From: Apostichopus japonicus
Taxonomy: Eukaryota; Echinodermata; Holothuroidea; Aspidochirotida; Stichopodidae
Direction of reading: 5' to 3'
DNA: 64,000 nucleotides
Assembly: GCF_037975245.1 (NCBI RefSeq)
Contig: NC_092578.1
Coordinates: 1,116,001 to 1,180,000, forward strand
Part shown: piece by piece, positions 1 to 64,000 of the stretch
Layout of the letters: each line of letters starts with the position of its first letter
How positions within the stretch are numbered: the stretch's first letter is position 1
Notes under the pieces: model-generated
Told to the model about the DNA's origin: nothing
Seen by the model: only the letters and a program-made list of their open reading frames with translations
Database searches by the model: none
Position numbers and translations under genes: made by a program

Positions 1-2789
1 ATATAAAGGACAGATGGTTCTGTAACAAGGAATTCAATATGTTTCTTAAATGTCAAGCAAATTGATACACTATACCCTGTTATATTCATGGAAGTTAACA
101 CATGTATATGCATGTATACTGCAACCCTCAGTTTAGATCAAGGCCTTTTTTTCAGTACTTACATTTCTACTGTACAACAGCGAATCTTACGCCGTGACAA
201 AAGAGATAATTTAATTTTTTTCCGTGTGTCAACAGTATCGCACGTTTTCAGGCAAGAGAGAAATACAATTTGACAGATTTTAACCCAAAGATTTGAGATG
301 GCATGTATGGTTGAAAGAGAAGAGAACATGAAGAAAGAAAAGAAAAATATGATACAAATTGACACTTGGAGCTTTTAAATCTTACTTTGCAAAACAAGCG
401 AAACTGACAGTTTTTAGTTTTGCGATGCACGACGGAGAAACCGGACGACCGGACACAGTTGCTTTGAACAAAACCTGATCCGGGAGGGTCTTTGAAGGTT
501 ATAACCAATTACAACTTGCATGATGTTGTTTGCAGTATCCACTAAAAGAACAGATAATCTGATTATTTTGTAAAAAACTGCACCTTTTCAGGAATGCAGA
601 ATGTCTTGGTGAAACATTTTCCCGCCTATAAAATCTGTTATTGAATATAGTTTCCCCAGAGAGAATTAATTTTAAATAATTAAGAGTGTATTTCTGTGCA
701 AAACTTTACAATATAAGCACATTACAAATATCTGGTTTACAACCGTAGATCGAGATTTAATCGGAACCACCTGACGCAGCATTTGTTTGCCTGTAGTGGT
801 ATTCTGAGATACATGGCATATGTAAATATTCTAATGTCAATATGCAAATATATGAAAAAGGTCACCTTATAAGTAGTTACTGGTTTACACACAAAGTTTG
901 GATAATCAGGGTTTCAGAAAAAGTTACTTTTTATAATGGTCCATACAAGATACCGTGAGAGTTAACAATGTGAACTGACGTCACCAACCCTACATATGTA
1001 CTTGGTATCACTTTATGTTGTAAATACACAGAAACATGTAAAGGCAACTAATATTTTGATGTTATGTTTGATATATTGATGAAACTGTCAGGTGAGTTAC
1101 CAACTAAGGTTCTTTTTTTGTTGCTTTAAGTTTTCCTACTTTTACTACATCTCCCAGTTCAAGTGGCATCAGGTAACTTCACTGTTGTCATGGATTTTCA
1201 TTAATTCAGGATAGGAATGAATTATTCTATGTAACCTTCTCGTACTACCAGTGATTCCAGATAATTAATTTATAATATTCCCAAAGCTACATTCTCCTCT
1301 TCAATCTTGACGCCGTAAATAAGAAGACAAACGTCAAATGAATACATCTACGGACGGGCGGTTACTACGACAACAAACTTATACGTCAAGACGATAAAAA
1401 TGATGTTAGAGCTTCTATGAAATATCATTCAAATTATGATTCCATCTCCAGAAAACCACTGTTTCTGAAAATGGAAATGCCCTTAAAACCATATTCCTCT
1501 TCAATTCTTTGACAGATGAGCTGCAATTAGGAAAAATTTCCCATTTCCCATTTTTTCAAAAAGAGTGGTTCATTGTGCAGATGAACTTGCCAAGGATTTG
1601 AGAATCCTTCAACTTTGTAGGTGGAACAACTACAGTATATATAATTATGTAAAATACAAGAAACCAAAGTAACGGAATGTCACCTAGAGAGCTAAGAGTA
1701 CCACAGGGTCGTAGATAACAGAGTCGGGGTATCATAAAAGTGGAGATAGAGCACCAGTTGGGAAGGAGAAGGGGGGGCAGGTGGTGTCTAAAATATCTTG
1801 CTACAATTATTTTTTAACAATATTACTAATTGTTGTAAGCTAGGTGCAGTAGATGAGAGTATAGGAACCTGCAGGAGACAGGCAAAAGAGGAGCGAGGTA
1901 CAGGAAATCTAATTGTTTTTAACCTACGCTATTTTGTTGGCATAAATAGGAAAATTAATTTTGAAATAATTTCGTAAACTTTTACATTCACATTCTTAAC
2001 CAACACAATTCTCACATTCTTTGCTACCTTTCTATTTGTCATTATAAAGTCTAATTTAAAAGCCTCTTCACAGAAAAGATCACAAAACATATCCCTGTAG
2101 AATGATTTAGAGGATATTTATAAACAGATGGCAGGATTTAAACCACTCGTTTTGGTGCCAATTTGCGGTCAAGAGATGAATAAATCCTGTCTCTGGATCT
2201 TAAGGCTAAGTCCTAAAATCCTCCTCCTCTAATATTCTCAATGATACTGACAATGCTACCCTCAAAACTGCCTCTAAATTAATCAGTTCAGGAATTTTGG
2301 CGGAAGTAGTATCATCAATCTACGTTGCACTTGTTGATCCTGGTCTTCTCGTTCATTTAATGCGTACTTCAGTGTTAATGGATTACATGCTTCATGTGTG
2401 TGTGGGTAGGTCGGGAAAATTAAACTTCATCCTCATTTGATCCAAAGATTCCTCCCACTGAATAAATTGATCTACTTTTTGAGGTAATTTTATAGACTAA
2501 TTCCTTCCTGCGAGCAATAATTTGAGCTACTTTTATTGTACAAGGACAGTCAAGCTTCGTTTTCTTTGACATTTTTCCACAGACTGTTTTGAACTACTAA
2601 GGTACAGTAATATTATTTTCTGACACATATCTAGTAGGCATTTATACAGAATGGTTGTCATGGTTACTTGGTACGTAGCATTTTCCAATAAATAAATTTA
2701 AAAGATACAGTAGGGAGAATATTTTACGCATCACTTTTACAGTGTTGTCGCTCTTTGTGAGGATAGCCTGTACTTAAGGCTAAATTGTG
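1..2789. other. Gene-free left flank
   Basis: AT-rich sequence with only short chance frames. No convincing exon of the PTPRN-like gene (no transmembrane or phosphatase motifs on the minus strand) was found. It holds one dispersed GGAGACAGG repeat near 1,880. Confidence 0.5.
1873..1899 (+). repeat. Dispersed GGAGACAGG repeat, copy 1
   Basis: GGAGACAGGCAAAAGAGGAG. This is one member of a family with consensus near GGAGACAGGTAAGAGAGGAG followed by GAAGTAAA. Confidence 0.5.
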
Positions 2790-2870
2790 GTATAATAATA
2801 AAAATAATAATATGTGCTATTTATAAAGCGCTTTCCAATAAAATCTCAAAGCGGTATAGGGTAAGGATCA
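2790..2870 (+). repeat. Probable retroelement 3' tail (AATAATAATA...TTTATAAAGCGC)
   Basis: An ATAATAATAAAAATAATAAT tract next to TTTATAAAGCGCTTTCC, a motif commonly seen at SINE/LINE ends in invertebrates. Extent uncertain. Confidence 0.3.
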
Positions 2871-3107
2871 GATTGGTTAGAGTGTTCCAAAATTTGTCTT
2901 AAACACCCCACTTTCATCGTCACAACAGACCACAGCAGAATTAGGATCCATCCAAACCCTCTCATAACATTTCTTTAATTTCTAGATTCCCAAGAAACTG
3001 TAACTTTTGAAACATTTTATAAGTGCTTCCATAGCATTGACCTACCCTTAGTGTAATAGATGAAACATGTGTGTTATGGTCAATGAACAACTTTTTTTTT
3101 TCTCCTA

Positions 3108-3430
3108 TGAATACCCTAACCCTATCCCAACCCTAACAATTATCCTATCCCAACCCTCACCTATCCTATCCTACCCAACCTAACCCTACCCCAACCCTAA
3201 TCCTATCCCAACCCTATCCCAACCCTAATCATATCCTAACCCTAACATATCCTACCCTACCCAAACTAATCCTAACCCTAAGCCAACCCTAATCCTAACC
3301 CTATCACAACCCTACTGTAATCCTATCCCAACCCTCACCCATCCTACCCTACCCAACCTAACCCTATCCCAACCCTAATCCTATCCCAACCGTAACCATA
3401 CCCCTAACCCTATCCTTACCATAACCCAGT
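3108..3430 (+). repeat. Degenerate telomere-like (CCCTAA) array
   Basis: About 320 bp of AACCCTAA, AACCCTATCC and AATCCTATCCC units. CCCTAA is the metazoan telomere hexamer. The variants (CCCTATCCCAA) show an old or degenerate interstitial array, not a chromosome end, since unique sequence lies on both sides. Confidence 0.75.
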
Positions 3431-4191
3431 CCTAGAATCCATACTCTTTCTAACCCAGCCATCAAAGTGCAGGATGCTGCCATATTTTGTTCATATAAAT
3501 TAACTATGGACAAAGAAATCTACATAAATGATTTAAAATGAAGAAGGGATACCAACATGACTGTGATAATTACAAACAAACTGGAAACGGAGCCCAGAAC
3601 AGAAGTAAGGATGAGTACACAAAACAGACATGAATAGGTCATCATCTTTTTTCTTAACTTTTCCTTTCATACAGTACGTCAGCAACCTGTGACTTGATGA
3701 ATTAATTATCACCCAGGGAATAATTAGGTGTTCAACTATTGTATAGCAGTTTTGAACGGTCTGAATTTTTGTCCCAATGAAAAGTACTATGGTCTCTGCG
3801 TACAAAGAATGCTATAACATCTTTGTACTTGTCTAGCAATTTTCCCGTTTTGGCATTTTGCGATGTGATACCGGATAAATTATTCCCTGCTACCAGGAAT
3901 GAATAATTTCGACCTAATGCTTTGGCTTTACCCCGATTCAGCTTGGCTCTGTAGAATAATTTTCCAGGTTTATTACTATATTTTGGTCTTTCTCTTCCCA
4001 CTGAGATTATAGAACACAGTAAACCTTAGAAATAATTGTGAAATTTTTAAAGAGTTAATACTTTCCAATTATGAACCAAAAAGATAGTTTCTTACAATTA
4101 TGACGAGGAATTTATTGGTACCTCACCATAAATTAAATTATAGGAGATCCCAACTACTGTACCATCTTCCACATTTTGTGATGGAGATACA

Positions 4192-4320
4192 CTTAGTTAT
4201 AATGAACAACTCGCCATCCTTCAACGGTAGAACGAGAGTGCTAAAGTTGTGGGGAGACAGGTAAGCGAGGAGCAAAGTAAATACGATGAAGAACTCGCCA
4301 TCCTCCAACCGACCTGTAGA
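4192..4320 (+). repeat. Dispersed GGAGACAGG repeat with flanking duplication
   Basis: GGGGAGACAGGTAAGCGAGG, then AGCAAAGTAAATAC, is flanked by two near-identical 22-bp blocks (GAACAACTCGCCATCCTTCA at 4202; GAAGAACTCGCCATCCTCCA at 4288). The blocks may be an insertion duplication or part of a larger unit. Confidence 0.5.
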
Positions 4321-5180
4321 AACACCTCTTAAGAAGCAAACACAACCAAGCACTGACTCTCAGACTTCTCAAGTCACAAAATGGTTAAGGTACTGTACAT
4401 GAAGATCTTCATCAAAGTGCTTGATGGAATTTGGTTTCTTCTTGAAATGTAAAAAATGACAAAGATTCTAACATTTCACTGCAAATTGGCCCTGGGACTA
4501 TTTCATATTGGCTTTCTCATACTAAATATAAAACAGTTTCCAAAATATTTTTTTCTAGTCCTTGTGTAATCCAACAAAATCTGACCTCATTCAGCCTCAA
4601 TTACTTCATCAAAAATCTTTCAACTTTAAAGGCCAAATCAGTTCTTAAATTAATGGAACCTTTCCAGCCCAATGAATTCTGACAACAGATCCAACACCTC
4701 GGGCTGTATGAGGACTTAACATTGCTCATATCCCTCTCCCTCCCCCCCCCCCCCCCCCCATTTTGACTTGAGACCATTCCGGTCACAAAAATACAGCCCC
4801 TCAGCAACTCTACTGGATTCTCATTTCTCCCTTTTGGAGGGAGACTTACATTTTTGTGACCTTTCCATAATTGTACCAGTTTTAAGAAGGCTACGTTTCT
4901 CTGATTCTGAACTAAACTTATATCGCCTTGTTTCATTATTATTTAACATAACATTAGCTTGACCCTGAGTTTAGTTGACCAAGGACTTGCTTAAACTGGG
5001 TTGCCAGACGTTGGGTTCGTTATGAGCTAACTTAATACCCTTTATTGCCACAGAGACAAATTGTGCTAAATCATATTTGTCTTTCCAAGATTCTAGTTTG
5101 ATATTTTGTGTTTTACTAATTTAAAACAATGTTTATACCAAATTGCAGGCAAAATGTGGTTTTAACCAGAAGAATGCCAC

Positions 5181-5210
5181 CTGAAGAAGTCAGAGACTCC
5201 CAAGACGAAA
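5181..5210 (+). ncRNA. Degenerate hammerhead-like motif
   Basis: CTGAAGA, then GTC...GAC as a short stem II with an 11-base loop, then GAAA. Only the core words and a 3-bp stem are kept, so this may be a decayed copy or chance. Confidence 0.25.
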
Positions 5211-5259
5211 TAGAAATGTTATCATCTTAGTAGGTTGGGTACATGGAAAAGTACATAAG

Positions 5260-5292
5260 TAAAATGGACAGGTAAGAAAGGAATGAAGTAAA
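5260..5292 (+). repeat. Dispersed GACAGGTAAG repeat, copy
   Basis: ATGGACAGGTAAGAAAGGAA then TGAAGTAAAT, closely matching the family consensus. Confidence 0.5.
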
Positions 5293-6900
5293 TCATACTG
5301 TCTTGATGAACTATATAAATGGTAAACTGTAAGAAATGAAAACGTAATCTGTAACATCAAATAAAGAATAATAGTTAAAACAGTCAAGTTTCCTTAAATG
5401 CAATGTCAAAATTAAAGGTGATAAGTTTTACTCCCAAACTATGCTAGAAAATCAAATCTGGCAACCATTCACGTTCAAAGCTATAGCACTTTTTTTAGAT
5501 CCTTAAAATGGGGCCATTACAGATGAAATTTCCAAACCCAAACAGGAAGTACACTGAACTCTGCTGCTAAGATTTTGTTTTTAGGAATACCTGCATTTTA
5601 AATACGCGATAATTAGCACAATCCTGTGGTACAAGACTAAACCGTTCGCAGAATGTTATCACGGTAACTAAAAAATAAACTGTGTCGTTAAAGCAACTAA
5701 AAGATTACACTAGGCAAAAACTTCAAAGACTGCACGATAAAAACAATAAAACTATTTACCATGTTAAATCCAGGATTAAATGATCCATAAATATGAAATG
5801 AGGAGTATTTGTCAAATATTAGTCAAATAGGCTGAAATAGCTATATTACCAAACAGATAAACAAACTTGAAGTAAAAAATGAACAGAAGTTTGTGCAGAC
5901 TAATACGGACGTCTTTCTACGACAGGATTCCTTTTCGTCTAAAGTCAGCTTCTTCTAAAAAGTTTAAACTACTCATATCAACAGCAGAGAATATTTCGTA
6001 ATGTCGGATTTTATAGAAAGGTGAACACGTCAGCATTTCCTTGGGAAAAGCATTCTTACTTATAGTTGCAAGGGGTAAGATAGGGTATGTCAATCAAACA
6101 ACTAGGACATGAGCAGGATATAAACAAAGACCTAAGTGTTTATTGAAAGGAAAGGATATACCAGGGAGAATGGTCTGTTTTCATCTGTAACACCTCCCCG
6201 ATAAAAACATTATAAATAAGCGTTATCAAATATTCATTACCTATCTATCCATTCTATATCCGTGGGAAACATTTCTCCAAAAATTCTGTGTCTAGAATGG
6301 CCTTGGTTTGAAAAGTTAACTGAGATAGCATCTTGGCAATTCTTCTTTGAGCAAGGTGGGCAATTACTTCATTCTGAATATTATTTCATATAAACTGAAT
6401 AAAATGGTACATTCCTGATCACACACTGCATAAAAATGGTACATTCCAGACTAGTGTGGTTCATTTTTTAATACAGAAATGAGTTAAAGAGTTTAATAGC
6501 TATTTCCTTACCTGTCTCCAACCAGGTACTGTGTACAGACCTATACAGGTACAGTGTACAGGTACAGCTGCAATCTACCTACTTCACGAAACATTATGAC
6601 ACGGCCAGGTCAGGCCGCAGGGTAACTTAATTTATTACATCTCTTTCATATATTATCATTTAAGTTTTCGTAAGTGTGTTTAAAGATGTCAATGAGAATA
6701 TATTATTTTTAATACCATATTTATTTCTCTGGCCACCTACCTGGCCCTGGGATGGAGGGCTGGGGCCCTGATGGAGGGCTATATTATAGACAGCCAAACC
6801 CTCCCATAATCAGTCTTGCATGGGCCACTGCCGGTTCCCTCTTTGTTTCTAAATTTACAAGGTTTTGTAGGCGGGGAGGCAGCTTGGAGTGCATTTGTTG

Positions 6901-6930
6901 AGCAGAGACAGGTAAGAGAAGTGGAGAATA
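6901..6930 (+). repeat. Dispersed GACAGGTAAG repeat, copy
   Basis: AGCAGAGACAGGTAAGAGAA then GTGGAGAATA; lies just before the 85-bp tandem array, which ends near another copy at 7838. Confidence 0.5.
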
Positions 6931-6970
6931 TTTATGGGATTGTATGGAGCAGATTCATTATAATGGTTTA

Positions 6971-7808
6971 GGGGCCGAATCTACTGTGAGCATCGTGCAT
7001 TTCACACACAACTATTGAGTACCAGAGAGAGATATATTAAAAACTGTACTGGTTAATGGACTGAGTCTACTATGAGCTTCGTGCATTTCACACACAACTA
7101 TTGAGTACCAGAGAGAGATATATTAAAACCTGTAATGGTTAAAAGGGACTGAGTCTACTGTGAGCATCGTGCATTCACACACAACTATTGAGTACCAGAA
7201 GAGAGATATCTAAAACTGTACTGGTTAATGGACTGAGTCTACTGTGAGCATCGTGCATTTCACACACATCTATTGAGTACCAGAGAGAGATATATTAAAA
7301 ACTGTAATGGTTAATGGACTGAGTTTACTATGAGCTTCGTGCATTTCACACACAACTACCAGAGAGAGATATATTAAAACCTGTAAAGGTTAAAAGGGAC
7401 TGAGTCTACTGTGAGCATCGTGCATTCACACACAACTATTGAGTACCAGAAGAGAGATATCTAAAACTGTACTGGTTAATGGACTGAGTCTACTGTGAGC
7501 ATCGTGCATTTCACTCACATCTATTGAGTACCAGAGAGAGATATATTAAAAACTGTAATGGTTAATGGACTGAATCTACTATGAGCTTCGTGCATTTCAC
7601 ACACAACTATTGAGTACCAGAGAGAGATATATTAAAACTTGTAATGGTTAAAAGGTACTGAGTCTACTGTGAGCATCGTGCATTTCACACACATCTATTG
7701 AGTACCAGAAGAGAGATATCTACAACTGTAATGGTTAGGGGACTGAGTCTACTGTGAGCATCGTGCATTTCACACACATCTATTGAGTACCAGAAGAGAG
7801 CTCTAAAC
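6971..7808 (+). repeat. Tandem repeat, about 85-bp unit, 10 copies, three-unit higher-order pattern
   Basis: The phrase CTACTGTGAGCATCGTGCAT recurs ten times at about 85-bp spacing. Copies 2, 5 and 8 read CTATGAGCTTCG instead (CTACTATGAGCTTCG). Copies 3 and 6 share GCATTCACAC and AGAAGAGAGATATCT. Copies 4 and 7 share CACATCTATTGAG. The array therefore has a trimeric higher-order repeat of about 255 bp, formed by amplification of three units at once. Confidence 0.85.
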
Positions 7809-7837
7809 TGACAGTGCAGTACTTTCCTTCCAACTCA

Positions 7838-7866
7838 GGCGACAGGTAAAGAGAGTAACTAAATTC
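7838..7866 (+). repeat. Dispersed GACAGGTAAA repeat, copy
   Basis: CAGGCGACAGGTAAAGAGAG then TAACTAAATT; lies just after the 85-bp tandem array. Confidence 0.45.
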
Positions 7867-9957
7867 ACAAACACTCTTGTTAGGATTATTAATCACATGC
7901 TTCAAACTCCTGATGTAATTTCCAACCCTCGAAAATCAGAGAGAGAGAGCCACACAGTCATCAATAAATCAATTAAAACCAGCAAACCAAACCCTGCCAT
8001 CTGCTTGATTTTCTTAAACTCAGAGCCCAAAAGTTTCTACAATTTTGCACAGCAGGAAATATCGTACTTTCAAATTAGGTTCGAGTATGGATAAAATGTC
8101 ACTGTTTTTAAACTGAAGGAGGGGATCAAACGTGATATTGAACACCAACGGTGCCTCACAGAGTAATCAGTTCGAATATTGAACTGGACTGCACTTATGG
8201 CGCAACGGTCATTTCCATGTAAATAATATTCTCACAGCGTTTTAACTGGTTAGGTAGGACTACAGATATATATGAAAGCTGGATGATACAAAAGAATATT
8301 ACCTCGAACATCCAAATTGGATATTCATGAATATTCATGGTTATCCACTGGATATTCATGAAATTATCACCTACAAGTACAATATCCAGGCCTAACATTT
8401 TATAATTTTAGCCACAATCTAGAAGAAAATGCAACTGCTTAAAAAATCTACTGGCTCAACATGAGAGCCTAACTATTGCAACATACTCTTCTATACAGAC
8501 AATCTAGCAAAATTTCACCATGTTTACTTAATAGCATACACCATATATTCAATACTGGCCATATGACTACAGCCCATCTTTTTCAACACAACAATGTATG
8601 CAAACTGCTTTTAGGATTTTTGGTTAGTATTCTAGCTTTCAATTACCAAAATTGCCTAATTTTCATCTCTAGTAGCACTAAAATCTATCCTGTGCATTGG
8701 TCATTATTATTACAACTTTGTCCATAAAAATGGCTAGAAATGATACTGAGTGTAAAGTGCCTACAGTACATTTTAGCAACTTAAAATTGATCCCCAAATT
8801 TCTTTTTATTCCTTTTTTTTTTGCATTACCTCAAACTTGCAAGTGCTGCATAACAGTGCAAAATTGATGATAGCGCACAAAAACCCTGACACTTATTCTC
8901 CCAAGAAAAAATTCTTGCCTTTAAGCAATTTCCTTTACAGAATATAAGACTGACCCTTGCTTCTTCAGATCCTTCGACAATCAGTAAGATGTACATCAAA
9001 CGTGACTAGGACTGATTTGTATAATTGCGCATAAAATCAAAGCTATGTTTGATGGTTGAGAGCTTTTCCTATGGTAAACCTAATCTCCAGCGAGATTTGT
9101 TAGCAGAGCATTGAGGTAGTTAGGCGTAGTAACCATGGATATTACAGAGGATACTGTTACCTGTAGAACGAAACTGATCTTAGGGGTTGTCACAAGTTCA
9201 AGAGTTTTGGGTTTACTTCAACTAACCAAATCTTTAATCAAGAGAATCTCATGTTAGCTATCGGTCAGAGATCCTTGACCACAATTACTGATCCTCAAAT
9301 CCACAAATGAAGAGGGTGTAAGAAACGTCAGCAACAGTGGTGTTCCGTCGAGGTTGACAGGACCGTCCGGACGCGACGTTTTCAGACATTTGTATGCAAA
9401 CCAATGTGCAGATGAATTTTAACGATAGTCAATGAACAGTGAATGAGTTCTTAAAATTGAGCAATACTAAGCTCACAGTTTTATTAATTTTACATGGTCA
9501 TATTTAGTCCATACATTAGCATATTTGTTGTCACCTGTTGAAACCCAAGAGAGTTACAGGAAGAAATGTGAACTTTTACATACAAACATTAACACGTTAT
9601 CATAAAAAATGAAATACTTTATGCAACTTGGTATTACACTAAAGTATCAAAGTTTGTTCAACCACCAATCCCTGTTATCCACACTGATTGCATGATGATA
9701 TCATTACAGCATTACTAAATTTTAATGATTGGAGCCAAAGTGGTACAAACCAGTTTTCCACATTTCTTGGGCAATATTTCTGTCAATACAAAGACTGTTT
9801 TAATTTTGTCAGTGTAGTGTATGATGATCTTTCATATTTGGTTTGTTGAGTTTGAAGTTAGATGAACGCCTAGAACTGCTTCAACATAACAGCACACAAC
9901 CACAAAGTACAATCTGGAAACATTCTTACAAATTTCAAACCTTCCTGCCTCACTTAC
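7867..9957. other. Putative PTPRN-like intron or flank
   Basis: No supported exon. The sequence after the last donor (9957 downward) should be intron if the gene continues left. Low-complexity and AT-rich. Confidence 0.45.
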
Positions 9958-10260
9958 CTTCTGGATTATTGCCTTTTGCCAACTCCAGTTCCTCAACTTT
10001 CCCAAAGCCCCCTCCGAGTCCACCATTGACATTGTTTGGATCAAATTGTGGCACCAGCGAGCCATCCTGTCCGTCTCCTTCATCCACGACTGCCTCTTCA
10101 TTCACAACTGCCTCTCCATCCTGTACCGTCGCCAGAACTTCTTCCAACATCTGTATTTTTTCCTCCTCGGTGAGTTTTTGCCACTCCTCCCTGTCTGCCT
10201 CATTCAGGAACGGGACGAGTTGTTCCCCGAGAAGGGCAAGAAAAGTTACTTCACTATCAC
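9958..10260 (-). CDS. PTPRN-like exon 5: acidic pro-region, last exon seen
   Basis: 303 nt, phase 1 in and 1 out; acceptor TTTCAAG|GTG, donor CCAGAAG|GTAAGTG. It encodes a predicted helix (VTFLALLGEQLVPFLNEADR; LTEEEKIQMLEEVLATV) followed by acidic and Gly-rich sequence ending ELAKGNNPEG. The open frame upstream of 10260 is intron read-through. The next exon was not found at lower coordinates. Confidence 0.75.
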
Positions 10261-13200
10261 CTTGAAATAAATACATTAAAGACAGGGGTTGTTTACAATG
10301 ACATAGAAACAGAGTTAGACAACAGCACAGAAAGTTAAAAAGATCCCTTATTAGTAGCCTATTGAGAGAAGCATACATATACATGTACACAATGTACAAT
10401 GCATACATGTATGGAGGGAAGTGCAGTCTGTGTTGTCACGTAAATAAGTGTAAAACCAGCTTGAAACCTGTTGAAAACCAAGACGGAGACAAACACCAAA
10501 CCCCATTTTCCAATTTTCAGGAGGAAAGAACCACTTGCAAATTTAGGTGACATTGCTCATCACATATGCCGATATTTCTGAACAGGTTTGAAAACTCTGA
10601 TTCTGTGTGGGAAGTGAACTTCAAACCTAACTCATGAGAAACAACAAGCTAGATGTAACACTGTCTTCCCATCCCGCAAGGTTTGCATGACCTTTGACCC
10701 TATTAAGAAGTGGTTAGGCACTCTGTCAAAAAGAGGATGCTGAAAGGGCTGCAGCATACTGCAGCTAAGCTGCATAGGATGTAATCTTTTGCTTTGAGCA
10801 GTTCACACAATAAATACAGCTGGTCTCTTGAGATATTCTCTATAGTTTGATACATGAATCAGCCTTTACTGCAGTGCATTTTTTTTTTCTTCTTTGATAT
10901 GGTACCTATTAAACCAACTTATTGCTTTTTTTCAACATTTCTCACATGAACTTATTTTCTACACATAAACGAAATAAAGCCACATTTAATCCCTTTCTGA
11001 GTGTGCTGCACAGTAGATCTATAATAATGGAATTATGTTTTGACAAGACAGGTAAGTAACTTATATCCCCTATTGATAATGTCCCTAGATTCCTGAATGA
11101 ACAAAAGACTACTACTCACTTGTTGAACTCGATTCTAGAAAGCCATCTTCATCAACAGGAGCTGAAGAGGAGCTACTGCTGGCACCATCTTCTATCCATG
11201 CTGCTAAATTATTTCTGATCGTATCACCATCCTCTCGGTCAGCATCACCAGCATCCACATCACCATCCTCTCCTGGTGTCTGGATCTCACCTTCTTCGTC
11301 CTTTACCTTCCCCCAGGGTTTACCTGCCCTCACCCAAGCCCCATCAACAAAGTTTCCATCCTCTCCAAACTTCTCTGTGTAGACCTTTCGTAGATAATCT
11401 TGAATGAGATTCATCTTGTCCCCCAGTTCGTCTGTTTGTGTGTCGTCCTGGTAGCCCTCATCTCCCATTGTCAGTGGTACCCTCTGATCCCTGTATTGGT
11501 TATACCTATCCAAAAGCTTTGAATAACGTGCATAGTAATCCTGAAATCGTTGCTGTAGTGAGTTTTGGCGCGACTCCTCCAGTTCCTCCAACAACGCCAT
11601 GTATTCTTCGACAATATCCGAGACGGATGCTCTGTAGTTGTTGCTTTGGTAGCGGTCATTGGCGGCATACTTTTTGGACCTTACAGGAGGGGGTGCTCCG
11701 TTGCCCTTCCATAGTAACTGCAGAGATGCTCTGGCCAACTCTCCCTGAGATTGTACTGGGGACAGATCATTATATCCTCCGCTAAGGAAGGGATATTCTT
11801 GACTTGGATAGTCTAACTGGTAGGTAAATAGTACCTTTCTAAGAATGTCCTGGAAAAAAATAGATAGATAAACATAAATTATGTACAATGTCATCAATGA
11901 TATCATCAACACATTTATTTCAATGCCATACAATTGATTGGTCTAACGTTTCAATGACAATTTTCAAAAGTAACTATCAATTTAAAGAAAGACTTGTCAA
12001 AGGATATCATCCATATTTGTGTGTGTGTTTATTTATTTATGTTAATGTGTCTATCAATAATGTCCCAGTACTGTACATATTCCAGTAGGTTAAGTTTAAC
12101 AAATTTGTGAAGTTGTGGGGGTGAATAACCTCTTTTAGTAACCGTGGAAACATATCCACATATATTTTGGGTCTAGTAGACATACAGTAGAACATGAAGT
12201 ATGTATGTCTTTGTTACCTCTTACTTAGAACTGTACAAGATCGAAAATCCTTTATTAGGACACACTTTTCTATGAAGGCAGTTTAGATTTAAGTTAAAAT
12301 AAAACAAAACTGTAAGCAAACTGCTTATCCACTATTAAGAGCCTGTGTAAGAGAATGTGTAAATGCAAGTTGGCCTGACGTTTCGATCCTAGCAGGATCT
12401 TCTTCAGAGGCTGAAAGATAGATTTACTGTAAGTCACATAAATGAAATTTCAGTATGTGCAAGCATGTTTTATTTAAATCAAAAATTATTATTTCACTAA
12501 GAATTTGGTGAGTAATAAAATCAACCCCCAAAAATTCAGGCCTCATAATAGCTACTAGATCTCATGTTAGATTTTTGTGTTTTGTTCTTTTCTGGCTTCA
12601 CCTTCATACATGCACGTATATTAAGGTGACCCGACGTCCCCGATTTTCGCTGATAGTCCCCGATTACAGACTCCAGTGTGCTGTCCCTGATGAACAAGTG
12701 TCCCCGATTCATCAAACTGTTCAGGAATTTCGAAAATATCCCACATTATTAGTAAAATAATTGTAAAACAATATTTAGTCAAGTGTGCAGTCGCAGAACG
12801 GAACTAACCAGTATTTCGGGTGGGCCAGTGTAAAGTGGAAACACTGTTAAAATATGCTAGGTCAATCTAGCCTAGCACTCTTACGTAATTTCAGTAAATT
12901 TCATCTAAGAAAAAGCTACACATTTGAAAATAAAATTGATTTAAAAAGTGCTTCTAAGTATCACCATTTTTCATCTAAGCACCTTAGGCACTTAAAAATC
13001 TTCCCTTAGACCCCTCCCCCATATCAGTCACACAATAAATGTCCCTGCTTCCAGTCAGGCAAATATGGTCACCATAATGTATATGAATATAGTAGTCAAG
13101 CACTGTCAACACTACAGTACAGCAGGCCACTGATTAATTGAGTATCTATATACTATCCACAGACCCCACACAGTTAATGCTATGAAATCCATTAATGGCC

Positions 13201-16200
13201 AATCACTTTTCACAAGCATCAACTGACATACTTTTAGATGTTAAAATTACTCTTCCGAGAGAAGTTTACGGATCAAGCTCTTTATAAGATGTATTTTAAT
13301 ACTTAATCCCAGAGAAAGAAAAACAGGGCATCCTGCGCTAAGCATAAACAATTCAACATAACAAGGCAGAAGGTGTAGTCAATCCATACTTGAAAGGATT
13401 CCCTGGCTGCTTGTAAAGAGGATTGCAACCACTTAATCATTTTATTATTGTAGGAGGCTAAAAAACATCCATCAGCTCTCTTATTACTTTCTTTTTCGTG
13501 GCAAATGTTCCTATTTTTGGTTAACAAACCAAACTTGATATATTAATTAAGTTCTTTAGTGTACAATTAACTATTATATGTTGTCATTAGTCAAAATCAT
13601 CAAATAGGGCACAACACTACTGACTGTGCAATAGTGCTGGGTTTCAACACTAGCACAATAATTAATGAGTATCTGTACTGATATACTGTACTGTAGCATT
13701 GATACTGTGTGCTGTGCATAAATTTACATGCATTGATAAGTGCAAAGTTAAATGAATTTACATTTTTTTTTATTTAAATGGTTTTAGCATCGAATATGTA
13801 GCATATAAAAGTCTTAAAATCAACTCAAGTGTTAGTGTAATAATTTTCCATAATTTTTCTGTCCAAGTTTCTACAGAGTGTATTTCAGCTTTTCAACATT
13901 TGTGTGAACATTTTCTGATTACATACATAATTCACACTTGCACAGGTCTACTCAATGTGTCAAGATTTCTACTATAATTGCAAATTTTACTTTACACCCT
14001 TGTCTGCTTCTGAATTTCGCTGTAACAAGATTTAAAATTCACATATATACATATACACATACATGCATGTACACATCATGCGATTATTAAAACAAACTAG
14101 GAGCTACGCTATCCTAATTATATTATCTCTTCTTTGATCAATTTTATCAACTTTGAAAAAGCGGCTGATTCTTCTCCTAAATTTAAAAAGATTACAAAAA
14201 CTGCCAAACAATGCAGATTTACAGTATGGTTACCAGAAAAGAAGATAATGTAAGAAATAAACAAATCCATGTAGGAAATGCATCTAGGAAGGGTTGATTG
14301 AAGGGGAGGCAGAAGTGACCAGAAGTGACCAGAAGTCACCGGTTGCTAAGGGCGTACATACTGTACAGTTCTAATATATGACTAGATTTTTCTGAGCATG
14401 TTAGAGCAAGATTGCTATTGGTTGCCAGGATAGAAGTTGGCAAGGAAGTGAAGAAAACTTTAGAAAATTCAACACAAAGTAATTACAGTTTGTTTCAATG
14501 AGTGCAATTACTGAAATTAAATGTTTTCACTATGGAAACCCAAAAGAATGTGATGGTTGTATAAAAACTACTCTATAGTTCTCTAAGAACAGTGGAAAGT
14601 TATTTTGTCAGCCCTGGATATGTACTGAATATAGTATCTCTGTGTACAACATGTCTGATCATTCCACAGCATGTCTGATTATCTTTGATAATTTCAAAGT
14701 TTATTTACAAGCAGTACAAAAAATAGGGGGGGCGGGGTCTCACTTCCATTAATGGTACTAGTCCAGTAAAGACAAAACAACAAGTGACCAGCCATCCAAT
14801 AAGACAAACGAACTGAAATATTGCAGTTATACGCTCCAGTAAACTACAGTATATAGCTAAAGTATCTTTAAGGTGGGCTTTCTTTACAACTTGGTCACAA
14901 CCCACGCACTTGTACGTGATCATGTAAATAGTGTGTGGGACAACAGTAAATAAATTGCCACTTGATTGTACTGAAGGGTAAATACACACCACACAGGACA
15001 ATATCACTGCTGCATAAATAAATTGAACAACCAGAGATGTAACAACATTGGAATGTACGGTTACTACGACGACGATAATGACAGCCACTGAGTTAAAAAA
15101 TAAAAAGGTGCAGTACAAATGCTGGCGGAAATGTTCACCAGCAATGGCTGAATTATGAAACTTTATGTATATAGGTTCAGCATGGCTGTCTTTGTCCGAT
15201 GCACCAGGAAATATAATCAGAAAGTCAACGCCCTATTATTCTATTACGTCCTAACAAAGTATGTCAGAAGAATTAGTTGTTATATGACTTGGAAAAGTAA
15301 ATTCCTAGCTCTTGTGCTAGAATCCTGAAATCTTTCATCCAGTTGGGATAACTATGATATCAAATTGAGTGGGCTAAACAAAGGTGGATGGAGAAAAAAT
15401 AATTGTGAGTGAAGACAGGTTTCATAAGAGGAGTGAAAGTAATTACTTTAACATTTGTAATATTTCTGGAATATTTACAGAATTAGTAACAATGAGACCT
15501 GTTACTGTAGCGTAATCTGTCACCTAGCCTTCACCTTTATTCTGTCACCTAAGTCTGTCACCTTTAGTCTGTCACCTAAGTTTGTCACCTTTAGTCTGTC
15601 ACCTAAGTCTGTCACCAAAGTCTGTCACCTTAATCCACCAATTCAAATAGTCCAATAACAATATTTGTTAATTCTGGCTGTTAGCAAACAAAATTTTATT
15701 TTCTAAACTTTGCAGGACAAAAGTTTTTTTTCTTTACTGGCTATACATACATCTTTCAACTATGAGAAGTACTGATTAGTATAGAGATGTGTATCTTACA
15801 ATTAGAGGTTTTTAAATTTAGGGTGGATATTACATGACTAACCACAAATTAAATGATGATTCAGCAAACTCTATATGAAATATTTTACGTACTGAGTTCT
15901 ACAAGTTCTGATTTTCAATTGATGCAATTGGGCTAGCAATACTCTCATTCTCTGCCAAGTACTGACATTAGGAAGCTGCTTCCCCCCCCCCCCCCCCCGT
16001 CAACACATTTAAATTATCTATTCAGAGACGAGCCAATTGATCCGTGTTTCATATAGATATACTTCAATGAGAATCTGTGTCACAGAAGAGACAGAGATAG
16101 TTCTACCGATATGGTGAAGTACCTGAGAGAACTCATCCTTCCACTGGTAGCCTTCGTCTATTAGAAACTTGATACCACCCTTGAGCTCACGAAGGCCTCT

Positions 16201-19200
16201 CGGGTCCAGGTCATAGAATGGAAGATGCGAAGAGCCAACAGATACGCAGGAGCCAAATAAGTTATCTGGAAAATTAGATCAAGATGAAAACCAGCTTTAC
16301 GAACGGGGATGTTGAATGCGACGGATATAATTACGATTCATTAAAACATGATATTGGGGTGAGAGAAAATGTGGCCTACAATTTAATTCAAAAAAATCAA
16401 AAGCAACGGGCAGAGGCACTCGAAATACTGTAAGTAAAGTAAAATTTGTAACATTTTTCAATTATACACTTGATGCCGAAAGCAGCTTGTACAGGTTTTT
16501 CTGAAACCATTAAAATTCTGTAACATGTAACAAAACCAAAACAGGCTGCTCAAGTAGAATTTTTACAAGTAAAACACACTGGAAAGCTACACTTCCAAGA
16601 TAAATAATGAGAGGATCAAAAAGTGTGCTAAGAATTTTGTATGTACACTGAAATGTCTTCCAATTTCCTTGCCTGTTATCGTACATGTACGTAATTGCTC
16701 ACCCAAGGCCAATTTAATTATATCGAACTTTCTATCGTAAATTATGTTACTATAATATGCATTTAATTAAGCCTATTGTATTTTCTTCTTAACAATATCA
16801 GGCTGTTTCGTAACCATAGCTATTTCAAAATCATGCTTTACGTAAACAGGTACTTTTACTGAACCCTTTCACTGTTGACATGTACTACATTATCAAACTT
16901 TAGTCTCTCTCAACGTCACGAGAAAAAATTAAAAGTGTAAAGCAAAATTCCTTCTCAAACTGTTACTATGCTAGAGTTAGAGAATCCTTCACCGTGGGAC
17001 TGCTATACTGTTATGCTTGACTGCTAATCAATTCTACTGTGTAGTATTCAACGTACACGACACAAAAATAATGCAAAATTTCCACTGGGTATCACTAATC
17101 ATATTAAAAACAAATTATACAACAGCAAGTAAATGCATACTATGTCTTGTAAACACCAAGATCACTTTGACAGGTTTACCTACCCAGTGCTAAAAAATTT
17201 ATGTTTACTTGGAAACATTGTCACATAAACATATACACATGAAGTACACAGTGGGCATTACTGTACCTAAAGCATCAGGGAATTATCATTTTTTGATGAT
17301 TTTTTGTTTTGGGGGGGGGGGGGGGGGCAGAGCAGTTTGATTGCTCTCAATTTTGTCTCATACGTAAATACTATATTTTCTGTACTACTGTACTACTATA
17401 AACTACTGTATGTCCTGCCTGTTGAGAAGACAAGGGGGAGGGGGCGGGGGAAGGGGAGGGGAGGGGGAAGGGACACAGTGCATAAAGTGGGGAAAAAAAT
17501 GCGAAAATGGAATAGGAAAGTCAAGACATGTGACAGGAGCGTAGTAACTCTATCTTAAATACTTTACTTATTTTGCACTCTTTCTGTGTTAAGAAAACCG
17601 ACCAAATATGAGTATAAATCAAGGGGGCACAGTGTTCAAAACGTTACCAGTTCACTCTAGACAGTAGACACGGTACTTCTGAGTAAGAATTGTACAAATG
17701 TTAAGAGAAGACAAACTTGTGTCCAAATGAAGCGACATAAATACCTCTTCTGGTGGTTTTCAAAACTGAATCAAACCTCCACTATCTGCTTTAACTATCT
17801 ATAGGCTTTTCATCATGCCCATAACCACACAGCAGCATACAAATTGCATAATTACTGTTGGTACATGAATAGTCGATGAGTGTTTTTATCTGTTCAATTT
17901 AGCCTAGGCAGCCGCTGGTTTCTAATTGACAAATATGGCATTCTCTACTACCATGAGTACCTCATTAACTGCCTAGTTTTGTGTCACTGATTCATCAGAA
18001 ATGGATTGAATATCTATGGACAACAAATTAAAAGAATACAACTTTTTTTTTTCAAATTAAAATAGGAAGCATCCAACGATATTTGTCTTCAACTCCTATA
18101 GTTATGTCTCTTTTTTTTCATCTTGTATTTTTGAAAATTGAGATATCAGTTGTTGCAGTGGTACACAGGGTGAACTTGAAGCAAACAAGTGTGATGTCAT
18201 ACAGTAGATATGTACAGCTTTGACTTTGGAAGGAAGTTGATATACACACTGAAATGTTTAAGGACAAGCAGTTGAAAAATTATTTGGAAAAAAAAAAATT
18301 ATGTACATCATGATTTGCATTTTCAAAAACATTTATCCAAAGATGATCAGTTCCACCTCACCACAGTGATCCCTCCCACTTCCCCTACAGTAAATCACCA
18401 AGGCGGGTACATCAACTTCCTACTGTTAATTGTATTAGTGAGGAACAGAATTAGTCCTCCTTTCCTAATTCCTACCCACTGGGAATAATCCCAGATGAAG
18501 CGCACCTCTTCAATCATGTTTTGCAACAGTGGACAAACCAAAACCGTTGTTTTTTTTGTCCCTTTCATGTATTATTGATTATTTGCTGCTGACTATCAAG
18601 CCAAGGAAAAACAATTTCATAACTTACAACTTTCACAGTTGTTATTCTTATGCATAAAGATAAAATAATTCTGCAAATATTTTTGTCATTTACGTAATTT
18701 ACGTAGCATTCTCAGATATTCTTTCTTCAGGGACCAACAGGACAGTATTATTTGACTTGCAGAAGGAGAAGATCTGTATTCTGTATTCTTTCTTCAGGGA
18801 CCAACAGGACAGTATTATTTGACTTGTAGAAGGAGAAGATCTGTATTCTGTATTCTTTCTTCAGGGACCAACAGGACAGTATTATTTGACTTGTAGAAGG
18901 AGAAGATCTGTATTCTGTATTCTTTCTTCAGGGACCAACAGGACAGTATTATTTGACTTGTAGAAGGAGAAGATCTGTATTCTGTATTCTTTCTTCAGGG
19001 ACCAACAGGACAGTATTATTTGACTTGGAGAAGGAGAAGATCTGTATTCTGTATTCTTTCTTCAGGGACCAACAGGACAGTATCATTTGACTTGTAGAAG
19101 GAGAAGATCTGTATTCTGTATTCTTTCTTCAGGGACCAACAGGACAGTATTATTTGACTTGTAGAAGGAGAAGATCTGTATTCTGTATTCTTTCTTCAGG

Positions 19201-22200
19201 GACCAACAGGACAGTATTATTTGACTTGTAGAAGGAGAAGATCTGTATTCTGTATTCTTTCTTCAGGGACCAACAGGACAGTATTATTTGACTTGCAGAA
19301 GGAGGAGATCTGTATTTTTAAGATCTCTACTGCAGCGCATAAATCAAAACTACAGTATGAAATGTTTCCCGAAAGGTAATGAGGGCGGTATTGAAGAACT
19401 TAGCATGCACAGACTCCGGATGTGTAACCTGATTACTTCACTTTGGTTTCAGCTTTGAGTACAAAGTTTCTTTATGCTGCTGTGTTGGACGGATCTAACC
19501 ATACTCGTAATTACCAACTTTGCGATTCGTGTTGTAGTCATTGCAGACTGCAGTGTCTCGCACAACTGATACACGTGTGAGGTACTGTAATACAAAACGA
19601 GGCGAGATCCTAATGCCAAAAAGAGGCAGAAATCTGCCGAAAACAAAAGGATACTTAGCAGAAACTTGATGAATCCTGTTGTAAACTCTGTTAAGAAACT
19701 TTGTCGGTCGCAAGCAGCAGAATTCGAGCAAGAAAACTTCAGTTTGGCGTAAGTGAAAACGGAGTCCAAAAAACACGTTTTCCTTCGGAATGGTAAATTC
19801 AGAAGGAAGAGAGAGTGCGCAGTGACCTATGGGAGAGGTCACCGGGGGCTCAGAGCTATAATTATACCAGTGGCGTCTAGGTAGACTAGGAAATGTGCGT
19901 TAGTGTTGTAGGAGACAGGTAAGAGAGTAGTGAAGTAAATTCCCGGGTCCCCCTCACAATTTTGCAAGGTCGGTAAGAGTGATTCCATAGTTTTCCCTTT
20001 CGGGGAAACCGAAAAGTCTTTCCAAAATTATCAGATCATTTATGATTAAAAAACAATAGATTTTTAAGTTCTCACTTTCCAATTTGAAGTGTGCGATATA
20101 GTAAATATGCGGTATCAGCATTTTGCTGTACTAGTTAATACATGTATACATAGGTCTGTATATGCCAGGTGCATACGAGTGGCATGGAATATACTGAGCA
20201 GCACACAGTATGCACAAAACACATACACATGAGAAGAGGAGCTCCAACACACAATGTTCAGTACATCAAAACACACATAGAATCATCAATCAACTCTCTG
20301 CAATACGGTAATCAATTTTGAATGCAACCGAAGCCCTTGCATACACGACGACGATAAACGAAGCACTGTTAAGCAGCTCTAGATCAGAACAAGTGTACAT
20401 TGCACATCAAAATAAAAATTTGGCAGTTCTCATCAACCATTTTGAGCACACATGATTATGAAAATCCAAAGCAACTATTTGTACAGAAAGAAATTTGCTA
20501 ACTACTGAACAAAACACCCCAAAAAAATGCACAAAACCATTTTGGCAATATTTTGATGAACATGTTATAAACAAGTAACATTTCAAAGCAGTTTATGTGT
20601 TTCATCATTGTCTTCTTATCACAAATTAAGGTCTATCAATGTTTGCTCCAAACAGATAACTGTACAGTATAATTGATCAAATTCAGATAAAGTACAGACT
20701 ATATTATATTCAATTTAGCAAACATTAAGTAGCTAATAATTATTATGAAGACCTTGGATAACTCAAGCTGGTCACTTGTGTAACCATAAAGCTCAACATT
20801 CTATGATACATTCAACAAAGCTGTTGCTGAGGTCATCAGTATGTTTCTCCCCAATACACTAAGAAGAATTAAACCTGGTCAGAATACTGTACTATTCAAG
20901 CTATTGCCAGGTATGGGCATGAAACAGTAGTAGCAATTTCTAAGCAATGCTAAACATCTTGAGAAAATCTGTTTATATTTGGAAGCAAATGTCAATACTA
21001 TATATAGTCAAAGCCTCCAAGACTTGAGTATAGATTTAGGTTAAAACCTAGACTTTAACTAATTCTATATGAGAATCTGGAATGATCTCACCACTTCTCT
21101 TCATTATCACTGTTTCCTGAGGAAAATAAGGTTAGCTCATAGGGCAAATTTTAACTGTACACGATCAGTAGTGTGATCGTCCGAAAAGATCAAACTTCTG
21201 TTCGGTGCACAATTAAAATCAGCTTTGGTGCTCGACCTGCGGATGACTGCTTGTTTACATCAAATTCATATTACGTTGTAACTAAATACCCCAAAATAGG
21301 TAGAATGATAAATTGGTGACACACCCTCTATCACTATGGAAGGACTGAAATAAAAACATAAAGTCGAAGGTCAATGATCCACCCGAACCTAACCCAACTC
21401 AAAAACAATGGCCTTATAAATAGCCCGAGTATGATAGTGATTGATGAAAAATAGTGTTCTTGTACACTTACAGATCTATAGTGAATCTACACCCCAGCTA
21501 TGAAGTTCCTCTAAGTTTCACTTTTGGCATTATGTTTGCACAAAGTTTGCAGACTTTGACTTCTGTTGGTCTCAAATGACCTTTGACCACCACAAAAACA
21601 ATAAGGTTTTAGTACTGAGTATTGAAAAAAGTGGTTCTACTGTACTAACAGTACTTATATTTAAGAAAGATATTAGATCGGAAGTTGGTATTTATCAGTT
21701 TACAAGGTTTTTCAAACTTAGAACTTTCTTGAATGACTGACCTTTGATCTTATAGGTGTATCCACATACAATACTAAGCAGTATGAAGTTCAACTAGCAT
21801 ATGTACTTTCTGAGTTATTGTATTTACAACCCCTCATCGCTCACACAAACACACACCAACACACATATCTGTTACTTCTTGCCTAAAGCACCAGTGACTA
21901 CAGTAAGTGCGGAATAAACACTTGCAACCGAGAACATTAATTCCTAATATGTACATACCACAAATCGAAATACATTCACATATGGACTGGACATTTATAT
22001 TAGTTATGTTAGTTACTGTAGGTCCTATAAAATTCCTTCCTGTGTCAAAAACAGAATTTCAGTGAAAAACTGACATATACAAATATTTCATGCAACAATG
22101 CAATATTCTGTTTGCCCAAGAATTATTGTTGATGCCCTTCTCACACTAGTCCCTAGTCAGTTGAAGTACAGCAGGTAGTTGTTTGTAATCTTTATAATGC

Positions 22201-25200
22201 TAAGGTCAACGGTACTTCTGCATCCACTGTTAAACGTGCTTCACCCACACAGTTCCAAAGGTGAATTGACTTTTAATTACTGACGTCATTCACATCTTCA
22301 ACAATCTGAATCTGACCTTTGAGACTCGACACAGACGTGAAGAGTTGATCAACGAGTTCTCCCCTTAGTAGTCCTTATCAAATACCACTAAAACCTACTT
22401 AATTAGGATATATCAGGAGGAATTGAAGAAGTCTCACTGTATTAAAACTGTCCTTCATTTGTTTCTTTGTGTGAACTGAAGGTAATCCCATTGACAGAAT
22501 TCGTCTGCTTGGACAAAGAAATTGGTCACACACATGAAGTTTTGGCTACATAGTTTGGCCAATCTTCGATCACTGATTCTTTCCATGCCATACAGTATGC
22601 TGAAGAATCCTCCTTGAAGCGGGCCACAGTTTAAGGACGTAGTTCTTAACCTGGGATCCGTGTATCCCCTGGTGGTGCAATAACCTTATGGGGGTGCAAT
22701 AACCCCTGGGGGTGCAATAATCCCCTCTCCCATCCTCCTCTGCCCAGCCACAGTGTCCCCAATCCTCCAGCTTGCCAACTTGTCACAAACTTGTCTCTTT
22801 TCTCTCTAATTACATTTCTATCTACTCTAAAATCTGTACAGGGGTTCTTCGCTCATTCAACTACTCCTGCTGTAGTATTGACAGATAAATGATATTTTTA
22901 TACCTGAATCAGTTTACTAATACCACTGGTAACTGATATATGCAAATTTCAGGCCCTTCGTTGCATACGATCCGTAACCAAGCGTTTCCACACTATGAAT
23001 GCAATATCCAACTCCACATCATCGATCAACTAAGACCACAAACCGGGTGAAATCGTAGCTTTAAAATAATTGGCTGCTAAACACCTCAGCATTTTGGCTG
23101 GTTTTGTTCAAAAAGACAAAGGGCTCTACTAGACTACTACTGTACCATCATGTTTTCTTTGTCTTCCTTTTTTTAATTAGCTTATCGCTGACGATTTTAT
23201 AATCACATCTTGATGAGAGATCGTTACAATTAAATTTCTCAAAAGTCAAGATGTATCAAAGAGAATTAAGAGGACATCATGTCATGTGGGGAGGAGGAGA
23301 ATTTTCTTTCAAGTGGTAACTGACTTACCATCTGCACAAATTTCATCTGATTTACACACTGGACTGAAGTGACAACCTGAAAAGAGAACAAAGATTCAAA
23401 TGTATGACAGATAATTAATGATGACTCATGCTGCTTTCAATCAGATACCAAGAAATGAATGAGTACAAAGAAGTTGAGATTACTCTGAACACCTCAAAAC
23501 TTGCTGCAAAACTTGCTGAGTGTTTTAAACCAACCACTCTACTTACCTGTCTCTTTTCTTAAATCATGCACATTCCCATCCACCTATCCCTCACCCCCCC
23601 CCCCTCCCTCGCCTTTTCCCCTCCTCAGCATTGCAAATGTAAACAGTTAATAGGCTACGTAGGTAGATGGGAAATGTATAGCAGAGCCAAGACTGGAGCG
23701 CAGTAAACTACAGCAACAACATTTTTAAGCTAAAGTATGGGGGTGAACCAAAAGAGGGTCGCAAAATGAGTACGAAAATTGATCTACAATATTCTGAGTT
23801 TTTCGAACATCAAGTCCATGGTACAGAAGCTTTCATGCATTGCAAACATCGATGTTGAATGGGTGGGGGGAGGTCTCGGTGGATCCTGGTTCGGTCCTCA
23901 CTGAGGATCAATGGTCTTGGACCTACAGTTTGCCGTCCACTGAACAACAGAACTAAAAATACCTAAATATATATGTTACTTCTCAATTGATTACCAAACC
24001 CTACATATCATATATGCATCTTCTACATATCCATATCTTAGGTTCTTGTACAGTAACAATGTCAACATTGATATTTACAAAATGAATTGGTAATTGCATT
24101 GCCTTGAATGTCAAACATTTTCAGCATTATACTTACTGTATCTCTTACATTACGTAACATTAAGTTATAACAGAGTTTGTATTAAAAATAAAAATAAGGT
24201 CATGCAGATATCCTTTTACTCCTTCCAAAAAAAAAAATTCTTTATATATAATATAGTGAGTTGGAAAAAATACATATACTAGTATACCAAACCAATCATA
24301 ATGAAATCTATTCTAAGCAAAATATAAAATTATGCAACCAGAAAGTACAAAGATATATTGTAACAGGTATCGGTATCGAATTTTTACTAAACATGCAAAG
24401 ATTATTCAATTCTAAAAAAACAAATATCAAACTACAAATTTCTACATAACAGTACATGACCCATTAAAGCCACATTATGCTCCCCAACCATTTTGAAATT
24501 TATAAAGGACAGTTTATTACATTGACCAAAAACAAATAACAAACAAACCAAAAAAGAACACAATAAAACAGAGGGATTTAACTTCAAATGTTTTGAAAAC
24601 AAATTCCTTCCTTCTAATGTTTGCCTGTTTGCACAATAACCAAAATATAATATCTCCCTAATAAAGAACCGGAAGAAAAGAAACACTTCCGTCACAATCT
24701 CAGGATGCTTTTACAGTTACCATGGAAACCCAGATTATCAATTCGTGCACAACTGATGATAGTCATATATGTGTATTAAGTTCTACTGTACGTGTCTTCG
24801 CTGCACAGCCTTGCCGAGTTAAATTATATCACTTCAGGCAGCAGGCACAAGGCAGTTGATGAAAGTGTCTTTCCTAACATTAATTACGTAGAGTAATGCA
24901 GTTTCCTTGATGCTTAGACCAGTGGTCAGAAGCAGATGTATTAACACTGACATTACAGTAGCTCTACAGTACTTGGCCGTAATGTACAGTATACAGACTC
25001 CAGTCCTGTGTTCTTGTAATGGCTACCGTAACAGTGAATCTGATACATTGTGGATTGGGGGAGGAAAGGGGGGGGAGAGGAGGGAGGAAGGGAAGGGAGG
25101 GTGAGTAGAACAATGAATAATTAAACCACTGTAATGTAAGTCAATTTAATTGTTGAATATCAGGAAATCGCTAGTTTTTCATATTCATACAACAGACTTG

Positions 25201-28200
25201 AATGATAGTACTTCCAATTATGTTTTTGTACATCACTAATTTCTCATTTTCATACAAAGGGCTTGGGTTATGCTTCCATCTTTTATTCATATATAATCCA
25301 TGAAGACCAAGATCACTCAATTTCATGCAGTAACACCTGCTACTAAGAAGTTCTACTGTAACTACAGCACAGTGACAGTACAGTACTTAACAATTATACC
25401 AGCAGGTTTCTATTTAAGGGAGAGTATCAAATGCATTATAGCATAAAAGAAAGGCTAGCAATTGATGCTAAATCTGATGATACAAGGTCAAGTACAGTAA
25501 TGAATGTAAATTAAATTGTCACACAATTAACGGTATACTGTGGAGAGGGGAAGATGGGTGAGTGGGGGGTGGGATTGGGGGTGGGGGTGAAGTAGATAGG
25601 TATTGCATCCAAGAGCAACATTGAATGTAAGTTGTCCTTGAAACAAGTGGAATTTCCTCAGAGAAGATTTCTGTGTTGATTTTGATAGTTTCAATAGGCT
25701 ACTATATGTAAGACTAAATACCATCATATGCAATTCATTACCTTCACTATTATAGTATATAAATAAGTTTCATTTCAAGAGTTTTTCAAGAGTTTCTAGT
25801 TTTGTGTTTGACATTATTAAATTGAAAACTACAGTATAAAATAGCACCTTATGTAAATGGCAGAGCAGAATTTACTTTGTAAGACCTAAATGTTCAAGAC
25901 TAACATGTATATAAACTGTAAGTAAGGTTTATCAGGATACTTACAGTACACTGGTAATAGACTAAATACTGGTACCATGATATATAAGTCTTCAAGGAAA
26001 AGTGTTCATTTACAAAATACAAATTATCTGGACCACTGGTTAACCAATAAGAAACAGTTTGTAGTAACGGTAAGCAATTTGGTGGGTACTTACTTCCATT
26101 CCACCTACCAGAACGCTGGTTAACCATAAGAAACAGTTTGGAGTAATGGCAAGCTATTTGGTGGGTACTTCCATTCCACCTACCGAAACACTGGTTAACC
26201 AATAAGAAACAGTTTGTAGTAACGGCAAGCTATTTGGTTGGTATAATGTTCATTCCAACTCCTAAAAGGATTTTATGTTAACTAAATTATCAAACAAACT
26301 AGCAACATAATTGAACAGTATTAAGCCAATTAATATCTATATATCTTTCTCCTTAAGAATATTTTAAAATCCCCTACAAAACATTGTAATCATACCAATT
26401 TCAAAGTTAGCTTCAATTGTTAATGTGTAAATTGTAAATTGTTAATCAACTAATGTGTTAATTTTGGCTGAAATGACACAAAACTACAACTCAACACAGA
26501 GTTCAGCTTTAATGTTTTCCATATATACTGTAAAGTTCTATACTGTCTTTGTTTGACAACTTTACTAAGACTGAGATCACCCGAGTCCGTCGAATTTTGT
26601 GGACGGGAGTCGTAAGTAATGTCTCGAAAGATTAATTCTCTCTTTGATATCTCAAACCCCAAATAACAGCATCTCCCATAAAAAAGTATATCTATTTTAT
26701 CGAACCCTCTTCGAGGATGTTTATATTCAAAATACTGATACTCGTTTTCGTAGAGAGGGACTGCTACTACTGCGGGAAACAGGTACGTGAGGGACAATAT
26801 TATAAATATGCATAACTTAGATACTTGAATATATGTATGAATTTTGTATTGGAAATAAATGCACACCCTCCAATCCCTCCCCTGCTTCCCCACGACAATA
26901 TTCCCTCTCACCATCCCATATTCTATCTACGAACATTGAGAAAACCAAATATTTTCAAACTTAAAGAACAGTAGATTTCCTCACAGGATTACCTTGAAAG
27001 GGTATACAAACTATGAGCACACTTCTAATTCTGTTATTTTGAACATAAGAATTTATGACTTGTACTGTAAGGTTTAATGAATCCAAAAGTGCACAGAATT
27101 TGTAATGTCTCTTTGCACTGTACCTCATGTCAACAATATCAATTTATAAATTATAACTTTACCACGCAAACGTTCCCTTCAGATTCCTTTCAGGTGAAAT
27201 GAAGACGATTGGTTTTAAAAGCAAAGGCAAGAGAATGACGGGTCTGGTAATTTATACTTTCTCTAAATAGCAGTCTGATTGAAAGCTTTGATAAGAGTTG
27301 TTTGGATCAGAAGAATGAAATAAATCAATCAGTGAGTTTAAATGTCTAATTCAAAGGCTGATTGTTAACTCAATGACTTTACTGAGTGCCACTTTAGCGA
27401 GCTACTACTTGAAATGTTTTCATTTGTATAGATAAACTGAATTTCCTCTCAATCACCAACAGAAATGCCACATATATACCAGTTACAAAAAACTAAATAC
27501 AGTTTTATCCTCCTTCCTTCTTTCATCCTTTCAAGCAGAAAAACAACTTTTGATCATGAGGAAACTTGCTTTGTGTGATGACACACAGAACATTTGGTTT
27601 CTATATATTAAACAATACTGCAGGTTACCAGCAATCATATGTAAATATAATTATATGTATCTACAGACACTTTTTTAGACCAAAATTTCAGGCTCACTGG
27701 CACAGTCTGTGATATACTACAGAAATAAATTTTGGAAAGCCAACTGATGTCTCTATAACATTTAAAAGTTTGATTACAAATTTTCTATTGGTGATGTCCA
27801 ACCAGCAAAATCCTCAAAATATTTACTAAAAATACACAAAGTTTTATACATTTAAATGCCCCAAAAAAGTATCACTTGTAAAGGGCAATACAGTTCTGTA
27901 AGTGTTCACATTTTTTGTAGCAGCTCTGAAGGTTCTGGAGTGTGTTTGCTATAACATACTACCTTTCCTTTGTACAAAAACTGCTATACTGTACATTTGA
28001 TTTTGTATAGCAACTTGTCCCTTTTGGATAGCATTTTGTGTTAACAAAAGAACTGGATAAATTATTCCCAGAGTAGTCTTCTCTACTGTAAGGTACAGTA
28101 GTCTTGAACAAGTCAAGCAGTTACCTGTCAATACTCTTGGTGATCAGTCAATACTTGTTGATCGGTCAATATATAGTGGTCGGTCAATACTAGGTGATCG

Positions 28201-29445
28201 GTATGATGGAGGCCAAACTGTTGCTTCCACAATGGTGTTAGAGAAACACTAGTTTCCCAGGAAGGACAGTGCTGTTATCATAATAGTTTAGCCAATACAA
28301 AGCTCTGAATACTGAGTTGCATTTGCAATGGTAATGATTATAATGTGATGGTACCTTAAAACATCATACAAAACATCTCAACAAGTAAAGGGAATTTTGA
28401 AGTTCTTGCTAGAATTCACCACCCCACAAATAAAGAATTAAACCATAATCAAAGCAGGCAAAACAACAGAAAGATTTCAAAAATGGACATAGGAATTAAT
28501 GAAAATAGAAATTAGGAGAGTGTTCAATTTTTATTTTCAAATATCCAGAGTGTTTTAGATAAACATGTACTCAATGAGTTTTTCCTATTTTTCAACATCT
28601 TTCGGGCATTAATTTATCAGATTCAATACTGGCAAAGGACTACAGTAGCCTATCCCTTATATTGCATAGGGCCTAGGCCTATATCAATATGCCAAGGTAA
28701 CCTACTACAGGCTAAATCTTATTAGAAAAACCACTGAAACGTAATTTAGTTCAAAACTAAGTTAGGGTAGAATCGGAGAAATATATACATATTATATATT
28801 CACCAGCTTTATTAAAAGTATCTCTGCCTTCTGGTGTGCTTCATGCTATGTTTTCTACAGTTATAGACATTTTCTACATTTCCTCTGTTTGAATATACGA
28901 TCTACATTAGAAAGACATGTCTAACATGCTGCAGTAAGTAGTTTACTATTATTATGGCTGTGGATCAATACCACAAACGTATTACTAAATCAAAGTTAAT
29001 CCCACAATGGCAAGGCTTGAGAACCTATGGATTAACTTGATTCACCCTATTGTAGGCCCATACTAGTAATAGTAAGTATAGTATTGGTCTAGGTCCTCCG
29101 CCTATGCTGGTTATTGTTAAAAAGGTGTTAGGGTGGATCTATTCCGGCTATTGACTATTCCAGTAGCCCAAAAGACATTAAAAAATCAGACAATCAAGAT
29201 GGTATAAATATTTGGAGGGCCATATCATTGTGAACAATGGTAACGGTTCACCAACCAATCTACGGCCTAACTGCAAGGCCTAGCCACAAATTTACAGGTG
29301 GCTCGATGCTATAAAATCCGTTCAGTTAGGCTATTACTGTATCAGTAATAGTACTAATTAACTCACCTACGTTCCCATATGGACTACCAGTGACAAGGGT
29401 AAGAAGGGCTACAAGGCGGGTAAGAAAGAGAAAACCCGAAGCCAT
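9958..29445 (-). CDS. PTPRN-like: PTPRN/phogrin (IA-2)-like receptor pseudophosphatase, N-terminal part (5 exons)
   Basis: Coding exons on the minus strand join as 29445-29367, 23376-23329, 16265-16123, 11849-11120 and 10260-9958. Every junction is GT-AG and phases agree (1,1,0,1, last donor phase 1), giving 434 codons. The protein starts with a signal peptide (MASGFLFLTRLVALLTLVTG), then a cysteine-rich segment of the form GCHFSPVCKSDEIC...DNLFGSC, then a Y-D-L-P...L...L...G-Y-Q-W-K-D-E-F-S-Q stretch. This matches the RESP18-homology region at the N-terminus of PTPRN/PTPRN2 (C. elegans IDA-1), dense-core vesicle membrane proteins. The long fourth and fifth exons are acidic and helical, as in the luminal pro-region of this family. 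No membrane segment or phosphatase signature is seen in the window, so the mature ectodomain, TM helix and catalytically dead PTP domain should lie beyond the left edge. The family assignment is from pattern memory; I am fairly sure of it. Confidence 0.78.
11120..11849 (-). CDS. PTPRN-like exon 4: helical and acidic luminal region
   Basis: 730 nt, phase 0 in and 1 out; donor TCAACAA|GTGAGT. It starts DILRKVLFTYQLDYPSQEYP, then a Q/E-rich segment likely to be helical or coiled (VSDIVEEYMALLEELEESRQ onward), then a strongly acidic E/D/G tract and a serine run near the end (WIEDGASSSSSSAP). The family has a long poorly conserved pro-region here. The ORF extends upstream into the intron with a false ATG; the acceptor at 11850-11851 sets the true start. 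Confidence 0.8.
12372..12412 (-). ncRNA. Hammerhead-like ribozyme motif of a Penelope-like relic
   Basis: On the minus strand: GCCT, CTGAAGA, stem GATCCT-GCT-AGGATC, GAAA, CGTC, AGGC. Stem I (GCCT with AGGC) and stem II (6 bp) pair perfectly. CUGANGA and GAAA are the catalytic core, and the expected cleavage would follow GTC. One extra A sits before stem II, and stem III is reduced, as in Penelope-type minimal hammerheads. The flank (ACACAGGCTC...) looks like an old Penelope-like terminus. Confidence 0.5.
12620..13077. mobile_element. hAT-like MITE candidate with GGTGACC ends
   Basis: The left end reads ATTAAGGTGACC and the right end GGTCACCATAAT, an inverted pair of about 12 bp with one mismatch. 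Inside are repeated CCCCGATT words and no coding frame. It is about 460 bp long. Confidence 0.45.
15515..15632 (+). repeat. Short tandem repeat, TCTGTCACCTAAG type
   Basis: About eight copies of a 13-16-bp unit TCTGTCACC followed by TAAG, TTTAG or AAAG. It lies in the PTPRN-like intron, 0.5 kb from exon 3. Confidence 0.75.
16123..16265 (-). CDS. PTPRN-like exon 3: end of RESP18-homology domain
   Basis: 143 nt between acceptor TTTTCCAG and donor CTCAG|GTACTTC. It completes the D-N-L-F-G-S-C motif and continues with FYDLDPRGLRELKGGIKFL, then EGYQWKDEFSQ. The motif order (FG-x-C, then Y-x-L/V-x-P, then L repeats, then G-[FY]-x-W-x-D-[ED]-[FY]-[ST]-Q) is the conserved N-terminal signature of IA-2/phogrin. 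Confidence 0.8.
17310..17475 (+). repeat. G-rich low-complexity tract with quadruplex potential
   Basis: A run of about 18 G at 17311-17328, and GGGGGAGGGGGCGGGGGAAG with following G runs at 17433-17472. There are at least four G tracts of four or more within 45 bases. Intronic; reading frames here are artefacts of the runs. Confidence 0.6.
18719..19323 (+). repeat. Tandem repeat, 67-bp unit, 9 copies
   Basis: CTTTCTTCAGGGACCAACAG recurs every 67 bp (18721, 18788, 18855, 18922, 18989, 19056, 19123, 19190, 19257). Copies differ by one or two bases (GACTTGCAG in the first and last, GACTTGGAG in the fifth, ATCATTT in the sixth), so expansion is recent. It lies in intron 2-3 of the PTPRN-like gene. 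Each unit has a pyrimidine tract plus CAG on the antisense strand. Confidence 0.9.
19908..19944 (+). repeat. Dispersed GGAGACAGGTAAG repeat, best copy
   Basis: TAGGAGACAGGTAAGAGAGT then AGTGAAGTAAATTCC, the closest to the consensus. The GACAG|GTAAGA core looks like a strong splice donor antisense to the host gene. Confidence 0.5.
21340..21870 (+). repeat. TGACCTTTGACC-type dispersed repeat, diverged copy
   Basis: Contains CAAATGACCTTTGACCAC, TGACCTTTGATCTTATAGG and a terminal CACACAAACACACACC tract, the same layout as 31.1-32.2 kb but diverged. It lies inside a PTPRN-like intron. Confidence 0.45.
22636..22730 (+). repeat. hAT-like element end plus GGGGGTGCAATAA tandem
   Basis: GTTCTTAACCTGGGATCCGT resembles a common hAT non-autonomous terminus and is followed by three copies of GGTGCAATAA with G/C-rich spacers. 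The other end was not located. Confidence 0.35.
23329..23376 (-). CDS. PTPRN-like exon 2: cysteine-rich RESP18-homology segment
   Basis: This 48-nt micro-exon lies between a CTTTTCAG acceptor and a GATG|GTAAGT donor. It encodes (G)CHFSPVCKSDEICAD, whose three cysteines match the GC-(x5)-C-(x4-5)-C spacing at the mature N-terminus of PTPRN proteins. Reading frame and phases (1 in, 1 out) agree with both neighbours. It is too short for ORF searches. Confidence 0.78.
25050..25105 (+). repeat. G/A-rich low-complexity tract
   Basis: GGGGGAGGAAAGGGGGGGGA and following GGGA units; quadruplex-capable, intronic. Confidence 0.55.
26034..26240 (+). repeat. Three-copy tandem repeat, about 75-bp unit
   Basis: Three copies of CTGGTTAACCAATAAGAAAC...GGTGGGTACTTCCATTCCACCTACC. 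The middle copy has lost one base in AACCAATAAG. The core GGTTAACC is palindromic. Intronic. Confidence 0.75.
28128..28201 (+). repeat. Short tandem repeat GGTCAATACTAGGTGATC type
   Basis: Four diverged copies of a roughly 19-bp unit (GTCAATACT...TGATCGGTCAATA). Confidence 0.65.
29367..29445 (-). CDS. PTPRN-like exon 1: start codon and signal peptide
   Basis: The ATG is at 29445-29443. It encodes 26 residues plus one base: a short N-region, a hydrophobic core FLFLTRLVALLTLV and a small-residue TG/SP cleavage region. The donor reads GTAG|GTGAGT. Phase 1 matches the next exon, which decides this start. Confidence 0.8.
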
Positions 29446-30109
29446 TTCTTTCCAGCTCTTCTACTCCATTGTGAAATCGTATTTATTCCGAGGTATCCTT
29501 GAAAATGTTGCAATTTTGTTGTATGTGTCGTGTTACCGATACAGCAAGAAGTACGTCTAATATAACACTTAACAGTGCATGCTGCTACTACATACTATCA
29601 TGTAAGGTGCACAATACACTGTGCGTGGTCGCACACAAACAGGTTACACCTGCGCTTTTATTTTGATTTGCTCAATTCAATTCATTCATTCACTGTTTTT
29701 GAATGTGGGAACTTATTGGTGGCGTCCTTCATCAATGAACTTATAAGGTGGCATGGACCATATAGCGTGTATGTCAATCCACCCATGGTGTTTTCGTATC
29801 TCGGGAAAATTGGGGGGAAAAAGGGTTGGAACATATTTTTCAATATGTTAACACCAACTCAAATCAGATCTGGCGTTTTCAGAGACCGATTCAAAGTTTT
29901 AACCAGAATGCAAAATGCATTGAGGTTTTGATGGCTTCAATGCACTAGACTTCTGCTTGTTAATAAACACCAGAACTAGCTGTTACAGTAACACTATTGC
30001 ATGATAACACAGGTCAGTCTACTGTACGTGGCAATACACACCTCCATCAAAAACTAGAGGGGTCTTGTACTCAATGTTATGAATCCACACACCAAGTATT
30101 AGAGGTATC

Positions 30110-30489
30110 CACGATTTCCATCGTTACATATCATGGCACTTGAGTTCAAAGGTCACCCAAATGCAGGTCGACTATTGGATTACAATAGCGTAACTCCCAA
30201 CCTTGATGGACATTTGGTTCTCAAGTTATTGCCAAAATACTATTTTTTTGGCCCCTAATTGACCTTTGTTGACCTTGGATCATATTACCGTTATGCTTGG
30301 AAACGATTCCTTACCCCATTCACAACTAGTCCCAAAATATCAACCATGTCGGACCCTGTCAGTGGTAGTTTTAAAAGTTATTGAGAAAAAAACTAATTTT
30401 GACCCATGAATGACGTTTGTTGACCTTGGATTACATCACAGTTATTTTGGAAAATGTGCCCCTACTTCATTCACAACTTGTCCTAATAT
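30110..30489 (+). repeat. TGACCTTTGTTGACC-type dispersed repeat, copy 1
   Basis: Shares long stretches with 31740-31990: GTAACTCCCAACCTTGA, TGACCTTTGTTGA, CTTACCCCATTCACAACTA and ATATCAACCATGTCGGACCC. The copy is split by the Penelope-like palindrome. Confidence 0.7.
30478..30489. repeat. Target-site duplication, left copy (Penelope-like insertion)
   Basis: TTGTCCTAATAT, identical to 31112-31123 on the other side of the palindrome. Confidence 0.7.
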
Positions 30490-31111
30490 GTAGTACCAGA
30501 TAAACGAACAAAATAAAACGAAACAGTTGATGAAAGTCATAGTAATGTATATTCAAACGTTTTCGAAGATTTCACATCTTCCTCGTCAGGAAATAGATAA
30601 TAAAATAATCTCTTATGTATAGTGCATGCGAAAGTTGTAGTATTAATGATGACTATGTATGTTCAAAGATATAGGAGGTTCTAAAATAAGTTGAGAATAA
30701 ATGACGATCCATGTTGAAATAGTTGATTGTTTAAAACGGGTTTAAGTTTCTTGATGTACAGTGCCTCCTTAATTTTAATTTCAAAGAAATTCTTTGAAAT
30801 TGAAATTAAGGAGGCACTGTACATCAAGAAACTTAAACCCGTTTTAAACAATCAACTATTTCAACATGGATCGTCATTTATTCTCAACTTATTTTAGAAC
30901 CTCCTATATCTTTGAACATACATAGTCATCATTAATACTACAACTTTCGCATGCACTATACATAAGAGATTATTTTATTATCTATTTCCTGACGAGGAAG
31001 ATGTGAAATCTTCGAAAACGTTTGAATATACATTACTATGACTTTCATCAACTGTTTCGTTTTATTTTGTTCGTTTATCTGGTACTACAAATGTAAAACT
31101 CTTCCTAAATT
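30490..31111. mobile_element. Palindromic Penelope-like element (two head-to-head 3' ends)
   Basis: Bases 30489 to 31089 form a near-perfect palindrome: arms of about 300 bp, a one-base centre at 30789, and one mismatch (30776/30802) among the bases I checked near the centre. Reading outward, each arm encodes EIKEALYIKKLKPVLNNQLF, the conserved C-terminal end of the GIY-YIG endonuclease of Penelope-like elements. Then comes a hammerhead-like core (CCTGACGAG, stem GAAGAT/ATCTTC, GAAA). The insert is flanked by the 12-bp duplication TTGTCCTAATAT (30478-30489 and 31112-31123), so it arrived as one inverted unit. Penelope elements are known for such inverted 3' structures. It is non-autonomous. 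Confidence 0.75.
30986..31033 (+). ncRNA. Hammerhead-like motif in right palindrome arm
   Basis: CCTGACGAG, hairpin GAAGAT-GTGAA-ATCTTC, GAAA, then ACGTTT with TTC:GAA as a possible short stem I. The order matches the minimal hammerhead ribozymes of Penelope-like elements, although one G is unpaired next to stem II and stem III is minimal. An inverted copy lies at about 30,545-30,592 on the minus strand. Activity is not proven. Confidence 0.5.
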
Positions 31112-31123
31112 TTGTCCTAATAT
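31112..31123. repeat. Target-site duplication, right copy (Penelope-like insertion)
   Basis: TTGTCCTAATAT, identical to 30478-30489. The host GACC-rich repeat sequence resumes directly after it. Confidence 0.7.
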
Positions 31124-32180
31124 ACCAGCCATGTCAGACTTCGTGACTAGAAGTTGTTGCAAAAATTAACATAAGTTGGCAGTTTTTGGCACATCAGCAA
31201 CCTTGAATGACCTTGGATGACCTGATAGTTTTTATCATAAATGTTCCTCTTGATAATGTGCACTCTGTCCTAATTTTTATTTATGATACAATGTACACAC
31301 ATAATGTTATTGCTAGAAAGTTATCAAAACCAACCTTTGGCCCCTCATAATTTGAGAACTTGGTGTTCGATTGAAGCGGGAGTTGGTTTCCTCTATATAG
31401 CACAAAGAGCTCTATCATATATCAAAATATTGACAAACATTTTTTGTTTTTCCCCGTATCTCCTAAAATGAGCATATTTTTCAAGATTTGACCTTTGACC
31501 TTATGACCTCGCGGTCAGATGTAGTTTGAAACGCTGATTCCAAAAAGCAACATATGTACGACCATCCTAACTGTACTTATTAAAAAAACAAAAGAATTGA
31601 ACTCTGATAACTTCGGACACGAAGGTCGCACGGGGGTCAACCCATGGACAATTTTGATCGGAAAGTACCTTTGAGATCCGATTATGGCCACGAAAATTCA
31701 AATAACCAAAAAAACTAATAAAGATCACCGGAGGTCAACCTGAGTTCAAAGGTCACCTAGACGCGGGTCCACTACTGGATTACAATAGCGTAACTCCCAA
31801 CCTTGACGGACATTTTGTTCTCAAGTTATTGCAAAAATACTATAGTTTTTGACCCCTGATTGACCTTTGTTGATCTTGGATCACATGACCGTTATGTTTG
31901 GAAACGATCCCTTACCCCATTCACAACTACTCCCAAAATATCAACCATGTCGGACCCTGTCAATGGGAGTTATTGCTTGCTTTATTATTTCGGTTTTTGG
32001 CCTCTAACTGACCTTTGGTGACCTTCACAGGAATAAAAAACAATAGGGTTCATCTACTCAATGTGGTACTCATATACACCAAATATTAGATTGGTCCAAA
32101 CTTCCCTTCTTGAGATATCGTGTTTACAAGCGAGGGGTCACACACATACACACACGCCCCACACGCACACATACACACTC
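31124..32180 (+). repeat. TGACCTTTGTTGACC-type dispersed repeat, remainder and copy 2
   Basis: Continues after the palindrome and includes a second copy at 31740-31990 of the module seen at 30165-30365. It ends with a CA-rich tract (CACACACATACACACACG). Full-length versions of such GACC-rich repeats are frequent in marine invertebrates (general knowledge). Confidence 0.6.
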
Positions 32181-33717
32181 TCTCCGCCTATATGAATGCA
32201 TATATAGTTATGATTATCATCGAAACCCAAAAACGAGGGGGTGGTGCTCTGGGTGCTGTGAAACGAGTCGATATGGGAGGGAGGGTCTGGGAACATTCTA
32301 CCTCAGAAAAATTAAACATAAGGTTCAAAAGGGGTGTATACATCCCATCCCCTGGATCTGCGCCTTTTTTCATGACTCGCCTGTCGATGTGCATGAATGG
32401 AAGTATAAGTGGAGCCAAAAGGTCGGGGAATGGAGTTAATTTTAACCTCCTCTTCCGGGCTTTAAAGAGCCGCGTAAGAAATATGTTTATTTTTGAGTGA
32501 GTAAAGAGGATTATCTAGAAGTGGCAAAACGTTTGGTAAAAGTCTACATGCTCATGGCACTGAAAATGGATGATACCAAGGATAGCCACACGATCATTTG
32601 TCCTGTCAATGATAGCTTTTACACAATGAAAACTTCTACAAGGCATAAGGGACCATGACATTAATTTGAGTATGTAAGTCAATTGAAGTTTTACAATGAG
32701 TAAACGATACCTGAAAAGACCGTGTATGGTGCCCGCATTTATACCTTATCCGTAGCGAACGGATACTAGAATCGTACCACAGATAATACCGTTAAATATT
32801 CATTGACTTACACACAGACTTAATTCGTCACTTTCCAAAGTCGCTAGAGCCTGATAGATAACCTACACCTCAATTGATGTGTCCTATACCCACCAGTATA
32901 TTTCAGAGAAGTTGGTTATCGTGCTAACAAATTAACAGACTCCCATATCCGTTTAGATTTTAAGAAAGGAGCCGGTTTCGTATTAATCCCCAGGCCCATC
33001 TGCCAGCTCTCGCTGCGGAATCTTCCTGTCTCACCACGAATTTCAAATTCGAATTTCAAATGTATGAAAACACCTTCAGTTCTTCTGATTTTGTTTTAAC
33101 ATCAATAGTTTATTTCATCATCCGAGCATAAAACTAATGATGATAACTGCAAACATGCCAAAACGAACGTCAATTCCGTATACATGTACATTTGAAGTTT
33201 TGAGGGGTTTTTCTCGACTCACAATTGTTAACCTTTCAGACGGATGTTCCCTATATTCTAACTGTGATATGGTACCTTGCATGGATTGTATAGGCTGTTA
33301 TGTGGCGCATAGAGTCGCGTGAAACTCCTGCAGCACAAGCACAGATGAGAGTAGCGGGTCGGGTATGAGGGAGGGAGGAAGAAGGAGCGGTAACTTATTA
33401 GGAGGCAAATACAGTATTTTACATGGCCGTTGGAAACATTCAAAGTAAGTGAAACCGTGAAGCAATAATTAAATGGTGGATGGGATTTTGGTTGGAAATT
33501 GTCACTTTTCACACCCAAACATCAATTGATAAAGTAAAAAGGATTAATAAGGGTAAAATATTAGTTGAGTCGGACCGGTATAAATACTGTAAGAGTGTCA
33601 AGGACGGATCCAGTATTTTGTCAAGCATGGGTGTGGCAATAGTGTTGTTGAAGCCGACATCCAGATTTAAGAGAGACGGGATCTGGGTTCCGTGGAGTAA
33701 AATATCGTGCTCATCAG
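32181..33717. other. Intergenic stretch with short chance frames
   Basis: Overlapping short frames at 32.1-32.5 and 33.1-33.8 kb show no domain, no splice logic and low-complexity content. Nothing supported. Confidence 0.45.
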
Positions 33718-33867
33718 TGGCGTAGGAAGGTACTTTTGAGTGGGGGGCTGAAGACTGATGGCCGGCCTGGGGGAGGGGTCTAATTCCTTTGGATTTTTTT
33801 TGCATTTCCAGGTGGCCTCAGATGCAATTTGGTGCAATATAGCACACTTCAACTCCCACTTCATTTT
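33718..33867 (-). repeat. Right half of a TIR-like element split by the LINE
   Basis: Matches, in reverse, the right half of the intact copy at 37547-37925: the shared blocks include GGCCGGCCATCAGTCTT-type sequence, GCATTTCCAGGTGGCCTC and the end TACGCCACTG. It breaks off at CATTTTG, exactly where the LINE begins. Confidence 0.72.
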
Positions 33868-35309
33868 GATAAGTTAAGATAAGATTCACTTTATTTAACC
33901 CATTTCGGGTAATTAAATGCTCGATGTACAGAATAAGATGGATATAACATTAAAATACAGCACATGGAAAATGACTCACATAAAACAATAAGACAATAAA
34001 ATTACAAAGTCCAACAATGGCAAGACTAAGTATGACAAAAACAGTGAAGGTGTAACCAGAGGGCAAGAACACTAGCGATTGTAATTTTGATTATGGATTC
34101 TGATGCACTGTGGGACGAATGAGGAGAGGTGACGATTGGTTTTGGCTGTCGGCAGCCTCATCCTCCCGCTACGAGGAATCACTGCATTCTGAAATTGTCC
34201 ATGCAGTGGGTGGTCGGCATCCTTTAAAATCTTGTCTAATTTCTGTTGGAGTAGATGGGTATAACATGATGAGTAAGAGGGTTGGCTGTTGCCAATTATG
34301 CGGCCCGCCTGACGGATTAAAGAGTCTATACGGTTCTGATCTTCCTTTCTCGCATTCCCGCCCCAAGAACACGGGGTAGTAATCCATCTGGGCCAGCTGC
34401 TTTTGATACGTTTAGTTTAGAAAATTCAACACGCACTTCATGTGCAGTAACAGTTAAAAACTGCTCAGGATACGACTGCATAGATAACATTTCCCGTAAC
34501 TCACCAATCCCATGTGAAAAATCTAGGTGATCAAACCGATTGTAAAAAACATTAAGCTCATTTGCATATTCACGGGAAGTGTTTGGGAGTTTATCAGTCG
34601 ATCTATTGTCTTTCATGTAGCAACTCATCAGTCGTATACCCGCCCAAACCTCTTTCATATTATTTCCAGTAAAGTGACTGTCTATTTTACACTTGTATAA
34701 GTCCTTTCCTTTCTTTATTGCCCTGTCAAGTTCTTTTTGCACAGCCCTCAGCTCATCTCGGTTGTTTTGCCCGAAAATCTTCTTCTTTTTGTTGATGATC
34801 TTTTTAACCTCCTTGGTAATCCAGGGCTTGTTGTTGGCATACACCTTGATCTGTTTATCCGACACCGTACAGTCAACACAGAAATTAACGTAATCCGTAA
34901 TTGTTTGGGTGAGCTCGTCGATGTCCTCTGAAGCGTCAATGAATACGTCCCAATCAGTGAGGTCCAGCGAAGCTTGTAGATCCTCGATGGCCGCGGGGCT
35001 CCATTGTTTGACGGTAAGTAGCTTTGGTTTCTGTCTCTGAACAATAGGTCGGTACGCTGGTTGCAACAGGATCATGTCATGATCAGATCTTCCCAATTTG
35101 GTAATCGGTTTAGCTGTGTAAGCCCCCTTCACGTTTGAATAACAGAGGTCCAGGATTGCGGCATCTCGTGTTGGGCATTGTACGTGTTGATAATAGTTAG
35201 TATTGTTCCTCTTCAAACTACAATGATTGAAGTCGCCATCAATTACCATGAAGGCATTGGGATGTGCTATCTCAAGGTCTTGTATGATAGCACATAGCTC
35301 GTTTGTAAA
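33868..35309 (-). mobile_element. LINE relic (APE endonuclease C-terminal part, RT core deleted)
   Basis: The minus-strand frame carries GDFNHCS, PTRDAAILDLCYSN and GRSDHDMIL, the late motifs of an apurinic-type endonuclease. A charged linker (KPWITKEVKKIINKKKKIFG) and the RT entry motif SKAAGPDG follow. The catalytic palm is missing. Just after about 34,370 another frame gives a LINE ORF2 C-terminus (HPLHGQF, RMRLPTAKT, SFVPQCIR) ending at 34072, so roughly the whole RT core is deleted. The 3' tail near 33,870-33,900 is a degenerate ATCTTAACTTATC type. It is 5'-truncated and inserted inside another repeat. It is defective. Confidence 0.8.
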
Positions 35310-35450
35310 GAATTTTGCATTTTCACCTGGCCTTAAATGCAATTTGGTGCTCCAAATGAGATTTTTTTTCTCATTTGGAAATGAAAAAGGGGTTTTCTGA
35401 CTTGCGGAGCGGGGGGCGGAATGATACTTCCGCCCCCCCATATTTTTCAC
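34326..35450 (-). pseudogene. Chimeric open frame: TIR-like element read into LINE endonuclease
   Basis: The 374-codon frame starts in the flanking repeat (MKNMGGRKYHSAP...; 35,450-35,310) and enters LINE endonuclease sequence at about residue 47 (FTNELCAIIQDLE). It stops shortly after the RT deletion. The ATG belongs to the host repeat, so this is not a native gene start. Confidence 0.7.
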
Positions 35451-35495
35451 TGGGGGGCTGGCGCCCCCCAGCCCCCCGGTTCCTACGCACCTTGG
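35310..35495 (-). repeat. Left half of a TIR-like element split by the LINE
   Basis: Continues the same element after the LINE: GCATTTTCACCTGGCC, CTCATTTGGAAATGAAAAAG, CTGACTTGCGGAGC and the terminal G/C-rich hairpin with GGGGGGCTGGCGCCCCCCAG. Together the two halves equal the intact copy. Confidence 0.72.
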
Positions 35496-36700
35496 TGCTC
35501 ATAACTTGAATAGTGGAATTTATGTTATGCATGATTGGAAGTCTTTTTACCTCGTGAAAAGAGGAACAATGTTGATCACCCGTAGTGGAATATTTTGACT
35601 ACTTTTATTTAAGGTCTTGTTCTTTCTTAAGAAAAAATACAATGGTTTCATTGTTATTGTAGTTCTTGCCAATTCTTAGACCCATTGACATAAACAGTAA
35701 TGTCTTAATCAAATTCCATGACTTGAACGGTCAGTATTTTTAAACCCCATTCCCATTCCGGGGAATAATTGTACAACAATAAAGAAGGATGAAACATTAA
35801 AATTGAAGCATATCGGTGAGTCCGATGATTTCATATTTAGATTTGCTCCAGTCTTCAGCATTGTGTGTTAAAAATTTATATTAAAATTATATATATTAAA
35901 ATTGCCACATCTCTCAAACCGGAATGAATGGTAGCACTATATGGGCAGAAAAAGACGGTATGGAAAATCAATCCGCAAGCATTTCCCCAAATATGACATG
36001 TGTATATATTTAACACTGGTACATGCATCAATACTATTTTATGTTTCAATCTTTGATTTTCTCTTTTAGAACATGTAACATAAACAAAATGTTTGTAAAT
36101 GGTTGGGTAGGGGGTGGGTGGTGGGGGTGTTAAGTTCGATGAAGCAAGCTTTATTTTGGTAAAAGAAGTTGTGGAGTCAAAATCATCACTATTTCATATC
36201 CAGGTATTGCACAAACCAGTACAAAACTATATGCTAATAATCATCATCTTTATGGGCCCGAAGTTTAAAGTCATGCATCATTTGTACCGGAACTCTTCAG
36301 TCCATCCATAAAACTAAATATATTCATTCTACTTGGCTAAATACAATACCTTTGGTGTTATTAATCAAGCAGGAATAACTGCATACCATGGACTCTCTGC
36401 CGATGGATATATAACTAATTCCCCTCTTCTGTTTTCCCTTTTTGTTTTCTTTTTTCTCTCTTTTAATTTACTTTAGCACCTTTTCGTTAGCTACAGTCAC
36501 TGCGTTTGCCCTTGATTAAATCATCGTTGATTTACACCTTACTGCCCGAAATAGTCCCAAAAACGAAGTCGTTTACAAATGCTATATAACCATACCGTCC
36601 ATACGCCTTTTAGTTTTGTTCGTTCTATATTCAAATGTTAAAACTGATTGGGTTTTTTCCCAATGAGAGAATAGATCCATTTTTAGCAGCTGAGTCAGTC
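35496..36700. other. Intergenic region upstream of the death-domain gene
   Basis: AT-rich with no recognisable exon. The last 200 bp before 36904 carry the CRE palindrome and probably the promoter and 5' UTR. Confidence 0.45.
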
Positions 36701-36706
36701 CAGTCG

Positions 36707-36714
36707 TGACGTCA
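36707..36714. promoter_or_regulatory. CRE palindrome upstream of death-domain gene
   Basis: A perfect TGACGTCA lies about 190 bp before the start codon at 36904, in a plausible promoter position. CREB/ATF factors bind this palindrome. The same octamer also occurs elsewhere in the window (for example 44892-44899), so chance is possible. Confidence 0.3.
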
Positions 36715-36766
36715 CTTTGATTATTGTACGCAATACATGCTTGTAATTCTTTAAGTGAAGTCAGTC

Positions 36767-36895
36767 ATGGACAGCGGAAACACTGTCAACAAATACGCAC
36801 ACGTTGTCGAAGATACTACGCGATACTACCGACCAGTGTTGTTCTCAGATTATAACGCAGTTGATGTACAAGGCTGTTCAGCGTTACGTATATAG
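36767..36895 (+). CDS. Upstream ORF (42 codons) before the death-domain gene
   Basis: ATG at 36767 opens a 42-codon frame ending TAG at 36893-36895, eight bases before the main ATG and out of frame with it. If it lies in the 5' UTR it could throttle translation. It is only a candidate because the transcription start is unknown. Confidence 0.35.
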   Translation: MDSGNTVNKYAHVVEDTTRYYRPVLFSDYNAVDVQGCSALRI

Positions 36896-36903
36896 GTAGC
36901 CTA

Positions 36904-37234
36904 ATGGATAGGGTTGGTTACAAATTCTCTGATATAAAAGTCAAAGAATTGCCTTTGTTTTATCACCTAACGGTGGATCTTTCAACTTTACTGGATCAAG
37001 ATGATGCTCTTGGAAACGACTTTCAACGTTTTCTAAGCTTGATGGGATTTTGTATGCCCGAGATCGGTTTTCTGGAAAGCCGATATAAAAGACCTACAGT
37101 GGAAGCACTGAAAAGTTGGCCAGGGTCTACGGTAGAGTTAGTGCGAACTCTTCGAAAGTGCGAACGGGAAGATGCAGTTTTTTGTGTTAGACGCTGGCTC
37201 GGATACTTGGCTTTGCTATCCCGCTATGAAAGAA
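36904..37234 (+). CDS. Exon 1 of death-domain gene (death domain)
   Basis: Encodes residues 1-110; donor TATGAAAGAA|GTAAGTTT is near consensus. The frame stays open into the intron and stops at 37336-37338, so intron retention would yield a 144-aa death-domain-only product. The ATG at 36904 is the first in this frame. Confidence 0.75.
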
Positions 37235-40200
37235 GTAAGTTTCTCTACTTTACTGTATCACATGATAACTCAGAAATGTTCGATAACTATGTGAAAGTTT
37301 CTTGTTTTGTAATATGTTGGTCTGGACTATACGTTTAAGAAGAAAACCAGAATTGAAAGTAATAGGAAACTAACTAACAAGAAAATGTTGAATTATCATC
37401 ATTATTTCATGGATGTGAGATGAAGGCCCGGGCCCCCTACTGCGTGCACGACTTTTCGAGTTTCATGTGTTAATTTCCGCGGTGCCATGTTGTATGTATA
37501 CTGTACTTTTGATAAGCCTTGTCAAGTATATACATATAGGCTAGTTCAAGGGCGTTGGAACCGGGGGGCTGGGGGCGCCAGCCCCCCCGGTGAAAACTAT
37601 GGAGGGGCGGAAGTATCATTTCCCCCCCCCCCCCGCAAGTCAGAAAACCCCTTTTTCATTTCCAAATGAGAAAAAAAAATATCATTTGGAGACCAAATTG
37701 CATCTAAGGCCAGGTGAAAATGCAAAATTATATACAAAATGGAGTGGGTGGGTTGCAAATTATGAAGTGTGCTATATTGCACCAAATTGCATCTGAGGCC
37801 ACCTGGAAATGCAAAAAAAAATCCAAAGGGGAGGGGGACACCCCCTCCTCTTAGACCCCTCCCCCAGGCCGGCCATCAGTCTTTAGCCCCCCCCCCCACT
37901 CAAAAGTACCTTTCTACGCCACTGGACTAGTTTAATCTCTCAGGTCACGGCTACTATAATTCATGGGAAATTGTTTTTTCTTTCACGAGGGGGGGGGGGG
38001 GGTTGGTTCTACAAGAATGCCTCGACTGACAAGACATTTGAAACATGGTGAAATCAGTGATTTGATTTCTTCGATGTTTGCCAGTCATACTTACTTATTA
38101 AACTCAAGATTATTTAGCCCCTTTGTATAGAAGGGAAGGGATTTCCTGACTTAATCGACACTCTGCCCCACTTCTTGTCTAACTTGGCAGGTGACTGGAA
38201 AAAGTCGGATCCAATTTTAATCTTCTATATTTTAGTCTCTAACATAGTACCCTATATCCATCCCCCCCCCCCCCACCGACCATTCACCCTCCGGTACACC
38301 AAACGCACCCATTCGTTCAGTTCCGGCGTGCATTGAAACCTTTTACTTCTTTTTTTTTGTGTGTCACATGGGGTATATACCAAGGAGAAAGGGGTGGGGC
38401 TTATAACTTCCTAGATGTAGAGCCATCTCAACTTCTTTATCAACCAATAAAAAATGTTGCTTTATAGGCTTTTAATTTCGTGTCATTCAGATTTCAGACC
38501 ATTATCTACAATTTCACAGGCAATTGGGTCAACTTGGACCTATAAGTTTTAATATACCAATTTTCAATTCCTTAGTAGCATATTATTTCATACATTTCCA
38601 ATCCCCCAAACGTTGTGTCTTGCTTTTCATGTACGTATTGTGTTTTTGGTTCGTTTATGTGAAATGTCATCGTTATATATGTGATTATAAATCAATTGCA
38701 ATACAAACAAAATTATTATACAATACATATTAATGCAAAAAATCCGACAGAAAGGAAAAGGGAGCACGCATATATTAATTCCACATCGAGCTTCACCATA
38801 CACAGATAGAATTCATTCAGTATGCATGGGACACTTGGAAATTCCGCTCTTGTTACACGAGGTTGTTCATAAGTTGTTGTTGTTCTAGGCTTTCCCGGAT
38901 GTAGCTTCTCATCCTGGTTCTATACGTTATTTGCTCTACACGGCACGTGGTATACAGGCGGATATCTATGACTTACCGGTATAGGTCATTATAATATGAA
39001 CGATATCTCATATAGCTCAATTTCCTTTCTGCGGGATGTGCTCTTATCGAATATAACACCACACCTAATCCACCCCACCACTATACCTCAAGCCAAGATA
39101 CAGATCCCATATCTCTACGCCATCTTGCATCGTAAAGTTTTTACCCTAATCATTTATTTTATTCTTTGCCAACAGTGCGTACTTTTGGTTCAGATATACC
39201 TTCCGAATTCAGGGAGACAAGGGAACCATCAAGAATCCTCACACCGCCGTCCCAACCATCTTCGTTCATTAGCGGCAACATTCGAGATTACACTGAGACT
39301 GATTTACCGAGCATTGAACAACTCCTAAACGAGCAGTACTTCCCAAGCAATAAGAGGCGAAGAACAGCATCCTTTCTTGTTATAGACGACCATGGTTAGT
39401 ATAGCCCTAGCTTCTACCCCACCCCTTCCCCTCCCCACGACGGGGCCCGCATTTCATATCCCACCTGATGTCTGCGTATAACGTTAAAATAATTACCGGT
39501 AATAATTATGTAGGATAAGGCCATACGTAGGATAAGGTCATTCAAGTAAGGCAAAAATACTGCTATATGCTGCTCTATTTGTAGGTGGGAGTAGGAATAG
39601 GCTATGCAGAACTGAAGCACATAAGTCATGTAAACAATTCGTTAAGTTCGTACATGATTGCATCATATGCTCATAGAATGAGTTGATTGTATTGTACTAA
39701 GTGCATATGTTTGCAGGTATATATAGGCTAAGTGTATATATATGTACACATATACGCACGTTATCGCTGTGCTTTTCTATTTGTTTATGTGTAAATCATC
39801 AACACAACAAGTTTATAAAGGCTGTTACAAGAAGTACTTGTTTGGTCACTATATACATATCACTGACCGTTGCAGCTTATCAGGAAGCCCTAAAATGGTT
39901 ACCAGTTTAACAAAGATTAGACATAAACACTGTATAAAATTGATTATCTACGTTGAACTTATTCTGCGCGACTTCATGAAAGTGTGAATATGTGAGTCCG
40001 CATAGGCACATATCTCGCATTCTGTGCAAAGTATAGCCCTCGTGATTCAGATCCTCAATGTGTGGGCGTATATGTGTATATTTGCAGAATATCACTCATT
40101 TTGGGAAGGAAGACTTTCTTTCGAAGTGGAAAGTTTGGATTATAATAGATAAATGCAGGCCTATGTCAGATTTAATGCAATCCTATGAGGAGCGCTGTAA

Positions 40201-43200
40201 GTTTATCTGTATAACTTGCCCTTCAGCCGAGTCGGAGAAATTTACATGGGAAAGTTCCGTTTATTCATAACACAAGTATATGAAACTGAACAATATGGGA
40301 ACTATTAAAATTGTGTGCACTTATTCCTGGAAAAAGGTGTCTACTGGTTCAAACTACGCATGCACAAAGTATGATCGTTGAAGAGGTTAACCTCGATATA
40401 TACCTCCCCTGACTTGCTAGGGAAATGACCGCGGTATAAGTCAATCTAAATTCATTAGTTATCCATGTCGATATCGCCGACTGACAGCGACGTAGCCAGG
40501 AATTTGAAAGGGGGGGAGCACTTTTTGCGATTGATATGGATTTTCAAAGTTGTAGGCACGACTATCTGAGCGGAGCGCCACCATCTGTTGGCGCGGAGCA
40601 TACAAGAAAACTTTTGGTTTTACAAACCCCCCAGATGACCGGAAACGGCCCTTCCCTAGTGTTCATTCTGGTTCCCTGGCCTCTTGCTAACTTGAGACAC
40701 CTCATTCAATATCACTTTTAAACCCAAAAAACAAACGAGTTAAAATAGTACGTAATTCAATTATACATAATGTATTAAAATTAGCAAGTTACACAAGGGC
40801 GGCGGAAGCACTTTTAATCTGGGGGGGGGGGGGGGGCACCGACGTCAAAGGGCACTTTGCAGAAATTCGATTGGACTGATGCAGCCTGATATTTAGTACC
40901 CTTTATAAATCTTATTGTATTATCTTATTTGCGTATACACATCACTCCATCAACGCCCCCCCCCCCCCGTCTTAGTAGTCTTACTTTTCAACTTCTGATA
41001 CTTGTAGATACAAAGATAGGCCAGAAATGTCTTTGATACAACCATAGCCAGTATTTGTCTTTGATACAACGTAGCTAGTAAATGTTTATCGAAAAGGCTG
41101 TTTTGGAACTTGGAACGCCGATCGTGACAACAACAGGCAACAAAGTGCTGCAGCTCTATACATATAAAGTCTGTTAATCAACGATAGGCTTATTTGACTG
41201 TGGAATGTTCTCAACTGAAATTTTATCTGCGTAAACGGGTTCTTAAGTAGATGTTAAAAAACTGACAAGATCGTATCCTAGTCTTTTTCGGCGGGTAGAG
41301 TATTGAATGAAACGGCACGCGATATGAATGACAGCCTATAGATGACAGAAGAATAGGTCACCTAATTTAGCCATAATCTTGCTACGTTCATTTCAATAGT
41401 TTTTCCTGTCTAGACTCTTAGACTCGTCCAGCAAGCTTATGGATTTGAATTATGGGTGTCTTAATAAAAAAGATAACTTGGCCAAAAAAAGTGTAGGCCC
41501 GGGCCTACACTTTGGTGTTTTAATAAAAAAGATAACTTGGCCAAAAAAGTGTAGGCCCGGGCCTACAGTGCTACATACTGGCTACGCCCCTGATAGTTCT
41601 AAATTAGGATTAGATCTCTTACTGAAATATCACTGACCTAATAAGGTGATCAAGAGTACAAGTTTTATGTAGAAAAAGGGCACATTTTTAACCTGAGGAA
41701 AAGTGGGGGGCAATTGCCCCCTGTGCCCCCCGGTTCCGCCGCCCTTGAAGGTACATGTACAGAGTAGTCTTACTTTTCAACTTCTGATACTTGTAGATAC
41801 AAAGATTGTCCAGAAATGTCTTTGATACAACTGTAGCTAGTAAATGTTTAAGTTAGCCTAATAAGAGAAGGCGAGAGCTATCCGACGATTGCCATTTGAT
41901 GCAAATTTCTCAAGTGTTTTCTCAACTGAAATATTATCTGCGTAAACGGGTTCTTAACTACATGTTAAAAAACTGACAAGATCAGATCCTATAGTCTTTT
42001 TTCGGCGGGTAGAGTGTTGAATGAAACTATCGTGCTACATACTGGCTACGCCCTGATCATATGATATCAGTATCAGCAGATTTTGTTTCCTGTTTAAATT
42101 CTTTTACATGTTCTTTTACATAATATATCAGAAAGACAAACATAGTGCTCTTTTACAAGTTTTCCAGTAGGATGATTCTTGTTTATTGTCCAATGTCTGG
42201 ACTTTAATACATTTGACGAACTTAACTGATGGACAATATAAACTTTCATATTTTGTAATACAGCCAGATATGCAGTGGCCTAAAAACAAATATCGTTATC
42301 GCAGTGTATTAGCAGTGTAATAATTATTTATAGGAAGTGCGTATCACGTACGATTGCTAGCTTAGCTTCATAACATGCTGTTCGTGCAACAACTTAGGAC
42401 GACTCATTGAACGAACGTTGTCGACGTTGTTGTGCATACAGTTCGTGACATTCCATAGAGTGCGGTTAGGTAGGCAATATGTATTTTATAACGCAGTGGC
42501 CAACTGTAGAGCTTGTAATTGGCTATAAGCTAATTTAGCTAATTGCATCTGCCAAACTAAGTAAGTAGTTGAATCAGTAGGCGTGAATGTTACTACGATT
42601 ACAATCGAGTTAACGGAGCTGACGAGTATTCAAGATCAAAAGAGCACTGACAAAATACCATGCTAAAAAAACGACAGTTTAAAAAAAAAAAAATCGACAC
42701 TGAAAGGGGGGGAGCGGTCGCTCCCCCTGCTCCCCCCTGGCTACTTCCCTGCCGACTGATATATGTCCGACAAATCTCTCACCGAAATGAGAAAGTTGAC
42801 AGCTAATCATCGATGATAGCTATCGACGGCACGGACACAGCTAGGCCGCAGAAGGGGTTCAACCGGGGAGGGTGGGGGAGATTTCGAGGGTATGGTGGGT
42901 CATGACTTTGACTTTCAAAAAGTCCCGACAGAAGAACTTTTTTATGGTTTTCCACTCATGAGCACGGTTTAGCAATATATGACATGACGTCGGTTTGCAA
43001 TGGTTTAGCAATATGACATGACCTCGGTTTGCAACTGTTTGCTTTCATTGTGTACATTAACTTCATTGTACTCCTCAAATACTTAGTAAGTAATTAGAAA
43101 GAATTGCATGTGAAAAATTGTGATCAATTTATGGCAGAAAAAATTCCTTCTTTTTCAATTGTTTCTTTTTCCTTCAAATGACTGCATTATATACTGGCCA

Positions 43201-44200
43201 TATGCGGTATGCTCATTAATCTTCTTTGCTGTAAGGATATATTTTGGTTCAATTTCATTCATGTCATTCATGTCAAATTAGTCGATTGATTAGCAAATTC
43301 ATCGATAAATCGACCATTTCGATTGTACTTGACGTCATTTTCCGTCTTCATTTTTTCTTTTCAGATACGTCACCAATTCGAAAGTCGAGCGAATATCTCT
43401 GTAGAAAATTTACTTCTCTCGTGAAAAACTGTTTTCTTATTCCGAAGGACGCTACTTGGATGACCAATTCGACGGCTTACATCAATAATTTCGCCAGGGT
43501 ATTTTGTTTCACAATGATTGTTGTGAATTTGATAGACAGCATATTTTCTCCCCGCCATTATCCAGATTATTGGATGGAATTGGTCATCTCAATCCTACCA
43601 GTCATGGAATCGATTTACGTCGATAAACATATTGAACCATACAAAGAGATCATAAGAAAGGTTATAATATGCCAAGAAAGGATGACCACTCTACAGAGTG
43701 CTCTAACGAAGAAATTACTTCACAGAAAGGACGGTACATGTTCAGATTGCTGCTTTCAGAAAGAAGTTGACATTTCGAGAAAACCAAGTTTAAATTATGG
43801 ATCGTGTGAGTGTGTAGATATATACAATGAACTGCAACAGGAAAAGAAGAACTACCATTCTTATTTTCGACAGGCAATTCCAAAATACTCCGATTTGAAA
43901 CTTTGTGTTTTCTGTACGCTTGTTGCTGAAGCGACCATCATAATGTTGTTGCTTTTAGATTTTGTGTTCTGTAGCACATTCGCCTCATTGCACGAGAGAT
44001 TACGTAACGGATTTACAAGCATAGCTTATGGACTTTTATTTTTGGACTGTTTCTACAACGGTGTAGTCATTTTGTGTTACTATCACGATTCCACACCACA
44101 GACGGTAATAAGAAAAGATCGATTTCGGCAAAGGATTGACGTCGAATTAGAGGAATCGCATCTTCGCCATAGAGCCAGAACTCATCCATCTGAGGAATGA
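36904..44200 (+). CDS. MyD88-like death domain fused to a four-helix membrane region (461 aa, 3 exons)
   Basis: Exons 36904-37234, 39176-39394 and 43365-44200 join with phase 1 at both introns (1386 nt, 461 codons plus TGA). Residues about 10-105 look like a death domain closest in my memory to MyD88: V-K-E-L-P-L start, FLSLMGFCMPEIGFLESRYK, then PTVEALKSWPGSTVELVRTL and KCEREDAVF. Residues 111-183 form a polar linker with a basic NKRRRTAS patch. Residues 184-461 have no TIR domain but about four hydrophobic segments: 226-245, 252-269 (weaker), 361-387 and 400-424. The hydrophilic loop between segments 2 and 3 carries CSDCC and CEC clusters. An even number of spans would place the death domain, loop and charged tail on the same, cytosolic side (inference). 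It may be a membrane-anchored innate-immunity or death adaptor; the function is unknown. Confidence 0.72.
37547..37925 (+). repeat. Intact copy of the G/C-ended TIR-like element
   Basis: About 380 bp starting GGGCGTTGGAACCGGGGGGC with a GGGGGCGCCAGCCCCC hairpin and ending CTTTCTACGCCACTGG. The interior has two inverted related blocks (CATCTAAGGCCAGGTGAAAATGC and CATCTGAGGCCACCTGGAAATGC). No coding capacity. It resembles non-autonomous DNA elements common in marine invertebrates. Confidence 0.6.
39176..39394 (+). CDS. Exon 2 of death-domain gene (linker)
   Basis: Acceptor TTTGCCAACAG|TG and donor GACCATG|GTTAGT. Encodes MRTFGSDIPSEFRETREPSR onward, a Ser/Pro/Arg-rich linker, then SIEQLLNEQYFPSNKRRRTA. 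The basic patch NKRRRTAS could be a kinase site or sorting signal; that is inference. Confidence 0.7.
40795..41746. mobile_element. Nested TIR element, AAGGGCGGCGGAA ends
   Basis: Left AAGGGCGGCGGAAGCAC and right GGTTCCGCCGCCCTT form an inverted pair, both next to G/C homopolymer tracts. It lies wholly inside the larger element. Confidence 0.55.
40974..42057 (+). repeat. Segmental direct duplication (A-B-C / A'-B'-C')
   Basis: Three blocks recur in the same order. A, GTCTTACTTTTCAACTTCTG onward, is at 40978 and 41768. B, TCTCAACTGAAATTTTATCT to GGCGGGTAGAGT, is near 41209 and 41920. C, GTGCTACATACTGGCTACGC, is at 41568 and 42031. The second copy is shorter because DNA between B and C is missing. 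Confidence 0.75.
41457..41570 (+). repeat. Two-copy tandem repeat with palindromic GTAGGCCCGGGCCTAC
   Basis: Two copies of a roughly 62-bp unit, each holding the 16-bp palindrome GTAGGCCCGGGCCTAC and TAATAAAAAAGATAACTTGG. Confidence 0.75.
43365..44200 (+). CDS. Exon 3 of death-domain gene (membrane region and stop)
   Basis: Acceptor TTTTTTCTTTTCAG|AT. The split codon G|AT restores Asp and keeps the frame. Encodes residues 184-461 with hydrophobic segments such as FARVFCFTMIVVNLIDSIFS and LCVFCTLVAEATIIMLLLLD and a charged tail ending HPSEE. I recognise no known family in this exon. Confidence 0.72.
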
Positions 44201-44545
44201 CGTATCTGTCATACATATGCATGCTTAGGGGTCTATTATGAGTGCCGTAACATGTACGGTGTCACAATTTCCGCATATATCCCATAGCCTGTATTTTGAA
44301 TAAGTATATTTTTCCAGTTGGGATATATTTAGGTTTACGAGCGTTTACTGCACTGATCTAACCCAAGTGGGCTATCATTATACGCATTCATTTATTGTGC
44401 TGTTATATGCATTTCTCCGCCGGCTGCAGAGTTCTGTTCAATCCATGCTTGGTGGATGATAGTGGCTTTCACCTAATCTTTCGTGTTTCGCGCCAGCGAT
44501 ATCACCAAACGTTCGAAGTATGTTATAATCTTAGCAGTTGAGAGA

Positions 44546-44798
44546 CTAAAGCCCGGGTCACATCTGCGCGATTCAACACGCGATTCAACTCGCAATACAA
44601 TTGAAGGTTGAATCGCGTAGTTAGACACGGGTATCAACTTGTTGCGCAATCAAAGTTGCGCCGTCGATTTGGGTTGATTTGCAATAGAGCAATGTCCTAA
44701 TCAGCACAACTTCTCATAAGCAACTTTTCTGATGCGCGTGATTTTAGTTGCGAGTTGAATCGCGTGTTGAATCGCGCAGATGTGACCCGGCCTTTAGA
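44546..44798. mobile_element. MITE with about 50-bp near-perfect terminal inverted repeats
   Basis: The left end CTAAAGCCCGGGTCACATCT then GCGCGATTCAACACGCGATT is matched in reverse by the right end through TTTAG at 44798, over about 50 bp with one mismatch. It is 253 bp long and non-coding. It lies 0.35 kb past the death-domain gene stop. Confidence 0.75.
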
Positions 44799-45208
44799 CT
44801 ACACATGTACAGTAGTAGCATTTATCTTCCGTCGATAACATGAAGAAGACATGGTACCTACGCAGTTTTCTTCTTCAACATTTTGCAGGTGTGACGTCAC
44901 TGTAATCGAGACCCGAAAGATTGAGTGAAAGCTGGTTACAGAAGGGAAATTAATATTTGTTATTGCTGCATGTTATAGATGGAGAAAGAAGTAACAAATA
45001 CTGATATATAACGAACTTAAACTTGTATTGTCATTTTCAAGATAAAGCATTTTTATTTGAATCTGATCATCTTTTTGGACTTTTTATTCCAGGAGACTAT
45101 AAACGAAAAAACATAAATTTTCTCGTTTTATATGTAATCTAATTAATGAAGTCTCTTCCTACAATAATAAGCAGACTGGAAAACAATCGAAGCATCGCAA
45201 ACCGCGAG

Positions 45209-45576
45209 CAGGGCCGGATTTACCTGATGGTCCCTGGTCAGGGCCCCTATACCTTTGGGATCCGAAACTTAGAAGACAAAGAAACGTTATAAATGGGAGG
45301 TGACCTATTAGGAACATTTCTTCCGAATAGCTTTAATTAAATGATCTCTTTTCTTCTAGCCTCTCGATGTATAGGATAACAGGTTACATACCAATCAAAA
45401 GCAATTAACGAGACATTTGCAAATCATTTCAATTTACATACACAGTAAACACCCATTAACTGAGCATGTGGATTAAAACGTAACGGTGACCACTTCGGTC
45501 TGTGTTCCATGCGGTCAGTTGGGCCTCAACATATCTGTTTGGCCTAGGACTGCCCCAAAATGTAAATCCGGCCCTA
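45209..45576. mobile_element. hAT-like MITE, CAGGGCCGGATTTAC ends
   Basis: Left CAGGGCCGGATTTACC and right GTAAATCCGGCCCT form an inverted pair of about 14 bp. It is 368 bp long with no coding frame. The flanks show no clean 8-bp duplication, so insertion is old. Confidence 0.6.
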
Positions 45577-46154
45577 GCCGTAATACTACTCATATTTTCA
45601 AACAACAGAAGTAAAGATGGAGTGGACTCCTATTGACCGTATGATACAATGACCTGTGAGGTATGATATCTGGAACAAATATTACTGCAGGCTTGTTGCT
45701 AAGACGAACTTGCATATTTGCCAACCAGACAGGAATGCGAGGATCATATTGTTCCCTTATAAGCTAAGTACCCTACACGACCCTATGCCATTCTACAGCT
45801 TTCGTACCTATCCACAATATTACATCGAGAGGGAAGACATGGCTCCGACATAAAATGTGAAGGTTAAGGATCTCCAAGAGAAAATCTAGTTTTAAGTAAA
45901 GCTGAGAATGAGAACATGATCTTTCGACTGCACCCTGTAGCCGTAACCATCTATTAAACAGCTAGCTTGCTGCACTAGTGTATAGCAACATTAAACGGGA
46001 GGTATACAACTCAACCATCTACCTATACATCTGTTGTGTTGCAACATTGACCGAAACTGAAATACCACTTCACACATGGCATGTGCGTTTCCGGATAGTG
46101 TAGTTATACACTTTATATTCAACTTAAAAAGAGTTCTTTTCACTGCATCGAGAT

Positions 46155-46275
46155 CATATATATATATATATATATATATATTGAAATCGTAGTGGGTTGA
46201 GAAATCCAGAGCGGTGAGAAAACTTCCAGCCTCCACCGGGATTCGAACCCGGGCCTCCCGCTTTATATGCGAACA
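46155..46275 (-). repeat. tRNA-derived SINE fragment with (AT)n tail
   Basis: On the minus strand a Pol III B-box (GGTTCGAATCC) sits in GGGAGGCCCGGGTTCGAATC. It is followed by a body (GGTGGAGGCTGGAAGTTTTC, then CTCACCGCTC) and an (AT)n tail at 46155-46181. The A-box half is not recognisable, so it is a 5'-truncated SINE rather than a tRNA gene. Confidence 0.6.
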
Positions 46276-46671
46276 CCCTAATACATATAAATATAGATAG
46301 TTACTGCAATAACTGCAGAGTAATTCCAAACCCGGTCACACACACAATCACACGTATAGTTACAGTCTAAAGTTGACAATTGCTATAGGCATATATACTT
46401 TCGATGGTTTCTATAGTAATGAATACGATATTGAATGCAAGCAACCGATCCCTTCTGACACGATGGGACCGATTCCCCAAAAAATGTTCCAGCAACGGTC
46501 CTTTGTTAAGGTAAACATCACTCATTAAGATCTCAATAATTAACTTAAGAATGAAAGCTACATCTATTTCAAACCAAACCGCATGGGTGTTTGATTGTTA
46601 GAAGTTCATCGTCTCTCTACCCCCCCCCCCCACCTACCCCACTAATATCTCTCTTTCAACAAAGATGCCCA

Positions 46672-46887
46672 TCAAAGCTCTCCCGCGAGAACATGTTCCT
46701 TCGCTCCAATCAGCTTTAAGTTATCTGTGATGGCTACTCCTCTTCCAGCGACTTGACTTATGATCTTATTAGCAATTCTTCTAGTCGCTCCTGCTGATTC
46801 TCCATCTATGACATTAACTGTTGCGAAATAAAAATCCGCTTTCTCGGCGATTTCTACATTAAAACGTGTCGCACTTTCGGTCGTAAT
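46672..46887 (-). CDS. Exon 2 of MGCC protein
   Basis: 71 codons then TGA; begins ITTESATRFNVEIAEKADFY and ends KLIGAKEHVLAGEL. It has no ATG at its start, so start-based ORF calling misses it; the acceptor and phase set it. Confidence 0.58.
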   Translation of the reverse strand: MTTESATRFNVEIAEKADFYFATVNVIDGESAGATRRIANKIISQVAGRGVAITDNLKLIGAKEHVLAGEL

Positions 46888-47834
46888 CTAAACAATGGAA
46901 AGAAGTGTTGCAAAGTTCATTAGCAATGCGGTCAAATTAAAGCCAGCTAAAAACAGGGAACATATTCTTGTCATTATTCCTAATGTTGCAGAAGTAAAAG
47001 GTGGGGATGTTGGGGGGGGGGGGGGGTCACAATAGATGCCACGCTCAATGGGGGAGGAGTAGTCATAGGTGAGAGACTTTGACCATAGGCCTAGACCTAT
47101 ATAGTGTTGATCATTTTCTTTCTTACCTATTTGGGGGTACCTTTAAAAAACAATCAAATGTAGGCTAGTCATGAACACAATTTTAAGAAACCTTCAAATG
47201 AACATTTGAGGGATGTCAATACATTAATTTACCTATAGGCCTAACCTGATTTGATATTGGTATTGAAGACTTTAAAATCTGCCTAGGACTTGAGGATACC
47301 TTGCAATATAATTTAAAGGAATTATAAATATCTCTATATATAGGCTAGGCATAGGGTCCTATATAGTTCGATTTACCGATATTTCAAATTCGAATGAACG
47401 ATATATCCCTAATAGAATTTAAAGTATCTCTATTTCCACTTGAAGATATCTTTAATTGATATGAAAAGTATATTCAAATCGAGTATAATGTCTTCCAATT
47501 GATTTTTCAGGCTATGTCTATATATGCCTAGGCCTACCGATTTACTTCATTTCAGATACGTCGGAGAGCTAGGCTATACTTGCAACATCTGATCGATCCT
47601 CTGATAAACATGACTTTATAGGTATATTCATTTCATATAGATATCGGTGTGTGACCAACACCATAGTCCACCGACCACATGTCTTTTCTTTACCTGGCAT
47701 AACTTCGCAGCAATTTTCTCAGTGGTAGCTTCTGTCAGGTCTCCTCTTAATCTAAGCCGAATCCTTATTGGATAATCTGGGGCTTCAGTGACAGTAATGC
47801 GTACGGGCCCGGCTTTCCGTAAACAACACCCCAT
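46672..47834 (-). CDS. 118-aa MGCC protein of unknown function (2 exons)
   Basis: Exon 1 is 47834-47694 (47 codons, phase 0, donor TGCCAG|GTAAAG) and exon 2 is 46887-46672 (71 codons plus TGA, acceptor TTGTTTAG|ATT). The product begins MGCCLRKAGPVRITVTEAPD and continues with alternating beta-like (IRIRLRLRG; FYFATVNVIDGES) and helix-like stretches (TEATTEKIAAKLCQ; AGATRRIANKIISQVAG). This suggests a small alpha/beta fold with an internal duplication of about 55 residues (inference). The Met-Gly-Cys-Cys start is a classic context for N-myristoylation plus palmitoylation, so membrane association is plausible. Even codon use, clean splice sites and exact frame across the junction argue that it is real. 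I do not recognise the family. Confidence 0.6.
47694..47834 (-). CDS. Exon 1 of MGCC protein
   Basis: 47 codons from the ATG at 47834 to a phase-0 donor. It contains the MGCC lipidation-type start and the first beta-rich half. Confidence 0.58.
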
Positions 47835-47849
47835 AATCCTTAGCTGATC

Positions 47850-50800
47850 CTAAAGTTGTTCAGACTGAATCGGGTTGGCGTTTCTTTCCATCGAATATTG
47901 ATTACATGAAATACGGTTTTGAACGGCACGTCCTTTTCAAGTGAAGATAACGTTACAATTGGATCGTTGGTTACTTGTTTTCCTTTAATTTTGTGCGTTC
48001 TGATATTAAGCGCGCAGATAAAGTATGTACCAAATAACTTATATAGTGCAGAAGGCGCTTTATTCACGATACCTATGATGCCTACAGAAGCCAGGATTGA
48101 ACGCGCGCGCCTGCATACGCACGATTTTGACAAAATGATTTTTTTTTGCAGCGCCTTTGTGATTATGTTAACCTGAGCGTATGCGCGCGCGAATTCGTTT
48201 GACTGGACTGATCGTTTCATGAAACTGCTTTGCCGTATTGCTAAGATGGCTACCAAACTACTTGATTTCGTAGTCACTAAATAAGAAACTGTAATGATAG
48301 GGTAAACAAGAAATCAGGCGCAGTGAAGAGGTTAATTCTGAGTTTAAGTTTATGGTTGCGAACGGGATGTAAGAATGAATGAATGAAGAATCCGTAGCGT
48401 AATCAAAATTGATTTGCAGTGAAGATGTATCATACTACTATGCATGCATGCAAAAAACAATAATCCTCATACGGCAAAAAAAATAAACATGCGACTTAAC
48501 ATTCGGTAAGAAGGTAAGTATCCAGCGCCAAGGCGATATAACAAATCTCTGGTAAACTTACCTAACATATGTTATGTTCACAATATTACTGCATATAAAT
48601 GTGGAATAGCAGGCAGGCGTATTCTTTTGGTTTAGCACATGTATTAGGCGCAGGGGTCACGATTAGGCGCGCTCAAGGAATGCTAATAATTTTCCTCCAT
48701 TCGGAACGCACTGCACTAGCGTTACAAACCGAATCTACGTTCGTAAGTACCGTCCACCACAGCTATATGTACTTATGAATATAATTTTATAGACAGAGGT
48801 GAATGCTATTTGTAAAATATATTGTTACCAGATTCTATGTAATTAATATAATATCATATGACATTAACAATAAGTTGCTTAATTATGAATAAAACATATA
48901 AAAAAATGTGTACTATAGACCGCAAGGTCATCCGTCTGATCATAATATGTTTGCGCGTTTATGAAAACTCATATTCGAATCCTTGTTTACTCCCTTCTAA
49001 CAATCCAGTTCCCGCCACCCGAATTTTTATTGAGTATTAACTGTTGTTTTAAAGTAAACAAAAATGGTTGTTGCTATCATGCATCCTTGGGAAGAAAACT
49101 AGTACAATGGTTATGTAAATGACAGTAAAAAAGAAACCTATGAAATATGGGTTTCTTCTGATTCGATATTTTGGACATTTTGCAACATTTTTTCATCATT
49201 GGAAAATCTGTTTTACTGCTAATGATCTGTACATTACATTCAAGAACATTAACATAATTTGGGATACACAATGATTGACATTTCAAACCCTAGAAGCTGA
49301 TATTAAAACATGTTTATTTCAGTGGAACGTTAATAATGCGTTTCAACATTCTGTCTCGTGTTGTCTCGTTTCACTTCTGTAATCTTCCTTTGCCTACACA
49401 GCACGATAAACACTTTATAATACTACTGGGGTTTCCTACCCTGCAGCCTATACAGAAGGAAAGAACAGTAATATATTGATGATGGGGTAGTTACCATAAT
49501 TCTAAATCGTTAGAAAGATTCTCATGAACGCAGAACGCAAATAAATGTATTCGTCCTAGTGGGTATCATGATAACTATTTGTGACAAAAGAATTCTCAAA
49601 AGGCGTACAAAACGAAATAGTTCATGACTAATGAACGCCAAGAGCGACAAAGTGTTGTTCTTATGCTTCAGATCACTACTGGCATCAGTCAGATTTGATC
49701 ATATCGCTTTTTGCCTCTGACTTGATGGTTCCTATATTCTGAGGTAGTAAACTGGTCCTATAGGGGAAATATGGTCCTACACGGGTATATGGCACTAAAT
49801 ATCGGTAGTTATGTTTACTCTTCTTCTTTTTTTTTCTATTCATGATGTCACACCAGAGAGAAAATATCAGCTAATCAAAGTATATAGATTACCATGATAG
49901 CTCGACCGGAGAGTAAATACTTGATTTCAAATACGTAAAATCAAATAAATCAATTTTTCTGATTGTTTTGTGCCTCACGCAACATCTATAATATACACAT
50001 GTGATTTTCGGTTTGACAGTTCATATATTAGCATAACCTGAACTGCCAAAACATCTGCTAGTGCAGTAACTTTTTTTTTTCTCTTAATCAAAGGTTTATA
50101 ATCAATGCCAGTTAATGTTAAACTTTAGAAATGAAATACAATACAAGCCCCCGTCTATAGATTGGCTAAACAAACAGCGGATATGAGAACTTTAAGATAA
50201 AAACGATCTATATATTTACAGAAATTATAGAATTTCGTTTGGAAATTAAGATGTAAGTAGTTCCAGGTAATGACACCGAGTCAAATCCCTAATCATTGTA
50301 AGAACCCCATATAAGGATAAACATATTTATTTAGGTCATTCAGGACAACTTCATTTTCGTCATGTTCTATAATTTTTCATGTAAATTGTCCCAAGATTTT
50401 GCAAAGGGAATTGGTCAATGAAGCATCTTAATTTTTGTCGCATGCGTGTAAAGGGTTTCATGGTGACAGCAGAGAAGGATATAACATGTAGATTGATTTG
50501 AATAGAAGAGAAAACGTGAGAGGAAGGAACACAAAATTGAATGCGAGAACAAATGGGTTCGTGTTGAGATGATGAGATTGAAAGATGTGAATGTATATAT
50601 TACAGCATATACACAATCCACCCTGCATGCTATAGTTAATTCCACAAAAGTGTGGCCGTTTTGGAAAGTTCAGGTACCGCGAACAACTGGAGATTCGGTC
50701 ATAATAGTATGCTATTCATATGCATACATGTAATATGGAGCACATATATCGATACGAAAATCTGATTGTACTTAAATTTTCGATTTTTTTTTTAAGAATC

Positions 50801-51900
50801 AAATTGACTCAATAACTCTTCGCTATAAGATTGGTGAAAATGTCTAGATGTGCTTTACATAGTTCCATCAATAACTTACATCTGATTTTGTGTAATATTC
50901 AGGGGGAAAGGAACAGGGGAGGGGGCGAGGGGGGGGGGGGCATTGGGGGCACATGCCCCCAATTTTTTCCCCTCAAAATAGCAAATGTGCCCTACTGGCA
51001 AATAAAATGTGCCCTTTGATGAAGAACTGTCTTGTGGATATCTTAAGCCTTTGTTATTTTTAATATTTTATTTTAATTATTTATTTTTAGTCTGTACATG
51101 TTATTTTTAAAATGGCATCCCATATCTCTTTGCAACACTGTTAACAACAAACAATCTCAATAAATAGTATTCACAGCATACGAACACATCATATATATTT
51201 AAGTGATATGGCCGGTGTGTATCGATTTATAGCATAACGAGTGGTGGTTGTGGAATGAGAAAGTGCCATCTGATGTTGTGCCCCCATCTTTTTGGAAGCT
51301 TCCTGCCCCCTGGTAATATTCATTAGTTTTGGCTAACTTCGTAATACAAGTTGTTGGCGCTTATGCTTCCCTCTAACTGACATCCATTGAAAAGTGATGC
51401 ATTAATTGCTCTCACGAACATGACCACAAAAAAAAAGTAACTGGGAATGTTTTCCGCACTTTTAAGCTCTTTCAAACTCGGTTGCAATGCTAGCTATTGT
51501 TTACCGAAGGAAGTTTAATCTACATCTGTTATAGATGTAGCTTACACAAAAAAAAATGTAAATTTGCTTATCTTGTTGTTATAGATCCAGAATGAAGTAA
51601 CATGTGTTCTAATATTGGTTGCCAATATTTTGGCGGAGACGATTGGTATACAGTGCAAGGTAACGGAGGTGAGTGACGTCATTACTATGCTTATTGCTTA
51701 TTGGTCAATTGCATAGGATTTATCAAAGTTTTTAAGCTTTTAGTCTAAACTGCCGAATTGAATTTTATCATTTAGCAACGAAGAGCTTGCTTTGAGCATA
51801 GCCGTAATTCTTCCAAAGGCGAATTTACATTTCGTTGCAAAACCGATGCTAATAGTTACCTCAAGCAGAAGAACTTATACCAAACATTAACAAGAAACGG
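47850..51900. other. Intergenic region between MGCC gene and SCO-spondin-like gene
   Basis: About 4 kb. The first few hundred bases upstream of 47834 hold GCGCGC-rich words (48100-48190) that could be the MGCC gene promoter. A minus frame at 48277-47840 has no recognisable domain. A G/C-ended repeat lies at 50.9-51.3 kb. Confidence 0.45.
50890..51320. repeat. G/C-ended repeat with GTGCCC words
   Basis: Begins with a long G tract, then GGGGGCACATGCCCCCAA, and ends with GTGCCCCCATC and CCTGCCCCCTGG. It is about 430 bp, non-coding, and similar in style to the other G/C-ended elements here. Confidence 0.4.
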
Positions 51901-51909
51901 TGCGGCAGA

Positions 51910-51974
51910 ATGGCCAGGCCGCAGATTCATATTGTCGTTGGGCTCTTCTTAATTCTTTTTTGCAAAAGTGCATG
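51910..51974 (+). CDS. SCO-spondin-like exon 1: signal peptide
   Basis: ATG at 51910 encodes MARPQIHIVVGLFLILFCKS with a hydrophobic core, then donor GCATG|GTAAGTTT in phase 2. The split TG|G codon (Trp) joins exon 2. Confidence 0.75.
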
Positions 51975-54900
51975 GTAAGTTTACTTCATGTTACATTATG
52001 TGTTCTTTTATAGGTGTATAATGTTTATTTTCTTGTTTCAACCACAAGAAGCACCGATGAAGGGGAGTTCAGAGTAAACAAAAATAATTTAAATTTGCTA
52101 AAGATGACACTATATATCAATTGTAGACCGACAATAGAATGGATTTATTCATAATCACCCCTGAATTGAAGAGTCGGTGTAATGGTGAAGTTAACCTCAC
52201 AAAACTCCAGTCATTTTAGGCTAATGACCTTTAAAATATAGAAATAAAAACTTGACCTGAATTCAAAAAGTTTTACTGACTTTCACACATGAAATTCTGT
52301 TTGAAGTCATCCTTCCTATAGTATATGTATATTTGAAGTCATTCAAACTCTCTCTTATTTAGGATTATAGCCCATTTATTGGGATTTATCAATCCGATTA
52401 GAAGTTGTAAATGTTTGCTCTGACACCATACATTTTGAAGAGAGCTGTATTTAAATTGAGAAAAGCGTTCCTAACGTCAGGCCATGGACGGAGAGAAGAA
52501 GCGTGGCAGGGTAAGGGGGGTTTATAAAATGTTTCATCTATGGTGATTCTCTCATATAGATAACCCCTTCAGACCACTTATATAAGCAGCATCGTTGCAT
52601 GGGCCAATATAGGAGAAGGCTTTGATAAACTGTGTATAAACGATATTGTTAATAATTTAGTTATTTCATGTAGCCTAAAGTTCGTCAATTCGAGAGCCAA
52701 GGTTGGGTAGGCAAAAGGGTTTTAGGCTACAATTTGCTGATAAGGGCTTTATGAAATTTGCGCCCTTCATAGATTTTGCTTCGCTGTCATCTTAATTAAA
52801 GTGAACTTTGTAGTTCCGTTGTGTATTGCAGGGCACGCCTATGACGTCGACATTTCTTGAGACCAGGGTGATGGAGCGGGGATGGGGGGGGGGCTGCTAT
52901 TCTCAGAACCAAAATAGAAATATTTATTTACTTTTGAGTGAACTTTGAATAAAAACTAGTCAATAAAGAACTGTTATTCAAACTTTAATTCTAATTTTGA
53001 ACAATACTGGAGCAGTTTGGTAAATAAGTTACAAACTGTAACGATCCAACGCGACATTATGCCTCCATTTACATTCGGACGAAATCTAACGTCTCTTTGA
53101 ACAGTCATTGGCGTCGACGTGGACAACCGGTCCTTTATTTAATGTACTAGTATAGGGGAGACTATTGCGTGTCGTCCATCATCCTGGAACTGTGTGCGTG
53201 TGGGTGTGTGCATGGAGCCCCGGATGGTCACTATAGAGAGCTTACGGGGGTGTCTTTTAACAGTTTTAATGTTTTTATTTGTATGCACACACTGGTCCAG
53301 TAATTAGCGTTTGTATCAATTCACATTAATACAGATTTAAAGCATTCCCGCGTTTAAAATATCAGTCCTCTCGTATATGCATCGTTTTGCCACACCCTTT
53401 GGTCTCTTCCCAACAATCCAGTGAACGCATTGAGTTGCTCGAATTTTCTTACAATATTGTTTTCGACCGACTTTTCAAGAAAAGACGCAACTTACCGTGA
53501 CTTTATTTTCTAACGTATCATCTATAGCTTCTGTGCAGCGTGTACACACACCATCCATTCACTTATCTCACATGCACTTGAGTCAATTAGCAAGAAATGA
53601 TTAGTCAAGTATGTAATATAACTCACTCAAAATAGAACTTTATTCTAGGGTGGCCTAGTCAAATCCGTGGCAGTAGCCCGTAATGAATGCCAAACAAACA
53701 ATACGATGGTGCCACGGTGTGAGTATACCAGTTTGAAGTTTAAAGCCCACAGCAGGGTTGTTAGTTTTTCTGTAACACAACTGGTCAAAGTTAGAGAATT
53801 TACCAGCCAAATCGAGTAAATAAAAGCCAAAAACATTATGTTCGATTTCTGCCACTATCAAAAGGTAGCGTACAATTTGGTGGTTTGCATTTCTTTTCGA
53901 TAGGGTAACCCTGTGTAGGCTAAACGGCTTAGATAGCTTTTCAAAAGTGTGACTGAGGGACAAAAGGCTTAGGCCTTGGTTATGCATATGCTTTGTTAGT
54001 TGCTTTTCCATCATTTCGATTACAATGTGTTTGCAGATCCATTCTTTGGGAGAGCAAATTGCAGATTTCATTATTCTGTTTCTATCTCAAAGTTTTGCAT
54101 GTGAAACTTATATTGTACATGGCTCTGCAGTCCGGAAGGTTACCGCAACCATCCAAATTATTTACAGAATTTGAAACAATGTTTCTTTACGAAGTTGATT
54201 TAATTTGATCGATGAAATAGTTAATACAAAAAATGTCGTAAAACAACGGAAAGCACAAGATACGACACCGTACCTTGTGTAGGTGTGTTTTTGATTGATA
54301 TACGCTACAGGCTTGGGGCCGGGGTGAGAGGGGGACGAAAATTAAAGTAAAACATGGCGGCAATTAGCAGCTTAAATATATTTTCGTGTTCATATATCAG
54401 ATAAAGCATCTTAAAGTTCGTTAGGCCTTTTATTACATTCTGTGATTATTAGTTTCTTACTAAAATGTAAATATCTTCATAGACGACTCGAGTGTTGGAA
54501 TGTGTGGGGTGTGGGGTGGGAATGTGTTGGGGTGGGGTGACTCGAGTGTTTCCAATGTGATGGGGTTGTGTCAAGTCCGTTAGATTTCGAAATACTCGGC
54601 AGATCTGGTGAATTAGTCAGAAACTGGCAAACGGCAAAAAAATGTTTCATCTTGCTTTGTAACCTCTCATTCCAAATGGTCCAAAACTTAAGCTGAGTCC
54701 ATGATGGGCGTCATGAGCGGATTGATCATGAGCGGATTGATCTACCCCCCCCCCTCCCGCCCTGTTTCTAGTGGCGCAACCGGTGTCTCCGAATGCACTA
54801 CCATGCCGGTTGAGATACCGAAATACGCGTCGATTTCCTCTCGTCGCGCAAGGTGTTGGCTCGTCGCAAGCCTCTACATACGCCTCTAATTCCAAGACTC

Positions 54901-57900
54901 CATGGTCGCCAGTTGGATCTCAGAGACGATAGTAATTTAAACCTGCCCTACCAGTCCATCCCTGCCCAGTCCTGTAACTTGTTTCTTTTTATCAGAAAGA
55001 TAATGTGACAATCTGATTTATGTTAAAGGGCGTATTCCATACCCGAAGTGGATGGAGTCCATATCTGTGAGGAAAAGATTCTTTCGAAGGAACCCTACAA
55101 GTTGAAAGAAAAAGTTCATATCAAATGTGGAGAGTTTGACCCATCGATAGATGAAGTAATCTCTGGTGATACCAGTAAGCCAACACAGCAATGCATAGTG
55201 AACAGGTATGCCTTATCCTCCATCATACTCCAATGTATAGCCTTTTTTTCATGGTTTCGCCCTATTAAACTATATATATCAGAACGAGAGTATCGGTGAC
55301 ATCCTGAGAGCTACTTATGTATTGGAACTTTCCATAATGGAGAGTTATAACCCTAACAACTCCTCGAGTTGAAGACAAACTATAAGTTTGCTTTACGTAG
55401 TTCGTGAAAAGTTATATTTATGTAGAGATGAGGGTAAATATGGGTGTCTCAGGGGAGGGACATTTTAGTGTATGGACTTGCATGAAAAGGAAGGGAACTA
55501 GCGCACAGAGGGGACAGAGGGTGCACCGGCTTCTTACAATTATTCATTGACCCAACACTACAGAATGTATCTACGATGTATACTGGGTCCAGTTCGTCGC
55601 GTTCCCACTATAGTTTTGAATATCGCTTCCCAATTAATATATATTTGTTTGTCGTACTGTATTCACAGAACGTCTGAGATACACCCGCCGCCAGTTCATA
55701 CGGTCATCTGCTGTCAAGGCTGGAAAGGAGAAAACTGCTTGAAACGTTAGTCACGAAATAATGATTCATTGTGAGGTTTCAGGCAGGGCGTCGGAGCCGG
55801 TACAATATTCACGGCGCCTAAAAAAAGAAGTAGAACCAAGAAAAAAAAATGGCAAAAAGTAAAGAACCAAAATGAAACAAGCAAGTAGGCAAAATGTGAC
55901 TACTCTGGCATGGCAGGGGTCTTGTTTCAAGCTCGGGAAGTGCCATTTCCTGCAATCTGGGAGGCATTTTTTTCCAAATTTTCTCCATTACGCTACGCGC
56001 CAACAATTGTGGCGCGTAGCGTGTAGTTTGACCTACCAAACGTCCCCCGATAATTATGATAGATCATGCGCCACACTCTGATCTGCAGTACCAATCCCAA
56101 ATAGCTTCCGACGCCCCTGTCAGGTCGGAGGTTTAGCATTGGAAACTAAAGACGTGTCAATCAAGAAGGCGTTGTGGTGGTGGGGCTCGAGGGGTGGGGT
56201 GGGGCGGTGATTGAGGCGGATTATATGAATAAAATGTTCAGATTTCGGAAAGTTAAGCTACAATTTTGGTGTAAAAAATGTCTTTTCATTTGTGTACCGT
56301 GCGTCATTGCATGCATATTGATGTACAACGCAACACTGTGTAGGCTAAATGCCTGTAGTCTTTACTAAAAAAGACTGGATAGTGGGCAACCTTCTGTTAT
56401 GACAAATTTGCAGTAGCCAGGTTTTGAACTGCATACGATTATCTGCCGTATTCGAATCTAAGCGCACCCAACGGCCATTTCCAAATTATGTTCGGCCGCG
56501 GCCGACTGATCGGCTTTAGGTAGGAGTCAAGTGAACCTATATGGGCGATTCAAATATGTTAAGAATAAGATGTGTGGGTCGTTGAATGCGACTCCCATGT
56601 TGGGAGTCTCCCTCCAGAAAATTTTAAAGTTCGGAGTTAAAATGGTGCATTTTGAGGTATATTGAGATAACAAATTAGTTCTGTACTTAGTTCTAAACTA
56701 ATTGCGTTCTATATCAATACCTGTGCTCATAAATACTTTGGAGTTTGAAAGAAAACAATCACACGAGTGAAGGTTCCCCAAGAGATGAGGGCAGGTCACT
56801 GGCCAACAATGTCAATGAAGTGCTAAACAAATGTTTTTGTGAAATTTGACACAGTTAGTGTTAACGACCCGGTTGCACGGAATCTCAATCCTCTACTCAG
56901 CAAAGTATGGACCCTTCTGCGGGGGCTAGGGAATGCGTACACACAGGGCGCACGCCATGCGTGCAGCCCTGCGTGCGGGCGTACGTTATCAATTATAAGG
57001 CTTGGCCTACATAGTACAGAAAAAATCACGAATTTTCTTCGAAAAATTTTAATGATGGAACCTTAATGTCTCCTTTAGTTAGCGTATGGTTTATTTTAAA
57101 CTAGCTGGATTAGGACTTGGACTCGGGTTTCTGGACTCGACTGCAACCACGGTATTGGCACTCCTGGGTGATACACGTTATAAAACTCATGTATCTCGTC
57201 ATCGTCACCTTTTGCTACTTTTCTGTTCCCATGGAAGTAATTACCGTCCGATCTTACTGCAGCGGATTCGGCTAGCAGTAGCAGACGACAGAATTCAAGA
57301 TTACCTTAAAGTTTTGGAACGAAATCATTTTTTTGCCGTAATCACGTTTTCAGTTTGTATTCTCGACAGCTATTTGCACCGTTGAATGCCAGAATGGAGG
57401 ATCGTGTTACGAACCAGATCTTTGCTTATGTCCTGACGGCATATTAAAATCTCAATGTGATCCAGAACCAGGTAAAAACTGTTAATTTCAAGAAGAAAGA
57501 CATAATTAGGAAACTTTAAGTTAGGCTATGTCTTACTCCAGAAGTTAACAATTGACAACTCATTGCTTGAAGTGCTACCCATTGTCAGCCTAGCCAAGAA
57601 GTGAAACTTCAAAGTAGAATTAATGTGTATCATATTCTAGCCTACTCTCACAGTTATCCAACGTGGGGATTGCCGGTTGCCTATAGTTGAGGCGAAATTG
57701 TTCAGTCGCGGCGTAAGAGGGCTAAGATTGAAAGAGGATCAAGTTGTCGCTGTTTTGTGCCCAGGCTCTATACTATATTATATCTTGGGTGACTTTCATA
57801 AAAGTAATGTTCAAGAGAGTCAGCAAATGCTACCATATGTCTGCCAATTCTCACTGTCATCATTGACACTCACCCTTAAATGTATGGTTTCACAGTGGAC

Positions 57901-60900
57901 ACTAAATATCTCATGTGAAAGTATCATAAAAGGAGATATACATGGAGTTATGAATACTTTAATGTTAAAATAGTGAGTGTCGTCTGACTTTAGATTGTTT
58001 TGTAAAATCTCCAGTGTTTCCGGCAACAGTCCTCCTTCTTTTGTTGGGAATCTCTAGGTTAACACCTTTGCAGGGATTGGCAGGTCTGGTGCTACAAATT
58101 AATGGGAAAATCAAGAATAATTATGCAAATTTTCAGCCGAGATTATACAGCAGAGTAGTCATTAATATATATGTTATGTAATTGTTGTTATGAAAAGATT
58201 GTTTAAAGAAAGGTTTATTTCAAGATTGACCAGAAAATATTGATTAGGATAAAGTGAAATGGTAAATCAAATATGGTTTGGTAGTAAATATCAGGAATTA
58301 AGGATATGATTATTCTTGTTCAGAGGAGGGAAGAACTGGATGGAAACTTACTGACAAATCTATTATTGTATAATGTAAACAATGTGTGCAAATTGCATTT
58401 AAGAAAATTAATTAACTTGCAAGCAAAATTATTTTCAGTGAAACTTAAAAATATGACTAGTGGATTTTCCATTCATACTAAGTATAACTTGAGAGCTTCC
58501 AGAATGTTTACATTTTAAATGTAGCATTAATGTTGAATATGTTTAGAAAACCCCTAGCAATGAAATGGATCTGTCCCAAGTAAACAGTTTTTTTCAACAG
58601 GCAAAGTTCAGTAACCAATAATAATGAACCAAGCAAATATTGGTTTAGACTTGACCTTCTTTATGTGACTGCAGGACTTAGCAAACAGTTAAAATGCCAT
58701 TGTTTGAGATATGACCCTCACATTGGCTTGACAACAAGTGTGACTCATGAGATTAGAAGCTGTATCAGCAGACTAGTGTTACCAGACTTGCCTGAATCAA
58801 GACATATTAAGATACTCTATCCACACCTGTGTATTAAGTGTGTATTTTTCTGTCCATTCTACCTGACCAATCACTTCAACTTTGTACCAAAAGTTATAAA
58901 CCGTTATTTCTCATGTTTTGTCCCTGGTATATCCTACCTGACAAAGAAACCTGCTAATCCTATTCACACTGCTTAGAATCTACATATCTCAAAGTAACCA
59001 GTAATAATCCAATCTATTGAATTTGGTGATATTGATTGTTTTGAGCATGCTTCTTTTTTCTTGTCATACAGAACCCTATGATACAGCTGAACAATATGGT
59101 GGTTATGTTCCAACATTCCGTAAGTTGCACTATATGTGTATTACATTACTCTCAAGATTTCATTATGGTAGGCAGTTATTACAGTAACATAAGTTTACAC
59201 AGTACAATATTTTATCACCTTTAATTATTGTATTCATGGAAATTCATCCTTAAAGGTGTTCTGACTAGATTGTACCAGTTTGAAATTAGGGCGTGATCCC
59301 TGGATACATGGTATGCAAGAAACTGTGCATGATGACTGGTGCCCCCAACAAAGAAACCACCAACCAGGAATAATTTGTCCAGTATTGCATAACAAAAATG
59401 GTAAAATGCAATGGAAACATGTCCAAATTGTTCAACAATGCAATTGCCAAAATGCATAGCAGTTGTTGTGCATAAAAATGCATATTTAACAACTTCCAAA
59501 ATGAAATAGACAATATAATTGCTGTGCAATATTTGATATAAGCTAAATCATTCCTTGCACACTAAAGTTTGGATTTGCTTAGTTCAGGGTAGAGCACACT
59601 AATGCAGGGCTTAAAATCCTGGGATCACAAAACATATTCTAGCCAAACCTCTCTTTTGCAAGATCCTCTAAATGCAGTACTTTAGCAAATGGATTTAAAT
59701 TGGCAAGTCAGAGGTTGCAGAGACTAATTAGAGTACCAAAAAATGGATCAAATTTTAAATTCAAAAGAACGTTGAAATTTTTCATTCATGTCTTCTCAGA
59801 TTTTTTAGTTTAATATAACAAACATACTTCCATATTGTACTTGCAAATACTGTTCAGTAAAAAGGCTTAAAAGTGTGATATGAAAGTCCATTATCTTAAA
59901 ACATATCCCCAAGAAGGTGAATTAGCAGTATTGTGGATATCCAAAAATTGTAATTCAGATGGGGCTATTTGCTGTACCAAACAAAACTTCTTCCTGGTTC
60001 CCCACTTCTATATCCCAAAAAATGCATTGAGAGAATCCAATATAGTCCAAAGTGGCTTCCCTACAATTGAAAAATAAAGTTTTTTTGTTTTGTTATTAAA
60101 GTTATATTGTTTGGTTCAGGGTTTCCGAATGTGGATATCTTTATGCTTCTCAAGGTTTCATTTACATTTATTAGACAATGAGAGCGCCCCAAGACGATGT
60201 TCCTTACTGTCCGGATACCTTCATCGAGTCGAAGGAGATCACTTCAATTTTAATGGACAATCAGGATCGTTTTATTTGGCATCAGAATGCGGGATCGATC
60301 CACTATACAGATTAATCGTCAAGACGGATGTGCCTTGTTTTGGCAGTGGAGAATCCAGATGTTATGGTGCTATCATAGAGTAGGTTAAATGCCAACTAGC
60401 TGAAAACTTAAAAAAAATTAAAGAGATCAAATATCTTGGTCACCTAGGAAGAATCTGCTTCACCTTGTGATTGTTGCATTGTTTTAACTTCAATGGAAGA
60501 AGTAGCAAGTCCCCAAACTAAAACCACTTGCCCTGTGTTTCTCATGATCATTTTAAATATTTTTAAGAGAAAATTATTTTTTTTCCCTTCAGAATTGGTG
60601 GAGCAAAAATCGAGCTGAGCCCAGGTGGAATTGTACTGCTTGATTCAAAGTTGATCACACGTTTTCCATTCAGGACACAAGAGGCAGATGTAACCATCAC
60701 TAACAGAGGCGGCTACTGCGTAATTGAAAACTTCAATGGTACCGAAAAGGAACTTTGACTTAATTTATAACATACCAGCATGTTGCTATGATTATAGTTT
60801 TAACAGAGATTGTTGACTGGTTACTGAGGGAGAGTGGAGGGGGGGGGGGTGGCCTGCATTGGAAAGGTCTTTAAATATTTTCTGTTTGAGGATAGACAGG

Positions 60901-63847
60901 GATATAAGGTTCTCATCATCTCAACTCGCATGACTCACTTTGATCGTCCTAAAGATACTCCTGAACCCAAGAGTCTGCTCAGAATGCTGATCAACGGATC
61001 AAGAAATGTACTAAAATAAATGTCAAAATATTGGACTGAAATACTTGGACTCAGTACTGGCAAACTGAGACAAAGAAAAGAAGCCAAAATCTAGAACTAA
61101 CAAACATCGAAGAGGGAGAATGGAACACCTGCTTCAAAGTTCTCATAAAATTCATCTGCCAAAAGTGGTGTGATGTAAGAAGTGGAGGCCCTTAATGATC
61201 ACCGTAGGCTTCCTAACGTGCGTGTTTACCAAAATTAACAGATACACAAACCCAAACATCATTACTGGTGTGTGTGGTAGAGATAACTGTTGTGAACAAC
61301 TCCCCCATACAGCTGAGAAGATGTCACAGATTTAATACCTCTTCAAATGCAAAGCTGAAGACTTTTCTGAGGGTATTACAAATTTTACTCAGGCGAATGT
61401 TTGCTACCCCTATCGTCCGATGTCGGTTGCATATGTAGTTTATAATTGGGAACTGTTTCTGATATGCAGCTTCTTAGCTACTATAACAATTTTCAGATGG
61501 ACAAACTATGTGCATAGTTTTGTGTGTTGAATGCACAAAATGTTCAATTTTTGTGATCATTATCTGTTCAAACGTTAATAGCTCTAATAAAATGGTCAGT
61601 GTTTTCAGAAACACATTTCTGGACAATGTTTATCGCTACTCTGAAACAGTTGCAACTTATTAAAAGTCAGTGTCCCAGTATTTTTGGCTCACAGCTGCAG
61701 TTGTCTCACAGCTGTCTCCTATGCTGTTGGATAATATTGAACAAGTTTTAAATGCAAGTGTTTGATACAACATGTTCATATATCTTCTTTCTGTTTTTCC
61801 AGGGTTACAAATTGTCTACAATGGAGCCCACACACTGGATATAGTTATTCCTGCTGAAAGAGGGGCTAAAGTGTGTGGCCTGTGTGGCAGTATGCACTTG
61901 ACTGATACCGGTTTTGTAGATCCTCAAAGTAATGAAAGACTTTCATATGTTGAATTCTTCTATAAAATGGCTGTACCTGGACAATATCATCAGATAACAG
62001 GTAGTATGGAACTTTGTCAAGACACACAATCTGAACAGCTGGCAAAAGACCAATGCAGGTTTCTTTTAGAAGAACCATTTGCGAAGGCATCGTACGTTTT
62101 GGATCTGCCAGCACATTTTGGGGCTTGTTTGGTATCAGTATGTAACTGCTTAAATACTGGCTCTAAAGATTGCCAAGGCTGTGAGGTTGCCGAGCATGCA
62201 GCGTTTATCGCCAACAATCAAGGTGTTCCAGTCACAAGTTGGAGAACAACCGATTTCTGCCGTGAGTAAATATTTTTGTACTTAATAGACAAAAGGGGGT
62301 GTTGTGTCTGATTCTTTCACTGCATATGGCTATACACCTTGGATTTTGGAAGGGTAATTACTGTGGTTGAAGTGTCTGCAGTGAGCTATTTCTGTAAGTA
62401 GAGAAAGGAGATGGGTTGTTGTGGAGGGGGAGGGGTGCAGGGAGGGTAAAGAGAGGAGACTATGTAGGAGAGTGGATCAGGCCCCTGTTAGATAATGCTT
62501 ACATAATCTAACTGATGAATTATTTGATTGACCTATATACTGCACTACGATCTGCCCTGCCTATAGCAATAACACCCGAGACCCCTGTCTTTGGCCAAAA
62601 CAGGGGAGATTGAATATCTACCGGAGTTAGCCACACTGAATGCTCCTCTCTACAAGTTCCTGATTAAACACACAGTATACTATTTCAGTGGTCAAGCCAA
62701 ATTTGTCTTCACACAGGAAAGTAGTGCTGGCCATTGGAGTACTTGTGTTTAAATACAATCATACGATGGCTGGTCAATTAATTAGGTGTGCTCAAGGATT
62801 AATCCTAATGACAGTACTTGGGGTAGTTTATGCTATTTAGTAACAAATTATTAATGCTCGAGTGCACTTGAGGAGGACTGATTTCTATAGGCAGGCTTGA
62901 CTGTCATGTGGTGGTGGAATCAAATTCTTGGGCCAATGCAGACCAACATTAAATGGATACAAAATGTTAGAAAAGATGAGCCCCCTATCCTGTGACATGA
63001 ACATATTAGTATCTGCACATGACAAATAAATTATGTTTTTATAGTATGAACAGCTGTACTACCCGTCATTAATTTGTGGCAGAATGAAATATAGATTTTA
63101 ATTAGATGGCGCCTCTTTGTAAATATCACTTTTAATGTATCTCTTGTCCACAGCCTATCAGTGTCCACATACCATGGTATTTCAAGAATGTGCCTCTTGC
63201 CTACAGTCTTGCAGTTCTTTGGGTATTGAGACTGTGTGTCCTACCACCTGTGTTCCAGGTTGTGTTTGTCCCGAGGGTGAGTCAGATTCTGTTTGTATTG
63301 TTATGTAAATTAGTATTGTGTATTAAGTATTAGTGGTGAAGATAACTCAGATCTTGTCTCTTTCATCAGATTCTGTCAAAACAAATAAATGGAGTGACGC
63401 ATTCAGTTAGCAGGTGCACATAAAGAGTATGTTAAGAAAACGTAAAGAATATAAAACAGAGAAAATAATTAACAAATATAAGGATTTGATATAACCTAGG
63501 AATATGTCATCCTGAAAAGGTACTGAAAAAAGGCTTTTGCTTAGCACTCAACCATTAGGGAAGCCTCACATGGACACATACAGTATAAATCATTCTCTGC
63601 ACGGTCGATGTTAGGCTTCCCTTATTTGCAATAGTGACTGCCTTCTCAAGGGCTGTTGTATCCATTTGAAGGTTTCACATTTTGTTTCTGCTTGCAGAGT
63701 AAATTTACCACATCCTTAATTTACATTTCTTTTGAAAGGTCATGTGTTTGATGGCACTAACTGTGTCCAACCAACAATGTGTCCATGTACTTCTGGCATA
63801 GACAAATACCCTACTGGAGCAGCAATTGAACAAGATTGTAATGAATG
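51910..63847 (+). CDS. SCO-spondin/otogelin-like secreted protein, N-terminal part (10 exons)
   Basis: Ten exons join in frame over 1511 nt: 51910-51974, 55029-55205, 55669-55745, 57370-57471, 59072-59119, 60175-60379, 60593-60738, 61803-62261, 63154-63276 and 63739-63847 (donor phase 2, so it continues to the right). Domains in order: signal peptide (1-20); EMI-like module ending CCQGWKGENC (about 34-103); EGF-like CxxECQNGGSC...CLCPDG...C (about 109-135); VWD domain (about 162-335) with the CGLCG motif at 298-302; C8 domain ending WRTTDFC (about 340-426); TIL cysteine-rich module (about 428-480). This order fits large secreted gel or matrix proteins such as SCO-spondin, otogelin and VWF/mucins; EMI plus VWD favours SCO-spondin. 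The exact orthologue cannot be fixed from the N-terminus alone. Confidence 0.78.
51975..55028. other. SCO-spondin-like intron 1
   Basis: About 3 kb. It contains a GTGGGGTG-type tandem near 54,505-54,540 and a poly-C run near 54,745. The minus frame 54071-53655 has no domain or splice support. Confidence 0.5.
55029..55205 (+). CDS. SCO-spondin-like exon 2: EMI module, first part
   Basis: Acceptor TTATGTTAAAG|GGCG is weak in pyrimidines but is the only one that gives matching phase 2. Encodes (W)AYSIPEVDGVHICEEKI onward with Cys pairs; donor AACAG|GTATGCC. Confidence 0.68.
55669..55745 (+). CDS. SCO-spondin-like exon 3: EMI C-terminus
   Basis: Acceptor TGTATTCACAG; encodes SEIHPPPVHTVICCQGWKGE and NC. 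The CC-x-GW-x-G-x-x-C ending is the hallmark of EMI modules. Donor AAAC|GTTAGT, phase 1. Confidence 0.74.
55784..56119. mobile_element. MITE with CAGGGCGTCGGA ends and internal hairpin
   Basis: Left CAGGGCGTCGGAGCC and right AGCTTCCGACGCCCCTG are inverted. Near 55,990-56,022 an internal palindrome ACGCTACGCGCCA...TGGCGCGTAGCGT forms a strong hairpin. It lies in intron 3 of the SCO-spondin-like gene. Confidence 0.55.
57370..57471 (+). CDS. SCO-spondin-like exon 4: EGF-like module
   Basis: Acceptor TCTCGACAG, donor AACCAG|GTAAAA, phase 1 both sides. Encodes six cysteines in EGF spacing, including ECQNGGSCYEPDLCLCPDG. A single-module symmetric 1-1 exon is typical of shuffled EGF domains. Confidence 0.78.
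59072..59119 (+). CDS. SCO-spondin-like exon 5: short linker
   Basis: A 48-nt micro-exon (acceptor CTTGTCATACAG, donor CATTCC|GTAAGT; phase 1 both sides) encoding EPYDTAEQYGGYVPTF, a linker before the VWD domain. Confidence 0.65.
60175..60379 (+). CDS. SCO-spondin-like exon 6: start of VWD domain
   Basis: Acceptor TTTACATTTATTAG|AC was chosen because the upstream CAG at 60117-60119 gives a stop in phase 1. Encodes CSLLSGYLHRVEGDHFNFNG then SGSFYLASEC, the C-x-x-x-G...GDxHxxxFxG...F-Y-L-A-x-x-C start of VWD; the usual FDG is FNG here. Donor AGA|GTAGGT, phase 2. Confidence 0.74.
60593..60738 (+). CDS. SCO-spondin-like exon 7: VWD middle
   Basis: Acceptor TTTTTCCCTTCAG; encodes IGGAKIELSPGGIVLLDSKL, then TRFPFRTQEADVTITNRGGY, the beta-rich middle of VWD. 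Donor AATG|GTACCG, phase 1. Confidence 0.72.
61803..62261 (+). CDS. SCO-spondin-like exon 8: VWD end and C8 domain
   Basis: Acceptor TTTTTCCAG. Encodes GLQIVYNGAHTLDIVIPAER and the CGLCGS motif of VWD (usual CGLCGN). A C8 module follows, with LCQDT, QCRFLLEEPF, FGACLVSVCNC and the closing GVPVTSWRTTDFC. Donor TTCTGCC|GTGAGT, phase 1. Confidence 0.8.
63154..63276 (+). CDS. SCO-spondin-like exon 9: TIL module, first part
   Basis: Acceptor TTGTCCACAG; encodes (P)YQCPHTMVFQECASCLQSC, then CPTTCVPGCVCPE, the trypsin-inhibitor-like cysteine pattern that follows C8 in this family. Donor GAGG|GTGAGT, phase 1. Confidence 0.78.
63739..63847 (+). CDS. SCO-spondin-like exon 10: TIL end and VWC-like start
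   Basis: Acceptor TTTTGAAAG; encodes GHVFDGTNCVQPTMCPCTSG and then YPTGAAIEQDCNE, the usual CxCxxxGxxYxxGxxIxxDC transition. Donor AATG|GTAAAC, phase 2. The gene runs off the window. Confidence 0.75.
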
Positions 63848-64000
63848 GTAAACTTGTCTTCTTACTTCTTTACTTCATGAGATATCTGTGTTTTACATAT
63901 GTGGTTTAGTAAATGGCTCAGTGTAGATGCCATGTTAGCTGTCCTACCTAATTACCAACCTATGAAAACAAAAGAAGGAAAATTTAAACCAACTTAGTAG

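Follow-up and report, generated by a model that had tools for sequence, protein, structure and literature searches.

Death domains are usually joined to single-span receptors, kinases, NACHT modules or TIR modules. Death receptors (TNFR, p75NTR) cross the membrane once and combine an extracellular cysteine-rich domain with a C-terminal death domain. In the ZU5-death-domain class, which we take to comprise UNC5, UNC5CL and MACC1, UNC5 and the membrane-tethered UNC5CL are likewise single-span proteins. In amphioxus, hybrid death and immune proteins, among them a TNFR-caspase protein that is predicted to be transmembrane and has been confirmed from cDNA, provide a precedent for lineage-specific domain shuffling, which is therefore not new in itself (PMC2575513). 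The amphioxus TNFR-caspase protein has a caspase and an extracellular TNFR domain, both different from the arrangement considered here, and the hybrids described in the available part of that report include no multi-span death-domain protein. Titles and abstract openings in the wider literature similarly contain no recognised description of a death domain on a multi-span tail, which is not proof of absence. In the holothurian Apostichopus japonicus, a single gene of this kind, fusing a death domain to a membrane-spanning region and known from sequence alone, looks real.

The window, that is, the whole 64-kb stretch of DNA analysed (C18:1116001-1180000, on contig C18 of the A. japonicus genome), carries the following parts of the predicted gene.

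36904..37234, forward strand: exon 1, with the start methionine and the death domain; residues 1-110 and the first base of codon 111; open frame, GTAAGT donor
36976..37197, forward strand: death domain proper, residues 25-98 (Pfam PF00531, 36.1 bits, E 7.4e-9)
37235..39175, forward strand: intron 1, GT..AG, with repeat fragments inside
39176..39394, forward strand: exon 2, a hydrophilic linker made up of residues 111-183; a codon is split at each end (symmetric phase 1-1)
39395..43364, forward strand: intron 2, GT..AG, 3,970 bases, with internally repeated segments (86-96%)
43365..44200, forward strand: exon 3, the membrane tail; residues 184-461 and the stop; acceptor score 16

The original prediction of three exons with matching phases agreed with the DNA in its coordinates, its GT/AG splice dinucleotides and its phases (1/1), as did the proposed linker between the death domain and the hydrophobic exon. 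Joined, the exons form an open frame of 461 codons that ends in TGA at 44198-44200. Exon 3 lies in a frame of 321 stop-free codons, compared with longest frames of 127 to 192 codons in all 60 Markov-simulated 64-kb sequences. Symmetric phase-1 internal exons 120-400 nt long, bounded by splice sites no weaker than the weaker observed ones, were sought on both strands; four were found on the forward strand (exon 2 itself, two inside exon 3, and 63154-63276) and none on the reverse strand. Acceptors that equal or exceed the weaker observed one in strength and have at least 150 open codons behind them in phase 1 also number four on the forward strand (43365; 43566 and 43602, both nested in exon 3; and 61803) and zero on the reverse strand; the frame at 61803 has C8-domain and von Willebrand D matches, so that acceptor places of this sort tend to be real exons in the window. 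The predicted splicing leaves exon 2, by virtue of its symmetric phase, skippable without a frameshift. A codon-usage measure trained on 1,919 codons gives the claimed frames +0.5 bits in exon 1, where a single frame was scored, +3.0 bits in exon 2 and -4.4 bits in exon 3; in each of the last two exons the claimed frame outscores the other two frames but does not rise above open non-coding stretches.

The first exon alone aligns to profile positions 3-85 of 86 in PF00531, above the curated cut-off of 22.6 bits, and the match scores 32.5 bits in the whole 461-residue protein. It is the lowest-scoring of the 150 places listed in a genome-wide search for the family, and a phmmer search of PDB with exon 1 alone matched no death domain, returning just three chance matches (E 1.1-1.6). 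AlphaFold2 modelled exon 1 with the six helices expected for a death domain, at low confidence (mean pLDDT 45.8), and the whole protein with seven short helices across the same stretch instead of six (mean pLDDT 38.8). Both models were set aside because their confidence was unusable; the 238 Foldseek matches of the whole-protein model at E <= 10, none of them at E <= 0.001 (best 0.32), were treated as noise from a low-confidence model.

The domain had been described as MyD88-like, a description of which the death-domain part is supported and the MyD88 part is not. The comparison covered 13 death domains, among which the FADD and human MyD88 sequences did not come from a database record. The top score, 93, belongs to a ZU5-death-domain gene found elsewhere in the genome; a tandem pair of death domains on contig C8 scores 67 (DD-a) and 49, and FADD and human MyD88 score 55 and 50. 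The score with p75NTR is 33, reached by 9 of 400 shuffles, and that with a DD-TIR gene of the same genome is 27, which 132 of 500 shuffles reached, so that this domain is no closer than shuffled sequence. The ZU5-death-domain gene (C8:1308013-1308270, with a ZU5 match upstream) is the sole other match to the exon 1 query in the genome (E 0.009); its death domain is identical to that of the window at 26 of 85 positions, with a pairwise BLASTP E of 4e-9. A two-sequence profile built from these two domains retrieved p75NTR (5e-5), FADD (0.0015) and then MyD88 (0.0027) from PDB. Judged by these alignments, MyD88 is not the nearest label for the domain, and the ZU5-death-domain protein is closer among the 13 compared. 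The resemblance to this class is confined to the death domain: the 461-residue protein has no ZU5 match up to E 10 (Pfam) and, unlike UNC5 and UNC5CL with their single span, has several predicted spans. It resembles the death receptors in being a predicted membrane protein with a death domain, but here the death domain is N-terminal.

No TIR follows the death domain, as the original prediction had stated: Pfam finds none in the protein, and none of the 13 PF01582 and 35 PF13676 places listed in the genome lies in the window, the nearest on its contig being ~0.85 Mb away. Unlike MyD88, the protein has a predicted membrane tail in place of the TIR, and Pfam detects no kinase or caspase effector domain on it either. 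The accessible part of a review (PMC6043800) reports a conserved AjMyD88 for A. japonicus, and the window gene is therefore probably not the MyD88 of this species. The canonical MyD88 was not located among the TIR places that were read, which form part of the 13 and 35: the place on C22 has TIRAP as its nearest PDB relative, two places on C10 look by eye like Ig-TIR receptors, and a cluster on C13 consists of DD-TIR genes with a TIR unlike, by eye, that of MyD88. Within this cluster (C13:25.58-25.68 Mb; L040, L041), each of four death-domain places has a same-strand TIR_2 place ~0.67 kb away, and three of the four pairs have a second TIR_2 further on, making up a small DD-TIR(-TIR) gene cluster. 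The C13 genes resemble the window gene in fusing a death domain to another module and differ from it in having a TIR and in the sequence of the death domain.

A known family was sought for the tail (residues 184-461), and neither Pfam nor PDB sequences gave any match up to E 10. It had been considered that exon 3 might belong to a repeat, and no convincing second place was found: in the genome the exon occurs at its own place only, besides two weak matches on C20 (E 0.011) and C2 (E 0.21), each with a stop inside and both taken as chance. Of the frames beside those two matches, one resembles a cyclic-nucleotide-binding domain by eye and the other a reverse transcriptase. There were no relatives in viral contigs or in bacterial and archaeal genomes, collections that hold no animal genomes and are thus silent on deuterostomes. 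The parts of the tail are as follows.

43484..43549, forward strand: predicted span 1, ~residues 224-245, KD 1.81
43565..43624, forward strand: predicted span 2 (weak), ~residues 251-270, KD 1.07, crude dG 4.4
43625..43897, forward strand: basic loop, residues 271-361 (91 residues), with 16 K/R and six cysteines, CxxCC...CxC at 309-333
43898..43966, forward strand: predicted span 3, ~residues 362-384, KD 2.56
44021..44083, forward strand: predicted span 4, ~residues 403-423, KD 1.82, crude dG 4.1

About four hydrophobic segments with a cysteine-rich loop had been anticipated. The loop is present, and three of the segments are clear, exceeding 1.6 in 19-residue KD means; the fourth (residues 252-270) is weak. 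Measured on a crude dG scale, residues 403-421 form as weak a segment as residues 252-270 do, and no segment falls below zero. Shuffling exon 3 produced three hydrophobic segments in 9 of 2,000 trials, a rare outcome and still a possible one. If four spans and a cytosolic N-terminus are assumed, 11 K/R near the span ends lie on the inner side and 3 on the outer side, and the outer loops measure 5 and 18 residues; by inspection, the loop at 271-361 contains no N-x-S/T. With four spans, this charge distribution favours a predicted topology in which both ends and the cysteine cluster are cytosolic, which fits the earlier proposal that an even number of spans would leave both ends in the cytosol. 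Placed there, the cysteines would be likelier to bind zinc or to be acylated than to form disulphides. With three spans, the C-terminus would be outside and the loop would be placed differently.

The simplest reading, and the one toward which we lean, is a single three-exon gene whose 461-residue product would serve as a death-domain adaptor tethered to a membrane. The part encoded by the hydrophobic C-terminal exon would cross the membrane four times, as two hairpins, leaving the two ends of the protein and the basic loop with its cysteines on the cytosolic side. The tail would hold and cluster the N-terminal death domain at the membrane, favouring death-domain assembly; the tethered domain could then bind partner death domains (of the ZU5-death-domain, FADD or Pelle/IRAK type), and this binding at the membrane would nucleate signalling. 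The sequence itself shows the death domain, the open joined frame, the hydrophobic segments and the single genomic copy, from which splicing, insertion, topology, partners and function are inferred. Fitting splice borders and phases, a death domain above the cut-off, the long open exon 3, the small number of comparable acceptors and the K/R bias argue for the adaptor, and the loop without N-x-S/T and the low-confidence six-helix model of exon 1 are consistent with it. The weak second span, the fourth span that is weak on the crude dG scale, the shuffling result and the seven helices of the whole-protein model weaken it, as do an in-frame methionine at residue 216 of exon 3 and the absence of AATAAA from the 2.3 kb downstream of that exon (44201-46500; the first ATTAAA is at 45336). 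If the adaptor reading is true, a natural fusion of a death domain with a multi-span region would be another way to place death-domain assemblies at the membrane, and echinoderm immunology would have a single-copy gene for testing it.

The same methionine, which lies ahead of the first predicted span, is central to the main rival, an unlikely one, in which the locus holds two adjacent genes: the product of exon 1, perhaps together with exon 2, would be a short, soluble protein carrying the death domain, and exon 3 would be a gene of its own, possibly without introns, for a membrane protein starting at residue 216. The start context of this methionine is weak by inspection, and a strong acceptor in matching phase precedes the exon 3 frame. 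The exon 1 frame continues for 34 codons beyond the donor before reaching a stop, so that a product with only the death domain is possible, and the length of intron 2 and its repeats are also compatible with a gene boundary; against such a boundary, exon 2 is a rare phase-compatible exon between exons 1 and 3. Were there two genes, the interest of the locus would drop to that of a divergent death-domain protein.

Two further proposals keep the single gene, and each seems improbable to us. In one, the protein is a membrane-bound decoy or inhibitor whose death domain sequesters partners and blocks signalling instead of seeding it; a protein without an effector domain (TIR, kinase, caspase) would suit this role, but adaptors consisting of a death domain only can activate too, and the sign of the effect is not given by the sequence. 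The other, which goes beyond the adaptor and which we would put forward with equal reserve, is a new polytopic death-domain class, in which a lineage-specific four-span module with a zinc-binding or acylated cysteine loop would assemble in the membrane and cluster a death domain of the ZU5/MyD88 branch, leading to signalling in innate immunity or cell death that involves neither a TIR nor a TNFR ectodomain. A multi-span receptor or channel that senses a ligand or lipid through its membrane part, with the death domain as output module, is very improbable: several hydrophobic segments and a cysteine-bearing loop would suit it, but the outer loops of the four-span model are short and there are zero sequence matches to channels or receptors in Pfam or PDB.

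Similar fusions were sought in the 10 kb downstream of each of 20 death-domain places from the list and in the stretch with the ZU5-death-domain gene on C8, 21 stretches in all, with 128 of the 150 listed places outside the survey. Of the 21 stretches, 5 contained a frame in sense orientation that ran for 120 codons or more and had at least two hydrophobic segments, and 3 contained an antisense frame of this kind. More than two hydrophobic segments occurred in two stretches only (L032 and L034). In L032 the frame encodes an EamA transporter, lies ~7 kb away from the death domain and is probably a separate gene; the L034 frame, itself unscanned, is near-identical to it. Thus, no comparable death-domain/multi-span fusion was found in the 21 stretches surveyed.

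Other features were observed in the window. The exon at 61766-62269 (forward strand), which matches the C8 domain above the cut-off and, in part and below threshold, the von Willebrand D domain, is probably part of a gene for a large secreted protein. Long acidic frames of 161 and 276 codons at 9950-10435 and 11112-11942 (reverse strand), with sub-threshold Pfam matches only, are possibly exons of a secreted acidic protein. A 390-codon frame at 34326-35498 (reverse strand) looks by eye like a retroelement remnant, its only match, to RNase_H, staying below threshold; a portion of the frame is found again, in inverted orientation, in intron 1, where repeats match 35302-35494 at 91% and 33715-33851 at 83%. 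Rfam and tRNA scans of the 64-kb window found nothing. Elsewhere in the genome, one 217-codon frame (L042, C8:42248400-42249150) contains two death domains, an arrangement reminiscent of the tandem death domains of MACC1. Finally, contig C12 holds approximately half of the 150 death-domain places in the genome-wide list, many of them at 19-34 Mb, a concentration that suggests large local expansions of another death-domain class.
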